Of a DNA stretch of 47,355 nt, positions 1 through 47,355 are shown in pieces. The position numbers and the translations under genes were made by a program. The notes beneath the pieces were generated by a model. It had not been told where the DNA came from and did not search any database. It was given only the letters and a program-made list of their open reading frames with translations. Source of the stretch: an uncultured Bacteroidota bacterium (GTDB taxonomy: Bacteria > Bacteroidota > Bacteroidia > Bacteroidales > P3); contig CACYZN010000007.1 of assembly GCA_902778925.1 (NCBI GenBank), positions 1-47,355 on the forward strand. The letters are read 5' to 3'. How positions within the stretch are numbered: position 1 is the stretch's first letter; each line of letters starts with the position of its first letter.

Positions 1-156
1 GCGCAGGCCGAGGGCTGCGGGCAGCAGCTCGGTGAGGCGTGTGTCCATGCACGACAGCACGGCGAGTTTCTTGTCGGGGTACTTGTCGGTGACATACTTC
101 TCGTATCCCTTCTCGGCCACGAACTTCCTGTTGTATTCTAATATCTGGTCAATCAT
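1..156 (-). CDS. beta-carbonic anhydrase, N-terminal part (runs off window)
   Basis: The first 52 codons are present, starting from the ATG at 154-156 on the minus strand; the rest lies beyond base 1. The visible protein has the beta-class carbonic anhydrase signature SCMDTRL at residues 35-41. C36 would be the first zinc ligand and D38/R40 the Asp-Arg dyad that gates the active-site zinc. The N-terminal IDQILEYNRKFV stretch also fits this cytoplasmic family, which interconverts CO2 and bicarbonate. The remaining zinc ligands (His and second Cys) are outside the window, so activity cannot be judged. A minus-strand -7 box at 179-186 lies just upstream, which suggests its own promoter. The CMDTR signature is diagnostic; sub-family is uncertain. 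Confidence 0.85.
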   Translation of the reverse strand, partial: MIDQILEYNRKFVAEKGYEKYVTDKYPDKKLAVLSCMDTRLTELLPAALGLR

Positions 157-178
157 GATGTCGTAATGATTCGAGATG

Positions 179-186
179 CAAAGGTA
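179..186 (-). promoter_or_regulatory. -7 box for the carbonic anhydrase gene
   Basis: The minus strand reads TACCTTTG, a match to the Bacteroidetes -7 consensus TAnnTTTG, 22 bases before the ATG. No clear TTTG -33 box lies at the usual 19-21 base distance, so this is a partial match. The rest of 157-334 shows no supportable gene. Confidence 0.5.
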
Positions 187-334
187 CGAAAAAAAATATT
201 AAAGAATGTCGCGGTCGGCAATGATGAATTCGTTGTATTCGTCCATTCCGGACACGGCAACGCCCTAGGCTTTGGTGAGGCCAAAAATTCTTCTGACCCG
301 TGCATACGATGTTATAATTGTGATGTAAAGCCTA

Positions 335-883
335 TTATGAAGGAAACGTTTCCTCTATAAGAGCGCAGAATTCGCGGTGAGGTGCGGTGTCGGCCAGTTC
401 GTCGAGAGCCGAGGCGAGGCCACGGTAGTACCACTCTATGTCCTTCTTGCCATCCGGAGCATGGAAACGGTTCCAAAGCGCATCGCCCAGCGAGCGATAG
501 TCAAGGGCTATCGCCCGGAGGTTGGAGAGTTTGTCGCCCATAGCCACCAACTTGCAATCGCGGTCTGCCTGACGGAACCGTTGCATCTGTACTTCGCGAC
601 GAGCACGCCAGGTGCCGCCTTTCTGAGCCGTCTCAATGTTTACCAGATGGGCCACGCGAGAGCCAAAGAGCGACTCAATCTGCTCGATAGTAACGTCGGT
701 ATCCTCCACAGTATCATGCAATATGGCTGCGGCGAGCATCTCGGGGTCGTTGGTTACGGTAGCCACAATGGCGGCGGCCTCCATGGGATGAATGATATAG
801 GGAAAGCCTTTGCCGCGCCGCTCGATACCGCGATGGGCATCGATGGCGAATTGGGCAGCACGGTCGAATAATGATGTATCCAT
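335..883 (-). CDS. small alarmone hydrolase (HD-domain, MESH1/SpoT-hydrolase-like)
   Basis: This is a 182-residue stand-alone HD phosphohydrolase of the RelA/SpoT hydrolase type, about the length of MESH1-like enzymes that remove the 3'-pyrophosphate of (p)ppGpp. Metal and catalytic residues of the family are visible: H32 (IHP), H56-D57 (LHD), E60-D61 (VEDT), and D117/N121 in GDKLSNL, matching the KLADRLHN position of SpoT. There is no synthetase, TGS or ACT domain. It is the last gene of the minus-strand operon from 5407 and lies 45 bases after a stand-alone alarmone synthetase, so the two halves of a SpoT-like activity are encoded as separate neighbours. The substrate could be another nucleotide, but synthetase linkage favours (p)ppGpp. 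Confidence 0.85.
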   Translation of the reverse strand: MDTSLFDRAAQFAIDAHRGIERRGKGFPYIIHPMEAAAIVATVTNDPEMLAAAILHDTVEDTDVTIEQIESLFGSRVAHLVNIETAQKGGTWRARREVQMQRFRQADRDCKLVAMGDKLSNLRAIALDYRSLGDALWNRFHAPDGKKDIEWYYRGLASALDELADTAPHREFCALIEETFPS

Positions 884-928
884 TGGGTTTAACTACTGTC
901 TACTTAACTACAGTCTACTGTCTTACTT

Positions 929-2008
929 TTAAACCAGATTGGCGCGTACAGCCTGCTGGTAGATGCGGTCGGCACGTTGGGCGTTGTAGGTGCTTTCACC
1001 ATATATTGCATCGAACATGCTTGTGAGGCCAGCCACGCCAAAGCCGAGCTTGAGTATTTTGACAATGCATAGGTTCTGTAGCGCCACCGAGTAGGCCACG
1101 ATGTCGAGTCCTGTGCCAGCCAGTTGTATCAAGGCCAGCTGGTAGGCGCCGTCGCTGCATTCGGTGCGCATGCGTTCCACATCGCCTATGGTCTTCATGT
1201 TCAGATGGAGCAATATTTTATAATAGGGCATCGGGCTGTCCTCGTAGAGTTCAGCCTGGTTTATGGTAGCAATCTTAACTGCCAATCGCCGGAAGGGATG
1301 TAACTCGCAGTAGCTACGGAAAGTGTCGCCATTGAGTGGCACCTCGTCAAAGTTACCGCTGGCAACAAGCGACTGCACATTACGACGATAGTCATTAATC
1401 TCCTTACGTATGCGGCTGAACTGTTCGTCAGCGAGCTCTAGTATGCCTGCCAGTCGGTTAAGGCTGCGCTGGTGTTCCATGGGGATTTCCACCTCACTCT
1501 TGTAACCGGTATCGTGTTGCATGTTTGCCCATACATGCTGCAGGGCGGTGCGCATCTGCAATTCGAAACGCATCTCGTTCAACAGAGGCTGCTGAGGGTC
1601 CTCATATAGCGACTTGGGAATGCGGCAGATATAGTGGAGTGACATGTAGCCGAAACGGTCTATCTCCAGCATCTTGCGCTTGTCGACCGAATTATCCCAG
1701 TCTATTTCGAACATTTGTTCCACAAGGGCAGCTATTTTGTCAACCTCGTCACTGAAGAATGTGATAATGCGGACGCCAACGATATCGGTGATATCATCTA
1801 TGGTATGGTATTTGTTGCCCTTCAGCTCCAACTTGCCAGTCAAGCTCTTCTCAGTCTTCACACGGCCTTCTATGGCGGTGACGACCATATTATTTTCTTT
1901 CAGCGTACGCCGCAGAATGTCGAGCACCACCTCTTTCATCTTGTTTAAGACAGGGAGACGGTCACGATACTCATCGAGTATCATCTCGCAGTGCATGTCG
2001 AGCTTCAT
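929..2008 (-). CDS. small alarmone synthetase (RelA/SpoT synthetase domain) with C-terminal extension
   Basis: This 359-residue protein carries a RelA/SpoT nucleotidyltransferase domain at about residues 40-175 and lacks HD, TGS and ACT domains, so it is an SAS-type (p)ppGpp synthetase. Seen: R49-V-K51 and K59 (ATP-binding basic residues), ITDIVGVR at 73-80 with the catalytic D75, GYMSLH at 120-125, ELQMRT at 149-154 with E149, and WANMQH at 160-165. The usual WAxxEH has Gln164 instead of Glu, a possible specificity difference. Residues about 180-359 form an alpha-helical-looking extension I do not recognise. The gene begins 6 bases after the STAS gene and precedes the HD hydrolase by 45 bases. 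The STAS/kinase/phosphatase neighbours suggest stress control of this enzyme or its expression. Confidence 0.88.
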   Translation of the reverse strand: MKLDMHCEMILDEYRDRLPVLNKMKEVVLDILRRTLKENNMVVTAIEGRVKTEKSLTGKLELKGNKYHTIDDITDIVGVRIITFFSDEVDKIAALVEQMFEIDWDNSVDKRKMLEIDRFGYMSLHYICRIPKSLYEDPQQPLLNEMRFELQMRTALQHVWANMQHDTGYKSEVEIPMEHQRSLNRLAGILELADEQFSRIRKEINDYRRNVQSLVASGNFDEVPLNGDTFRSYCELHPFRRLAVKIATINQAELYEDSPMPYYKILLHLNMKTIGDVERMRTECSDGAYQLALIQLAGTGLDIVAYSVALQNLCIVKILKLGFGVAGLTSMFDAIYGESTYNAQRADRIYQQAVRANLV

Positions 2009-2014
2009 GGTGTG

Positions 2015-2317
2015 CTAACGGATGGCAATGATGTTAGAGAAGCCAGTGATATCAAAGACCTCCTTCACTTGGGGGTTCATATTGAGCATCACCATCTTAC
2101 CACCTCGAGCAAGGACGCTTTTCTGGAGCGACAGGAAGATTCGGAGGCCTTGTGACGAGGTATAGGTCATTCCAGTGCAATCAATGTCGATGTCGGGCTT
2201 TGGCGAGGTCATAAGCGGCTGTATATCGGCCTGAAACTGGTCGGCGTTGGTAGTATCGAGGCGCCCGTTGAGCGTCACAAAGGTTTTCTCTCCTTCGTTT
2301 TTTATAGTTATGTCCAT
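2015..2317 (-). CDS. STAS-domain anti-sigma factor antagonist (RsbV/SpoIIAA-like)
   Basis: This single-domain STAS protein begins MDITIKNEGEK. An upstream in-frame ATG at 2335 would add six residues and overlap the RsbW-like gene by 8 bases; I prefer 2317 because STAS antagonists typically start right before the first beta strand. The segment YTSSQGLR aligns with the DS(S/T)GLG phosphorylation loop of RsbV/SpoIIAA, placing the phosphorylatable Ser at the second S (residue 55 from this start). In the known system the unphosphorylated form binds the RsbW kinase and frees its client, and a PP2C phosphatase restores the unphosphorylated form. Both partners are the two genes upstream. The usual aspartate before the Ser is Ser here. 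Confidence 0.85.
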   Translation of the reverse strand: MDITIKNEGEKTFVTLNGRLDTTNADQFQADIQPLMTSPKPDIDIDCTGMTYTSSQGLRIFLSLQKSVLARGGKMVMLNMNPQVKEVFDITGFSNIIAIR

Positions 2318-2327
2318 TGCAGAATGT

Positions 2328-2735
2328 TTATTCACTTATTTTCTTTGTCATGGTGAGAATATTGTTGCCATCCTCATAGCGGTAGTTCAAGCTGTCCATC
2401 ATCTGCTTGCAGAGGAAAATACCGAGGCCTCCTACCTCGCGTTCTTCGGCCGAGAGAGTGATGTCTGGGTCTTCTCGTTCAAGCGGGTTGAAAGGCACGC
2501 CGGCGTCGCGCAACTCAACAGTGAGAATTAGGGTGTCCTTGTCGAGCGAAGTGCCTGCTTCGAGCCAGCCGATACCTCCTTCGTAAGCGTATCGTACCAC
2601 GTTCTCGACGGCTTCCTCAATAGAGAGACGCAACTTAAAGCGCAGTGCCTCGTCGTCTGGCATATCGGGCGAGGACATAAGGTACTCGATAATCTCACTA
2701 CTTTTATCCTTTATGGGGTTGAATCTTTTCTTCAT
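2328..2735 (-). CDS. RsbW/SpoIIAB-like serine kinase / anti-sigma regulatory factor
   Basis: This 135-residue protein is a single GHKL (HATPase_c) domain. The N-box is SIEEAVENVVRYAY (about residues 38-51), the G1 box is LRDAGVPFNP, and the G2 box is VGGLGIFLCKQMMD; together they form an ATP-lid fold typical of RsbW/SpoIIAB. These kinases phosphorylate a STAS partner, and the STAS gene directly follows. Its start codon overlaps the stop of the PP2C phosphatase gene (ATGA-type overlap), a sign of coupled translation. Bacteroidota do not use SigB, and no sigma factor is present here, so the client released by the partner switch is unknown. Confidence 0.88.
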   Translation of the reverse strand: MKKRFNPIKDKSSEIIEYLMSSPDMPDDEALRFKLRLSIEEAVENVVRYAYEGGIGWLEAGTSLDKDTLILTVELRDAGVPFNPLEREDPDITLSAEEREVGGLGIFLCKQMMDSLNYRYEDGNNILTMTKKISE

Positions 2736-4645
2736 ATCACTAATATGCTCATGATGGTAATATCGTCATTCTGTGGGTTGCCTTCTGTGAACTGCTGTAC
2801 TTCCTTGTACAGGCTATCGACAACGTCCTTTTCGGAGGTGTGAGTGTTGCGCACTAAGTCGCTCCCAGCCCACGCCAACAGGCGGTCGTTGCCGAAGAGT
2901 TCCTTGTCGGTGCAGGAGGAGCTCTGTTGCTCGGCAGACTCGCGTTCGAGGCGCTCGGCCTCGTTGACGCCGTCGGTATAGAGGATGAGGCGTGTGCCGG
3001 CAGCCAAATCGAGGCTTTCAGCCTCATAAACGAAGTCTTCAAAGAGACCAATGGCCAGGTTGGGTTTGGCCTTAAGATAGTAAGGCTCGCTATCGGGCGG
3101 CACCACAATGATGGGGTTGTGACCGGCATTGCAATACTCCATACGGCGTGTTTCAATGTTGATACGTCCCATGAAGAGGGTAACGAACATGTCGTTGGAA
3201 TTGGTGTCGATGACGCTGACGTTGACGCGCTCGAGCAGTTTGTCCATCGTCTGTTCCATACCTGCCACAAAGCGTAGGCCAGCGCGGGTTATGGCCATCA
3301 TCAGTGATGCGGGGACGCCTTTGCCAGAGACATCACCGATGGTAAAGTAAAGGTAGTTGCCCTTCTGGACAAAGTCATAAAGATCTCCGCCCACTTCCTT
3401 GGCCGGGACCAGCATTGCCGCCACATTCAAAGGAAAATCGGTGCGCAGCATGCCCATCTGTATGTTGCGCGCCACGCCGAGTTCCGACTCCATACGCTCG
3501 TTGGCGGCCGTCGTTGTCTTCAACTCGTCGATATAGTCGGTGATAGAGTTCTGCATATAAACGAATGAATCGTGCAGATGCTTCATCTCATCGCTGCTCT
3601 TGATTTCAGGCAGCTGGGTATTCAGGTCGCCTTTGGCCATGCGGAGAGCGGCATCGGAGAGTTGGGTGATAGGAGTCGTCATGCGGTGGATGGCAAGTCG
3701 GCAGATGAAGTAAAGGGCAATGATGACGATAATTCCGATGACTAAAAGATTGGTATGCATCAACGATGAGTGATGCAGGACTTCCTTGTACTGGCAGAAT
3801 ACTGAAGCCATCCAGCCGTTATGTAACGGACCATATACCACGTAGCCCACATTTGAGCCAGAGCCGATGCGGCGCATGCTGTCCACACCCTTCTTCATGT
3901 CCTCCTGCAAGGCTTGCATATCCTTATCCTCAGCCACCGCTGTCTGTATCTGAGCCATGAGCACACTGTCATGGAGTCCAATGACAGAGTTGCCACACAC
4001 GATGGTGGTGAGCGAGTTTGGGTAGGGGCGCATGGCCTCGCACTTATGTTCTATCCAGTCTACCGGCAGTTCGGACGTAACAACAGCGTAGAGCATGCTG
4101 TCGCCGTCCATTTCGCGGTAAATGGGATAGCAGTATGCGATGACGCGCTGGTTGCGCAGACCCTCGGCCTGGTAAGGCTCGACCCAGAAGGGGCCATGGA
4201 ACTGGTCAACTAATGCCAGACAACGGCCCACCCACGAATCTTCCTTCCATCCACCCATCAATGGGTAGCAGTGCACCTTGCCAGTCGAGTCCTGATAAGT
4301 CATAGATGCTTTAGCCCCCTTGGCGGTTGGGTATATCACCGAGCCGCCACAGATGAGCGAATCGACCTCCACGGTGCGCTTCACAATCATACTGGAGTAT
4401 CCAGTGTCGGGTATTGAGGCGATGAGGGAAGCCACGGTATGTGTAGCTATCTCCACCTCTCCCAAAGGAAGTTCAATTTCGCTGATGGTACCGTGTAGCA
4501 TGTGGCGCGTCGAACGGGCCGCCTCATCGGCAATAATCTTGTTCGACGTCAAACCCACGACAAACAGCTGCACCACGAAAATAATGGCCACATATATCGT
4601 CACTCGTCGGCTCAGACGTCGTGAAAAAGACTTCTTTCTCTTCAT
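2732..4645 (-). CDS. membrane sensor PP2C phosphatase (HAMP + SpoIIE/RsbU domain)
   Basis: This is a 637-residue serine phosphatase. Order: a basic N-terminus; a first membrane helix at about residues 13-34; an extracytoplasmic sensor of roughly 260 residues (Cache-like by position and size); a second membrane helix at about 296-318; a HAMP-like linker (RMTTPITQLSDAALRMAKG); a coiled stretch; then a PP2C/SpoIIE domain from about 390 to the end. Phosphatase metal motifs seen: GGDLYDF near 420, IGDVSGKGVPASLMM, CNAGHNP, YTDGVNEA, and NDDITIMSI at the end. By family, it would dephosphorylate the STAS antagonist in response to an outside signal. It overlaps the RsbW-like gene by 4 bases and follows the membrane-protein gene by 21 bases. 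Confidence 0.9.
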   Translation of the reverse strand: MKRKKSFSRRLSRRVTIYVAIIFVVQLFVVGLTSNKIIADEAARSTRHMLHGTISEIELPLGEVEIATHTVASLIASIPDTGYSSMIVKRTVEVDSLICGGSVIYPTAKGAKASMTYQDSTGKVHCYPLMGGWKEDSWVGRCLALVDQFHGPFWVEPYQAEGLRNQRVIAYCYPIYREMDGDSMLYAVVTSELPVDWIEHKCEAMRPYPNSLTTIVCGNSVIGLHDSVLMAQIQTAVAEDKDMQALQEDMKKGVDSMRRIGSGSNVGYVVYGPLHNGWMASVFCQYKEVLHHSSLMHTNLLVIGIIVIIALYFICRLAIHRMTTPITQLSDAALRMAKGDLNTQLPEIKSSDEMKHLHDSFVYMQNSITDYIDELKTTTAANERMESELGVARNIQMGMLRTDFPLNVAAMLVPAKEVGGDLYDFVQKGNYLYFTIGDVSGKGVPASLMMAITRAGLRFVAGMEQTMDKLLERVNVSVIDTNSNDMFVTLFMGRINIETRRMEYCNAGHNPIIVVPPDSEPYYLKAKPNLAIGLFEDFVYEAESLDLAAGTRLILYTDGVNEAERLERESAEQQSSSCTDKELFGNDRLLAWAGSDLVRNTHTSEKDVVDSLYKEVQQFTEGNPQNDDITIMSILVI

Positions 4646-4666
4646 TAGACTTTAAATCTAAAATTC

Positions 4667-5407
4667 TTATTTCTTGGCAGGTTTTTTCTTTCTAGCCTTG
4701 GCCATTGCAAGGAAGGCCACCAAGAACACTGTCAAGTAGACGCAAGCGTGTATAACTTCGAGGAACAGCGCCATTGAGGCAGCGGTGCCTAGCAGGAACA
4801 CCAAACCGATAAGAAGAGCCCAAAGAAAGTTGCCGCAGTATAAAGTATCACGAACTATCTTGAAAATGACGAATGCCACCGTAAGCAAGGCGCCGACGAG
4901 CAGAGCCCAGCTCCCTATGGTACGGTTCACTTCAAACACTATACCTGCCACCGACACGCTAAGCAGCACAATGCCGAGACCCCACTTCCATTCCTTCCAT
5001 CGTTTCTCTTCGAGCGACATACCGGCCTCAACCGATACCTGAGCCACAATCTGCATAGTAGCGATGAATATGCAGAACGACACTATGGTGGTCAACGCAA
5101 TGCCCACGATGGCCCATGCTGTGCCTACCACTGACGAGCGACAGTACCAGCCTATGCAAGCAGCATCGTTGGCAGCAGGCAAATCCGTCTGGAATATGTA
5201 ATAAAACACCGCCGCCAGCGACACACCGAAAAGAGTATACAACACTGGATAATAGCGGTCGCCACCACAATAGCGGACCTGATGGTTGAAGACAGTCATG
5301 GCCGCCACAACAACAAGAATAATAATCAACATTGCCAGCGGTGTCAATCCGAACAGATTGCCGATGTGCAGACCCAAAAGATCGGGCAGGTTGCTCAGTG
5401 TATTCAT
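4667..5407 (-). CDS. multipass membrane protein of unknown function, first gene of the stress operon
   Basis: I do not recognise the family. The 246-residue protein has about seven hydrophobic segments (near residues 18-38, 52-72, 92-122, 140-160, 166-186, 194-212 and 214-235) and a very basic C-terminal tail (KARKKKPAKK), which predicts a cytoplasmic C-terminus. A loop after the second helix has Cys residues (AACIGWYCRSS). It is the promoter-proximal gene of the operon ending at 335, with the PP2C phosphatase 21 bases downstream, so it may influence or accompany the sensor. No enzyme motif is visible. Confidence 0.7.
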   Translation of the reverse strand: MNTLSNLPDLLGLHIGNLFGLTPLAMLIIILVVVAAMTVFNHQVRYCGGDRYYPVLYTLFGVSLAAVFYYIFQTDLPAANDAACIGWYCRSSVVGTAWAIVGIALTTIVSFCIFIATMQIVAQVSVEAGMSLEEKRWKEWKWGLGIVLLSVSVAGIVFEVNRTIGSWALLVGALLTVAFVIFKIVRDTLYCGNFLWALLIGLVFLLGTAASMALFLEVIHACVYLTVFLVAFLAMAKARKKKPAKK

Positions 5408-5506
5408 ATTCGTTTAAATATTAGTTATTTGTCCTATACCCATCATTATTCTTTGTCTATGAAAAACAGAAATATCCTTCAATCCGAGGTACTGTATTTC
5501 AAAATG

Positions 5507-5538
5507 CAAAGATACACAATTCTCTGCAACCTGCCAAA
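5507..5538 (-). promoter_or_regulatory. promoter of the partner-switching/alarmone operon
   Basis: On the minus strand a TTTG -33 box (5535-5538) is followed after 20 bases by TATCTTTG (5507-5514). This matches the Bacteroidetes housekeeping consensus TTTG-N19-21-TAnnTTTG. Transcription would begin near 5500, leaving a leader of about 90 bases before the ATG at 5407. The six genes down to 335 are closely spaced with no visible terminator, so this promoter probably drives them all. Confidence 0.75.
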
Positions 5539-5553
5539 TCTTTTTTATTTTAT

Positions 5554-7593
5554 TTATATCGCCAACTTTGCTCCGGCAAACAGTGTGCGCGGAAGCGAAG
5601 GTCCATAGATGTAGGCAGCATCACGTTCGGGACCACTGTCGAGGTCGCGCTGATAACTATTGAAGAGGTTGCGTACACCGATGCTCAATTCGAGCATCGT
5701 CCTCTCGCCGAATGGGATGCTGTAGGAGGCTTTGAGCGAAAGATCGAAGAACGACGGCGTGGAAACTTTGTCTATTTCGTCGCCATTGTGATACACCAAC
5801 ATTGGTCCGGTGAAGGTGCCAGTGGCTGTGAGCTGCAGTCCACGCATGGGAGTGTATACGCCGGTGAGGTAGGCGTAGAGATCGGGCGTACGCTCCATGC
5901 GTCGCTCGTACAGTCCCTCAGCCCATTCCTTGCCTTGACCGGTATAGAGGCTTCTTTGCCAGGTGCCGCCAAGCTGCAGACGCATAGTTTCTATAGGCGA
6001 AAGAGTCATCTCGACATTAAGTCCCATCACCTGGGCTCCGTCGGCGTTACGGCGCTCGTAGTGCATGTAGCCACTGGCGGTGTCGTCAAAGACCAGTTCG
6101 TTGACGAAGGCGTCACCTATGCCGGTGTAAAATCCTTCAACGAGCAGGTCGGCCTCGAGGCTTCCGAGGTGGAAGCATAGGTCGGCCGAGGCGGTGAATG
6201 AGTGCGACCGTTCCATGCGCAGATCTGGGGCATTTGTAATCTTGTACAGTTCGCCGTTCACGGCGCCCACGTGCAGATCCTCGTCGTAGACCTGCGGAGC
6301 GCGGAAACCTGAGGCATAGCCGACACGCAGGGTCAGGTGGTCGCCAGGCGCGTAACGCACGTTAAGACGCGGGCTGACGACTGGACCAGCAATCATGGTA
6401 TGCTTGTCGATGCGGCTTCCAACGAGGATGCTCCAGCTGCTATTCTTCCATTCATTCTGTAGGTATCCACTCAGGATGCCGATATGCTGATGCAGTGTGT
6501 CGGGACTATCTAGCGTGTAGTCCTTCAGGCGGTCGAGAGTGTGCTCGATGCCAGCTGTAAACTCAGCGGGCAAGAACCACAGATTGTCAAAGTGGCGGCT
6601 GTAGAGGGCACCATAGTTGAGTGTAAGCTCCTGCGTGTATCCATAGGCTGTGCCCATTGGCTCGTTGTCGGCACGTTCGCCGTAATAACTTTGACGGTCA
6701 ACATGCTGCATTGATGCAAATAGAGTGGCATGGCGCAGACCGCTTGCTGGAAGCCAGTCCCACTTCAGGTTGGCACTGTGAATGTCATGTTCGCCCCCCT
6801 CCGAGATGTGCGCCAATGGCGACGGCAAGTCGAAGCTGTCGCCGCCACGGCGGAAGTCATGAATGTTGTGGTACTCGAGGCTAAGCTTGGTGTAGTCCGA
6901 GGTGCGCAGGTAGCTGCGGAATCCCACCATGTGAGCCTTCAGTTTACCCACTTCCGAGTAGCCGTCGTCATTGTGGTCGTATGGCTGGCGACTGCGGTTG
7001 TGGCCGAAGATAGCCAGGCCGGCGCGCCGGTCGTCGCTCACCACCGAGGCGTTGAACGAGTTGCTGAAGTCCCATGCCTTGCCGCCTACAAGGCTCGTGG
7101 TGTTGCCCACACTGGCACCGTTAGTATGTGGCTCACGTGTGATGACATTCACTACACCAGCTATGGCGTTGCTGCCGTAGAGAGCCGAGCCGCCGCCGCG
7201 TAGCACCTCCACACGGTCGATGAGGGCCGTAGGCAACTGGTCGAGCAGGTATATGCCAGCCAACGCACTGTTCACCGGACGGCTGTCGATGAGAATCTGC
7301 GAATAGGCCTGCCCCAGTCCGTTGATGCGCACCTCGTTGGCGCCACAGTTCTGACATGTATTCTCCACCCGCAGGCCAGTACAATAGTTCAGTGCCTGGC
7401 CGAGATTGACGGCGCTGGCGGCCTCCATTTGGTTGGCGTCGACGACGCCCACGGACGAAGGTGCCTCACTTCGTGTGGTAGCGTGCTGCGTGGCCGTCAC
7501 CACCACTTGGCGCAGACGTATGGTGTCGTGATGGCTTTGCGCCATGACCATCAGCGGCATAAGCGATATAATTGCAATGATTATTTTTTTCAT
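5554..7593 (-). CDS. TonB-dependent outer-membrane receptor (metal/heme/cobalamin-type)
   Basis: The start is placed at the ATG at 7591-7593 (MKKIIIAIISLMPLMVMAQ), which gives a clean signal peptide; an in-frame ATG at 7698 would add 35 Cys-rich residues and bury the signal. The 679-residue protein has a plug domain with the typical DRVEVLRGGGSALYGSNAIAG block and ends in a 22-strand-type barrel terminating in FAGAKLAI. The plug has ENTCQNCGANEVRINGLG, a CxxC pair before the conserved RINGL, seen in one subset of Bacteroidota receptors. There is no carboxypeptidase-like N-terminal domain and no SusD partner, so the substrate is more likely a metal complex, heme or cofactor than a glycan. It lies 123 bases after a His/Cys-rich exported protein gene. 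Confidence 0.88.
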   Translation of the reverse strand: MKKIIIAIISLMPLMVMAQSHHDTIRLRQVVVTATQHATTRSEAPSSVGVVDANQMEAASAVNLGQALNYCTGLRVENTCQNCGANEVRINGLGQAYSQILIDSRPVNSALAGIYLLDQLPTALIDRVEVLRGGGSALYGSNAIAGVVNVITREPHTNGASVGNTTSLVGGKAWDFSNSFNASVVSDDRRAGLAIFGHNRSRQPYDHNDDGYSEVGKLKAHMVGFRSYLRTSDYTKLSLEYHNIHDFRRGGDSFDLPSPLAHISEGGEHDIHSANLKWDWLPASGLRHATLFASMQHVDRQSYYGERADNEPMGTAYGYTQELTLNYGALYSRHFDNLWFLPAEFTAGIEHTLDRLKDYTLDSPDTLHQHIGILSGYLQNEWKNSSWSILVGSRIDKHTMIAGPVVSPRLNVRYAPGDHLTLRVGYASGFRAPQVYDEDLHVGAVNGELYKITNAPDLRMERSHSFTASADLCFHLGSLEADLLVEGFYTGIGDAFVNELVFDDTASGYMHYERRNADGAQVMGLNVEMTLSPIETMRLQLGGTWQRSLYTGQGKEWAEGLYERRMERTPDLYAYLTGVYTPMRGLQLTATGTFTGPMLVYHNGDEIDKVSTPSFFDLSLKASYSIPFGERTMLELSIGVRNLFNSYQRDLDSGPERDAAYIYGPSLPRTLFAGAKLAI

Positions 7594-7716
7594 AGGTATT
7601 ATTGTAACGATTAATATTATAAACACTGTGCCATAACGGCAGCACAGACAACACCGACAGCACCGCATGTGCAGTCCCGATGTCGGATTAGTTGTCACTG
7701 AAAGAAACGATTGGAC

Positions 7717-8046
7717 TTACGCCATCGGCGGAGCACGCAGCAAGCTCACCCCATAGTGGGGTATCTTCGTCCGCTCTGCGACGAACGCCAGACGCTGGTC
7801 GGAGGTTGCGGACAGTACAACCGACTGCCCCACAACCTGGCCCAGATAATCGAGGCCAAGGAAATGGCAATACAGACAGTCGTGTTCGTGATGATGATGT
7901 GATTCGAAATGGCCTACGCACTGCAGACAGTCGTCGCGAGTGTCCACAGTCTCGTGGTGCACATGTGTCGACGACAGTATCGTTGTTGGCAAATAGATGG
8001 CCAGCAACACGATAGATGCAATATATCGCAGACTAGGGTACCTCAT
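7717..8046 (-). CDS. His/Cys-rich exported small protein next to TonB receptor
   Basis: The start is set at the ATG at 8044-8046 (MRYPSLRYIASIV); the longer frame to 8058 would need a TTG codon. The 109-residue protein has an N-terminal hydrophobic segment (about residues 8-26) and then a metal-ligand-dense stretch at about 27-62: STHVHHET, DDCLQCVGH, ESHHHHEHDCLYC. Two CxxC pairs and at least eight His suggest binding of Zn, Cu, Ni or Fe in the periplasm, or a metal-sensing or metal-delivery role. The C-terminal half (LGQVVGQSVVLS) looks like extracytoplasmic beta structure. It sits directly upstream of the TonB-dependent receptor on the same strand, so co-function in metal acquisition is inferred. 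Confidence 0.72.
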   Translation of the reverse strand: MRYPSLRYIASIVLLAIYLPTTILSSTHVHHETVDTRDDCLQCVGHFESHHHHEHDCLYCHFLGLDYLGQVVGQSVVLSATSDQRLAFVAERTKIPHYGVSLLRAPPMA

Positions 8047-8237
8047 TTCTCGCTGCAAAAATACATAATTAATGCAAAATATACACAGTCAAATAAAAAA
8101 AACTAAAACATAAACCACCATGAATTAACCATAACCATATTCATGAGTAACTACTTACCAGATACAGATGGGATACACCCCAGACACAATACAACACCCC
8201 GTCGCCCCTTACCCACCCTAGTCAACTCAAAATATAT

Positions 8238-8268
8238 TTTGCAGAAAAGAATAATTTATGTACTTTTG
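8238..8268 (+). promoter_or_regulatory. promoter of the BspA-like surface protein gene
   Basis: TTTG at 8238-8241 and TACTTTTG at 8261-8268 are separated by 19 bases, an exact fit to the Bacteroidetes consensus. The expected start is near 8275, giving a leader of about 50 bases to the ATG at 8325. The rest of the 8047-8324 spacer holds no other recognisable feature. Confidence 0.78.
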
Positions 8269-8324
8269 CACAGATTTTATTGTCACAAGTAACACGTAAA
8301 AAAAAATAAAACAATTTCTACTTT

Positions 8325-11300
8325 ATGAAACAGAAACTACTCTTTTTGGCAGCAATGATGCTTGCAATGGCGATGCCACCAAATGCATGTGCCTACGACT
8401 TCTCCGCTGTAACCCCAAGTGGTCATACCTTGTATTATGAGGTGGTTTACGAAGAAATATCCGACGGATTCAACGGCGTGTTTATTGTCAGAGATGAAGC
8501 GCCCAATTTGCCAGACGCATATATCGATTATGATGGAAGTGTGGTTGATGTCAATGGTAATGCGCTGTGGGCTTCGTATCCGAATATATCCGGCGACCTT
8601 ATAATTCCGTCTACAGTAACAAACTATGCCGGAACCGTATATCAAGTGGTCGGAATAGGAGACATGGCCTTCTTCGGATGCCAAGGGTTGACTTCGGTAA
8701 CGATAGCATCATCCGTTACATACATATCAGACGTGTACGTTTTCGCAGGATGTTCAAATTTGACCAGTGTTATCATGGGAGAATCGCCAACGACTATCCC
8801 TGAGTTGATGTTTGTTGGTTGCCACAATCTTGTATCCGTTCAGTTGCCGACATCCTTGTCGAGCATAGGCAACCAAGCGTTTTACTATTGTACAAGCCTG
8901 CCTACCATCACGATACCTAATACATGCACCTCGATTGGCGTCAATGCTTTTATGCACTGCACCAGCCTTGCATCGTTGACCATACCCAATTCGGTAACCC
9001 ATCTTGGCGACTTGGCCTTTGCCAATTGTGATAGTTTGTCTTCTATTGTAATTGGTAATGGTATAAACAACGTGAATATATTTCATTTCAATGGATGCAC
9101 TGGAATTACTTCCATCACCGTCGAGGCTGGCAATACGGTATACGACAGCCGCGACAATTGCAATGCAATTATAGAAACATCGAGCAATACATTGATATTC
9201 GGATGCAGCACAACGACAATTCCCAACACTGTTACCACCATTGGAGAATGGGCCTTTATAGCGGCCCCAGACACAATAACAATTCCTGAAGGTGTCACGA
9301 ATATCGGATGGGGTGCATTTGGAAATGGCTTGCACCTAAAAGCCATTTCATTGCCCAATACACTTACCCAGATAAATGGAATGGCTTTTTCTGGTGCCAA
9401 GATAGACACCTTGCATCTTCCGGCTTCAGTGCAGTCTATAGGCCAATATGCCTTCGGTGACTGCGATAGCCTGAATGCTATTGTCTGTGGAGGGGTCACT
9501 CCACCGGTCCTCGGCGACCATGTTTTCTACCGCGATTACATTGACCCCAGCAGCTATGACATCGGCAATCCTGAGGCAACATTGATAGATGTGCCAGTGC
9601 ATGTACCGCTTGGCATGGTTCCGACCTATCGGGCAGCCCAAGGGTGGAATGAATTCTCAGTGATTACTGACGAGATTATTGCCGACACAATTATACATAA
9701 CGACACTGTCGACACCACAGTATCCATCTGCGACACTATCGTGTATCAACTGCCATACACTGCCGACTTCACCCAATGCTGGACTGCTTTGAATGGCGCA
9801 GAGATTGTCGACGAACAGCATGCTTCGTTCAATGAATTGGGGCAGGAACTGAGAAGCCCGTGGATTGAGTTTGAAGGAGGCGAATGCTATATTGATTTTA
9901 CTATATTGCGTGACGACCTTAACAATCCATGGTGGTACGAACCCGATTCGACAGCATCGCTCCATGTCTACATTTTGAATGAGGAGGGCGAGATTGCGTA
10001 TTTCGATATAGGATCCTCATCGAAAAGCGACAGATTCACATTCAATTTTGTTGCGCCTGCTGGTCGATTGCGCTGTGTGTTCGAGAACACAGATACCGCA
10101 GCCCACGCCATGGTTCAGCTTATCACAATGAAACTATACTCATACCCGATGAGCCTTACAACAGAAGGTCCAGATACCGTGCAGGTAGGCGACACCATGA
10201 CATTGCAGGCACACTTGACAATGCCAGAAGGCGAAACTCCCGACAGCTGGGAATGGACGTTCCGCAACGGTCTGGGTTATTCCGCTTATATCTCTTCCAA
10301 CGACACTACAATGGTTTCTTCCACCGACAGTAGCCGCACTTTGGTATGGAATAATACTGGCATATACTATATCAACATTGATGTCAGGAAAAACAATCCT
10401 TATGCCTACGTATCTGTCCGACATATTGTAATGGTGGTTGCCCCTGACACAACCGTTGCTCCCGATATTTGTGACACGATGTCGTATGCATTGCCCTACA
10501 ATGCCGACTTTACACAGTGTTGGTCAACAACAAGTGGCATCAGCATAGTCAATCCGACAGATGCCTTATTTTCTATGCAGAACAGCACACTAACAAGCCC
10601 AGTCATTCATGCCGATTCCGATACCTATATTCATTTAACCATTGAACCATATGGCGACATAACCGATACTACATTGTATCAGAGTTCTGTTAATTCAGTA
10701 ACCATAAATGAATTAGATGTAGAAGGCAACATTGTAGGATATCATAACGTATATTATCTTCCGAACTTGTTGGGTGAACACGATTTCAAATTGGCATCCA
10801 CTGGAGATATCCGCATTAAAATAGCATCAACCACAAACACAGCTTTCCGCATAACCAATTTCTGGGTAGATTCTTACCCTTGGTCAATACAGATGCATGT
10901 GCCAGATACGGTCTACCGTTACCATTCTTCCACATTCATAGCATTTGCAAATCTTCCTGACACAACAGAAGAGATTGCATATACTTGGATGAGGGGAACT
11001 AGCGATATGCTTGGTCAAGACGATACTCTTCAATTTATGTACACGTCAACCAATTATTATGGATACTATACCATAGTGCTTCGTGCGGTTAGCAAATATC
11101 ATGGTAGTAAAGAATTAAGCAAATATCCTGTGGCATTCTTATCTCGTCCATGCACGGGAAACCCCATAACACAGTTCCCTTATACCCAGGATTTTGAGTA
11201 CGGCACAGACTGCTGGCAAATAGATAATTCATACTCAGGGACTTTGGTTACTGACGGTGGTGCTCACGAAGGATATAACTTCTATCGTATTTGGAGGTAT

Positions 11301-12215
11301 TCCAACGAACATGGCACACTAAAATCACCAATTCTCGAGCTTAACTCGACAGTACGATATATGGTAAGTTTCTTTGCTCGACAACAGCACAATAGCAAGC
11401 TGAATGTTTATTTTGGCAAAGAGGAAGATACGCTATCTGTCATACTACCGCTAACCAATGCATGGTCTAAGTATGAGATGATATTGCCAGAATCAACGAT
11501 ATGGGTTGGGTATCATGCTTTCGATGGACAATATGTAAATGGAGATAACGCTTCTGTTGTAGAACTAGATAATATTACGATTACTCCGCTTGGCATAGAA
11601 AACGATAACAGCATTACCGTCGTCGATACGGTACACATAGATACCGTGGTTTACAACTACACGACAATAGACAGTGTGCAATGGAACATCATTCAGGAAG
11701 ACTCCATTATCTATTTTTATGATACCACTTGTGCCGTACATGACACCATTATTGTTACAGTTACAGCACACGACACAACAATTTTGGCGGACACCACCTA
11801 CATCACTGTGACGGACACCACCTATATCACTGTGACGGACACCATACTAGTGACACAACATGACACCATCACAAACACAGTATTTGACACGTTAACAGTG
11901 AATGATACAATTTGGCTGACACGGACAGACACTCTTTTGTTACACGACACAATTATCATACACGACACTGTGTACATCACCCAAGAAGGTATTGATGACA
12001 TAGATGCGATAAATGCAAAGTTGTATACAAGCAATGGCCAGATAGTGGTAGAGGGTGCAGACGGCAACATGGTGACTATGTATGATATCAACGGGCGTAT
12101 GCTCGCCACTAAACGGGACATGTATGCTCCATTGCGTTTCGAGACTCCCGCCAGTGGCACCTACATAATCAAGATTGGCAACCATGCGGCAAGAAAGGTT
12201 GTGGTGATACGGTAG
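8325..12215 (+). CDS. BspA-like leucine-rich-repeat surface protein with T9SS sorting domain
   Basis: This 1296-residue secreted protein has a signal peptide (MKQKLLFLAAMMLAMAMPPN then ACA). Residues about 70-430 are BspA/LRR_5 repeats with the usual IPNSVTHLGDLAFANCDSL pattern. Next come three modules opening with CDTIVYQLPYTADFTQCW (about 469), CDTMSYALPYNADFTQCW (about 716) and a third near 943 (FPYTQDFEYGTDCW). They resemble cleaved-adhesin-type jelly rolls and alternate with PKD/Ig-like parts. Residues about 1095-1222 are a Thr/Asp-rich stalk built on DT(V/I/T) repeats, including two 24-bp copies coding DTTYITVT. The end (MYDINGRMLATKR to GTYIIKIGNHAARKVVVIR) is a type A T9SS sorting domain, so cell-surface attachment is expected. 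It has its own promoter and terminator and is more AT-rich than the right half of the window. Confidence 0.88.
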   Translation: MKQKLLFLAAMMLAMAMPPNACAYDFSAVTPSGHTLYYEVVYEEISDGFNGVFIVRDEAPNLPDAYIDYDGSVVDVNGNALWASYPNISGDLIIPSTVTNYAGTVYQVVGIGDMAFFGCQGLTSVTIASSVTYISDVYVFAGCSNLTSVIMGESPTTIPELMFVGCHNLVSVQLPTSLSSIGNQAFYYCTSLPTITIPNTCTSIGVNAFMHCTSLASLTIPNSVTHLGDLAFANCDSLSSIVIGNGINNVNIFHFNGCTGITSITVEAGNTVYDSRDNCNAIIETSSNTLIFGCSTTTIPNTVTTIGEWAFIAAPDTITIPEGVTNIGWGAFGNGLHLKAISLPNTLTQINGMAFSGAKIDTLHLPASVQSIGQYAFGDCDSLNAIVCGGVTPPVLGDHVFYRDYIDPSSYDIGNPEATLIDVPVHVPLGMVPTYRAAQGWNEFSVITDEIIADTIIHNDTVDTTVSICDTIVYQLPYTADFTQCWTALNGAEIVDEQHASFNELGQELRSPWIEFEGGECYIDFTILRDDLNNPWWYEPDSTASLHVYILNEEGEIAYFDIGSSSKSDRFTFNFVAPAGRLRCVFENTDTAAHAMVQLITMKLYSYPMSLTTEGPDTVQVGDTMTLQAHLTMPEGETPDSWEWTFRNGLGYSAYISSNDTTMVSSTDSSRTLVWNNTGIYYINIDVRKNNPYAYVSVRHIVMVVAPDTTVAPDICDTMSYALPYNADFTQCWSTTSGISIVNPTDALFSMQNSTLTSPVIHADSDTYIHLTIEPYGDITDTTLYQSSVNSVTINELDVEGNIVGYHNVYYLPNLLGEHDFKLASTGDIRIKIASTTNTAFRITNFWVDSYPWSIQMHVPDTVYRYHSSTFIAFANLPDTTEEIAYTWMRGTSDMLGQDDTLQFMYTSTNYYGYYTIVLRAVSKYHGSKELSKYPVAFLSRPCTGNPITQFPYTQDFEYGTDCWQIDNSYSGTLVTDGGAHEGYNFYRIWRYSNEHGTLKSPILELNSTVRYMVSFFARQQHNSKLNVYFGKEEDTLSVILPLTNAWSKYEMILPESTIWVGYHAFDGQYVNGDNASVVELDNITITPLGIENDNSITVVDTVHIDTVVYNYTTIDSVQWNIIQEDSIIYFYDTTCAVHDTIIVTVTAHDTTILADTTYITVTDTTYITVTDTILVTQHDTITNTVFDTLTVNDTIWLTRTDTLLLHDTIIIHDTVYITQEGIDDIDAINAKLYTSNGQIVVEGADGNMVTMYDINGRMLATKRDMYAPLRFETPASGTYIIKIGNHAARKVVVIR

Positions 12216-12267
12216 TTTCCCTTCGCAAAATAGAAGGATATCGCTGGCGGCAAGCCCCGCTTCGATA

Positions 12268-12299
12268 CGACAGAGCCGACCAATTGGTCGGCTCTGTCG
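12268..12299. terminator. bidirectional hairpin terminator
   Basis: A perfect 32-base palindrome, each arm 16 bases (CGACAGAGCCGACCAA and its complement), sits between the convergent surface-protein and HIT genes. It is followed on the plus strand by CTTTATTATTA. With no T tract directly attached it is a less classical intrinsic terminator, but its position between convergent stops supports the role. Confidence 0.75.
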
Positions 12300-12320
12300 C
12301 TTTATTATTAGTAAAAATTA

Positions 12321-12713
12321 CTATTCTATGGCAGCGGCGATTTGGTCTGCCAAGTTTTTCATCTCGTCGGGAGACATCTCGATATGGTGAGAAAAGTTGA
12401 GGTCGCCGGGCTTGTTGAGAGGCATAAGATGGATGTGGGTATGTGGCACATCAATACCCACCACAGCTTCGCCAATCTTGATGCAAGGGCAGACCTTTTT
12501 CAGGCCGCGGGCGACACGGCGTGCGAAGAAATGAAGTTCGGTATAGAGGTCGTCGTCGAGGTCGAATATATAGTCGACTTCTTTCTTGGGAATACACAAC
12601 ACATGTCCACGGACGACAGGGTTGACATCAAGGAAAGCGAGGCAGTGCTCGGTCTCGGCCACGCGGTAGCATGGTATCTCGCCGGCCACAATTCTACTGA
12701 AAATACTAGCCAT
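12321..12713 (-). CDS. HIT-family nucleotide hydrolase/transferase
   Basis: This 130-residue cytoplasmic protein has the histidine triad HTHIHL at residues 91-96, with the middle His as nucleophile in family members that hydrolyse AMP-linked or dinucleoside phosphates. The N-terminal SIFSRIVAGEIPCYRVAE is typical of HinT-like proteins. It lies only 2 bases after greA's stop, a two-gene minus-strand operon. The physiological substrate cannot be inferred from sequence. Confidence 0.92.
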   Translation of the reverse strand: MASIFSRIVAGEIPCYRVAETEHCLAFLDVNPVVRGHVLCIPKKEVDYIFDLDDDLYTELHFFARRVARGLKKVCPCIKIGEAVVGIDVPHTHIHLMPLNKPGDLNFSHHIEMSPDEMKNLADQIAAAIE

Positions 12714-12715
12714 GA

Positions 12716-13189
12716 TTAACGTTCAATTTTGGTTAATTCAAAGGTCATTTTGCCAGCTGGCACGTTTACCTCCACCACGTCTCCCACCTTGTGACCAAGG
12801 AATGCCGAAGCAAAAGGTGAGGTAATGCTTATCTTACCTTGCTTTAGGTTGGCTTCACTCTCCGGCACGATGGTGTAACGCTGAGTCATTTTATTCTTTG
12901 TGTTACGGATTGTAATGATAGAAAGCAGTAGCACCTTGGAGGTATCAATCTTGCTTTCATCCAGAAGACGGGCGTTAGCCACCAGTTCCTGAAGCTTAGA
13001 TATACGAGCCTCGAGGTGGCCTTGTGCCTCTTTGGCTGCGTCGTACTCGGCGTTTTCGCTCAAGTCACCTTTATCGCGAGCTTCGGCGATAGCGGCGGAT
13101 GCCGCCGGGCGTTCTATCGCTATGAGGTGATGTAACTCGTCCTTTAGTTTCTGCAGGCCTTCTTCACTGTAATATTTTATTTCAGCCAT
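12716..13189 (-). CDS. greA: transcription elongation factor GreA
   Basis: At 157 residues this is the usual GreA length. The N-terminal coiled coil carries EARDKGDLSENAEYDAAKE (about residues 36-54), the acidic tip that reaches through the RNA polymerase secondary channel and stimulates cleavage of backtracked RNA. The C-terminal FKBP-like domain follows, with SPFASAFLGHKVGDVVEV. The start MAEIKYYSEEGLQKL fits the family. It is followed immediately by the HIT gene. Confidence 0.96.
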   Translation of the reverse strand: MAEIKYYSEEGLQKLKDELHHLIAIERPAASAAIAEARDKGDLSENAEYDAAKEAQGHLEARISKLQELVANARLLDESKIDTSKVLLLSIITIRNTKNKMTQRYTIVPESEANLKQGKISITSPFASAFLGHKVGDVVEVNVPAGKMTFELTKIER

Positions 13190-13222
13190 ATTATCTGTAT
13201 TTAAAATTAGACTTTAAAAAGT

Positions 13223-13250
13223 GGGAAAGGCTTAGTGGAAAGCCTTTCCC
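13223..13250 (-). terminator. hairpin terminator after the PorV-like gene
   Basis: GGGAAAGGCTT (13223-13233) pairs with AAGCCTTTCCC (13240-13250), an 11-bp stem with a 6-base loop. On the minus strand it is followed by ACTTTTTAAA. It lies 28 bases past the stop of the PorV-like gene and would end the minus-strand transcript before greA. Confidence 0.75.
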
Positions 13251-13278
13251 CAAAATGGTTTATGTCCGAACTGTCTTT

Positions 13279-14349
13279 TTAGAAGCGGAAACTTGCGCCG
13301 ATAGAGTGGGTACCCTTGAGTGGCGAAGCAGTACGGTAGGAATAGTCAAGAGTGAGACCGACGTTGGAGTCTTTCTTCGAGATAGGGATGTCGACCGAGG
13401 CACCCGCGGCAATACCGGTATTGGCAGTGGCGGCGTTGTCGGTGAAGACATCCTGCTGGTAAAGGTAACCACAACGCAGTTGGACGATATTCATTAGGCC
13501 GTACTCGAGACCGAGTGCGAACTCATCGCGCAAGAAGGCGTTGGAAGTAAACTTACCAGCAACGGTAAGGCGCTGATCCCACTTGTCGAAGAGGAAGTCG
13601 TAGGAGATACCAATATTGAGACAAGTAGGAAGCTCCATCTCGGCAGGACGAGTTTCGACGGTGAAGTTGTTACCAGAATTGTTAATCATGGTCAACGAAT
13701 GACCAGTACCACCGAACTCCATCGAGGGGCCCCAGTTCTTGAGCGAGATACCGAACTTGAGTTCGTCGTTCTCACCCGTCACATACTGGATACCTGCATC
13801 AATAGCAAAACCGGAACCAGAGACATTGTCGGTAGTCTCGGTAGCAAGTTTGAACACCACACCGCCATGGATGGTGTTTGTAAAACTATGCGAATAGGCG
13901 ACATTGATGTTCATGTAGCTGGGGGCGAAGGTACCGTTCATGCCGGGGTCAGGGCTATCGTAGGTGGTAACCGGGAGTTCGCCGAAGCTCAAGGCCATCA
14001 CATAGACACCCAGGACACCTGATTCGAATACACGAATACCCAAACCGAAGGTGTTGATAGAGGCACCGCTGCTGAGGCCGTTTTTACCACCATAAAGGAG
14101 AGTGTTGGCGTAAGACACCTCTATATTCTCGACAAACGCAAGACCGGCCACGTTGTTGAACATTGAATTCAGGCCTCGCACGTTGGCAATATTGACACCA
14201 GCCCAACCGGTGCTACGCGTCCAGGGGTTGATGAGTAGTTCTGAGGCGCCAGGAGTACCGCGACGGTTGTCGTTACCAGCAAAGGCATTCTGAGGGGCAA
14301 GCGCCATCAGCATCACAACTACTGCAAATATTCTAAATACTCTTTTCAT
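13279..14349 (-). CDS. PorV/PorQ-family outer-membrane beta-barrel
   Basis: This 356-residue protein has a signal peptide (MKRVFRIFAVVVMLMALAPQ, cleavage after NAFA) and a FadL-like barrel ending in THSIGASFRF, whose terminal Phe is typical of outer-membrane barrels. The N-terminal block GASELLINPWTRSTGWAGVN followed by SMFNNVAGLAFVENIEVSY is the PorV/PorQ (UPF0164-like) signature. PorV shuttles type IX cargo at the cell surface; paralogues encoded beside a secreted protein may serve that cargo specifically. It is 31 bases after the 1689-residue secreted protein gene and is followed by a terminator. It may be a paralogue rather than PorV itself. Confidence 0.85.
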   Translation of the reverse strand: MKRVFRIFAVVVMLMALAPQNAFAGNDNRRGTPGASELLINPWTRSTGWAGVNIANVRGLNSMFNNVAGLAFVENIEVSYANTLLYGGKNGLSSGASINTFGLGIRVFESGVLGVYVMALSFGELPVTTYDSPDPGMNGTFAPSYMNINVAYSHSFTNTIHGGVVFKLATETTDNVSGSGFAIDAGIQYVTGENDELKFGISLKNWGPSMEFGGTGHSLTMINNSGNNFTVETRPAEMELPTCLNIGISYDFLFDKWDQRLTVAGKFTSNAFLRDEFALGLEYGLMNIVQLRCGYLYQQDVFTDNAATANTGIAAGASVDIPISKKDSNVGLTLDYSYRTASPLKGTHSIGASFRF

Positions 14350-14380
14350 TTCAGCAATTATTTAGAGGTTACCTTACAAA

Positions 14381-17300
14381 TTAGAATTGGAACGAGTTCA
14401 AGTCGACCGGACGCATGGTGCCGAACCACTTAATCACACGTTCACCTATGCCTGGGACACTGACATGTATGAGATACACACCACCGGCAATTGGCAGACC
14501 AGTATGATTGTGGAGGTCCCAGTCGAGCGTGGTAGCACTGTGTTGGTCGCTGGGGTCGGTGGGGCCAAGCGTACGAACCAGAGTTCCATCGACGGTGTAT
14601 ATCTTCACATAAGCGCCTTCTTTCTGGCCATTTTTACCAATACCGGAAGGCAGGTTGATGATACGCACCTTGGTCTCGAGCTGGCTGGTGGTCTCATAGT
14701 TGTCATAACTGTAATATGGGTTGGGGACAACATTTATCATACCGAGCAGGGAATCGACGTATTCCTTTCGGGCGTCTTTTCTTGTGGCCAGGTTCTCCAA
14801 TACAGCATCCTCTTTGTTAATAATGAACTGGTATGCCGGCATACCACCGTTTGCACTGCTCACACCACAGTTGGCACTTGTGGTGGCATTCTGCGACATA
14901 TTACGGTTGTACGGCATGCGGACATCGATATCAACAGTCATGGTCGTGGGAATGCCATTCGACGGCTTGCCTGCATTGAGAGTTGCATCGTTGCCTGGAT
15001 ACTTAAACTCGTAACGCGGGTTGGCATACGGCATGTTGACCCAAGCCACAGAGGCATAGAGCAGAGCCAGCGTATCACGAACAGGGATAGGCCTACCCAT
15101 TTCAGCACTAGCGCCAATGAAGCCAGCATACAGATTGCGCGGAGTCTGTGTTTCACGAATGCTCATAAGACGATCGGAAGCACCAAGCATCTTGATACTC
15201 CAACGACCAGCATCATAAGAAGGAGTACGATAAGTTACCACATCCGTACTATAAGGAGCCTTGGTAATATTCACGAACGATTGCTGGCAGGCATTCATAA
15301 TATAGATATAGTGACGACCACCGTAGACGTAGTTTTCTGTACCATCAATAATTGAACTCACAGGATTCCACATCATATCACGACCATTGAACTGCACGTA
15401 GCGGGAATCTTCACCAAACATAATGTTCAAACGTTCGCCGGTAACAGTATTGATAGCATAGCCAGGGAACCAACCCATACCATTCTCGCTGATGTAGTTC
15501 GGGTCGAAGTCGTTGTTCGGGTCTGACACATAGCCAGGATTCTCGGCCATGACATCGGCAAGGGTTTGACCTTTCTTGTTCACAGAAGCATGACGACGGG
15601 CGCTAAACTTACGTGCATTGCCTTCGGACTGAGTATAGTCGTCGCACATCTCAATGACCGGGCAGCGGGTCCATTTAGTGGTATCGGCAGTGAAGACAAC
15701 CCTGATACTTGGCAACTGTGCCATATCATTGAAATTAAGCGAACGGTTGTAGAAGTTATTCATCAACTGACGTTCCAGACGATAGCGGTTGAATGACCAT
15801 GAGTAGAAGGATTTATCCTCGAGGGAGTCAAGCACGCTTTCTTCCGGCATATAGTACGAGAAGTTAAATCCTGGATGGAAGGGCAGTGTGGAAACCAGAG
15901 CATACGGTGACCATGTACCACCTATAACATTCTCGAAGACCTGATTCTTATCATAAGCCTCATAAACATAGTCAGCTGTGGTCGTAGCATTGGACGGTTC
16001 ATAGGCTTTATGATAGTCTTCGTCAAGGTAGTTTTCCCGCATCAGGTTGTACTTTGTAGTACCCAACACAAAGTTGTTCTTCGTGTCAGAAGCGAACTGG
16101 TTACCAGACCTAATCCAGTTGTAATAAGGATTAGCATCGTTGTCCGGAATACCCATAACCCATTGCATATTCTCATTATCAAATGTCATTGAGGCATTCA
16201 ACAGAGCACCGGCATTGGCGAAACCACCAAAGTAATACTGAAGATTATTAGTGTCGTACTTAGGATCATTAAGGGCTGTCGCAGCAGGCTTCGGATTCAC
16301 CAGAGTAATAGCAATACCTAAATCAAGGAAGAGTTGTTCGTTTTTACGCGAGATGCTGAAATCGGACCAAACTGTATCTTGGTATGTACCATCTTCATTC
16401 TCCTTCATAACGAACCATCTGGTATCGCCAGTCACCTCAGAACCGCCACCCACATTCTTGAACATAATCTTATACTTGCCTTCCTTAATCTTAAGAGGAT
16501 CGATGACTCTGACATTGACAGGGCCATAGTTCTCTTCATATTCAGGATTGACAATCATGGCGGGGGCATTCATGTGAGAGTTATCGACACCTGTATAGGA
16601 GAACGATTCCACAAAAGTGCCAGGAGCCATAGCCGGGCTGTTGGGTTCACCCATTAGCTGGTTGATAGAGGCCTCGGTAAGTCTCAAAACGGAGCCGCCG
16701 TTACCATATCCTTCCAAACGGATGATATTCGGGCACATGCCAAACTCTGACTGAGCAAGCTTACCGCCATCTTCAACGGCCGGGTCGTGGGGGATAGCCA
16801 CAATCGGGGTAATGGTTTGACTGTTTTCATTTTTACGGCCAGCCAGGAACGGTTCCTTCTGACCATCAAGGAAGGCAGCCTCGGTTTGCGAATACGGCTT
16901 GAAGCGGTTATGAGCATAGGCAATAGCGATGAAATAATACTCACGGTTGTTCACCAAACTGTTGTTAGTACCGGTAGCAAAGAGGTCGGTAGTGACACGG
17001 AACACATGTTGAATACCTTTATTGGCACCTTCAACCATAACTTTACCAGTGAGGAGGCCTGTAGCCGAGTTAGTGGTATAGTTAGTCAGAGTACCAATAC
17101 CGAGAGAGGGGTTGCTATTGACATTACCATCAGCATCGACAGAGTCGTAATAGTTCTCAACATCGCACTGTGCAACAAGTCTGGCTTTAGTGACATCGTT
17201 GATATCAGCCACGGACACTGTAGCATCCTTGAGCTGATAAATCATGTAGCCTTCAAACTTGTAACTTCTCTGATCCAAAGTGTACGCTTTTGTAATTTCA

Positions 17301-19450
17301 GTAGTTACAGGAACAGTAATAGTTGAATACTTATAAGTAGTATCAAGACCAATGATAGTATCGATTGTTGCTACTGTATAAATGCTATCAGCAGTACTTG
17401 TCTCCACATAGGAATGAACAATCTTAGGATCTTCTTCACTATATTTTTCATTATAGTTATTAGAATTAGGATTGTCATAATGCAGATAAAGAATAACCTC
17501 ATTTTTAAGTTCCTGGCAGGTCAATGTCGGAGCTTCTGGGCCTTCCAGAACTTTGAAGCAGTTTTCAAACAGAGACTGGCAGACATCATCAATCTCGCGA
17601 AGTCTTTCGACCGAGGACCAAGCGTTGCCAGAGGTTGCTTGAGCGAAAGGAATACCTACAGTGATGTAGTTGACAGCACCTGGTTTCAGAGTGAACGGAC
17701 CTGCGGACTGCATGAAACGGCGGTCACCAGGCTTATTACCGGCAGTAATCTCGTTCCAATCCATCGGATGGTGAGCAGCGTCCGGCTCATCGCCATTTGT
17801 GCCCCAATGCCAAGGATCGGTTTCGCCAGGGAACATAAAGTCGCAATCAAGATCTGTCACATCGGTACGAAGAGCATCGCCGCCATATTTCATGCGCTGG
17901 TTATTCTTCCAATAACCTCTCAGATAATTATAGTATTCAGGAGCCTTAGTCGGGTCGGTATTATCACCAGTGCCATTATCATAGTAAACGAAACGGCGCA
18001 TACCGAAACGTTCATCATCGACAATGTTATTACCAAAGTTCACACCATTGATGGCGCAATTACCAACAACACTGTCTTTCTTGAACCACCAGCTCTTATA
18101 GTCGATATTGTAGAACAGGTCAGCATCGTCGGAAATGCTTATAGTATCATAGCACCATTTGTTATATGCAGTGTCGAAATACTTATATTTTTCAAGGAGT
18201 GTACGAAGTTCATTATTATTATTCTGTGGGCTAAGAATATAATCAATATTAATTTTGGGATTATCCTTGCCATCGGGATCCATATACGGACCCTGGAAGA
18301 AGTCGATACCGACAGCTGGAGGAATACCTGAATAACTACCAGAACCGGGGCCATCCTGCTCGTCGCCGTTATAGCAATAGCCGAGACCGCGACGTACATC
18401 GCAACCCACATAGTCATCCTTTGCAAAACCCAGATCCGGGTCGACCCACTGGCTGAAATAGGTTTCCTGCAGGGTATAGGTAGAACGGTTGATAATCTCG
18501 TACGAGTAGAATGTCATGTTATTAATTTCGTCGTTGGTCGAGAAAGCGAAAGCCTGAGCTCTAATTTCGAGACCAATTTCGTTACCATCAGACTCGGTAT
18601 GTGTATTACCTTTATCGTTGAAAACCCACCAAATAGTCTGGTCACCTTTCAGAACTTGGTCAGAAAGCAGACCACCTTTAACCTTACCGTTAGGATCGAG
18701 GGATTCCATCGTAGGATCTGGGACATACTTTGCGCCACGTTTAAGGTTGGCCTTCTTGGTACGGGGACACAATTCGTTTGTGAAATCGTAGTAAGGATAG
18801 TCACCTTTATCGGGATGGTACTCGCCATCCTCGTCTGCATCCATGAAAGGAGCCAGATAACGTGTTAAATCATCGGCATTGCCACTGGCGGGCCAGTTAA
18901 GGATAACATCAGGAATATTACCCAAATCAGCACCTTCATTAACAGTTACAATAGGTGCATCCTTGTAATTAAACTTAGACATGTGATCCTGAACTGCAGC
19001 TTTGGTAATAATCCAATGCTTATCATACTTTGTACAAGTCTCAGGGTCAATAGAGGCAGTGTTATCGATTTTAAGTGGACCAGGCCAGAAGTCATCGCCA
19101 AAGGAGCCAAAGGTCAAAGCAGCCAAACGGATCTGGTCGTTGACATCGGTACCACCAATCCAAAGAGCGGCGCAATACAACGGGCAGGTATTTGCGTTTC
19201 TGGGGATATGGTATTGCGGCACCTGACCATCGAACCACATATTACCATAACCGTTAATCATTGCGCGAACGTTGTTCACATTCAATTCTGCGGTACTTTG
19301 AGCACGCTTGCAACCAGCGGCTTTGGTCCTCACAGCTGCATTTTTAGCATTGGCTTTTTTACACTGTGTGCACTCACGAGCTCCCGCTGGCGCATAAGCT
19401 GCACCAAGGAGTAGTGCTACCAACACAATCTTGCAATATATATTTTTCAT
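14381..19450 (-). CDS. very large secreted protein with C-terminal FlgD/T9SS-like domain
   Basis: This 1689-residue protein starts with a signal peptide (MKNIYCKIVLVALLLGAAYA, then PAGARE) and a short Cys/Lys-rich stretch. Its body has many aromatic and Asp/Asn-rich segments (DEDGEYHPDKGDYPYYDF, Ca-site-like) and no enzyme motif I can name. The C-terminus has NVVPNPYYSYDNYE, then VKIYTVDGTLVRTLG, WDLHNHTGLPIAGGVYLIHV and MRPVDLNSFQF. This FlgD/type-A-like fold ends many Bacteroidota surface proteins, though the last residues differ from a standard sorting domain. It sits between a TonB-dependent receptor gene (19 bases upstream) and a PorV-like barrel gene, suggesting one surface complex. Function is unknown. 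Confidence 0.82.
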   Translation of the reverse strand: MKNIYCKIVLVALLLGAAYAPAGARECTQCKKANAKNAAVRTKAAGCKRAQSTAELNVNNVRAMINGYGNMWFDGQVPQYHIPRNANTCPLYCAALWIGGTDVNDQIRLAALTFGSFGDDFWPGPLKIDNTASIDPETCTKYDKHWIITKAAVQDHMSKFNYKDAPIVTVNEGADLGNIPDVILNWPASGNADDLTRYLAPFMDADEDGEYHPDKGDYPYYDFTNELCPRTKKANLKRGAKYVPDPTMESLDPNGKVKGGLLSDQVLKGDQTIWWVFNDKGNTHTESDGNEIGLEIRAQAFAFSTNDEINNMTFYSYEIINRSTYTLQETYFSQWVDPDLGFAKDDYVGCDVRRGLGYCYNGDEQDGPGSGSYSGIPPAVGIDFFQGPYMDPDGKDNPKINIDYILSPQNNNNELRTLLEKYKYFDTAYNKWCYDTISISDDADLFYNIDYKSWWFKKDSVVGNCAINGVNFGNNIVDDERFGMRRFVYYDNGTGDNTDPTKAPEYYNYLRGYWKNNQRMKYGGDALRTDVTDLDCDFMFPGETDPWHWGTNGDEPDAAHHPMDWNEITAGNKPGDRRFMQSAGPFTLKPGAVNYITVGIPFAQATSGNAWSSVERLREIDDVCQSLFENCFKVLEGPEAPTLTCQELKNEVILYLHYDNPNSNNYNEKYSEEDPKIVHSYVETSTADSIYTVATIDTIIGLDTTYKYSTITVPVTTEITKAYTLDQRSYKFEGYMIYQLKDATVSVADINDVTKARLVAQCDVENYYDSVDADGNVNSNPSLGIGTLTNYTTNSATGLLTGKVMVEGANKGIQHVFRVTTDLFATGTNNSLVNNREYYFIAIAYAHNRFKPYSQTEAAFLDGQKEPFLAGRKNENSQTITPIVAIPHDPAVEDGGKLAQSEFGMCPNIIRLEGYGNGGSVLRLTEASINQLMGEPNSPAMAPGTFVESFSYTGVDNSHMNAPAMIVNPEYEENYGPVNVRVIDPLKIKEGKYKIMFKNVGGGSEVTGDTRWFVMKENEDGTYQDTVWSDFSISRKNEQLFLDLGIAITLVNPKPAATALNDPKYDTNNLQYYFGGFANAGALLNASMTFDNENMQWVMGIPDNDANPYYNWIRSGNQFASDTKNNFVLGTTKYNLMRENYLDEDYHKAYEPSNATTTADYVYEAYDKNQVFENVIGGTWSPYALVSTLPFHPGFNFSYYMPEESVLDSLEDKSFYSWSFNRYRLERQLMNNFYNRSLNFNDMAQLPSIRVVFTADTTKWTRCPVIEMCDDYTQSEGNARKFSARRHASVNKKGQTLADVMAENPGYVSDPNNDFDPNYISENGMGWFPGYAINTVTGERLNIMFGEDSRYVQFNGRDMMWNPVSSIIDGTENYVYGGRHYIYIMNACQQSFVNITKAPYSTDVVTYRTPSYDAGRWSIKMLGASDRLMSIRETQTPRNLYAGFIGASAEMGRPIPVRDTLALLYASVAWVNMPYANPRYEFKYPGNDATLNAGKPSNGIPTTMTVDIDVRMPYNRNMSQNATTSANCGVSSANGGMPAYQFIINKEDAVLENLATRKDARKEYVDSLLGMINVVPNPYYSYDNYETTSQLETKVRIINLPSGIGKNGQKEGAYVKIYTVDGTLVRTLGPTDPSDQHSATTLDWDLHNHTGLPIAGGVYLIHVSVPGIGERVIKWFGTMRPVDLNSFQF

Positions 19451-19469
19451 CTTACTTAATATTTTTCGT

Positions 19470-22400
19470 TTAGAAGTTATATGACAGAGAGAGTCTCACC
19501 ATACGAGGTCTGGAGTAGTTCCACGTGCCATTCTTGAGGTAGACGATAGTGTAGATATCTCTGAATGCTTGTGGATCAAGCTGTGAATTGATTGACGTCT
19601 GCATCTCGGGGTCAGTAAGATAACCATTATCTTCAGCGTTACCTGTTACAGGGAAGACATTGACAACGTTCCTAATATTGAACAGGTTGGTAACTGTCAA
19701 GTAGGCTGTAATAGAGGTGTTACGTTTACCAACCTTGATAGGCCACGTCTTGTCGAATACAACATCGAAATAGAAGCCCCATGGCAGGCGTGCACCATAA
19801 TAACTACCAACAATGGTACCCTGGGTATGGGAGAATGCCTTGGTGTAAGGACGACCGGACTGAGCAACAGCTTGGAAGTTGATACCGAAGTCTTCGAGGA
19901 GTTTGATTTCCTTTTTGCGCTTCTCGCCAGTCTCTTTGTCGGTAACGACACGGGTAATAGTAGGTCCGTTGTACTTGGCGCCACCGAAGTAACGGAAGTC
20001 GACATTGGCTTTAAACTCGTGACGACGGTCATCGCCAATAGGATTGAGCATCTTCAGAGTTGTGTAACCTTCTTTAATAAGTTCCGTCATAGTAGCACCG
20101 GAAAGGCCTGTACCCTCAGCATATTGGAGGGTATAGCTGGCGTTAACACGTACATTCTTCGTCTGGCGGAGATCGTAGATAATCGAGACACCCTTGATAG
20201 TACGGAAATCCTTATTGTCGTAGCTATAGTAGTTGGGGTTAGGATCGGCACCGGTATACTGAATGAGCTGTATAAGGTCGCGCGTTTCCTTGTAGTATGC
20301 CTGAATAGTAATAGCCGACGACTGATTGAGAGCCTGCTGGAATCCCAACTCATAGTTGGTGATACGTTCAGGTTTCAGGTTCGGGTTGGTGACAGACGAC
20401 ACCTGAGTCATGTAGAGATACGACAGATAGTTAGCATTCCAAGCGCCTGAACCGGGACGACGAGCGATAATATCGTAACTAGCTTTGAACTGCGATCTGT
20501 CGCCGACAGGAAACGAGAAGGCGATACGGGGCATAGCCACAATCTGCGGTTTATAACGTTCAAAGACGCCATCCACATGTACTGTAGAGTTCTCGAAAGT
20601 CTTTTGACCGTTGGCGGTACGATAAGGAGTCGGCTTACCGGTTGCACCAGCAACATCATTGGGAGTAGATACCTCGACACCCTTGTCGTTGTACCAAGTG
20701 CCTTTCGAATCGCGATAGCCCTGGATGGTCGGTACAAACGTCGAAGTCTCTGACTTCTTAAGGTCGTTGACATAAGGAATCCAGTCGTCGCCAGCACCAG
20801 CATAAATATCGTTGGTTGCCACATTCTGACCATTCTTAATCATGTCGCGCAACTCGCCGACAGTGTAAGTCTCGTACAGGAGGTAGGGGTCTGTCATCAC
20901 ATACTGGTGACCATCGTAATAGTCGACACGAACACCGACATTGAAGATAAGGTCTTGGAAGAAGAACTTATCCTGGATATAACCTGCCATGTAGATGGGT
21001 GAGAATGACGGGAGGTCCATGTAGGGGCTGTCGCCAGGATTGAAATATTTTTCGAGGCTCCAGTTCGAGCCGTTGTAGTTGAACTTTTCACCATTGTGGC
21101 GATAACCCATATAGGATACATAGGCAGGGCTGATACTATTGATAAGTTCCTTTGCGGAGAACATATTAATACCGCCGGCCTTGGCAAAATCATCGGGAGA
21201 GTAGCGGTCGATATCAATCCACTCCATCTTGTCGACGCCAAGATATTTACGGAAGTTGACAGCGAAAGGCTGCAGACTAGTCGAGTCGAACTTACGATTG
21301 TATTTCACATACAACTGCGAACCTTGGCGCTCGTATATAGGATTTTCAATATCCATCTCCGAGATATGGCGGTTGGCATCCTGGCGCATCAGGGTCCAGA
21401 GGGAGCTGGCGGCCAGCGAGTAGGACGACTCCCACATTCTGTCGAACTGGAAGCCGAGTTCTATCTCATGGCCTTTAATTTCGGCCGAAGCCTTAGCCTG
21501 GAAGTAGACAGCGTCGGACTGGCTTTTTGCGAACGAGCCACCTTGAACACCGACGTTTGTAAGCAGACCATAAATATCATCGGGGGAGTCGCCATTGTAG
21601 AGGCCCTTGTATGAACGGATATAGTCGATTGTCGTCAAAATGGGACGTACATCGGCGAACTCGTCGCTATGGAACAGCTGTTCGTTATAGTTAGAAAGGA
21701 TGGGGTTCCACTGAGAACCTGAAACGTATGTCACGTCGTCGTACCAGCTATCCTGAACCATAGCCCACTGTTCTGTACCATGGTAATTGACCTGACCCAA
21801 CGAATAATGCGGAACCTGCTCGGTAATGAACTTACCTATATAACCATATTTAAAGATGTCGTCGATTGACTTACCATACGTTTCGTTATAAGATTTACTG
21901 ACGCTACGGCTTGCCATACCAACAATGTTGTACATGACATTCTTGATGGGCGAAGCAGCCTTTGCCTCGTCCTCATTGCTAACCTCCGGGTCACGGAAGC
22001 GATGAGTGAAGTCGGCGGTGATACTGGCATAAAGGCCTTCGCCAACAGAGGTGCCCTGCAGCGACATCGTGAGAGGACTGACGCCAGCACTGGGGCTGTG
22101 GCTTGCGCTAAATTCGGCTGTAAGAGCGAGTGTCATGTAGTCCGAGAAGCGGAAGTCAAGAGCGCCTTCCATAGAGACACCATACGAATTGACTTTCGGT
22201 ACACGGTCGGCGGCATTTTCGCCATAGAAGTCTTTCTTCGAGAGGCGGGTGAACTCGTGGAAGTCCTCGGCATGCAGACGCGTCATAGGAGCGTAATTAA
22301 CGGCACCGGTGAGCGGGTCGTAAGACAGCGGGTTCTTTTCGAATTCCTGAACGAGTTCGTCGTTGACCATCATGTAACGGTAGCCACGTGCACGGTAGTA

Positions 22401-23261
22401 CGGAGAATGAGTATACGAAGCCTGACCAGTGAGGCGGAAGCCCACGAGGGTACGCTCGAGGGTAGAGCCATCATCGTTGGTCAGTTTCTGTTTATACACC
22501 GGACCTGTGAGATACCAACCCAGAGCATTCGACAGAGTATAGTTGAGCATAGCATCCCAGCGTACCATACCCTTGAACTGGCTCGTCGGTGGTTTCAGTG
22601 TGATAATCTGCGTACCACCGATAGCCTCACCGATGCTGGCAGGCGTACCGCCGAGGATAACCTGAAGTTCGGCGATAGCCTCTTTAGGCGGCTGAATACT
22701 GCTATGGCGGCGGATACCACCTTGGACGGTAACCATACCAGACTCACCACGAGCCGTGCTGGTACCACCGTCGTTGTAACCGACACCTGCGACAGCAGCC
22801 ACGACAGCGTCGACCGAAGTACCGGGCATACGTGCGATATCGTCGCTCGAAAGTGTCTGACCACTTTCAGCCTTACCGATTTCGATAACAGGTACTTTTT
22901 CCTCAACAATTTCCACAGCCTCGAGGGTTGTAGCCGTGGGGTTCATCTCCACATTTACAATGGTAAAACCCGTCGCCGAGACATTGATACCGGTACGCTT
23001 GTAGGTAGCGTAACCGACATACTTGACCTCAAGGTCATACTTACCGACAGGGAGCGGTTTGATAGTGGCGACACCATCAAAGTCGGTAACACCGACAAGA
23101 ATCTGCCTGCCATCTTGCTGGGCGACGACATTAACGAAAGGCATAGTTTCTTTCGACTTGGCGTCGGTAACAGTAACCTTCATGGTACCTTGTGCCAAAG
23201 CCGCTACTTCTGCCATCAGCAAGAGTCCGAATGTCAACAGTACTTTTCTAAACATTCTCAT
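19470..23261 (-). CDS. TonB-dependent receptor with N-terminal carboxypeptidase-regulatory-like domain
   Basis: This 1263-residue protein has a signal peptide (MRMFRKVLLTFGLLLMAEVA, then ALAQG). A beta-sandwich of the CarboxypepD_reg type follows at about residues 24-105 (FVNVVAQQDGRQILVGVTD, VGKYDLEVKYVGYATYKR). The plug is atypical (TSVDAVVAAVAGVGYNDGG, GGIRRHSSIQPPKEAIAELQ) and the long barrel ends in VRLSLSYNF. There is no SusD-like gene nearby. The partner downstream is instead a large secreted protein and a PorV-like barrel, so it may be a receptor or translocation partner for that surface protein. The gene lies 31 bases after the small membrane-protein gene, with no obvious terminator between. 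Confidence 0.88.
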   Translation of the reverse strand: MRMFRKVLLTFGLLLMAEVAALAQGTMKVTVTDAKSKETMPFVNVVAQQDGRQILVGVTDFDGVATIKPLPVGKYDLEVKYVGYATYKRTGINVSATGFTIVNVEMNPTATTLEAVEIVEEKVPVIEIGKAESGQTLSSDDIARMPGTSVDAVVAAVAGVGYNDGGTSTARGESGMVTVQGGIRRHSSIQPPKEAIAELQVILGGTPASIGEAIGGTQIITLKPPTSQFKGMVRWDAMLNYTLSNALGWYLTGPVYKQKLTNDDGSTLERTLVGFRLTGQASYTHSPYYRARGYRYMMVNDELVQEFEKNPLSYDPLTGAVNYAPMTRLHAEDFHEFTRLSKKDFYGENAADRVPKVNSYGVSMEGALDFRFSDYMTLALTAEFSASHSPSAGVSPLTMSLQGTSVGEGLYASITADFTHRFRDPEVSNEDEAKAASPIKNVMYNIVGMASRSVSKSYNETYGKSIDDIFKYGYIGKFITEQVPHYSLGQVNYHGTEQWAMVQDSWYDDVTYVSGSQWNPILSNYNEQLFHSDEFADVRPILTTIDYIRSYKGLYNGDSPDDIYGLLTNVGVQGGSFAKSQSDAVYFQAKASAEIKGHEIELGFQFDRMWESSYSLAASSLWTLMRQDANRHISEMDIENPIYERQGSQLYVKYNRKFDSTSLQPFAVNFRKYLGVDKMEWIDIDRYSPDDFAKAGGINMFSAKELINSISPAYVSYMGYRHNGEKFNYNGSNWSLEKYFNPGDSPYMDLPSFSPIYMAGYIQDKFFFQDLIFNVGVRVDYYDGHQYVMTDPYLLYETYTVGELRDMIKNGQNVATNDIYAGAGDDWIPYVNDLKKSETSTFVPTIQGYRDSKGTWYNDKGVEVSTPNDVAGATGKPTPYRTANGQKTFENSTVHVDGVFERYKPQIVAMPRIAFSFPVGDRSQFKASYDIIARRPGSGAWNANYLSYLYMTQVSSVTNPNLKPERITNYELGFQQALNQSSAITIQAYYKETRDLIQLIQYTGADPNPNYYSYDNKDFRTIKGVSIIYDLRQTKNVRVNASYTLQYAEGTGLSGATMTELIKEGYTTLKMLNPIGDDRRHEFKANVDFRYFGGAKYNGPTITRVVTDKETGEKRKKEIKLLEDFGINFQAVAQSGRPYTKAFSHTQGTIVGSYYGARLPWGFYFDVVFDKTWPIKVGKRNTSITAYLTVTNLFNIRNVVNVFPVTGNAEDNGYLTDPEMQTSINSQLDPQAFRDIYTIVYLKNGTWNYSRPRMVRLSLSYNF

Positions 23262-23292
23262 TGCTTTTTACTGTAAGTGATTATTGATTATT

Positions 23293-23646
23293 TTAATTTT
23301 CGGAGTTGATATAGTTGTTACTTAACACGGTTTGATAGATAACAGCCTGCCTAAGGTCGAAGCGTGGTGCCGGAGGTTGTTCCAAAGGGATAGTCTCTTC
23401 GGCTTTCGACATCGGCGTCGACATACCTTTCTTGGTCTCGTAGGAAAACACCTCAGGCTGAGAGGCGACAGATTCGTCCCATTCGTTGTCGATATATGAG
23501 ACGAAACTGTCGTCCTGATTGTCGCCGTCTTCGCTCACATTGCTTTCCTGGGCAGAGGTGTCAGCTGCCATGGCACGTTTGGCGCGGCCATAGAACATAG
23601 ACATTCCGCCTAAGAAGAGTAACAATATGATCCAAACTGACGACAT
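23293..23646 (-). CDS. small single-pass membrane protein, unknown
   Basis: The 117-residue product has one N-terminal membrane helix (SSVWIILLLFLGGMSMFYG), then an acidic, low-complexity middle (SEDGDNQDDSFVSYIDNEWD) and a C-terminal segment FDLRQAVIYQTVLSNNY that looks like a conserved interaction motif. I recall similar short proteins ending FDLRxAVIYxxIL in other Bacteroidales but no function. It lies between secDF (41 bases upstream) and the TonB receptor gene (31 bases downstream) on the same strand. Confidence 0.72.
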   Translation of the reverse strand: MSSVWIILLLFLGGMSMFYGRAKRAMAADTSAQESNVSEDGDNQDDSFVSYIDNEWDESVASQPEVFSYETKKGMSTPMSKAEETIPLEQPPAPRFDLRQAVIYQTVLSNNYINSEN

Positions 23647-23687
23647 TGCCTAAATGCTATTATTATCTAAACGAGTCGAGTTATTAT

Positions 23688-26600
23688 TTATCGTTCCAAC
23701 TCTTTCACATCGGCGGTCTTTTGCTTACCGGAGATTTCATACACCACAGCGCAAGCAATGCAGAGCGACGAGAAGACGCCGACCAACACGCCAACGAGGA
23801 GTGCGAATATGAAACCGCGGATAACCTCACCACCGAAGATGAACATCATGAGCAGGGTAACGAACGTTGTGCCGGAGGTGTTGACAGTACGAGCCAACGT
23901 TGAGTTGATGGCATCGTTCATGTGCGTACGGAGATCGCGCTTGGGGTAAAGTTTGCGATACTCACGCACACGGTCGAAGATAACCACAGTGGCATTGATA
24001 GAGTAACCAATAACAGTAAGCACTGCGGATATAAAGTATTGGTCGACCTCGAGGTTGAATGCCAACAGGCCATACAGCAACGAGAAAATACCGATAACCA
24101 GTATTGTATCGTGAGCCAAGGCAGCCACCGAGCCGATACCGAAGCGCCAGCTGCGGAAGCGGAGGCCGATATATACAAACATAACAAGCAGACCACCCAT
24201 CACAGCCCAGATAGAGTGTACCAGATTATCGTGGGCGATAGTGCCACCGACCTGATCGGCCTGAATAATACCGAGGGGGTTGGTCTCGGTCGACTTGAAT
24301 TCGTCGACGCTGATGGGAGCAGCAAAGTATTTGCTTGTACCGTCGTAGAGACGCTGTACGATTTCGTTCTTCACAGCATCGCCGTCTTCGATTATCTTAT
24401 ACTTTGTTGTAATCTTGAGCTGATTGCTGGGGCCGTAGGTCTTCACCTCGGGAGCGTCCTCGAACTGGTCGGCCAAGGCAGAACGTACGTCGACAGCGTT
24501 GACAGGCTGGTCGAAGCGGACGACATAGGTACGACCACCGGTGAAGTCGATACCGAAGCTGAGGCCACGTACGCAGAAGCTGACGATGCAGATGGCTATA
24601 GCGACGCCGGCGATGATATAGAACACCTTGCGCTTACCAAGGAAGTCGACATGAGCGTTGCGGAGGAAGTTTTCGGAGAAGGGGAACGAGAAGTTCAGTT
24701 TACGCTTATGATCGAGGTTGCTGTCGATAATAAGGCGGGTGATGAAGATAGAGGTGAAGAGCGAAGTAACGATACCGATGCAGAGCGTTACAGCGAAGCC
24801 CTGGACGGCGCCCGAGCCGAACATGATAAGCACCAGGCCGAGAAGGAATGTAGTCACCTGACCGTCGATAATAGCGGAGTAAGCATTCTTGAAGCCGTTC
24901 TCGACAGCGTTGGACATACTGGAGCCTGCACGCAATTCTTCCTTGACACGTTCATAGATAATAACGTTGCCGTCGACAGCCATTGCCATAGTGAGCACAA
25001 TACCGGCGATACCGGGCAGGGTGAGCACGGTGCCAATCGAGGCGAGAACTCCTATAAGAAGGAATACATTAGTAATAAGTGCAGCCACAGACACCCAGCC
25101 TGCGCGGTTATAGAACACCACCATATAGATGAGCACCACGACAAAGGCGAGGATGAACGAAAGAAGGCCGTTGTGGATAGACTCCTGACCAAGCGAGGGG
25201 CCGACCACGGCTTCCTGGACGATGACGGCCGGGGCAGGGAGTTTACCGCTTTTGAGGATATTGGCAAGGTCCTTTGCCTCTTCGAGGGTGAAGTCGCCAG
25301 TGATGGACGAGCGACCGCCAGCAATCTCGCCATTGACGCGCGGGGCGGAATAGACGTGGTCGTCGAGGACGATAGCGATGCAATTGCCCACATTCTCGCC
25401 AGTGATACGTTTCCACTCGCGAGCGCCCTCGGTATTCATAGTCATCGATATTTCGTTGCCGCCGACATTGGAGAAGTCCTGACGGGCATCGGATATGCAA
25501 CCACCGTCGAGCAGCGGAGTGGCGTCTCTAGAAGTAATCTTTATAGCATAGAGCACATAGACATCAGCGCCGAAGTGCTCGTCGGGCTTGGCCGACCAGA
25601 GGAACTTGACAGTGCGCGAGTCGAAAATCTTTTTGGCAGCAGCCGTTGCAAGCATCTCGTCGATAGCATCGCGGTCTTTGCCTGAAGCGAGACCCACGAT
25701 AGGACCGCTGAGAGGCTGACCGTTGCCATCGATATAGAGCTGCAACTTTGCAATCAGGGGGTTGCTCTTAGCAAAAGCTTCGCGGTCGACATTCTGGGCT
25801 GAGGCATCGGCGTTCTCGGCAGTGAGTTGGTCGAGCATAGCCTCGAGGCTGTCTTTGTTATCTTCATTTTCTGCAGCAGCGACCTCTTCGTTTTCGGCGT
25901 CGCCCTCTGCATTCTTATTGATTGAGCCGAGGTAATCGTTGGCATCAATCAAGAAGCGGGCAGCTTCGGTATTGTCATAGGTGAGCCAGAATTCGAGTTG
26001 GGCGGTACCCTGCAAAAGCTTACGCACGCGCTCGGGTTCCTTTACACCAGGGAGTTCAACGAGGATACGCTCGGAAGCGCTAAGTTTCTGGATATTGGGC
26101 TGAGCCACACCGAACTTGTCGATACGCTGGCTGAGCACCTGGTAAGTGCGGTCGTAGGCGTCGGCGGCCTCTTCGCGGACCACACGAATGACGGCGTCGT
26201 TATCGTCGCCGAGTTTAATCTTCTCGCGGAGCTGACCGCTGAAATACGAAGCCAGCGACACATTGGGGTCCAAGCCACGGATGGCGTCATAGAAGAGCGA
26301 CACGAAGTCGCGGTTTGTGGAGCGCTTCTGATTGGCGAGCGCGATATCGATAGCGTGGTTGAAGAGAGTGTCGTCGGTGTGGTCGGCCAAAGCGCGAACA
26401 ACATCCACAGTCGACACCTCAAGCATCACGTTCATACCACCTTTAAGGTCGAGGCCGAGGTTAATCTCGCGGCCCTGGCACTGACGATAAGTGTAGCCGA
26501 AATAGACCTTCTCAGTAGCCATCGAGTCGAGGTAGCGAGCCTCACGTGCATTCTGGAGAGAGTCCAAGAGAATCTGAGCATCGACACTGTTGGTGGTACG

Positions 26601-26762
26601 TTCGCCGACCATCTTTTGGATTTGCTCACTCTTGATGTAGCTTTCAGCAGTTTTCTTTGCCTTGCGTTCAATACTGCTCGTAACAACTGTAAACGACAAT
26701 TGGAACAAACACACCAGCGCAAATGCCCATGCCAAAAATTTGATAAGTCCTTTATTCTGCAT
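23688..26762 (-). CDS. secDF: fused protein translocase subunit SecDF
   Basis: This 1024-residue fusion of SecD and SecF uses the proton gradient to help pull preproteins through SecYEG. The SecD half starts with a membrane helix, has EINLGLDLKGGMNVMLEV at about residues 98-115, and carries TMAMAVDGNVIIYERVKEE with the conserved Asp. The SecF half begins near 670 and has LSFGIDFTGGRTYVVRF and YSINATVVIFDRVREYRK. Between SecD repeats is an acidic insert (about residues 275-315, rich in AENE/DAEN) not found in the enterobacterial protein. The start MQNKGLIKFLAWAFALVC fits. A -7 box lies about 50 bases upstream. It may head a transcript continuing into the secretion-related genes downstream. Confidence 0.96.
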   Translation of the reverse strand: MQNKGLIKFLAWAFALVCLFQLSFTVVTSSIERKAKKTAESYIKSEQIQKMVGERTTNSVDAQILLDSLQNAREARYLDSMATEKVYFGYTYRQCQGREINLGLDLKGGMNVMLEVSTVDVVRALADHTDDTLFNHAIDIALANQKRSTNRDFVSLFYDAIRGLDPNVSLASYFSGQLREKIKLGDDNDAVIRVVREEAADAYDRTYQVLSQRIDKFGVAQPNIQKLSASERILVELPGVKEPERVRKLLQGTAQLEFWLTYDNTEAARFLIDANDYLGSINKNAEGDAENEEVAAAENEDNKDSLEAMLDQLTAENADASAQNVDREAFAKSNPLIAKLQLYIDGNGQPLSGPIVGLASGKDRDAIDEMLATAAAKKIFDSRTVKFLWSAKPDEHFGADVYVLYAIKITSRDATPLLDGGCISDARQDFSNVGGNEISMTMNTEGAREWKRITGENVGNCIAIVLDDHVYSAPRVNGEIAGGRSSITGDFTLEEAKDLANILKSGKLPAPAVIVQEAVVGPSLGQESIHNGLLSFILAFVVVLIYMVVFYNRAGWVSVAALITNVFLLIGVLASIGTVLTLPGIAGIVLTMAMAVDGNVIIYERVKEELRAGSSMSNAVENGFKNAYSAIIDGQVTTFLLGLVLIMFGSGAVQGFAVTLCIGIVTSLFTSIFITRLIIDSNLDHKRKLNFSFPFSENFLRNAHVDFLGKRKVFYIIAGVAIAICIVSFCVRGLSFGIDFTGGRTYVVRFDQPVNAVDVRSALADQFEDAPEVKTYGPSNQLKITTKYKIIEDGDAVKNEIVQRLYDGTSKYFAAPISVDEFKSTETNPLGIIQADQVGGTIAHDNLVHSIWAVMGGLLVMFVYIGLRFRSWRFGIGSVAALAHDTILVIGIFSLLYGLLAFNLEVDQYFISAVLTVIGYSINATVVIFDRVREYRKLYPKRDLRTHMNDAINSTLARTVNTSGTTFVTLLMMFIFGGEVIRGFIFALLVGVLVGVFSSLCIACAVVYEISGKQKTADVKELER

Positions 26763-26809
26763 AGTTTGTGTATAAATTTATGTTTTCTATTTTATCTACT
26801 TTGAATGTG

Positions 26810-26844
26810 CAAAAATAATAAAAAATATTGATATAGCAAGCAAA
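26810..26844 (-). promoter_or_regulatory. probable secDF promoter
   Basis: The minus strand has TATTTTTG at 26810-26817 (TAnnTTTG) with a TTTG at 26841-26844. The 23-base spacer is a little longer than the usual 19-21. Start of transcription would be near 26803, about 40 bases before the secDF ATG. Confidence 0.5.
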
Positions 26845-26860
26845 TTTAAAAAAAATGATG

Positions 26861-26868
26861 TACTTTTG
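26861..26868 (+). promoter_or_regulatory. radC -7 box
   Basis: TACTTTTG matches TAnnTTTG and lies 28 bases before the radC ATG at 26897. It rules out the in-frame ATG at 26855, which would lie inside the promoter. No good -33 TTTG is visible. Confidence 0.55.
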
Positions 26869-26896
26869 CATAAAATTTCAAGAAAAACAGCCAGAT

Positions 26897-27610
26897 ATGG
26901 ACACAAAAAAAACACTCACAGTAAAACACTGGGCCGACGGGGACAAACCTCGCGAAAAGATGATACAGCAAGGCAAGAAACAACTAACTAATGTCGAGCT
27001 TGTTGCAATACTTTTGCGCAGTGGTCTGCAAGGCAAGAGCGTACTGGAGCTGTCGCGCGAAGTGCTAGACCTGGCCGGAAACAACCTAACTACACTTTCG
27101 CGAATGGAATACAGTGATTTACGTCAGATAAAAGGCATGGCCGAGGCTAAAGCGACGACATTACTTGCAGCTCTCGAATTGGGCTGGCGCATGCAAGGAG
27201 AGATAGACGCCGAACGGAAGATTACCATCACAGACAGCAGAGACCTCTTCAACTACATAAAACCCAGCATCATAAACCTTAACCACGAAGAGTTTTGGGT
27301 AGTATTCTTCAACCAACACCAGAAAGTTCTAGGACGTCAGCGTATCTCCATGGGCGGACAAACACAGACTGATGTAGACCTGAGAATCCTCTTTCACAGC
27401 GCTATAGAGAACCACGCCACCAAGATTGCCGTAATACACAACCACCCTTCAGGCTCCTTAAAACCGAGCCGCGAAGACCGAGCACTGACACAACGCATTG
27501 GAGAAGCTGGCAAGATACTAACCATCAACCTGATAGAACACCTCATAGTAGGCATCAACTTCGACGGCATAGCTGACTTTTACAGCTTCCACGACAACGG
27601 TTTAATATAA
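26897..27610 (+). CDS. radC: RadC-like JAB/MPN domain protein
   Basis: The start is at 26897 (MDTKKTLTVKHWADGD), because upstream in-frame ATGs overlap the promoter. The 237-residue protein has an N-terminal helix-hairpin-helix-like region (LRQIKGMAEAKATTLLAALE) and a C-terminal JAMM metalloprotease-like domain with the RadC signature HNHPSGSLKPSREDRALTQR. The motif has the form HxHPSG-x4-S-x2-D, with the two His and the Asp as zinc ligands. RadC was named for a DNA-repair phenotype that was later questioned, so the biochemical role is unknown. The gene is convergent with DUF6266. Confidence 0.94.
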   Translation: MDTKKTLTVKHWADGDKPREKMIQQGKKQLTNVELVAILLRSGLQGKSVLELSREVLDLAGNNLTTLSRMEYSDLRQIKGMAEAKATTLLAALELGWRMQGEIDAERKITITDSRDLFNYIKPSIINLNHEEFWVVFFNQHQKVLGRQRISMGGQTQTDVDLRILFHSAIENHATKIAVIHNHPSGSLKPSREDRALTQRIGEAGKILTINLIEHLIVGINFDGIADFYSFHDNGLI

Positions 27611-27619
27611 ATCCAAAAC

Positions 27620-27652
27620 GGGCGGGGAGGTCCCATCGGACCACCCCCGCCC
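27620..27652. terminator. GC-rich hairpin between radC and DUF6266
   Basis: GGGCGGGGAGGTCC (27620-27633) pairs with the complementary arm 27638-27652 around a CATC loop, with one bulge. It lies between two convergent genes. It lacks a T tract on the plus strand; on the minus strand it is followed by GTTTTGGATTT. A weak intrinsic terminator is likely. Confidence 0.6.
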
Positions 27653-27661
27653 TGACCACCC

Positions 27662-28390
27662 TTACGGCATCGCCGTGACGGTCCCTACAAAGATGGAGTG
27701 CATCCAGACATACCTGTTCGAGTTATAATACCCAGCAGTGCTGGCATATCCCACATCTGTTCCAGCCAAAGCCTCGACATCGGAACTATAAGACACACCA
27801 GATACCGAATTCGACTTCGTAATAGGTATGACATAGAGATTGACCACCCTATAGCCTGCGTCGGGCAAAGGCATTTCCACAACACCAGTCGACTCCACAA
27901 CCGTTGAACCGACAACATGGAAACCACCATTCTCGCTGTCGGCAAATACCGCCGCAACAATGATCCGCTCCACATCATCCGGCAAAGTGGCATTCATAGT
28001 CAGTTTGCCCTCGGCAATAGCAGGGGTGTCCACAACAACACCAAAGCTATAAGGGCCTTCCGAGAGCAGCAGGTCGGAAGGCGCGAGCACCGCCTGCACC
28101 TTACCATCGGCAACAGTTACCGACATACGCTGCATAACCGTTCTCATCCAACGCTGACGACGACCCTGTTTGCCAGAGCCTTTCATGCCGTAGAGCATCT
28201 CGGACGGAATGATTTTAGACAGACTGCCCGCAAGTGCAATCTTAGCACGTACAGAGACTTGCTGCTCTGTGTTTCCGTTCTTGACATGACGAAGACGTTT
28301 GCGGAGATAAACTTCGCCATCTTGTCCTTTGACACCTACAAGATTACCAGTCTTTCCGGTAAACTCGATTACTGAATTGATCTTTCCCAT
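27662..28390 (-). CDS. DUF6266-type protein, unknown function
   Basis: The 242-residue protein begins MGKINSVIEFTGKTGNLVGV, followed by YLRKRLRHVKNGNTEQQVSV. This opening (MGxI...GKxGNxVG...R...NxxTxxQ) is characteristic of a Bacteroidota-restricted family (DUF6266 as I recall) with unknown role. The N-terminal 80 residues are basic (GKQGRRQRWMRT) and the C-terminal part looks like beta-rich repeats. There is no signal peptide. It is convergent with radC; upstream lies a long non-coding region with 11-bp repeats. Confidence 0.7.
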   Translation of the reverse strand: MGKINSVIEFTGKTGNLVGVKGQDGEVYLRKRLRHVKNGNTEQQVSVRAKIALAGSLSKIIPSEMLYGMKGSGKQGRRQRWMRTVMQRMSVTVADGKVQAVLAPSDLLLSEGPYSFGVVVDTPAIAEGKLTMNATLPDDVERIIVAAVFADSENGGFHVVGSTVVESTGVVEMPLPDAGYRVVNLYVIPITKSNSVSGVSYSSDVEALAGTDVGYASTAGYYNSNRYVWMHSIFVGTVTAMP

Positions 28391-28600
28391 AGTTTTTTTG
28401 TTTTTGTATTTTTAACCGTGGAGCCGCCGTTCATGACCACCGTCTCCGAAAGTGCGCAAATACAATTTAAGGCCTGGTTCGGGAGGCTTTTCGTTAAAAT
28501 ATCAAAAACATGTTAAAATTAGGAAAAACTTAACAGAAAATGGCGGTTTTTATGAAATATTTAACATTTATTCTTGAACGACGGATTGGAGATTTATGGT

Positions 28601-28684
28601 TGCAATGACATTGCAACACACTGGACTGATAGGAAATGCGTGGGAGCGTGATGGCTGCAATGCATTGCAACATACTGGACTGGT
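28601..28684. repeat. direct repeat pair, about 28 bp, offset 54-55 bases
   Basis: The copy at 28601-28628 (TGCAATGACATTGCAACACA then CTGGACTG) recurs at 28656-28682 with one base deleted and one changed. The offset is 55 bases, or 54 after the deletion; 55 is five times the 11-bp period of the array that starts 20 bases further on. The rest of the 474-base gap between DUF6266 and folB (28391-28600) has no gene I can support. Confidence 0.75.
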
Positions 28685-28702
28685 GGTGGATGCAGAGAAA
28701 CG

Positions 28703-28845
28703 GCACGCTCTATGCATGGTCTCGGCATGGTCTCGGCATGGTCTCGGCACGCTCTAGGCATGGTCAAAGCATAGTCGAGGCACGGTCTAAGCATAGTGCC
28801 GCCACGGTGTTGCCTCAGTGTTGCCCCGGTCCAACCAAGGTCGAT
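28703..28845. repeat. 13 tandem 11-bp units (consensus GCAYGGTCTCG)
   Basis: Starting at 28703 the sequence can be cut into thirteen consecutive 11-mers: GCACGCTCTAT, GCATGGTCTCG three times, GCACGCTCTAG, GCATGGTCAAA, GCATAGTCGAG, GCACGGTCTAA, GCATAGTGCCG, then four more degenerate ones (CCACGGTGTTG to CCAAGGTCGAT). GT at unit positions 6-7 is the most constant part. There are no spacers, so it is not a CRISPR. It lies downstream of folB and upstream of DUF6266. The period equals one helical turn. Short open frames through it only reflect the repeat. Confidence 0.88.
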
Positions 28846-28864
28846 GTCTACCGCCTGTCAGAAA

Positions 28865-29221
28865 TCAACGGGCCAGATGCAAACTGACACTTACAGAGTC
28901 CATCTGTCCGCCTAGTGGAGGGTTTAACTTACATACTTTCACATTGATGGAGTCGACAGACGGGAATTCTTGCAGCACAGCCTCACCTACCCTGCGAGCT
29001 ACATGTTCCAACAGATGCGACGGCACAAGCATCTCGCGCCTGACCACCTGGTAGACATCGAGGTAACTGACAGTATCTGCTATGTTATCAGACACTTCTG
29101 CCACCGAAGTATTGGTCTCGAACGAGAGATCTACGGTGAAATGAGTACCTATTCGGCGTTCTTCGTCGAAGCATCCATGATGCGCATAGAAGCGCATACT
29201 GTTGATAGCGATGAGTGCCAT
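28865..29221 (-). CDS. folB: dihydroneopterin aldolase
   Basis: The 118-residue protein converts 7,8-dihydroneopterin to 6-hydroxymethyl-dihydropterin in folate synthesis. Family features seen: the N-terminal FYAHHGCFDEERRIG with the pterin-binding Glu at 20/21, TVSYLDVY with Y53, and VKVCKLNPPLGGQM with the catalytic Lys98. Length is normal for the octameric enzyme. Its start codon overlaps the pheS stop (TGATG), so translation is probably coupled. Confidence 0.93.
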   Translation of the reverse strand: MALIAINSMRFYAHHGCFDEERRIGTHFTVDLSFETNTSVAEVSDNIADTVSYLDVYQVVRREMLVPSHLLEHVARRVGEAVLQEFPSVDSINVKVCKLNPPLGGQMDSVSVSLHLAR

Positions 29222-30261
29222 CAGATAATATTGTCGAACTGATGCAGGAAACGCAGGTCGTTCTCGAAATAGAGACGGAGGTCGCGTATCTGGTACTTGA
29301 GCATAGCCATACGCTCGACGCCCATGCCGAGTGCGAAGCCTGTATATTCCTTGCTATCAATGCCGCAGGCCTCGAGCACATTGGGGTCGACCATGCCGCA
29401 ACCCAGTATTTCGAGCCAGCCGGTGCCCTTGCAGATGTTGCATCCCTTACCACCACAAATATTGCACGAGATGTCCATCTCGGCCGAAGGCTCGGTGAAT
29501 GGGAAATAGCTGGGACGCAGGCGTATCTGTGTATCGGCACCAAACATCTCCTTGGCGAAATAGAGCAGCGTCTGCTTCAGATCGGCGAAAGTAACCTTCT
29601 TGTCGACATACAGAGCCTCGACCTGATGGAAGATGCAGTGTGCGCGGGCGCTGATGGCCTCGTTGCGGAACACACGTCCCGGGGCGATGATACGGATCGG
29701 CGGCTTGTGGGTTTCCATGACACGCACCTGCACCGACGAGGTGTGGGTGCGGAGAGCCACTTCCTGACGGCCTTCCTGTTTTTCCACGAAAAAAGTATCC
29801 TGCATGTCGCGTGCCGGATGGTCGGGCGGGAAGTTGAGGGCCGAGAAGAGGTGCCAGTCGTCCTCAATCTCGACCGACTCTTCGACGGTGAAGCCGATGC
29901 GGGCAAAGATCTCGGCTATCTCGTTCATTGTCACCGACAGAACATGGCGCGAGCCACGCTGGCTGAAGTCGGTAGGCATAGTCAGGTCATGGGTATCGTT
30001 GAGTTCAGCCGACTGCTCCACGTAATTCTTCCATTCCTCAATCTTGGCCTGGGCAGCAGTCTTCAGCTGGTTCAGCGCCACGCCCATTTCTTTTTTCTGT
30101 TCGTTTGGCAAAGCCTTGAACTGTTCGAAAAGGTCGGCCAAGATGCCCTTGCGGCCAAGGAAACGAACACGGAACTGCTCGACCTGTGCCGCCTTGTCGG
30201 TCATATTCTCGATACTGGCAGCGCGAATTTCCTCTATATACTTAGCAATCTGTTCTTTCAT
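29221..30261 (-). CDS. pheS: phenylalanyl-tRNA synthetase alpha subunit
   Basis: This 346-residue class II synthetase catalytic subunit has motif 1 (FPPDHPARDMQDTFF), motif 2 (GRVFRNEAISARAHCIFHQV) and motif 3 (GFALGMGVERMAMLKYQIRD), after an N-terminal coiled coil that binds tRNA. Residues near 270-285 read CNICGGKGCNICKGTGWLEI, four Cys that may bind a metal; similar clusters occur in other non-enterobacterial PheS proteins. The beta subunit (pheT) is not in the window. The cyclophilin gene is 16 bases upstream and folB overlaps downstream. Confidence 0.96.
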   Translation of the reverse strand: MKEQIAKYIEEIRAASIENMTDKAAQVEQFRVRFLGRKGILADLFEQFKALPNEQKKEMGVALNQLKTAAQAKIEEWKNYVEQSAELNDTHDLTMPTDFSQRGSRHVLSVTMNEIAEIFARIGFTVEESVEIEDDWHLFSALNFPPDHPARDMQDTFFVEKQEGRQEVALRTHTSSVQVRVMETHKPPIRIIAPGRVFRNEAISARAHCIFHQVEALYVDKKVTFADLKQTLLYFAKEMFGADTQIRLRPSYFPFTEPSAEMDISCNICGGKGCNICKGTGWLEILGCGMVDPNVLEACGIDSKEYTGFALGMGVERMAMLKYQIRDLRLYFENDLRFLHQFDNII

Positions 30262-30277
30262 AATAGTTTTGGGATGA

Positions 30278-30961
30278 TTACTTCAATATCTTCATCGAGA
30301 CAATGCGGACGTCCTCAATCGGGCGGTCCATAGCACCGGTCTTGGTCGATGCAATACGGTCGACAACTTCCATACCTTCAACCACTTCGCCGAACACGGT
30401 GTAGTCACCGTCGAGGTGAGGGGTGCCGCCCACAGTGCAGTAGGTCTTGACAGCCTCGGGGGAGAACTTTTTGTGGAAGCGTTCAGCCATGCCCTTCAGC
30501 TGAGCCTCCTGCCACTTAGTGCCCTGCACGATATAGAACTGAGAGGCCGATGACTCGCGCTTCGGGTTGACGTTATCACCCTGGCGTGCAGCGCACAAGG
30601 CGCCGCGTTTATGGAACAGATTGGGACGGATTTCGGCAGGGATGGTATATCCGAGGGTGCCGTCGCCCAGGGGTTGTCCGGGCTTGGCGTCGCGCGACTT
30701 GGGGTCGCCAGCCTGTACCATGAAGTCCTTAATAACACGATGGAAAAGGAGGCCGTCATAAACACCTGTCTCGGCCAATTTTAAGAAATTATCGCGGTGC
30801 AGGGGTGTCTCGTCGTACAACTTTACCACTATTTTACCCAGTGTAGTCTCGATGGCAACCAAGGTACCACGAGAGGGTTCAGTTTGCTTATTTGCAGGAC
30901 GTTGTGCAGGCACAAAGAGTGCTACCGCCAAAAAAAATACAAGAAAAGATAACTTTTTCAT
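30278..30961 (-). CDS. exported cyclophilin-type peptidyl-prolyl isomerase
   Basis: The ATG at 30959-30961 gives a clean signal peptide (MKKLSFLVFFLAVALFVPAQ); a longer frame to 30997 would run through the promoter. The 227-residue protein has the cyclophilin core: LLFHRVIKDFMVQAGDPKS (catalytic Arg in FHR), SASQFYIV and the later DYTVFGEVVEGMEVVD. It would assist proline-limited folding in the periplasm. It heads a minus-strand operon with pheS and folB and diverges from the lipoprotein gene. Confidence 0.93.
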   Translation of the reverse strand: MKKLSFLVFFLAVALFVPAQRPANKQTEPSRGTLVAIETTLGKIVVKLYDETPLHRDNFLKLAETGVYDGLLFHRVIKDFMVQAGDPKSRDAKPGQPLGDGTLGYTIPAEIRPNLFHKRGALCAARQGDNVNPKRESSASQFYIVQGTKWQEAQLKGMAERFHKKFSPEAVKTYCTVGGTPHLDGDYTVFGEVVEGMEVVDRIASTKTGAMDRPIEDVRIVSMKILK

Positions 30962-31002
30962 TTTGCTCTCGATATTTTTTGTTAATTTTGCATGCAAAAA
31001 TA
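30962..31002. promoter_or_regulatory. overlapping divergent promoters with a 14-bp palindrome
   Basis: A plus-strand -7 box (TAATTTTG, 30983-30990) and a minus-strand -7 box (TATTTTTG, 30995-31002) lie back to back, forming the palindrome TTTTGCATGCAAAA (30986-30999). -33 TTTG boxes are at non-ideal distances: 17 bases for plus (30962-30965) and 24 for minus (31027-31030). The two promoters would compete for polymerase, and the palindrome could also be an operator. Confidence 0.45.
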
Positions 31003-31044
31003 AGAATAAAAAAGGACATAAAGCGACAAAAAAAACAACACCCC

Positions 31045-31413
31045 ATGAGAAAAATAAACCGCATCATCCCCCTTATTCTGTTTATCAGCTTGTTACCGAC
31101 AGTACTTTTTTCGTCGTGTGACAAAGATACCAACTGCTACATCGACGTTTTAGTATGCGATGAGATAAGCAGAAACCCCGTTTCTGGTGTATCTATTGAG
31201 ATAAAACAGGAGGGCGGCGTGGTACATGCCGACGGCGTCACTGGAGCCAACGGCATCTTCTCGACGCACTTCAATGCGCCCGCCATAGTGATTGTGAAAG
31301 CCGACCTGCCCGTTGAGAACGGAGGGCATCGTCGCAACGAGACCTCGATCCGACTGAAGGAAGGCGAGACCGTTACGGCCAACATCACCCTCCCGATCAA
31401 GGTCGAATATTAA
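31045..31413 (+). CDS. small lipoprotein with carboxypeptidase-regulatory-like/Ig fold
   Basis: The start is at 31045 (MRKINRIIPLILFISLLPTV), because longer frames cross the divergent promoter. A lipobox-like LFSSC precedes the acyl Cys at residue 25, followed by DKD. The 122-residue product then has one beta-sandwich domain: DVLVCDEISRNPVSGVSIEI, GVTGANGIFSTHF, ending in VTANITLPIKVEY. This is the pattern of carboxypeptidase-D regulatory-like domains. It is 18 bases before the DUF4301 gene on the same strand. A precise role is not evident. Confidence 0.78.
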   Translation: MRKINRIIPLILFISLLPTVLFSSCDKDTNCYIDVLVCDEISRNPVSGVSIEIKQEGGVVHADGVTGANGIFSTHFNAPAIVIVKADLPVENGGHRRNETSIRLKEGETVTANITLPIKVEY

Positions 31414-31431
31414 GCATAAAAACCATAGAAC

Positions 31432-32958
31432 ATGATCTTTAAGCCCACCAGCGAAGACCTCGCCCAACTCGCGGGCCTAGGTCTCGATACCGAACGTGTA
31501 CAGGTTCAGATAGACCATTTCAAACAAGGCTTTCCGAAAAGCCACCTCGAAGCAGCCGCGACACCGCAGAATGGCGGCATCTGCGTGCTGGACGACAAAG
31601 AAATAGCCCACTACGAGAAACAGTACAAGCGACTTGGCAAAGACAAGAAAATACTGAAATTTGTACCGGCATCCGGTGCTGCAACGCGCATGTTCAAAGA
31701 CCTTTACAGTTTTGCCTCGACCTATTTCGGCGTCTCGGGCAATTTCGACAAGGAGTTTCCCGAGGTGAAAGAGTTCCTGGCGAACATACGCACCTTTGCC
31801 TTCTGGGAGGACCTGAAGGCCTGCATGGCAGCGTCGGACCTCGACATTGAAGACTACCTGCAACGCCATGATTATTCGACCATTATAAACTTCCTACTCA
31901 AAGAGCAATACTTAGGCTACGGGGCGCTGCCGAAAGGGTTGCTGAAGTTTCACCGCTATGGAGAACTGACGCGCACCCCGCTGGAGGAGCACATAGCCGA
32001 AGGCGCCATGTACGCCCGCAGCAGCGATGATACCGTGCACCTGCACTTCACCATCTCGCCCGAGCACCGCCGTGCCTTCCGCCGCAAGTTGGCCGAGGTG
32101 AGACACCGCTACGAGAAATCGTTCGGCATCAAGCTAAGAGTCTCGTTCTCTGAACAGAAGCACTACACCGACATCATAGCCGTCGACGAGCAGAACAACC
32201 CGCTACGCGACGAAGACGGCCGCCTGATATTCCGTCCTGGCGGACACGGCGCCTTGATAGAGAACCTCAACGAGCAGCGTGCCGACCTGATATTTATAAA
32301 GAACATCGACAACGTGGTGCCCGACTGGATGAAGCACACGACCGTCATATACAAGCAAGTGATTGCCGGCATGTTGCTTGAGTTGACGCAGAAGACCCAC
32401 GAAGCGCTGCGCACCCTCGACGGCAAGCCTGACCAGAGGACCCTGAAGCGCATTGCACGCTTCGCTACCGACGTACTACATATCACGTTACCAGACAAGT
32501 ATGACAGTCGGATACTACACGACCTGCTGAACCGTCCGATGCGCATCTGCGGCATGGTGAAGAACACCGGCGAGCCGGGCGGCGGTCCTTTCTACACCGT
32601 CGACACCCGCGGCCGCCACAGCCTGCAGATAGTAGAATCGGCCCAGGTGAACCATAACGACCCGAGCCAGGAGGCTGTCTTCCAGGCCTCGACCCACTTC
32701 AACCCGGTAGACCTGGTGTGCTGCACCAAGAACTACCACGGCCGCTACTTCGACCTACGCAAGTATGTGGACCCCGACACGGGCTTCATAAGCAAGAAGA
32801 GCAAAGGTGCCCAGACCCTTAAGTCGCAGGAGCTGCCCGGTCTGTGGAACGGAGCCATGGCCGACTGGATAACGTTGTTTGTGGAAGTGCCCGTAGCCAC
32901 CTTCAACCCCGTGAAGACGGTGAACGACCTGCTGCGCAAGGAGCACCGCGAAGGCTAA
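31432..32958 (+). CDS. DUF4301 protein, nucleotidyltransferase-like
   Basis: This 508-residue cytoplasmic protein matches a Bacteroidota family I know as DUF4301. Conserved-looking stretches are KFVPASGAATRMFKDLYSF (about residues 75-93), FRPGGHGALIENLN (about 263-276), FIKNIDNVVPDWMK (about 286-299) and MRICGMVKNTGEPGGGPF. The G-rich N-terminal loop, GGHGALI and KNIDN patterns resemble UDP-sugar pyrophosphorylases, so a sugar-nucleotidyltransferase role is possible but unproven. It shares a strand and close spacing with the upstream lipoprotein. Its stop overlaps that of the convergent TPM gene by 4 bases. Confidence 0.8.
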   Translation: MIFKPTSEDLAQLAGLGLDTERVQVQIDHFKQGFPKSHLEAAATPQNGGICVLDDKEIAHYEKQYKRLGKDKKILKFVPASGAATRMFKDLYSFASTYFGVSGNFDKEFPEVKEFLANIRTFAFWEDLKACMAASDLDIEDYLQRHDYSTIINFLLKEQYLGYGALPKGLLKFHRYGELTRTPLEEHIAEGAMYARSSDDTVHLHFTISPEHRRAFRRKLAEVRHRYEKSFGIKLRVSFSEQKHYTDIIAVDEQNNPLRDEDGRLIFRPGGHGALIENLNEQRADLIFIKNIDNVVPDWMKHTTVIYKQVIAGMLLELTQKTHEALRTLDGKPDQRTLKRIARFATDVLHITLPDKYDSRILHDLLNRPMRICGMVKNTGEPGGGPFYTVDTRGRHSLQIVESAQVNHNDPSQEAVFQASTHFNPVDLVCCTKNYHGRYFDLRKYVDPDTGFISKKSKGAQTLKSQELPGLWNGAMADWITLFVEVPVATFNPVKTVNDLLRKEHREG

Positions 32959-33728
32959 AAACGACCGGAGGCGCCACCGCCGCCGAAAGAGCCGCCGCCG
33001 AAGCCGCCCCACGACGAGCCACCGCCCCATGAGGAGCCACCCCACGACGAACCTCCCCCGATAGGGCCACCGAAAAACATACCCCCGCCGCCGCGGCCAT
33101 TGTTGCGCCACTGGTCGGGGTGTTTCTTGGCATAACGCACCAAGGCTACCACTATTACGCCGAAGAACAGCACCAACACTCCCAGCGAGAGCAGGGCCGA
33201 ACGGCGCCTGTCCTTGCGGTATTGGGCATAGCTGTACTCGCCCGATAGCACGGGCAGCATGATGTCGAGGGCGCTGCAGAAAGCGCGGTAGTAGTCGCCG
33301 TCGCCGAGGGGGCCGATCATGTGGTCGTCGATGATGCGCTTGCAAAAAAGGTCTGGCAGAGCGCCTTCGACGCCATAGCCTGTGGCGATGGCCACGGCGC
33401 CCCAGTTCTCGTCGGCCGTCTTGCTTTTCACCAGAATCACCACGCCGTTGTCGAAGTCGGCCTGTCCGACGCCCCACGCCTGTCCGATGCGCTGAGCCAC
33501 AGCATCCTCGTCGTCGCCATAGAGTGTCGGGGTGATGACGATGAGCACCTGATTGGATGTGGAGTCGCTGAAGGCCTCGAGGCGTTGCTCAAGGGTGGAG
33601 ACCTGTTCGGTGCTGAGTATGCCCGAGTAGTCGTTCACCAGGTGGCCTGTGTTGGCCGGAGTCCACTCGGACTGAGCCCGCAGCGAGAGGCAGCATAGGA
33701 GCAAAAGAGCTGTAAACCAGTGCTTCAT
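32955..33728 (-). CDS. TPM-domain membrane protein with Gly-rich tail (YgcG family)
   Basis: The 257-residue protein has a signal peptide (MKHWFTALLLLCCLSLRAQS), a TPM domain at about residues 25-150 (VNDYSGILSTEQVSTLEQRL, DNGVVILVKSKT, YGVEGALPD), a membrane helix at about 172-193, then a tail of Gly, Ser, Trp and Phe repeats (GGSSWGGSSWGG). TPM proteins are often encoded with LemA; here lemA is directly upstream, with only the stop and start codons abutting. The biochemical role is unknown; phosphatase activity was shown for plant relatives. The 3' end overlaps DUF4301 convergently. Confidence 0.9.
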   Translation of the reverse strand: MKHWFTALLLLCCLSLRAQSEWTPANTGHLVNDYSGILSTEQVSTLEQRLEAFSDSTSNQVLIVITPTLYGDDEDAVAQRIGQAWGVGQADFDNGVVILVKSKTADENWGAVAIATGYGVEGALPDLFCKRIIDDHMIGPLGDGDYYRAFCSALDIMLPVLSGEYSYAQYRKDRRRSALLSLGVLVLFFGVIVVALVRYAKKHPDQWRNNGRGGGGMFFGGPIGGGSSWGGSSWGGGSSWGGFGGGSFGGGGASGRF

Positions 33729-34325
33729 TTAGAAGTCGAACTCAACCTTGACGGGTTCGGCCGCCTCTTCGGGGGCGGTGAAGTAGCCTTTCTTCTCGAA
33801 GCCGCAGATGCCTGCGATGATTGATGCCGGGAAGCGGCGCAGGCTGGTGTTGTAGCTCTGCACGGCCTCGTTGAACTTGCCACGCTCGACGGCGATGCGG
33901 TTCTCGGTGCCTTCGAGCTGGGTCTGCAGGTCGCGGAAGCCCTGGGTTGCAGTCAGTTCAGGGTAGCGTTCGACGGTCACCTTGATGGTGTTGGCCATCG
34001 CCTTGGAGAGGCGATCCTGAGCCTGCTGATAGCCGCGAATCTGCTCCTCGCTGAGTTCTTCGGGGTTCACACGTGTCTGCTCGACGCCAGCACGGGCGTT
34101 GGTAACCTCGGTAAGCACGGAGCGCTCGTAGTCGGCAGCGCCCTGCACCGTGGCCACCAGCTGCGGCACGAGGTCGAGACGGCGCTTGTACACATTTTCC
34201 ACCTGAGCCCAAGCCTGTTGCACACCTTCATCCTTGGTAACCAAGCGGTTGTTCACACTGATGCCCCACAGGATAATCACTGCCAGAACGGCCACAACCG
34301 CAATGATGATAGTAGTCTTTTTCAT
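33729..34325 (-). CDS. lemA: LemA family protein
   Basis: The start at 34325 (MKKTTIIIAVVAVLAVIILW) gives a 198-residue protein with a single N-terminal membrane helix, then the LemA helical bundle: NRLVTKDEGVQQAWAQVENV, YKRRLDLVPQLVATVQG, AQDRLSKAM and FNEAVQSYNTSLRRFP. The longer frame to 34358 adds 11 residues without support. The domain lies outside the cytoplasm by the usual topology. It pairs with the TPM gene immediately downstream. Function is unknown. Confidence 0.93.
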   Translation of the reverse strand: MKKTTIIIAVVAVLAVIILWGISVNNRLVTKDEGVQQAWAQVENVYKRRLDLVPQLVATVQGAADYERSVLTEVTNARAGVEQTRVNPEELSEEQIRGYQQAQDRLSKAMANTIKVTVERYPELTATQGFRDLQTQLEGTENRIAVERGKFNEAVQSYNTSLRRFPASIIAGICGFEKKGYFTAPEEAAEPVKVEFDF

Positions 34326-34457
34326 TTTTCGATAGTTGTCTTTAAAACATTTTATCAACTAACGGCCACCTCGGCTAAATATTGCGCCTTGGCTCAAAAA
34401 AAGAGCCCCGTCGGGAAGAGCCCTGTTTCTGCACCTTTCCTTCCTCGCTGATAATCA

Positions 34458-34587
34458 ACCCCTCGCCGCCTCCTCTCCGGATCCCCTCCGGTATTTCTTA
34501 TGTACTTCTTATGTATTTCTTATGTATTTCTTATGTTTTAAACATAAATACAACATAAGAAATACATAAACCCGGGGTGACTGGGAG
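34458..34587. repeat. 11-bp-period inverted element A (units CTCnCCG and GTATTTCTTAT)
   Basis: In 11-base steps from 34458: three GC-rich units (ACCCCTCGCCG, CCTCCTCTCCG, GATCCCCTCCG), four AT-rich units (GTATTTCTTAT, GTACTTCTTAT, GTATTTCTTAT twice; 34491-34534), a small palindromic centre GTTTTAAAC (34535-34543), then inverted units ATAAATACAAC and ATAAGAAATAC (34544-34565) and a GC-rich tail (ATAAACCCGGG, GTGACTGGGAG). The GC flank is roughly inverted across the centre. It lies between the divergent lemA and 45-residue-protein genes, within the 398-base gap 34326-34723. No gene is apparent elsewhere in the gap. Confidence 0.87.
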
Positions 34588-34615
34588 GACAAAAATGGGG
34601 TCGACGATAAAAAAA

Positions 34616-34647
34616 TTTGGCCAGTTGCAAAAATGTTCATATCTTTG
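34616..34647 (+). promoter_or_regulatory. strong consensus promoter for the 45-residue protein gene
   Basis: TTTG (34616-34619) and TATCTTTG (34640-34647) are 20 bases apart, a full match to the Bacteroidetes consensus. The expected start near 34654 gives a leader of about 70 bases. The leader ends in an A-rich stretch (ATAAACAACAAAAACAG) typical of efficient Bacteroidota translation starts. Confidence 0.78.
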
Positions 34648-34723
34648 CAGGACGATTTTAACAGAGAAAATCCAATTTTTGAACTGATAGTCAAGAATAT
34701 AAACAACAAAAACAGTATACACC

Positions 34724-34861
34724 ATGGGTATCAATGCTAACAAAAAAGTGAAGAGAAGAAAGGTTCGCATCAATGGCAACAAGAACTCCACCAACAACTG
34801 GGGCATCACCGCAGCCGGTTGGAACGCCGTTCACAAAGCCATCATCAACGCCGAGGACTAA
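34724..34861 (+). CDS. 45-residue basic protein, unknown, own promoter and terminator
   Basis: The product is 45 residues: MGINANKKVKRRKVRINGNK, then NSTNNWGITAAGWNAVHKAI, then INAED. The first 20 residues are strongly basic (KKVKRRKVR) and the rest resembles an amphipathic helix with two Trp. It has no signal peptide and no domain I recognise. A consensus promoter with an A-rich leader precedes it, and a textbook terminator follows 19 bases after the stop, so it is a stand-alone transcription unit. These points, plus codon-like composition, support a real gene. The basic N-terminus could bind RNA, DNA or the ribosome; that is inference. Confidence 0.72.
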   Translation: MGINANKKVKRRKVRINGNKNSTNNWGITAAGWNAVHKAIINAED

Positions 34862-34880
34862 AGAAATCTTCATGAGAGAG

Positions 34881-34907
34881 AAGGCCGCACATGTGCGGCC
34901 TTTTTTT
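34881..34907 (+). terminator. intrinsic terminator after the 45-residue protein gene
   Basis: AAGGCCGCACA and TGTGCGGCCTT form a perfect 22-base palindrome (34881-34902), and the transcript continues with a run of seven T residues up to 34907. This is the clearest intrinsic terminator in the window. NUDIX gene expression must come from read-through or another promoter. Confidence 0.92.
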
Positions 34908-34923
34908 CTAAAGGTACCATAGC

Positions 34924-35436
34924 ATGAAACAGACCACACTGTGCTATATCGACGACGGCGAGCGCTACCTGATGCTGCACCGCGTGAAGAAAGAGCACGA
35001 CGCCAGCCACGGCAAATGGATTGGCGTGGGCGGCAAGTGCGAGGCCGACGAGAGTCCCGACGAGTGCATGTTGCGCGAGGTGAAGGAAGAGACGGGCCTC
35101 GACATCACACGCTGGCGCTACCGTGGCATCGTCACCTTCATCTCCGACACCTGGCCCAACGAGTACATGCACCTTTTCACGGCCGACCGCTGGCGCGGCG
35201 AGCCCGACATGGGCATCGACGACGAGGGGGAACTGGCATGGATCAAGAAAGGCGACCTGCCGCTGTGGGAGAGTGGCGAGCGGGAAACGGAGAGCAGAGA
35301 TAAATACTCGCTATGGGAAGGCGACAAGATATTCCTGCGCCTGCTGATGGACGAGCGGCAGCCCTTCTTCAGCCTGAAGCTGGTATACGTCCAGGACGAG
35401 CTGACCCACGCCACCCTCGACGGCAAACCCCTGTGA
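34924..35436 (+). CDS. NUDIX hydrolase (MutT/8-oxo-dGTPase-like)
   Basis: The 170-residue protein has a complete Nudix box, GKCEADESPDECMLREVKEE followed by TGL, at about residues 38-60. This is GX5EX7REUXEEXGU with the Mg-binding glutamates present. The surrounding LHRVKKEHDASHGKWIGVGG and YMHLFTADRW resemble 8-oxo-dGTP/oxidised purine diphosphatases. The substrate cannot be fixed by sequence alone. It lies 17 bases after the upstream terminator T tract and 22 bases before the helicase gene. Confidence 0.92.
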   Translation: MKQTTLCYIDDGERYLMLHRVKKEHDASHGKWIGVGGKCEADESPDECMLREVKEETGLDITRWRYRGIVTFISDTWPNEYMHLFTADRWRGEPDMGIDDEGELAWIKKGDLPLWESGERETESRDKYSLWEGDKIFLRLLMDERQPFFSLKLVYVQDELTHATLDGKPL

Positions 35437-35458
35437 CGCACACAAAAACGACCATCCC

Positions 35459-38110
35459 ATGGAGAGAACCTTCGACCCGTGGCAGCGGGAGGCGATAGAA
35501 ATCGGCGGTGGACGGCACCTGGTGCTGGCGCCTCCAGGATGCGGCAAGACCGACATACTGACCGAGCGCATAGTGCACGCCCGCGCGGAAGGAGTGGACT
35601 ACGGCGACATGCTGTGCCTCACCTTCACCAACCGTGCCGCCAAGGGGATGGCCCAGCGCATAGCCGACCGCACCGGCAACCCTGTGCCCGACGACCTCTT
35701 CGTGGGCAACATACACCGCTACTGCTCGCAGTTGCTTTTCAACAAAGGCATTGTAAATCACAATAGTGCCATTATCGACGAGGGCGACGTAGACAGCATC
35801 GTGCAGGAGGAGCTCTGCAAGAGATACGACACACGTCTGCACACCACCGAACTGATGCGGTATCAGCACGCCCTGTGGCAGCTCACCCTCGGGCAACGCG
35901 GCGACGCCGTGCTCCACTACGACCTGCTGCGCACCGGCGCCATCACCAAGCTCTGCGACGTGCTAGGCCGCCCGCATACCGACGACGCACTGGCCGAGAT
36001 ATACACCGATATCGAAGCCCTCTGCTCGCGCCATGCCATCCTGCTCGAGCTGCCGGCCGCCAACACACTGCGCGTGGCCCGCGCCTACCAGCAATACAAG
36101 GCCGACAACGACCTGCTCGACTACGACGACCTGCTGGTGCTGGCATATCAATATTTAAAAGGAGTGAAAGGGAGTGACGAGGGAGAGAAAAGGAATGAAA
36201 AGGCAAATGCCCCTGACGGCAACAAAAGGGAATACCACTGGATTGAGGTCGACGAGGTGCAGGATCTGAACAGTCTGCAATTCGAACTCATCGACCTGCT
36301 TGCCGCGCCCGACGCCACCATCGTGTACCTCGGCGACGAGCAGCAGGCCATATTCTCTTTTATCGGTGCCAAGCTCGAGACCCTCGAGGCGCTGAAGCAG
36401 CGCTGTGGGGCCAACATACACCACCTGCACACCAACTACCGCTCGCCGCGCTACCTGCTCGACCTGCAGAACGACTACGCCGTGCGCAACCTCGGCATTG
36501 CCCGCGACCTGCTGCCCACCACCGGCAACGACACCCCAGCCCGGCCCGAAGACCTGTGCCTGCTCGACGTGGGCGACGCCACCCTCGAGAGCTATTACAC
36601 GGCGCGCTTCGCCCGTCGCTATGGCGACCTCGACCCCGAGGGGCGCGTGGCAGTGCTGGTCTCTACCAACCGCGAGGCCGACGACGTGAGCCAGGCCATG
36701 GATGCCGCCGGCATACGCCATTTCAAGATCAGCGGCACCGACCTCTTCTCGCTGCCCACCGTGCGCCTGCTGCTGGCCCACCTCACCGTGCTCTGCGACG
36801 AGACGGTCTTCATAGCCTGGGCGCGCCTGCTCTGGGGCCTGGGCATCACCCCGACCTACACGGCGGCCCGCAGCCTGATGCGCGAAATGCGGCGCGTGGC
36901 CATGTTGCCCACCGACTTTCTGCTGCCGCAAGGCGACACCTCGTACCTGCAGCAGTTCGTGCAGGCCTACGACAACGAAGACCTAGTTATCTTCGACACC
37001 GAGACCACCGGACTCGACACCGACCGCGACGACATAGTGCAGATAGCCGCCATACGGGTGCGCCGAGGGCGAGTGGTAGGCCAACCGTTCGACATCATAC
37101 TCGAGACCGAACGCGAGTTGCCTGCCACCGTGGGGGGGCACCCCAACCCCATGCTTGAAGTCTACCGCACCAGCCGACGCTATCCGCGGGCCGAGGGGCT
37201 GCGCCGCTTCCTCGACTACTGCCGTGGCAGCGTGCTCGTGGGACACAACGTGGAATACGACTACAGCATACTGCGTTCGAACCTGCAGCGCAGCGGCACC
37301 GGCCTCGACCTCGAGGCGGAGTGTCCCCGCTACTTCGACACACTGAAATACATACGTCTGGTGCGGCCGCGGCTGCGACAGTACAAGCTGGCCCACCTGC
37401 TCGAGGTGCTCCACCTGGAGGGGCAGAACAGCCACCGCGCTGACGACGACATCATGGCCACCCTCTCGCTGCTGCGCTTCTGCCATGCGGCCGCCACACA
37501 GCTCGTGGTGCCACAGCGTCTGTTCTATGCCGACCACCGCAAGGCCGTGGACCGCCTGCGGCAACGCTACGGTGAGATATACCACCATGCGGCCAAGTCG
37601 GCAGGCATCGTGGACGAGCTGCAGCACGTCTACAAGCGACTGTGCGACGACGGCCTTGCCGAGCCCATAGACAAGTGGCAGCACCTGCTGAACTACATAG
37701 AGCGAGACCTGGTGCGGGCCGACCTCTACCCCACCCTGCGCTCGCAGCTGGAGCGCTACGTCACCGACCTGTGCACCACCAAGGAGGCCGACCTGTGCGG
37801 CGGCTCGCTCGAGGAGCGCTACATCATCTCGACCGTGCACAAAGCCAAGGGCCTCGAGTTCGACACGGTGATTGTGTACCGTGCCATCGACGGCTGCTAC
37901 CCGGGCTCACGCAGTTGGACCGACAAGCAGATCTCGGAGGATGCGCGCCGACTGTTCGTGGCCCTCTCGCGCTCGCGCAAGCATCTGTGTGTGATATGCG
38001 ACAGCTACTACGGCACGACGCCCCACACGCTGAGTCCCTTCCTGGACAAGGTGCGGCAGCACTTCACACTATACCACCGTACCCCCGACGGCAAGATACG
38101 CGAGGGTTGA
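35459..38110 (+). CDS. UvrD/Rep-like helicase with an inserted DEDDh 3'-5' exonuclease domain
   Basis: This 883-residue SF1A helicase fusion has Walker A APPGCGKT (24-31), LTFTNRAAKGM, DEVQDLN (motif II, about 265), GDEQQAIFSFIGA (about 291) and HTNYRSPRYLL (about 325). After a 2A-like start (about 390-505) comes an exonuclease: VIFDTETTGLD (Exo I, about 510), GHNVEYDYSILRS (Exo II, about 594) and HRADDDIMATL (Exo III, H-x4-D, about 658). Helicase motifs resume with ISTVHKAKGLEFDTVIVY (about 790) and LFVALSRSRKHL (about 832). The exonuclease is thus inside the helicase, between domains, not at an end. It probably acts in DNA repair. NUDIX lies 22 bases upstream. Confidence 0.92.
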   Translation: MERTFDPWQREAIEIGGGRHLVLAPPGCGKTDILTERIVHARAEGVDYGDMLCLTFTNRAAKGMAQRIADRTGNPVPDDLFVGNIHRYCSQLLFNKGIVNHNSAIIDEGDVDSIVQEELCKRYDTRLHTTELMRYQHALWQLTLGQRGDAVLHYDLLRTGAITKLCDVLGRPHTDDALAEIYTDIEALCSRHAILLELPAANTLRVARAYQQYKADNDLLDYDDLLVLAYQYLKGVKGSDEGEKRNEKANAPDGNKREYHWIEVDEVQDLNSLQFELIDLLAAPDATIVYLGDEQQAIFSFIGAKLETLEALKQRCGANIHHLHTNYRSPRYLLDLQNDYAVRNLGIARDLLPTTGNDTPARPEDLCLLDVGDATLESYYTARFARRYGDLDPEGRVAVLVSTNREADDVSQAMDAAGIRHFKISGTDLFSLPTVRLLLAHLTVLCDETVFIAWARLLWGLGITPTYTAARSLMREMRRVAMLPTDFLLPQGDTSYLQQFVQAYDNEDLVIFDTETTGLDTDRDDIVQIAAIRVRRGRVVGQPFDIILETERELPATVGGHPNPMLEVYRTSRRYPRAEGLRRFLDYCRGSVLVGHNVEYDYSILRSNLQRSGTGLDLEAECPRYFDTLKYIRLVRPRLRQYKLAHLLEVLHLEGQNSHRADDDIMATLSLLRFCHAAATQLVVPQRLFYADHRKAVDRLRQRYGEIYHHAAKSAGIVDELQHVYKRLCDDGLAEPIDKWQHLLNYIERDLVRADLYPTLRSQLERYVTDLCTTKEADLCGGSLEERYIISTVHKAKGLEFDTVIVYRAIDGCYPGSRSWTDKQISEDARRLFVALSRSRKHLCVICDSYYGTTPHTLSPFLDKVRQHFTLYHRTPDGKIREG

Positions 38111-38137
38111 CGGCGCGGCCCGCGGCTGCGGCCTGAA

Positions 38138-39028
38138 TCAGAACTTCACTATATCGATGAGGCGCACCCCGTCGAGCCACACGGCTATGCAGCCGACGGC
38201 GCCGTGCTCGCCGGCATCGTCCCAGTTTTCGATAGGCTGCAGGGTGATGGCGTCGACCACTTCGAAGTATTCGGGCTCGAAGCGCAGACCGTCGGGCTGA
38301 GGCGTCACCTCGTGGAAGGAAGCCAGTGTGTCGAGCACCCACTCCTTCACGTCGTCGACATCCTCATACTCGGCCATCTCGGCGGCCTGCTCGAGGGTGG
38401 CGTTGATGGCCGGGGCCATGGCGCGGGCGGCCGGCGAGAGGCGCATGTTGCGGCTGCTCAGTGCCAATCCGTCGTCGGCGCGCACAATGGGGCAGGGCAC
38501 GAGTTCGATGGGGTACTTGATTTGGTCGAGCAGAGCGCGTATGACGGCGATCTGCTGGTAGTCCTTCTCGCCGAAGTAGGCGCGGCGCGGCTGGGCCAGG
38601 TCGAACAGGCGGCGCACCACGACGGCCACTCCCGAGAAGTGGCCCGGGCGACGCGGACCCTCCATCACCTCCTCGACGGGGCCGAAGTGGTAGACCTCGG
38701 TGGGCTCGCCCTGGGGGTACATCTCGTCGACCGACGGGGTGAAGGCGATGACCTCCTTGGCCCGCTGCTGCGGCAACGAGGCTATGAGCTTGAGGTCGGC
38801 CTCGACGGTGCGGGGATACTTGGCGAGGTCTTCCTTGTTGTTGAACTGTATGGGGTTGACGAAGAGGCTCACCACGACGAAGTCGTTCTCGCGCATGGCG
38901 CGTTCGATGAGCGAGAGGTGTCCCTCGTGGAGGGCGCCCATGGTGGGCACGAGGCCTATCTCCAGGCCCTGTTCTTTGGCTTTTTCGACGGCTGCCGTAA
39001 GCTCGGCGGCCTTGCTTATCTGTTTCAT
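38138..39028 (-). CDS. panC: pantothenate synthetase
   Basis: The start at 39028 (MKQISKAAELTAAVEKAKEQ) gives 296 residues; a longer frame to 39142 overlaps the upstream gene. It condenses pantoate and beta-alanine with ATP. Signatures: VPTMGALHEGHLSLI (HIGH-like, about 27-41), FVNPIQFNNKEDLAKYPRT, VVVRRLFDLAQPRRAYFGEK, DDGLALSSRNMRLS (KMSKS-like). It is 8 bases after the membrane-protein gene and convergent with the helicase gene. Other pan genes are not in the window. Confidence 0.96.
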   Translation of the reverse strand: MKQISKAAELTAAVEKAKEQGLEIGLVPTMGALHEGHLSLIERAMRENDFVVVSLFVNPIQFNNKEDLAKYPRTVEADLKLIASLPQQRAKEVIAFTPSVDEMYPQGEPTEVYHFGPVEEVMEGPRRPGHFSGVAVVVRRLFDLAQPRRAYFGEKDYQQIAVIRALLDQIKYPIELVPCPIVRADDGLALSSRNMRLSPAARAMAPAINATLEQAAEMAEYEDVDDVKEWVLDTLASFHEVTPQPDGLRFEPEYFEVVDAITLQPIENWDDAGEHGAVGCIAVWLDGVRLIDIVKF

Positions 39029-39036
39029 ATCGGGTA

Positions 39037-39495
39037 TCAGTCTTTGATTTCTTCGTAAGGGGTGAAGCCCTCGTCGTCGGTGTCGGAGGGATGCTGGCGG
39101 TCGGCGGGCAGGTCCTTGCGCTGCAGGTAGCGGTTGGGCCACTCGAGCAGGTAGTTGACCGCGGTGAGCACCAGGCTGAAGAGCAGCGCCGAGCCGAAGC
39201 TGTCGACCCGGAAGCCGCCCACTATGGCCGAAGCCATGAGTATGATGATGGCGTTGACGACGAAGAGGAACAGACCCATCGTGATGGCTGTAACGGGCAG
39301 TGTCACAACAATCAGGATGGGGCGCACCAGGTTGTCGAGCAGCGAGATGACCACCGCCGTGAGCAGCACGGCCCAGAACGACGACACGTCGACCCCGGGC
39401 AGGAGCCAGGCGCCGACGATGACGGCTATGGAGAGCACCAGCAGGCGGGCCAGGCAGCCACTGTGGCCGCTGTAGAATTGCAGGTTCATCTTCAT
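39037..39495 (-). CDS. holin-4-like (Phage_holin_4_2/YvlD type) membrane protein
   Basis: This 152-residue protein has four hydrophobic segments (about 15-32, 38-58, 60-80, 84-125) with VVISLLDNLVRPILIVVTLP and FGSALLFSLVLTAVNYLL, typical of YvlD-like proteins. The name 'phage holin' is a database label; there are no phage genes here. An acidic soluble tail (SDTDDEGFTPYEEIKD) follows. Its start overlaps the TsaC-like gene stop by 4 bases and panC lies 8 bases downstream. Role unknown. Confidence 0.85.
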   Translation of the reverse strand: MKMNLQFYSGHSGCLARLLVLSIAVIVGAWLLPGVDVSSFWAVLLTAVVISLLDNLVRPILIVVTLPVTAITMGLFLFVVNAIIILMASAIVGGFRVDSFGSALLFSLVLTAVNYLLEWPNRYLQRKDLPADRQHPSDTDDEGFTPYEEIKD

Positions 39496-40112
39496 AGGTC
39501 GACCTCTCCTTTACCCTGGCGCACCAGTTCGATGCCGTCGCTGCAGTCTATCACCGTCGACGGCTGGTCGTCGGCCAAGCCGGCGTCGACCACCATGGCC
39601 ACGCGCGACCCGAAGCGGTCGTGTATCAGCTCGGGGTCGAGGTAGGTCTCGGGCTCGTCGCCGGTGTCGTCGAGCGGCCGCACCGAGGTGGCTATCAAGG
39701 GCACGCCCACCTCGTCGACGATGGCGCGCAGGGCGCCGCACTCGGGCACGCGGATGCCTATAGTGTGGTTGGCATTCTGATAATTGCGCGGCACACTGCC
39801 GGCGGCTTCCATGATGAAGGTGAACGGTCCCGGCAGGCAGCGCTTGAGCAGGGCGAAGGTGTCGCGGTCCATGGCGCGCACGTATTCCGACGCCTGGCTC
39901 AGGCTGGAGCACAGCATCGAGTACTTGGCCTGCTTCACACGGAACCCTTTCAGCTGCGCAATCTGCTCGACAGCCTTCTTGTGTTCCATCGAACAGGCGA
40001 AAGCATACAGCGTGTCGGTAGGCACAATGGCCACCTCGCCGCCCTTCAGCGCCTCGGCCACTCGCCTCACTTCCCGCGAGTTAGGATTATCATTATAGAG
40101 TCTTACAAGCAT
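39492..40112 (-). CDS. YrdC/Sua5-family L-threonylcarbamoyladenylate synthase-like protein
   Basis: The start at 40112 (MLVRLYNDNPNSREVRRVAE) gives 206 residues; the in-frame ATG at 40139 is inside the -7 box. The YrdC fold is shown by GGEVAIVPTDTLYAFACSM (about 24-42), LKGFRVKQAKYSMLCS (KRxxKPxxxL region with alterations), LLKRCLPGPFTFIM and HTIGIRVPEC. TsaC/Sua5 makes threonylcarbamoyl-AMP for tRNA t6A. YciO-type paralogues share the fold with unclear function. The changed K-R-x4-K region (usually KRPxxxPxxxL) makes YciO-like equally possible. Confidence 0.85.
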   Translation of the reverse strand: MLVRLYNDNPNSREVRRVAEALKGGEVAIVPTDTLYAFACSMEHKKAVEQIAQLKGFRVKQAKYSMLCSSLSQASEYVRAMDRDTFALLKRCLPGPFTFIMEAAGSVPRNYQNANHTIGIRVPECGALRAIVDEVGVPLIATSVRPLDDTGDEPETYLDPELIHDRFGSRVAMVVDAGLADDQPSTVIDCSDGIELVRQGKGEVDL

Positions 40113-40136
40113 AGTAATCTCTCGGTTTTGAAAGTG

Positions 40137-40144
40137 CAAAAGTA
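40137..40144 (-). promoter_or_regulatory. -7 box of the YrdC-holin-panC operon
   Basis: Minus strand TACTTTTG, a TAnnTTTG match, lies 24 bases before the ATG at 40112. It is the same octamer as in the radC and 8.3-kb surface protein promoters. A -33 TTTG at proper distance is not evident. Confidence 0.55.
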
Positions 40145-40203
40145 CAAAAAATTATTAAATTGCACGCCACCTTGTAGTTTTTTTCTCGGCAACACCCCGT
40201 TTT

Positions 40204-40409
40204 CGCCCCCTCGCCGCCGCCCGTTGCACCCCCCTTCCCCACCCCATCCCCTCCGGTCCCGCTCCGGTCGTTGTACTATCGTTGTACTATTGTTGTACTA
40301 TCGTTGTACTATCGTTCTTATGTTTTCAATAGTACAACGATAGTACAACAATAGTACAACGTGCGGAAGGGGTGCGGAAGGGGTGCGGGAGGGGTGGCGA
40401 GGGGGTGCA
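40204..40409. repeat. 11-bp-period inverted element B (units GTTGTACTATC / GTGCGGAAGGG)
   Basis: The segment can be cut in 11-base steps almost throughout. Left: GC-rich units including CCCCTCCGGTC and CCGCTCCGGTC (40248-40269). Then GTTGTACTATC, GTTGTACTATT, GTTGTACTATC twice (40270-40313). A 14-base centre GTTCTTATGTTTTC follows. Then inverted units AATAGTACAAC, GATAGTACAAC, AATAGTACAAC (40328-40360). Then GTGCGGAAGGG twice, GTGCGGGAGGG, GTGGCGAGGGG (40361-40404). RNA from either strand would fold as a long hairpin. It lies between the divergent TsaC-like and M64 genes, in the 350-base gap 40113-40462; I see no gene in that gap. Confidence 0.9.
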
Positions 40410-40462
40410 TTTTTATTTCTGGCGGAGCACAATATAGGTCAGCAAAGCGCGTTAATCAGAAT

Positions 40463-41695
40463 ATGAAACAATGCCTTGCCACACTGCTACTGCTGCTCGG
40501 CTCTATGGCGGCCATGGGACAGGCCGACGGATTCGACCGTTGGTTTGCCGACGCCACGCTGCGCATAGACTGCCTGCGCGAGGGGTCGGCCCAGGGCGAC
40601 ACCGTGTGGGTGGAACGCTGGATAGACCGCACGGCCAGCTGGCACGGTTCGCGCACACAGCTGACAGACCCCTTTGACAACGGCGACTACCGCGTGGTGG
40701 TGCGCGACGCCGAGACCGGCCGCGACCTGTACTCGCGCGGGTACAGCAACCTCTTCCGCGAATACAAGGACACCCCCGAAGGGCGCACCACCAAGGCCCG
40801 CTTCGAGGAGACACTGCTGGTGCCCATGCCCAAGGGCAGGGTGCTGATAGCACTGCAGCGGCGCAACCGGGAGACCATGCGGTTCGAGGACCAGACGGTG
40901 ACGCCCTTCGACCCGCAGCGGCAGGCGCTGGCCACGGTGCCGGTGCCACAATGGCAGCAGCGGCAGGAGATACACGGAGCCCCGGCCGAGAAGCTCGACG
41001 TGGCATTCGTGATGCAAGGCTTCGACCAGGTCCCCGACTCGGAATACCACGCCGTGTGCGACCGCATGACCGGCGTGCTCTTCGGCAAAGAGCCCTTCAA
41101 GAGTCACCGTCAGGACTTCAACGTCTACTTTGTCCGTGGCGACGCCGGGGTGGAGTACAACACCTTCGGTGCCGACCGCTACGCCATGACCTTCCGGGTG
41201 TGGCAGCTGCACGATGTGCTGGGCGACACCCCCTGCGACCACGTCATCGTGGTGCTCAACAACGGGAAGTACGGTGGCGGCGCGATATATAACTTCTACT
41301 CGGTCAGCTCGCTGCACTCGATGGCCGAGAGCGTGCTGCCCCACGAGCTGGGGCACGGCATAGGCGGCCTGGCCGACGAATACGTCGACGAGGACCTGAG
41401 CTATGCCGACCTGCACCGCACTGCCTACGAGCCACTGGAGCCCAACATTACCAACCTGGTCGACTTCGGCTCGAAATGGCAGTCGCTGCTGCCCGCCGGC
41501 ACCCCTGTGCCCACGCCGGCCCGCACCGACGTGCCGCGCAACCAGTGCGGCCCGCTGGGTGCCTACGAAGGCGCCGGCTACTCGGCCAAAGGCGTCTACC
41601 GCCCCGCCATGCACTGCATGATGCGCGACTATGCCCCCTTCTGCCCCGTGTGCCACGCACGGCTCACCGCCATCTTCAACCTCTACACCCGATGA
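40463..41695 (+). CDS. M64-family metallopeptidase, exported
   Basis: The start at 40463 (MKQCLATLLLLLGSMAAMGQ) gives a signal peptide; longer frames cross the repeat element. The 410-residue protein has an N-terminal beta domain (residues about 20-180) and a catalytic domain with HELGHGIGGLADEY at about 294-307. This fits the HExGH zinc site plus LADEY characteristic of peptidase family M64 (IgA-peptidase-like, many in gut Bacteroidota). DVAFVMQGFDQVPDSEYHAV and NVYFVRGDAGVEYNTFGAD fit the family too. Cys-rich QCGPLGAYEGAGY and CMMRDYAPFCPVCHARL lie near the end. It overlaps the next gene by 4 bases (ATGA). Confidence 0.9.
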   Translation: MKQCLATLLLLLGSMAAMGQADGFDRWFADATLRIDCLREGSAQGDTVWVERWIDRTASWHGSRTQLTDPFDNGDYRVVVRDAETGRDLYSRGYSNLFREYKDTPEGRTTKARFEETLLVPMPKGRVLIALQRRNRETMRFEDQTVTPFDPQRQALATVPVPQWQQRQEIHGAPAEKLDVAFVMQGFDQVPDSEYHAVCDRMTGVLFGKEPFKSHRQDFNVYFVRGDAGVEYNTFGADRYAMTFRVWQLHDVLGDTPCDHVIVVLNNGKYGGGAIYNFYSVSSLHSMAESVLPHELGHGIGGLADEYVDEDLSYADLHRTAYEPLEPNITNLVDFGSKWQSLLPAGTPVPTPARTDVPRNQCGPLGAYEGAGYSAKGVYRPAMHCMMRDYAPFCPVCHARLTAIFNLYTR

Positions 41696-42969
41696 GACGT
41701 CTGCTCATACTGTCGGTACTGCTGGCGGCCCTCACGGCGCTGCCATTCGGCTGTAGCCCCGACGAGTACGCCGACGAGCGCACGGTGAAGCTCGACTTCT
41801 CGGCCGATACCGTCAGCTTCGACACCGTCTTCACCACCATGGGCACCGCCACGCGGCAGTTGCGCGTCTACAACCGCAGCTCGCACGATATAGAGCTCGG
41901 CTCGGTGACCCTCAAGCACGGGCGCCAGAGCCGCTTCCGCCTCAACGTCGACGGCGACACCTCGATGGTGGCACGCCACATCGAGCTGCAGGCCGGCGAC
42001 AGCATGTTCATCTTCATCCAGGCCTGCATCGACCCCGACGGCAGCAACCAGCCCTTCCTGCGCACCGACTCCATCGTGTTCAGCAACGGGCAATGCGTGC
42101 CCTTGATGGCCTACGGCCGCAACGCCGTCTACCACAAGGTCGACAGTGGCTGGTTCAGCCGCATCGACTGTGCCGCCTGGGACCACTCGCGACCCCATGT
42201 CTTCCTCGGCCCCGCCGCCGTCATGGAGGGCAACACCCTCGTGCTGCGGGCCGGCGACGAACTCTACTTTGCCGACGGCGCCATGCTCATCATCGACAGC
42301 ATGGCCACCCTCGACGCCCGCGGCACCGCCGAGCAGCCCGTGCGCTTCACCGCGCTGCGGCAGGAGGAGTGGTACCGCGACCTGCCCGGACAGTGGCAGA
42401 CACTGTGGCTCTACAACTACAGCACCGCCAACGTGATAGACCACGCCGTGATCGAGAACGGCACCGCCGGACTGCGCTGCTACCCCATGTCGCAGCTGAC
42501 CCTGAGCAACACCGTGATACGCAACATGAGCGATGCCGGGCTGGTGGGGCAGAACGCCACGGTGGCATGCAACAACGTGCTGGTGTACGACTGCCACAGT
42601 GCCCTGGCCCTCATCGGCGGTGGCGACTACACCTTCGCCGGGAGCACCTTTGCCGACTACTGGAGCTACCGCAGCCGCTCGCGCGATACCGCCGCCGTCA
42701 TCATCTCGAACTACTACTATCTGGAAGACGGCAGCTACACCGGCGCCGACATGCAGCGCGCCAACTTCACCAACTGCATTGTCTATGGCAGCCGCTCGGC
42801 AGAGGTGGCCATAAGCACCATGCCCCCCTTCGCCATGCACTACGCCTTCGACCACTGCCTGGTGCGCGGCGGCGAGTGGGACGAAGACCCGCTGTTCGAG
42901 GACGTGGACGAGGACAACTACCGGCTAAAAGACAACTCGCCAGCCAAAGGCATAGGATATCAATATTAG
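41692..42969 (+). CDS. lipoprotein with right-handed beta-helix domain
   Basis: The start at 41692 overlaps the M64 stop. The 425-residue protein has a lipoprotein signal ending ALTALPFGC (Cys21), an N-terminal Ig-like or calpain-like domain (FDTVFTTMGTATRQLRVYNR, about 45-140) and then a beta-helix-like stretch (about 225-420) with NVIDHAVIENGTAGLRCY, LTLSNTVIRNMSDAGLVG and FTNCIVYGSRSAEVAI. It ends in DNYRLKDNSPAKGIGYQY. The beta-helix suggests binding or processing of a polymer on the cell surface. Its substrate is unknown. ruvA starts 12 bases downstream. Confidence 0.85.
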   Translation: MRRLLILSVLLAALTALPFGCSPDEYADERTVKLDFSADTVSFDTVFTTMGTATRQLRVYNRSSHDIELGSVTLKHGRQSRFRLNVDGDTSMVARHIELQAGDSMFIFIQACIDPDGSNQPFLRTDSIVFSNGQCVPLMAYGRNAVYHKVDSGWFSRIDCAAWDHSRPHVFLGPAAVMEGNTLVLRAGDELYFADGAMLIIDSMATLDARGTAEQPVRFTALRQEEWYRDLPGQWQTLWLYNYSTANVIDHAVIENGTAGLRCYPMSQLTLSNTVIRNMSDAGLVGQNATVACNNVLVYDCHSALALIGGGDYTFAGSTFADYWSYRSRSRDTAAVIISNYYYLEDGSYTGADMQRANFTNCIVYGSRSAEVAISTMPPFAMHYAFDHCLVRGGEWDEDPLFEDVDEDNYRLKDNSPAKGIGYQY

Positions 42970-42981
42970 AATACACCCGAT

Positions 42982-43563
42982 ATGTACGAATACTTTCAAG
43001 GCAAACTGGTATCGCTCGAGCCGACGCAGGCCGTCATCGACTGTGGCGGTGTGGGCTACCTGCTGGAAATCACCCTGAACACCTACGAAGCCCTGCGCCG
43101 CGCCGAGGGCGACACAGCCAAGCTCTACGCCCACCTCGCCGTGCGCGAGGACGCCCATCAGCTGTTCGGCTTCGCCGACATGGCCGAACGCGAGATGTTC
43201 CGCATACTGATTGGCGTGAACGGCGTGGGCAACCAGACAGCCCGCATGATGCTCTCGTCGCTCACCGTCGACGAACTGCGCGAAGCCGTGGCCTCGCAGG
43301 ATGTGAAGAAGGTGCAGCGCGTGAAAGGCATCGGCGCCAAGACCGCCCAGCGCATAGTGCTCGAGTTGGCCGACAAGGTGGGCGGCCTGAACCTTGGCAC
43401 CACGGCCAAGGGCTCGGTCGACACACAGGCCCGCGACGAAGCCTTGTCGGCCCTCACCATGCTCGGCTTCCAGAAAGCGGCCGTCGAGAAACTGCTGCTG
43501 AACGGCGACTGGACCGGAATGACGGTGGAGGACATCATCAAGGAAGGACTGAAACGACTGTAG
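42982..43563 (+). CDS. ruvA: Holliday junction DNA helicase subunit RuvA
   Basis: The 193-residue protein has the OB-fold N-terminus (MYEYFQGKLVSLEPTQAVID, GVGYLLEITLNT), two helix-hairpin-helix motifs (LIGVNGVGNQTARMMLSS and VKGIGAKTAQRIVLEL) and a C-terminal domain III (ALSALTMLGFQKAAVEKLL) that binds RuvB. It clamps four-way junctions for branch migration. It is 12 bases after the beta-helix lipoprotein gene and 56 bases before the SIMPL gene; ruvB is not in the window. Confidence 0.97.
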   Translation: MYEYFQGKLVSLEPTQAVIDCGGVGYLLEITLNTYEALRRAEGDTAKLYAHLAVREDAHQLFGFADMAEREMFRILIGVNGVGNQTARMMLSSLTVDELREAVASQDVKKVQRVKGIGAKTAQRIVLELADKVGGLNLGTTAKGSVDTQARDEALSALTMLGFQKAAVEKLLLNGDWTGMTVEDIIKEGLKRL

Positions 43564-43619
43564 GGTAGATAGGAAAGACCCTGTGTACATTAAACTATAA
43601 ACCTTAAACTCTAAACAAT

Positions 43620-44327
43620 ATGAAAGGAAGCCAAATCCCGTTCAAGAAGAACATGATCCAGGGCGTGAGCATCGTTGCCGCCGCCCTGGTGCTGGGCCTC
43701 TTCATGGTGTGCACCGTGAAGACCCTGAAATCGTACGACGACACAGTGAAGGTGCGCGGCCTGTGCGAGCGCGAGGTGCCTGCCGACCGCGTGGTGTACC
43801 GCATCTCGTACAACGAGAAGTCCAACTCGCTGGCCGACCTGCGCAACATCGTGCGCGAGCACAACGAGGCGATAGTGAAGTTGCTGAAGCAGGCCGGTTT
43901 CAACGACGACGAAATCAAGGTGGGCAACGCCAGCTACGACGACCGCTACACCTGGGCCAACAACACCAGCCAGATCACCTTCCGCTACCAAGCCTCGCAG
44001 ACGGTAACCGTGTTCACCAAGAACCTCGACCTCGTGCGCAAGGTGCAGCAAACCCTTGAGACCGACCTGGTGAACCAGAACATACTGGCCAACAGCTATG
44101 CCGACTACCAGTACCTGGGCCTCAACGACATCAAGCCCTCCATGATTGCAGAGAGCCTCGAGAACGCCCGCACCGCCGCCGACGAGTTTGCCAAGAACAG
44201 CCACTCGCACATCGGCAAGATGCGCACCGCCTCGCAGGGCTACTTCGAGGTGGAAGACCTCGACGAGAACACCCCGCAGGTGAAGAAGGTGCGCGTGGTC
44301 ACCACGGTGGAATACTACCTGAAATAG
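43620..44327 (+). CDS. SIMPL (DUF541) domain protein, membrane-anchored
   Basis: The 235-residue protein has an N-terminal membrane helix (MIQGVSIVAAALVLGLFMVC, about residues 12-31), a KSYDDTVKVRGLCEREVPAD opening and the SIMPL core at about 40-230 (LLKQAGFNDDEIKVGNASYD, RTAADEFAKNSHSHIGKM, VVTTVEYYLK). SIMPL proteins are periplasmic or surface proteins found across bacteria with poorly known function; some protect against oxidative stress. It is followed by a 19-bp terminator, closing the M64-to-SIMPL gene group. Confidence 0.88.
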   Translation: MKGSQIPFKKNMIQGVSIVAAALVLGLFMVCTVKTLKSYDDTVKVRGLCEREVPADRVVYRISYNEKSNSLADLRNIVREHNEAIVKLLKQAGFNDDEIKVGNASYDDRYTWANNTSQITFRYQASQTVTVFTKNLDLVRKVQQTLETDLVNQNILANSYADYQYLGLNDIKPSMIAESLENARTAADEFAKNSHSHIGKMRTASQGYFEVEDLDENTPQVKKVRVVTTVEYYLK

Positions 44328-44346
44328 ACGCGCCGCATCGGCAGCC

Positions 44347-44405
44347 ACACTACACCAGCTCTGCCTTTTGATACGATGATGGCAGGGTTGGTGTAGTGTT
44401 TTTTT
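44347..44405 (+). terminator. intrinsic terminator after the SIMPL gene
   Basis: ACACTACACCAGCTCTGCC (44347-44365) pairs with 44381-44399 (GGCAGGGTTGGTGTAGTGT) as a 19-bp stem with two G-T pairs and a 15-base loop, then a run of T up to 44405. Its T tract overlaps the next promoter's -33 box, so termination and re-initiation sites are contiguous. Confidence 0.92.
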
Positions 44406-44435
44406 GCGCCATATAGCTTTTTATTTGTATCTTTG
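44403..44435 (+). promoter_or_regulatory. que operon promoter
   Basis: TTTG (44403-44406) and TATCTTTG (44428-44435) are 21 bases apart, within the Bacteroidetes consensus. The predicted start near 44442 leaves a leader of about 42 bases that is nearly all riboswitch. Confidence 0.75.
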
Positions 44436-44445
44436 CAGCGCATTA

Positions 44446-44481
44446 TAGGGGTACTTGCCAACCCCCTTTAACAAAACAAGG
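44446..44481 (+). promoter_or_regulatory. preQ1-I riboswitch in the queC leader
   Basis: AGGGG (44447-44451) pairs with CCCCT (44463-44467) as P1. An 11-base loop (TACTTGCCAAC) ends in AAC next to P1, where the ligand-pairing C is expected (C62). A tail, TTTAACAAAACAAGG (44467-44481), follows. That tail is nearly identical to the 3' part of the Thermoanaerobacter tengcongensis preQ1-I aptamer as I recall it (UUAACAAAACAAGG). Its GG and a C would pair with loop bases (C54, G57) as the P2 pseudoknot. The tail includes AAGG just before the ATG at 44484. Ligand binding should therefore block translation of queC and the operon. Confidence 0.82.
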
Positions 44482-44483
44482 AC

Positions 44484-45170
44484 ATGACAGACAGCACTTT
44501 ATCGGCCACTACACAGCCGAAAGACTCGGTGATAATTTATTCCGGCGGGCTCGACTCGACTACCCTGCTCTACGAGGAGCAGACCCGTGTGGCGTTGGCA
44601 GTCACCTTTGCCTACGGCAACAACCACGCCGCGCGCGAGACCGCCTGCGCCCGCTACCACTGCGGACTGCTCGGCATAGAGCATCTGATTATAGACCTCG
44701 AGTTCATGGGACGTTACTTCAACTCGTCGCTCACCGCCGGCGCCGACGCCATACCCGACGCCGACTACGCCGAGGCCAACATGCGCTCCACGGTGGTGCC
44801 GTTCCGCAACGGCATCATGCTCAGCATCGCCTGCGGGCTGGCTGAAAGCCGTGGCCTGCGCCGTGTGCTCATGGCCAACCACGGTGGCGACCACGCCATC
44901 TATCCCGACTGCAGACCCGACTTTGTGCAGGCCATGGGCGCCGCCATGCGTGCCGGCACCTACGAAGGCGTCGAGTTGGCCGCTCCCTATACCGACCTCG
45001 ACAAGACAGAGCTTGTGCGCCGGGGCGCCAAGCTGGGCATAGACTACAGCCACACCTACTCGTGCTACCGCGGTGGCGAGCACCACTGCGGCCACTGCGC
45101 CACCTGCCGCGAGCGCCAAGAGGCCTTCATCAAGGCCGGCGTCGCCGACCCCACCGTTTACGACAATTGA
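44484..45170 (+). CDS. queC: 7-cyano-7-deazaguanine (preQ0) synthase
   Basis: This 228-residue enzyme converts 7-carboxy-7-deazaguanine to preQ0 with ATP and ammonia. The PP-loop [10 protein letters not shown] is at residues 20-29. Zinc ligands lie near the end, C194, C202, C205 and C208 ([15 protein letters not shown]). [20 protein letters not shown] and [14 protein letters not shown] are family hallmarks. The ATG at 44484 immediately follows the riboswitch; a GTG at 44529 (SVIIYSGG) is less likely. It is the first of four que genes. Confidence 0.96.
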
Positions 45171-45181
45171 CATCCAGATAT

Positions 45182-45526
45182 ATGTACTACCTGAAGAAAA
45201 ACCTCGAGATTTCGGGCGCCCACAGCCTCACCCTCGACTATCCAAGCAAGTGCACCGCGGTGCATGGCCACAACTGGACCATCACCATCTACTGCCGTGC
45301 CCGCGAGCTGGACCGCAACGGCATGATTGTCGACTTCAGCGACATCAAGCGCCTCGTCGCCGACCCGCTCGACCACCACGTGCTCAACGATGTTCTGCCA
45401 TGCAACCCCACGGCCGAGAACCTGGCGCGCTGGTGCTGCGAACAGGTGCCGCACTGCTATCGTGTCGATGTGCAAGAGAGCACCGGCAATATCGCCACCT
45501 ACGAACTCGACGACCCATGCTCGTGA
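45182..45526 (+). CDS. queD: 6-carboxy-5,6,7,8-tetrahydropterin synthase
   Basis: The ATG at 45182 gives a 114-residue protein of the PTPS/QueD family, which makes 6-carboxy-tetrahydropterin from dihydroneopterin triphosphate. Zinc His ligands: H14, H28 and H30 (SGAHSL; HGHNW). C24 would be the catalytic Cys in [13 protein letters not shown], and DHH at 64-66 and E99 fit the catalytic relay. The stop overlaps the queE start by 10 bases (45517-45526), so translation is coupled. Confidence 0.94.
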
Positions 45527-46101
45527 CCGAGATATTCCACTCGCTGCAAGGCGAGGGCTACCACAGCGGCACGCCGGCGGTGTTCATCCGCCTCGGCGGC
45601 TGCAACCTGCAGTGCCCTTTCTGCGACACCCCACAGCGCACCGGCGGCCGCCAGATGGCCGAAGCCGCCATAGTAGAGGCCGCAGCACAGTGGAAAGCGC
45701 CACTGGCCGTCGTCACCGGCGGCGAACCCTCGCTACAGCTCACCTCCAGCCTGGTCTCGGCCTTGCAGGAAAAGGGCTTTCGCGTATGCGTCGAGACCAA
45801 CGGCACCCGACCGCTGCCAGCCAACGTCGATTGGGTTACCCTCTCGCCCAAGAGTCTGTGGCTCGGAGCCGAGGCTGAACCAATACTTACCAAGGCCGAC
45901 GAGCTGAAGGTGGTATACGACGGCGAGCACGACCCCGCCGCCTACGACTACATCGCCGCACGGCATCGTTTCCTGCAACCCTGCGACACCGGCGACCCAG
46001 CGCGCAATGCGGCCGTCATGCAGCAGGCGGCCGACTACTGCCTGCGACACCCCGAGTGGCGCCTCTCGCTTCAAATACACAAGATATTAAACATACGCTA
46101 A
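45517..46101 (+). CDS. queE: 7-carboxy-7-deazaguanine synthase (radical SAM)
   Basis: The ATG at 45517 gives 194 residues. The radical SAM cluster is C29-x3-C33-x2-C36 ([12 protein letters not shown]). VTGGEPSLQ (about 69-77) and the N-terminus [20 protein letters not shown] fit QueE. It converts 6-carboxy-tetrahydropterin to 7-carboxy-7-deazaguanine. The end [14 protein letters not shown] is typical. The start overlaps queD by 10 bases; queF begins 5 bases after the stop. Confidence 0.95.
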
Positions 46102-46106
46102 ACCCC

Positions 46107-46568
46107 ATGAACCGCGAACAAGACAACTTACAGGCCCTAGGCCGCAAAAGCCAGATACCCGACAACTACGCTCCCGAAGTGCTCGAAGCCTTCGAGAACC
46201 GCTTTCCCGAGCGCGACTACTGGGTGCAGTTCAACTGTCCCGAGTTCACCACCCTCTGCCCCATCACCGGGCAGCCCGACTTTGCCGAGGTGAAGATACT
46301 CTACATCCCCGACCGCCGCATGGTGGAGAGCAAGAGCCTGAAGCTATACCTCTTCTCGTTCCGCAACCACGGCGACTTCCATGAGGACTGCATCAACACC
46401 ATCCTCGACGACCTAGTCCGCCTGATGAACCCGCGCTACATCGAGGTAAAAGGTATCTTCGTGCCACGCGGCGGCATCAGCATACACCCCTACGTCAACT
46501 ACGGCCGCCCCGGCACCCGCTACGAGGAACTGGCCACCCAGCGCATGGCGCAATACCAAATGTCATAA
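46107..46568 (+). CDS. queF: NADPH-dependent preQ0 reductase, type I
   Basis: The 153-residue single-domain QueF (type I, B. subtilis-like) reduces preQ0 to preQ1. C51 in CPITGQPDF is the nucleophile and D58 the acid; ESKSLKLY (74-81) is the nicotinamide-binding motif; FHE (91-93) fits too. The start [20 protein letters not shown] is chosen at 46107, 5 bases after queE. The product, preQ1, is also the ligand of the upstream riboswitch. A strong hairpin follows. Confidence 0.96.
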
Positions 46569-46582
46569 CTCCGATAGGGATA

Positions 46583-46622
46583 AAAGCGGGCGGCGGGACC
46601 TTCCGGTCCCGCCGCCCGCTTT
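46583..46622. terminator. bidirectional hairpin terminator between queF and hutU
   Basis: An 18-bp perfect stem, AAAGCGGGCGGCGGGACC with a TTCC loop and its complement, ends the que operon and, on the other strand, hutU. On the plus strand it ends in TTTATATATT rather than a long T run, but stability is high. Confidence 0.88.
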
Positions 46623-46635
46623 ATATATTCCAGCC

Positions 46636-47355
46636 TTAGAACAGGCCTTCCAGCACTTCGTCGTCGACGAGGTTGGGCATGGTGACCTTCAGTTCGGGGC
46701 AGATATCCATGGCGCGCTTGATAGCGAACATGGCGCCCTCGTTGCGGGCCCAGCTGCGGCGGCTGATGCCGTTGTTGACGTCCCAGTGGAGCATCATGCG
46801 CAGGCGACGGTCGCAGGCCTCGCTGCCGTCGAGCACCATACCGAAGCCACCGTTCATCACCTCGCCCCAGCCTACGCCGCCACCGTTGTGGATACTGACC
46901 CACGTGGCGCCGCGGAAGCTGTCGCCGATGACATTCTGCACGGCCATATCGGCACAACGGTTCGAACCGTCGTAGATGTTAGAGGTCTCGCGGAAGGGGC
47001 TGTCGGTACCGCTGACGTCGTGGTGGTCACGGCCGAGCACGATGGGGGCGCTGATCTCGCCCTTCTTGATAGCCTCGTTGAAGCGGGCTGCAATCTTGGT
47101 GCGGCCTTCGCAGTCGGCATAGAGGATACGGGCCTGGCTGCCCACCACGAGGTGGTTCTCCTTGGCGCCACGGATCCACTGTATGTTGTCGTGCATCTGC
47201 TGCTGTATCTCGGCGGGAGCCGTGGCGGCTATCTCACCCAGCACCTCCATGGCGATATGGTCGCTCTTGTCGAGGTCTTCGGGCTTGCCGCTGGTGCATA
47301 CCCAACGGAAGGGGCCGAAGCCGTAGTCGAAGCACATGGGTCCCATGATGTCCTG
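46636..47355 (-). CDS. hutU: urocanate hydratase, C-terminal part (runs off window)
   Basis: 239 codons before the stop are present; the N-terminal part is beyond 47355. The segments GRDHHDVSGTDSPFRETSNI, GATWVSIHNGGGVGWGEVMN, GGFGMVLDGSEACDRRLRMM and NNGISRRSWARNEGA are urocanase hallmarks. The enzyme hydrates urocanate to imidazolonepropionate in histidine breakdown, with NAD+ as catalyst. The upstream FDYGFGPFRWVCTSGKPEDL is typical of the longer Bacteroidota form. The gene is convergent with queF. Other hut genes would be outside the window. Confidence 0.95.
   Translation of the reverse strand, partial: QDIMGPMCFDYGFGPFRWVCTSGKPEDLDKSDHIAMEVLGEIAATAPAEIQQQMHDNIQWIRGAKENHLVVGSQARILYADCEGRTKIAARFNEAIKKGEISAPIVLGRDHHDVSGTDSPFRETSNIYDGSNRCADMAVQNVIGDSFRGATWVSIHNGGGVGWGEVMNGGFGMVLDGSEACDRRLRMMLHWDVNNGISRRSWARNEGAMFAIKRAMDICPELKVTMPNLVDDEVLEGLF

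Follow-up and report, generated by a model that had tools for sequence, protein, structure and literature searches.

Intergenic arrays with a fixed 11-base step and changing unit sequences in a genus of uncultured Bacteroidales

Introduction

Arrays of short repeats of about one helical turn each are known from the plasmid centromere parC, where the repeats are direct and are bound cooperatively by the small protein ParR. Among dispersed intergenic repeats, the MITE BrickBuilt of Porphyromonas gingivalis is described as carrying 23-nt direct repeats between a leader and a tail, with 19 elements in one strain (PMC4596501). The REP, BIME and REPIN sequences, linked to RAYT (TnpA-REP), are described as high-copy extragenic palindromes (PMC3733652, PMC3116915, PMC8266576), and arrays of TAACTGA heptamers are reported from Beggiatoaceae, Cyanobacteria and some Bacteroidetes, one genome holding 169 sets (PMC4679880).

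Here we analyze a stretch of 47,355 nucleotides from an uncultured Bacteroidota bacterium, called the window below, and follow an intergenic element found in it through the source genome and related genomes. Dispersed bacterial repeats are usually recognized by their sequence, whereas here the period is what stays constant and the sequence varies freely, and because of this a sequence-based search would see many unrelated families. We find that a group of uncultured gut bacteria carries intergenic repeats stepped by 11 bases, some genomes having dozens to hundreds of them. The arrays tend to lie upstream of gene starts, and their spacing, about one turn of DNA in the cell, may be what matters. 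In the literature we found no description of 11-bp intergenic arrays in Bacteroidales, a weak negative, as subscription journals lie mostly outside the coverage.

Results

Architecture of the element

The element lies between two divergent genes recognized by open reading frame and domain match: a Sua5/YciO/YrdC gene on the left (39492..40112, minus strand; PF01300) and an M64-type peptidase gene on the right (40463..41695, plus strand; PF16217 and PF09471). Direct reading of the sequence and a phase print show the gap between them to hold a run of 11-base units at 40226-40408, about 183 bp long; none of its parts is assigned a strand. Outermost on the left are degenerate C-rich 11-mers that keep the register (40226..40247; phase print and Tandem Repeats Finder at 40231-40251, period 11), followed by a left outer arm of two C-rich 11-mers, CCCCTCCGGTC and CCGCTCCGGTC (40248..40269; sequence reading and Tandem Repeats Finder). 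The left inner arm (40270..40313; sequence reading, Tandem Repeats Finder and comparison of the inverted arms) defines family 1 and consists of four AT-rich 11-mers, GTTGTACTAT[C/T], the unit being GTTGTACTATC with C or T as its final base. A 14-base centre follows (40314..40327; sequence reading and comparison of family-1 copies), which is kept among the family-1 copies and, judged by eye, occurs in both orientations relative to the outer arms. Beyond the centre come a right inner arm of three inverted units, AATAGTACAAC/GATAGTACAAC (40328..40360; sequence reading and arm complementarity), and a right outer arm of G-rich 11-mers of the GTGCGGAAGGG type (40361..40408; Tandem Repeats Finder, period 11, 4.4 copies), which run in the order GTGCGGAAGGG, GTGCGGAAGGG, GTGCGGGAGGG, GTGGCGAGGGG at 40361-40404. 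A fourth inverted unit of the right arm, present in fuller family-1 copies, is missing from the window copy. Tandem Repeats Finder gave period 11 at 40231-40251, 40247-40269, 40268-40316, 40329-40361, and 40361-40408, and together with our reading confirms the layout described in an earlier note on this DNA, in which four units and three inverted ones flank the 14-base centre and GC-rich 11-mers extend the array outward in the same phase.

The arms at 40280-40312 and 40329-40361 are 100% complementary over 33 nt, and a wider pair, 40237-40301 and 40329-40393, is 80% complementary over 65 nt. When 40259-40382 was folded as single-stranded DNA, its stability (z = -11.7) was equaled by 0 of 200 shuffles, and the top lag-11 score of the gap (40113-40462) was 38 of 44 matches versus a top of 25 among 2,000 dinucleotide shuffles. 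At gathering scores, Rfam had 0 matches in the window. The longest reading frame of the M64 peptidase, from a GTG at 40361 (40361-41695), starts within the repeat; this GTG is probably not the true start, and automatic annotation could stretch the gene into the array. At this locus no cognate DNA-binding gene lies beside the array, the neighbors being the Sua5 and M64 peptidase genes.

Our lag scan of the window (lags 5-24, with a passing threshold of 37 of 55 matches) placed the element at 40220-40411 and brought the number of period-11 arrays in the 47 kb to three, with three different units. The second element (34460..34585, no strand; lag scan 34455-34573 and folding) is palindromic, is built from units GTATTTCTTAT, here called family 2, and is flanked by a LemA gene and a small gene divergent from it. 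The third array (28697..28799, no strand; Tandem Repeats Finder, and lag scan 28686-28799) is direct, of the GCATGGTCTCG type, and forms no hairpin (z -0.3). Besides lag 11, only the multiple lag 22 (28682-28833) and one period-24 array (11761-11873) passed the threshold.

Copies in the source genome

The element is not a one-off; it is a member of a dispersed repeat family. The source genome assembly comprises 54 contigs and 2,225,790 bases. Allowing up to 3 mismatches, a search in it for the family-1 double unit gave 95 forward and 71 reverse matches, the reversed control giving 4 and 1, and the centres of families 1 and 2 had 33 and 115 matches, respectively, with 0 in both controls. Adjacent exact cores up to 40 nt apart were spaced by exactly 11 bases in 68 of 72 cases for family 1 and 98 of 100 for family 2. 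Stretches of the source genome totaling 396,293 bp contained 41 lag-11 arrays, each other lag from 7 to 16 giving 0-10; as arrays were sought by a lag-11 scan, their common period is partly by construction, and the identical scan at other lags serves as the control. These stretches came wholly from contigs with pattern matches, those of the sister genomes G069, G015, and G087 mostly so, and G029 was chosen for its matches; because of this choice the array densities of the five genomes are biased upward, while the comparison between lags is unaffected.

The 29 family-1 copies that we compared vary by truncation at either flank and in which way the centre points with respect to the outer arms. 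In three copies, at loci L035, L036, and L127, the centre is duplicated or shifted, for which template switching at the hairpin might be the source. Inspection by eye for compensatory changes within families found some variants mirrored across the centre, as for unit 2 of G029, and others not. Arrays of a 7-base period (GTGGAGA and TCACCTT types) occur in stretches L112, L119, L122, and L126, and in the source stretches and window together 7 of 10 such arrays lie within 200 bp of an 11-base array. Some contigs start at an 11-base array (L033, contig 3 of the source genome, and contigs 9, 19, 20, and 28 of G075), and the assemblies have therefore probably been broken by these repeats.

Related genomes

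Many members of a single genus of uncultured Bacteroidales carry arrays, which are lacking in the sampled DNA of other genera. At 2 mismatches, the family-1 unit was found in 9 of 99 genomes of the genus, the source included, several having their own variant (e.g., TTGTACAATAG in G069). A different unit, GTTCTTCGATN, had 672 matches in G029, 556 in G075, 74 in G076, and 1-3 in three genomes, the remaining 92 of 98 having none. Of 148 genomes of the order, with the source genome as the sole member of its genus, two contained the family-2 double unit: the source genome had 492 matches, and the other a single match with one mismatch.

Scans that ignore unit identity gave a wider distribution. Among the genus genomes sampled by stretches, 9 of 10 contained lag-11 arrays. 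In 320 kb of G029 we found 23 lag-11 arrays versus 0 at each other lag from 7 to 16, and adjacent exact cores up to 40 nt apart were spaced by 11 or 22 in 53 of 53 cases. Five sister genomes sampled irrespective of arrays had 3, 5, 7, 0, and 1 arrays per 80 kb (16 in 400 kb); G086 and G087 had one array each, which is not above some other lags. A Sua5 search of named genomes, in which the source species is absent, returned 40 loci, mostly from ruminant Bacteroidales assemblies, and the 32 close ones were taken to belong to the source genus from their Sua5 identity of 70-81%. These 32 loci, 558,029 bp in all, contained 27 lag-11 arrays in 19 loci, with mostly different units, and 0-3 arrays at each other lag from 7 to 16; the count over all 40 loci was 28 before one array produced by a run of N was dropped. 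The lag-11 scan found no array beyond the genus, whether in other genera of its family (331,953 bp), in G170, likewise a different genus of that family (54,006 bp), in DNA of the order (323,199 bp), or at the eight distant Sua5 loci (144,684 bp).

The differing units of period 11 across related genomes bear out the proposal of the earlier note that unit length is held while unit sequence changes. It had also named findings that would speak against it, namely relatives whose unit lengths vary at random or a lack of similar elements in other places; when we ran this test, period-11 arrays recurred in the relatives. Its claim that simple slippage would not give such a pattern stands only in part. 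Length is kept across differing units, but slippage with homogenization in an inherited 11-base frame could keep it too, and some close relatives share units.

Hairpin formation

We folded each array as DNA and compared it with 40 dinucleotide shuffles, leaving out one source array beside a run of N (43 of 44 used). A z below -4 was reached by 38 of 43 arrays in the source genome, 17 of 23 in G029, 8 of 11 in G069, and 10 of 27 in the named loci. G015 and G087 together had 0 of 6 such arrays and the five other genomes 1 of 16; of 60 random pieces from the source genome, 0 reached this value. What unites the arrays is not the palindrome but the 11-base step, the criterion by which the scan found them and for which other lags served as the control. 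An RNA hairpin as a conserved trait was rejected, many arrays being without a strong hairpin.

Position relative to genes and promoters

In the source stretches and the window, 0 of 44 arrays lie in called genes, though about 89% of the sequence is called coding. Genes were called with simple codon-usage scripts, the first of which shortened the reading frame 8325-12215 and the second missed 27662-28390, and because of this crudeness the classes of intergenic gaps carry errors and that of the third window array is unreliable. With these classes, arrays occupied 27 of 36 divergent gaps, 15 of 273 same-direction gaps, and 2 of 33 convergent gaps (p = 1e-20 and 3e-9). The corresponding numbers were 11/24, 11/183, and 3/23 in G029; 13/21, 3/127, and 1/20 in G069, where the stretches were partly chosen for matches; and 16/44, 11/311, and 2/42 in the named loci, where the divergent gaps are not independent, as 20 of the 44 are one and the same Sua5 gap. 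Five other genomes pooled gave 6/33, 8/228, and 2/28 (divergent versus same-direction, p = 0.004). In G015 the divergent preference was absent (1/7, 7/59, and 0/9). Because arrays themselves lengthen gaps, we compared gaps of at least 150 bp separately: the divergent preference persisted in the source stretches (25/29 vs. 13/30, p = 0.0009) and was not significant in G029 (11/22 vs. 11/36, p = 0.17).

The promoter motif of Bacteroidetes is TAnnTTTG. Between array and start codon it points toward the gene on 45 of 69 start sides in the source stretches and window and away from it on 7; in G029 it points toward the gene on 14 of 28 start sides and away on 5. Within the arrays it occurs in 0 of 44 and 0 of 22, respectively. 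At the window locus, reading of the sequence shows that a promoter-like TAnnTTTG of Sua5 (40137..40144, minus strand) separates the start codon of this gene from the array, and it shows none between the array and the M64 start. Most arrays therefore lie outside the promoters and are probably not part of the main transcripts.

Element ends and mobility

The arrays are short, non-coding, dispersed, and intergenic, as expected of a MITE (centre matches numbering 33 for family 1 and 115 for family 2; none of the 44 arrays of the source stretches and window inside a called gene), and the ends of the family-1 copies vary by truncation. A motif CTGWAAAMCAG faces inward beside arrays of unrelated units. 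Inward matches numbered 10 in G029 (0.3 expected), 4 in the source genome (0.4 expected), 1 in G069, and 3 in the named loci, and outward matches 3, 1, 0, and 3, respectively; G015 and G087 had none in either direction, and the five other genomes had two matches, both outward. When 15 flanks were aligned, their shared portion began about at this motif. At L226, L230, L232, L237, and other G029 copies, a weaker shared pattern beyond the motif, resembling TGATTTACAG...CTTATGA, is possibly an inverted copy of the end motif.

In G029, the core starts 47 nt from a longer form of the end motif in 24 of 24 matches. For 26 family-2 copies of the source genome, the best CTGWAAAMCAG match with up to 3 mismatches lay 83 nt from the centre in 8, 72 nt from it, exactly one unit nearer, in 1, and elsewhere in 6 (all with 3 mismatches), while 11 had none; the reversed control gave 1. 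These fixed distances suggest that the arrays go back to one ancestral element whose end was defined, like that of a MITE. Multiples of 11 between end motif and core are not used here as evidence of a phase shared across families, because the phase of a unit is arbitrary. As a mover of the arrays, a RAYT/Y1 transposase was not found in the source genome: Y1 (PF01797), the sole transposase family searched, had 0 matches in this 93%-complete assembly and matched in 5 of 14 control genomes. Nor was an autonomous copy with the same end motif found, all 24 longer-form matches of G029 adjoining an array.

The Sua5/M64 gap across species

After grouping neighboring genes by homology, we identified the divergent Sua5/M64 gap in 21 loci, the window included. 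The gap carries a lag-11 array, with changing units, in 12 of the 21 and an array at control lags 9, 10, 12, or 13 in 0 of 21; arrays at this site are also found in four loci at contig ends (L084, L089, L090, and L109). With the window excluded, it is occupied more often than the other divergent gaps of the named loci (11/20 vs. 5/24, p = 0.03). In a Sua5 tree whose bootstrap had not settled and on which unit labels were given by eye, the same or related units occur in the pairs L078/L088 and L089/L109 and in the near neighbors L086 and L090, and more distant species differ; the presence of the array differs within the sister pair L084/L091 and the pair L082/L103. The simplest reading is that this gap has been occupied persistently over a long time or repeatedly, with the letters turning over.

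Discussion

Our preferred reading, which we hold tentatively and which may well be wrong, is that these are MITE-like non-coding DNA arrays presenting putative protein sites one in-vivo helical turn apart and marking promoter boundaries. The working part would be a row of short sites every 11 bp, about one turn of DNA in the cell, which a candidate protein would bind along one face of the helix, and the bound array would form a boundary or bend between neighboring promoters. A candidate enzyme would spread the copies, homogenization within each genome would let the units turn over while the spacing is kept, and the inverted form would be a later rearrangement in some lineages. In lac-operator looping, repression is described as rising and falling about every 11 bp, a distance equated with the in-vivo turn of supercoiled DNA (PMC3922697). 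With such a turn, neighboring sites of an array would all lie on one face of the helix in the cell. Combined with the location of the arrays behind promoters, this spacing suggests that a protein array keeps neighboring promoters apart. Counting for this reading are the strict period, the dispersed copies, the restriction to one genus, the avoidance of genes, the preference for divergent gaps, the position mostly outside promoters, the optional hairpin, and the occupation of the Sua5/M64 gap with changing units. Counting against it are the unrelated units within one genome, because of which one sequence-specific protein would hardly bind all arrays, and the many truncated copies, as expected for decaying mobile DNA. 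Also against it stand the absence of a divergent preference in G015 and its lack of significance among the gaps of at least 150 bp in G029, the few arrays of the five sister genomes sampled irrespective of arrays, the non-independent divergent gaps of the named loci, and the missing TAnnTTTG ahead of the M64 start.

A second reading, which we consider nearly as likely, is a purely selfish MITE- or REP-like repeat that has no host function and is inserted by a putative transposase with a preference for DNA upstream of promoters. Its 11-base period would be accidental, inherited and then maintained by slippage and gene conversion. Lineage-specific bursts (672, 556, and 74 matches in G029, G075, and G076, and none in 92 of 98 genomes) are what such an element would leave behind, as are near-identical copies truncated to varying extent and an inward CTGWAAAMCAG beside several families at fixed distances (47 nt for its longer form in G029; 83 nt in 8 family-2 copies and one unit nearer in a ninth). 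It accounts less well for the occupation of the Sua5/M64 gap in 12 of 21 loci and for the preference of the source genome for divergent over convergent gaps; moreover, the Y1 transposase family has no match in that genome, and in an unsystematic look no gene was noticed between the arms of any copy. A third reading, which we regard as doubtful, is a bacterial counterpart of satellite DNA: the cell would select, or a putative enzyme would write, 11-bp steps regardless of the letters, giving boundaries behind promoters, above all between divergent ones, with units and reader co-evolving fast in each species. If the palindrome were the essential part, a cruciform extruded in negatively supercoiled DNA between divergent promoters could buffer torsion, which would suit the arrays between divergent genes and the strong hairpins of the source genome (38/43), G029 (17/23), and G069 (8/11); yet z falls below -4 in only 0 of 6 arrays of G015 and G087, 1 of 16 in five genomes, and 10 of 27 in the named loci, and with the period rather than the palindrome in common we find this improbable. 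Very improbable, too, is a function at the RNA level, in which a transcribed hairpin with one A-form turn per unit would act as a terminator, an attenuator, or a small RNA. The perfect 33-bp stem and the A-form turn of 11 bp, to which the earlier note had pointed, count for it, but a role of the RNA is made unlikely by arrays that avoid genes, favor divergent gaps, and lie mostly outside promoters, with promoter-like motifs often between array and gene. Few arrays lie in convergent gaps, Rfam has no match in the window, and many arrays, including direct ones in sister genomes, form no strong hairpin. The alternative remark of the same note, that 11 bp is close to one turn of DNA, fits better. 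Finally, metagenome assemblies can collapse or expand tandem repeats, and we give hardly any credence to an ordinary one-off slippage repeat or an assembly artefact: in separately assembled genomes from several projects, period 11 stands far above other lags, and this recurrence refutes it.

If the spacing is selected, the arrays offer a natural experiment in the helical phasing of cellular DNA and are candidates for insulating divergent bacterial promoters from each other. Without such selection, they still show that the frame of a repeat can outlive its letters, and the genus is a place to seek the enzyme.

Among known systems, parC shares with the arrays a row of short repeats of about one helical turn, the binding of the arrays here being a proposal; parC is a single locus beside the gene of its own protein, whereas here the copies are dispersed and the window locus has no such gene. 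REP, BIME, and REPIN sequences, as described, are likewise high-copy extragenic palindromes, and REP sequences also differ between lineages. Compared by length, REPs, palindromes with a GTAG or CGTC tag, measure 20-40 bp versus about 183 bp of 11-mers here (40226-40408), and we know of no 11-bp period in them; in contrast to a REP/RAYT system, the source genome has no Y1 transposase and the arrays are scarce in convergent gaps. The TAACTGA heptamers resemble the arrays in forming many short direct intergenic arrays per genome near genes; unlike them, they are described as having seven bases, one fixed unit across phyla, a position mostly several nucleotides upstream of start codons, and a proposed post-transcriptional action (PMC4679880).

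The nearest known kind is BrickBuilt of P. gingivalis. It differs in its 23-nt direct repeats, the units here being of 11 nt and often inverted; it contains promoter elements, and the one motif examined here, TAnnTTTG, occurs within 0 of 44 and 0 of 22 arrays. Species-by-species turnover of units, seen here, is to our knowledge not described for BrickBuilt. Both belong to Bacteroidales, are dispersed, always intergenic, and limited in host range, and are built around an internal tandem repeat; in both, ends are deleted from the outside inward and whole units are gained and lost, the features of BrickBuilt being as described (PMC4596501).
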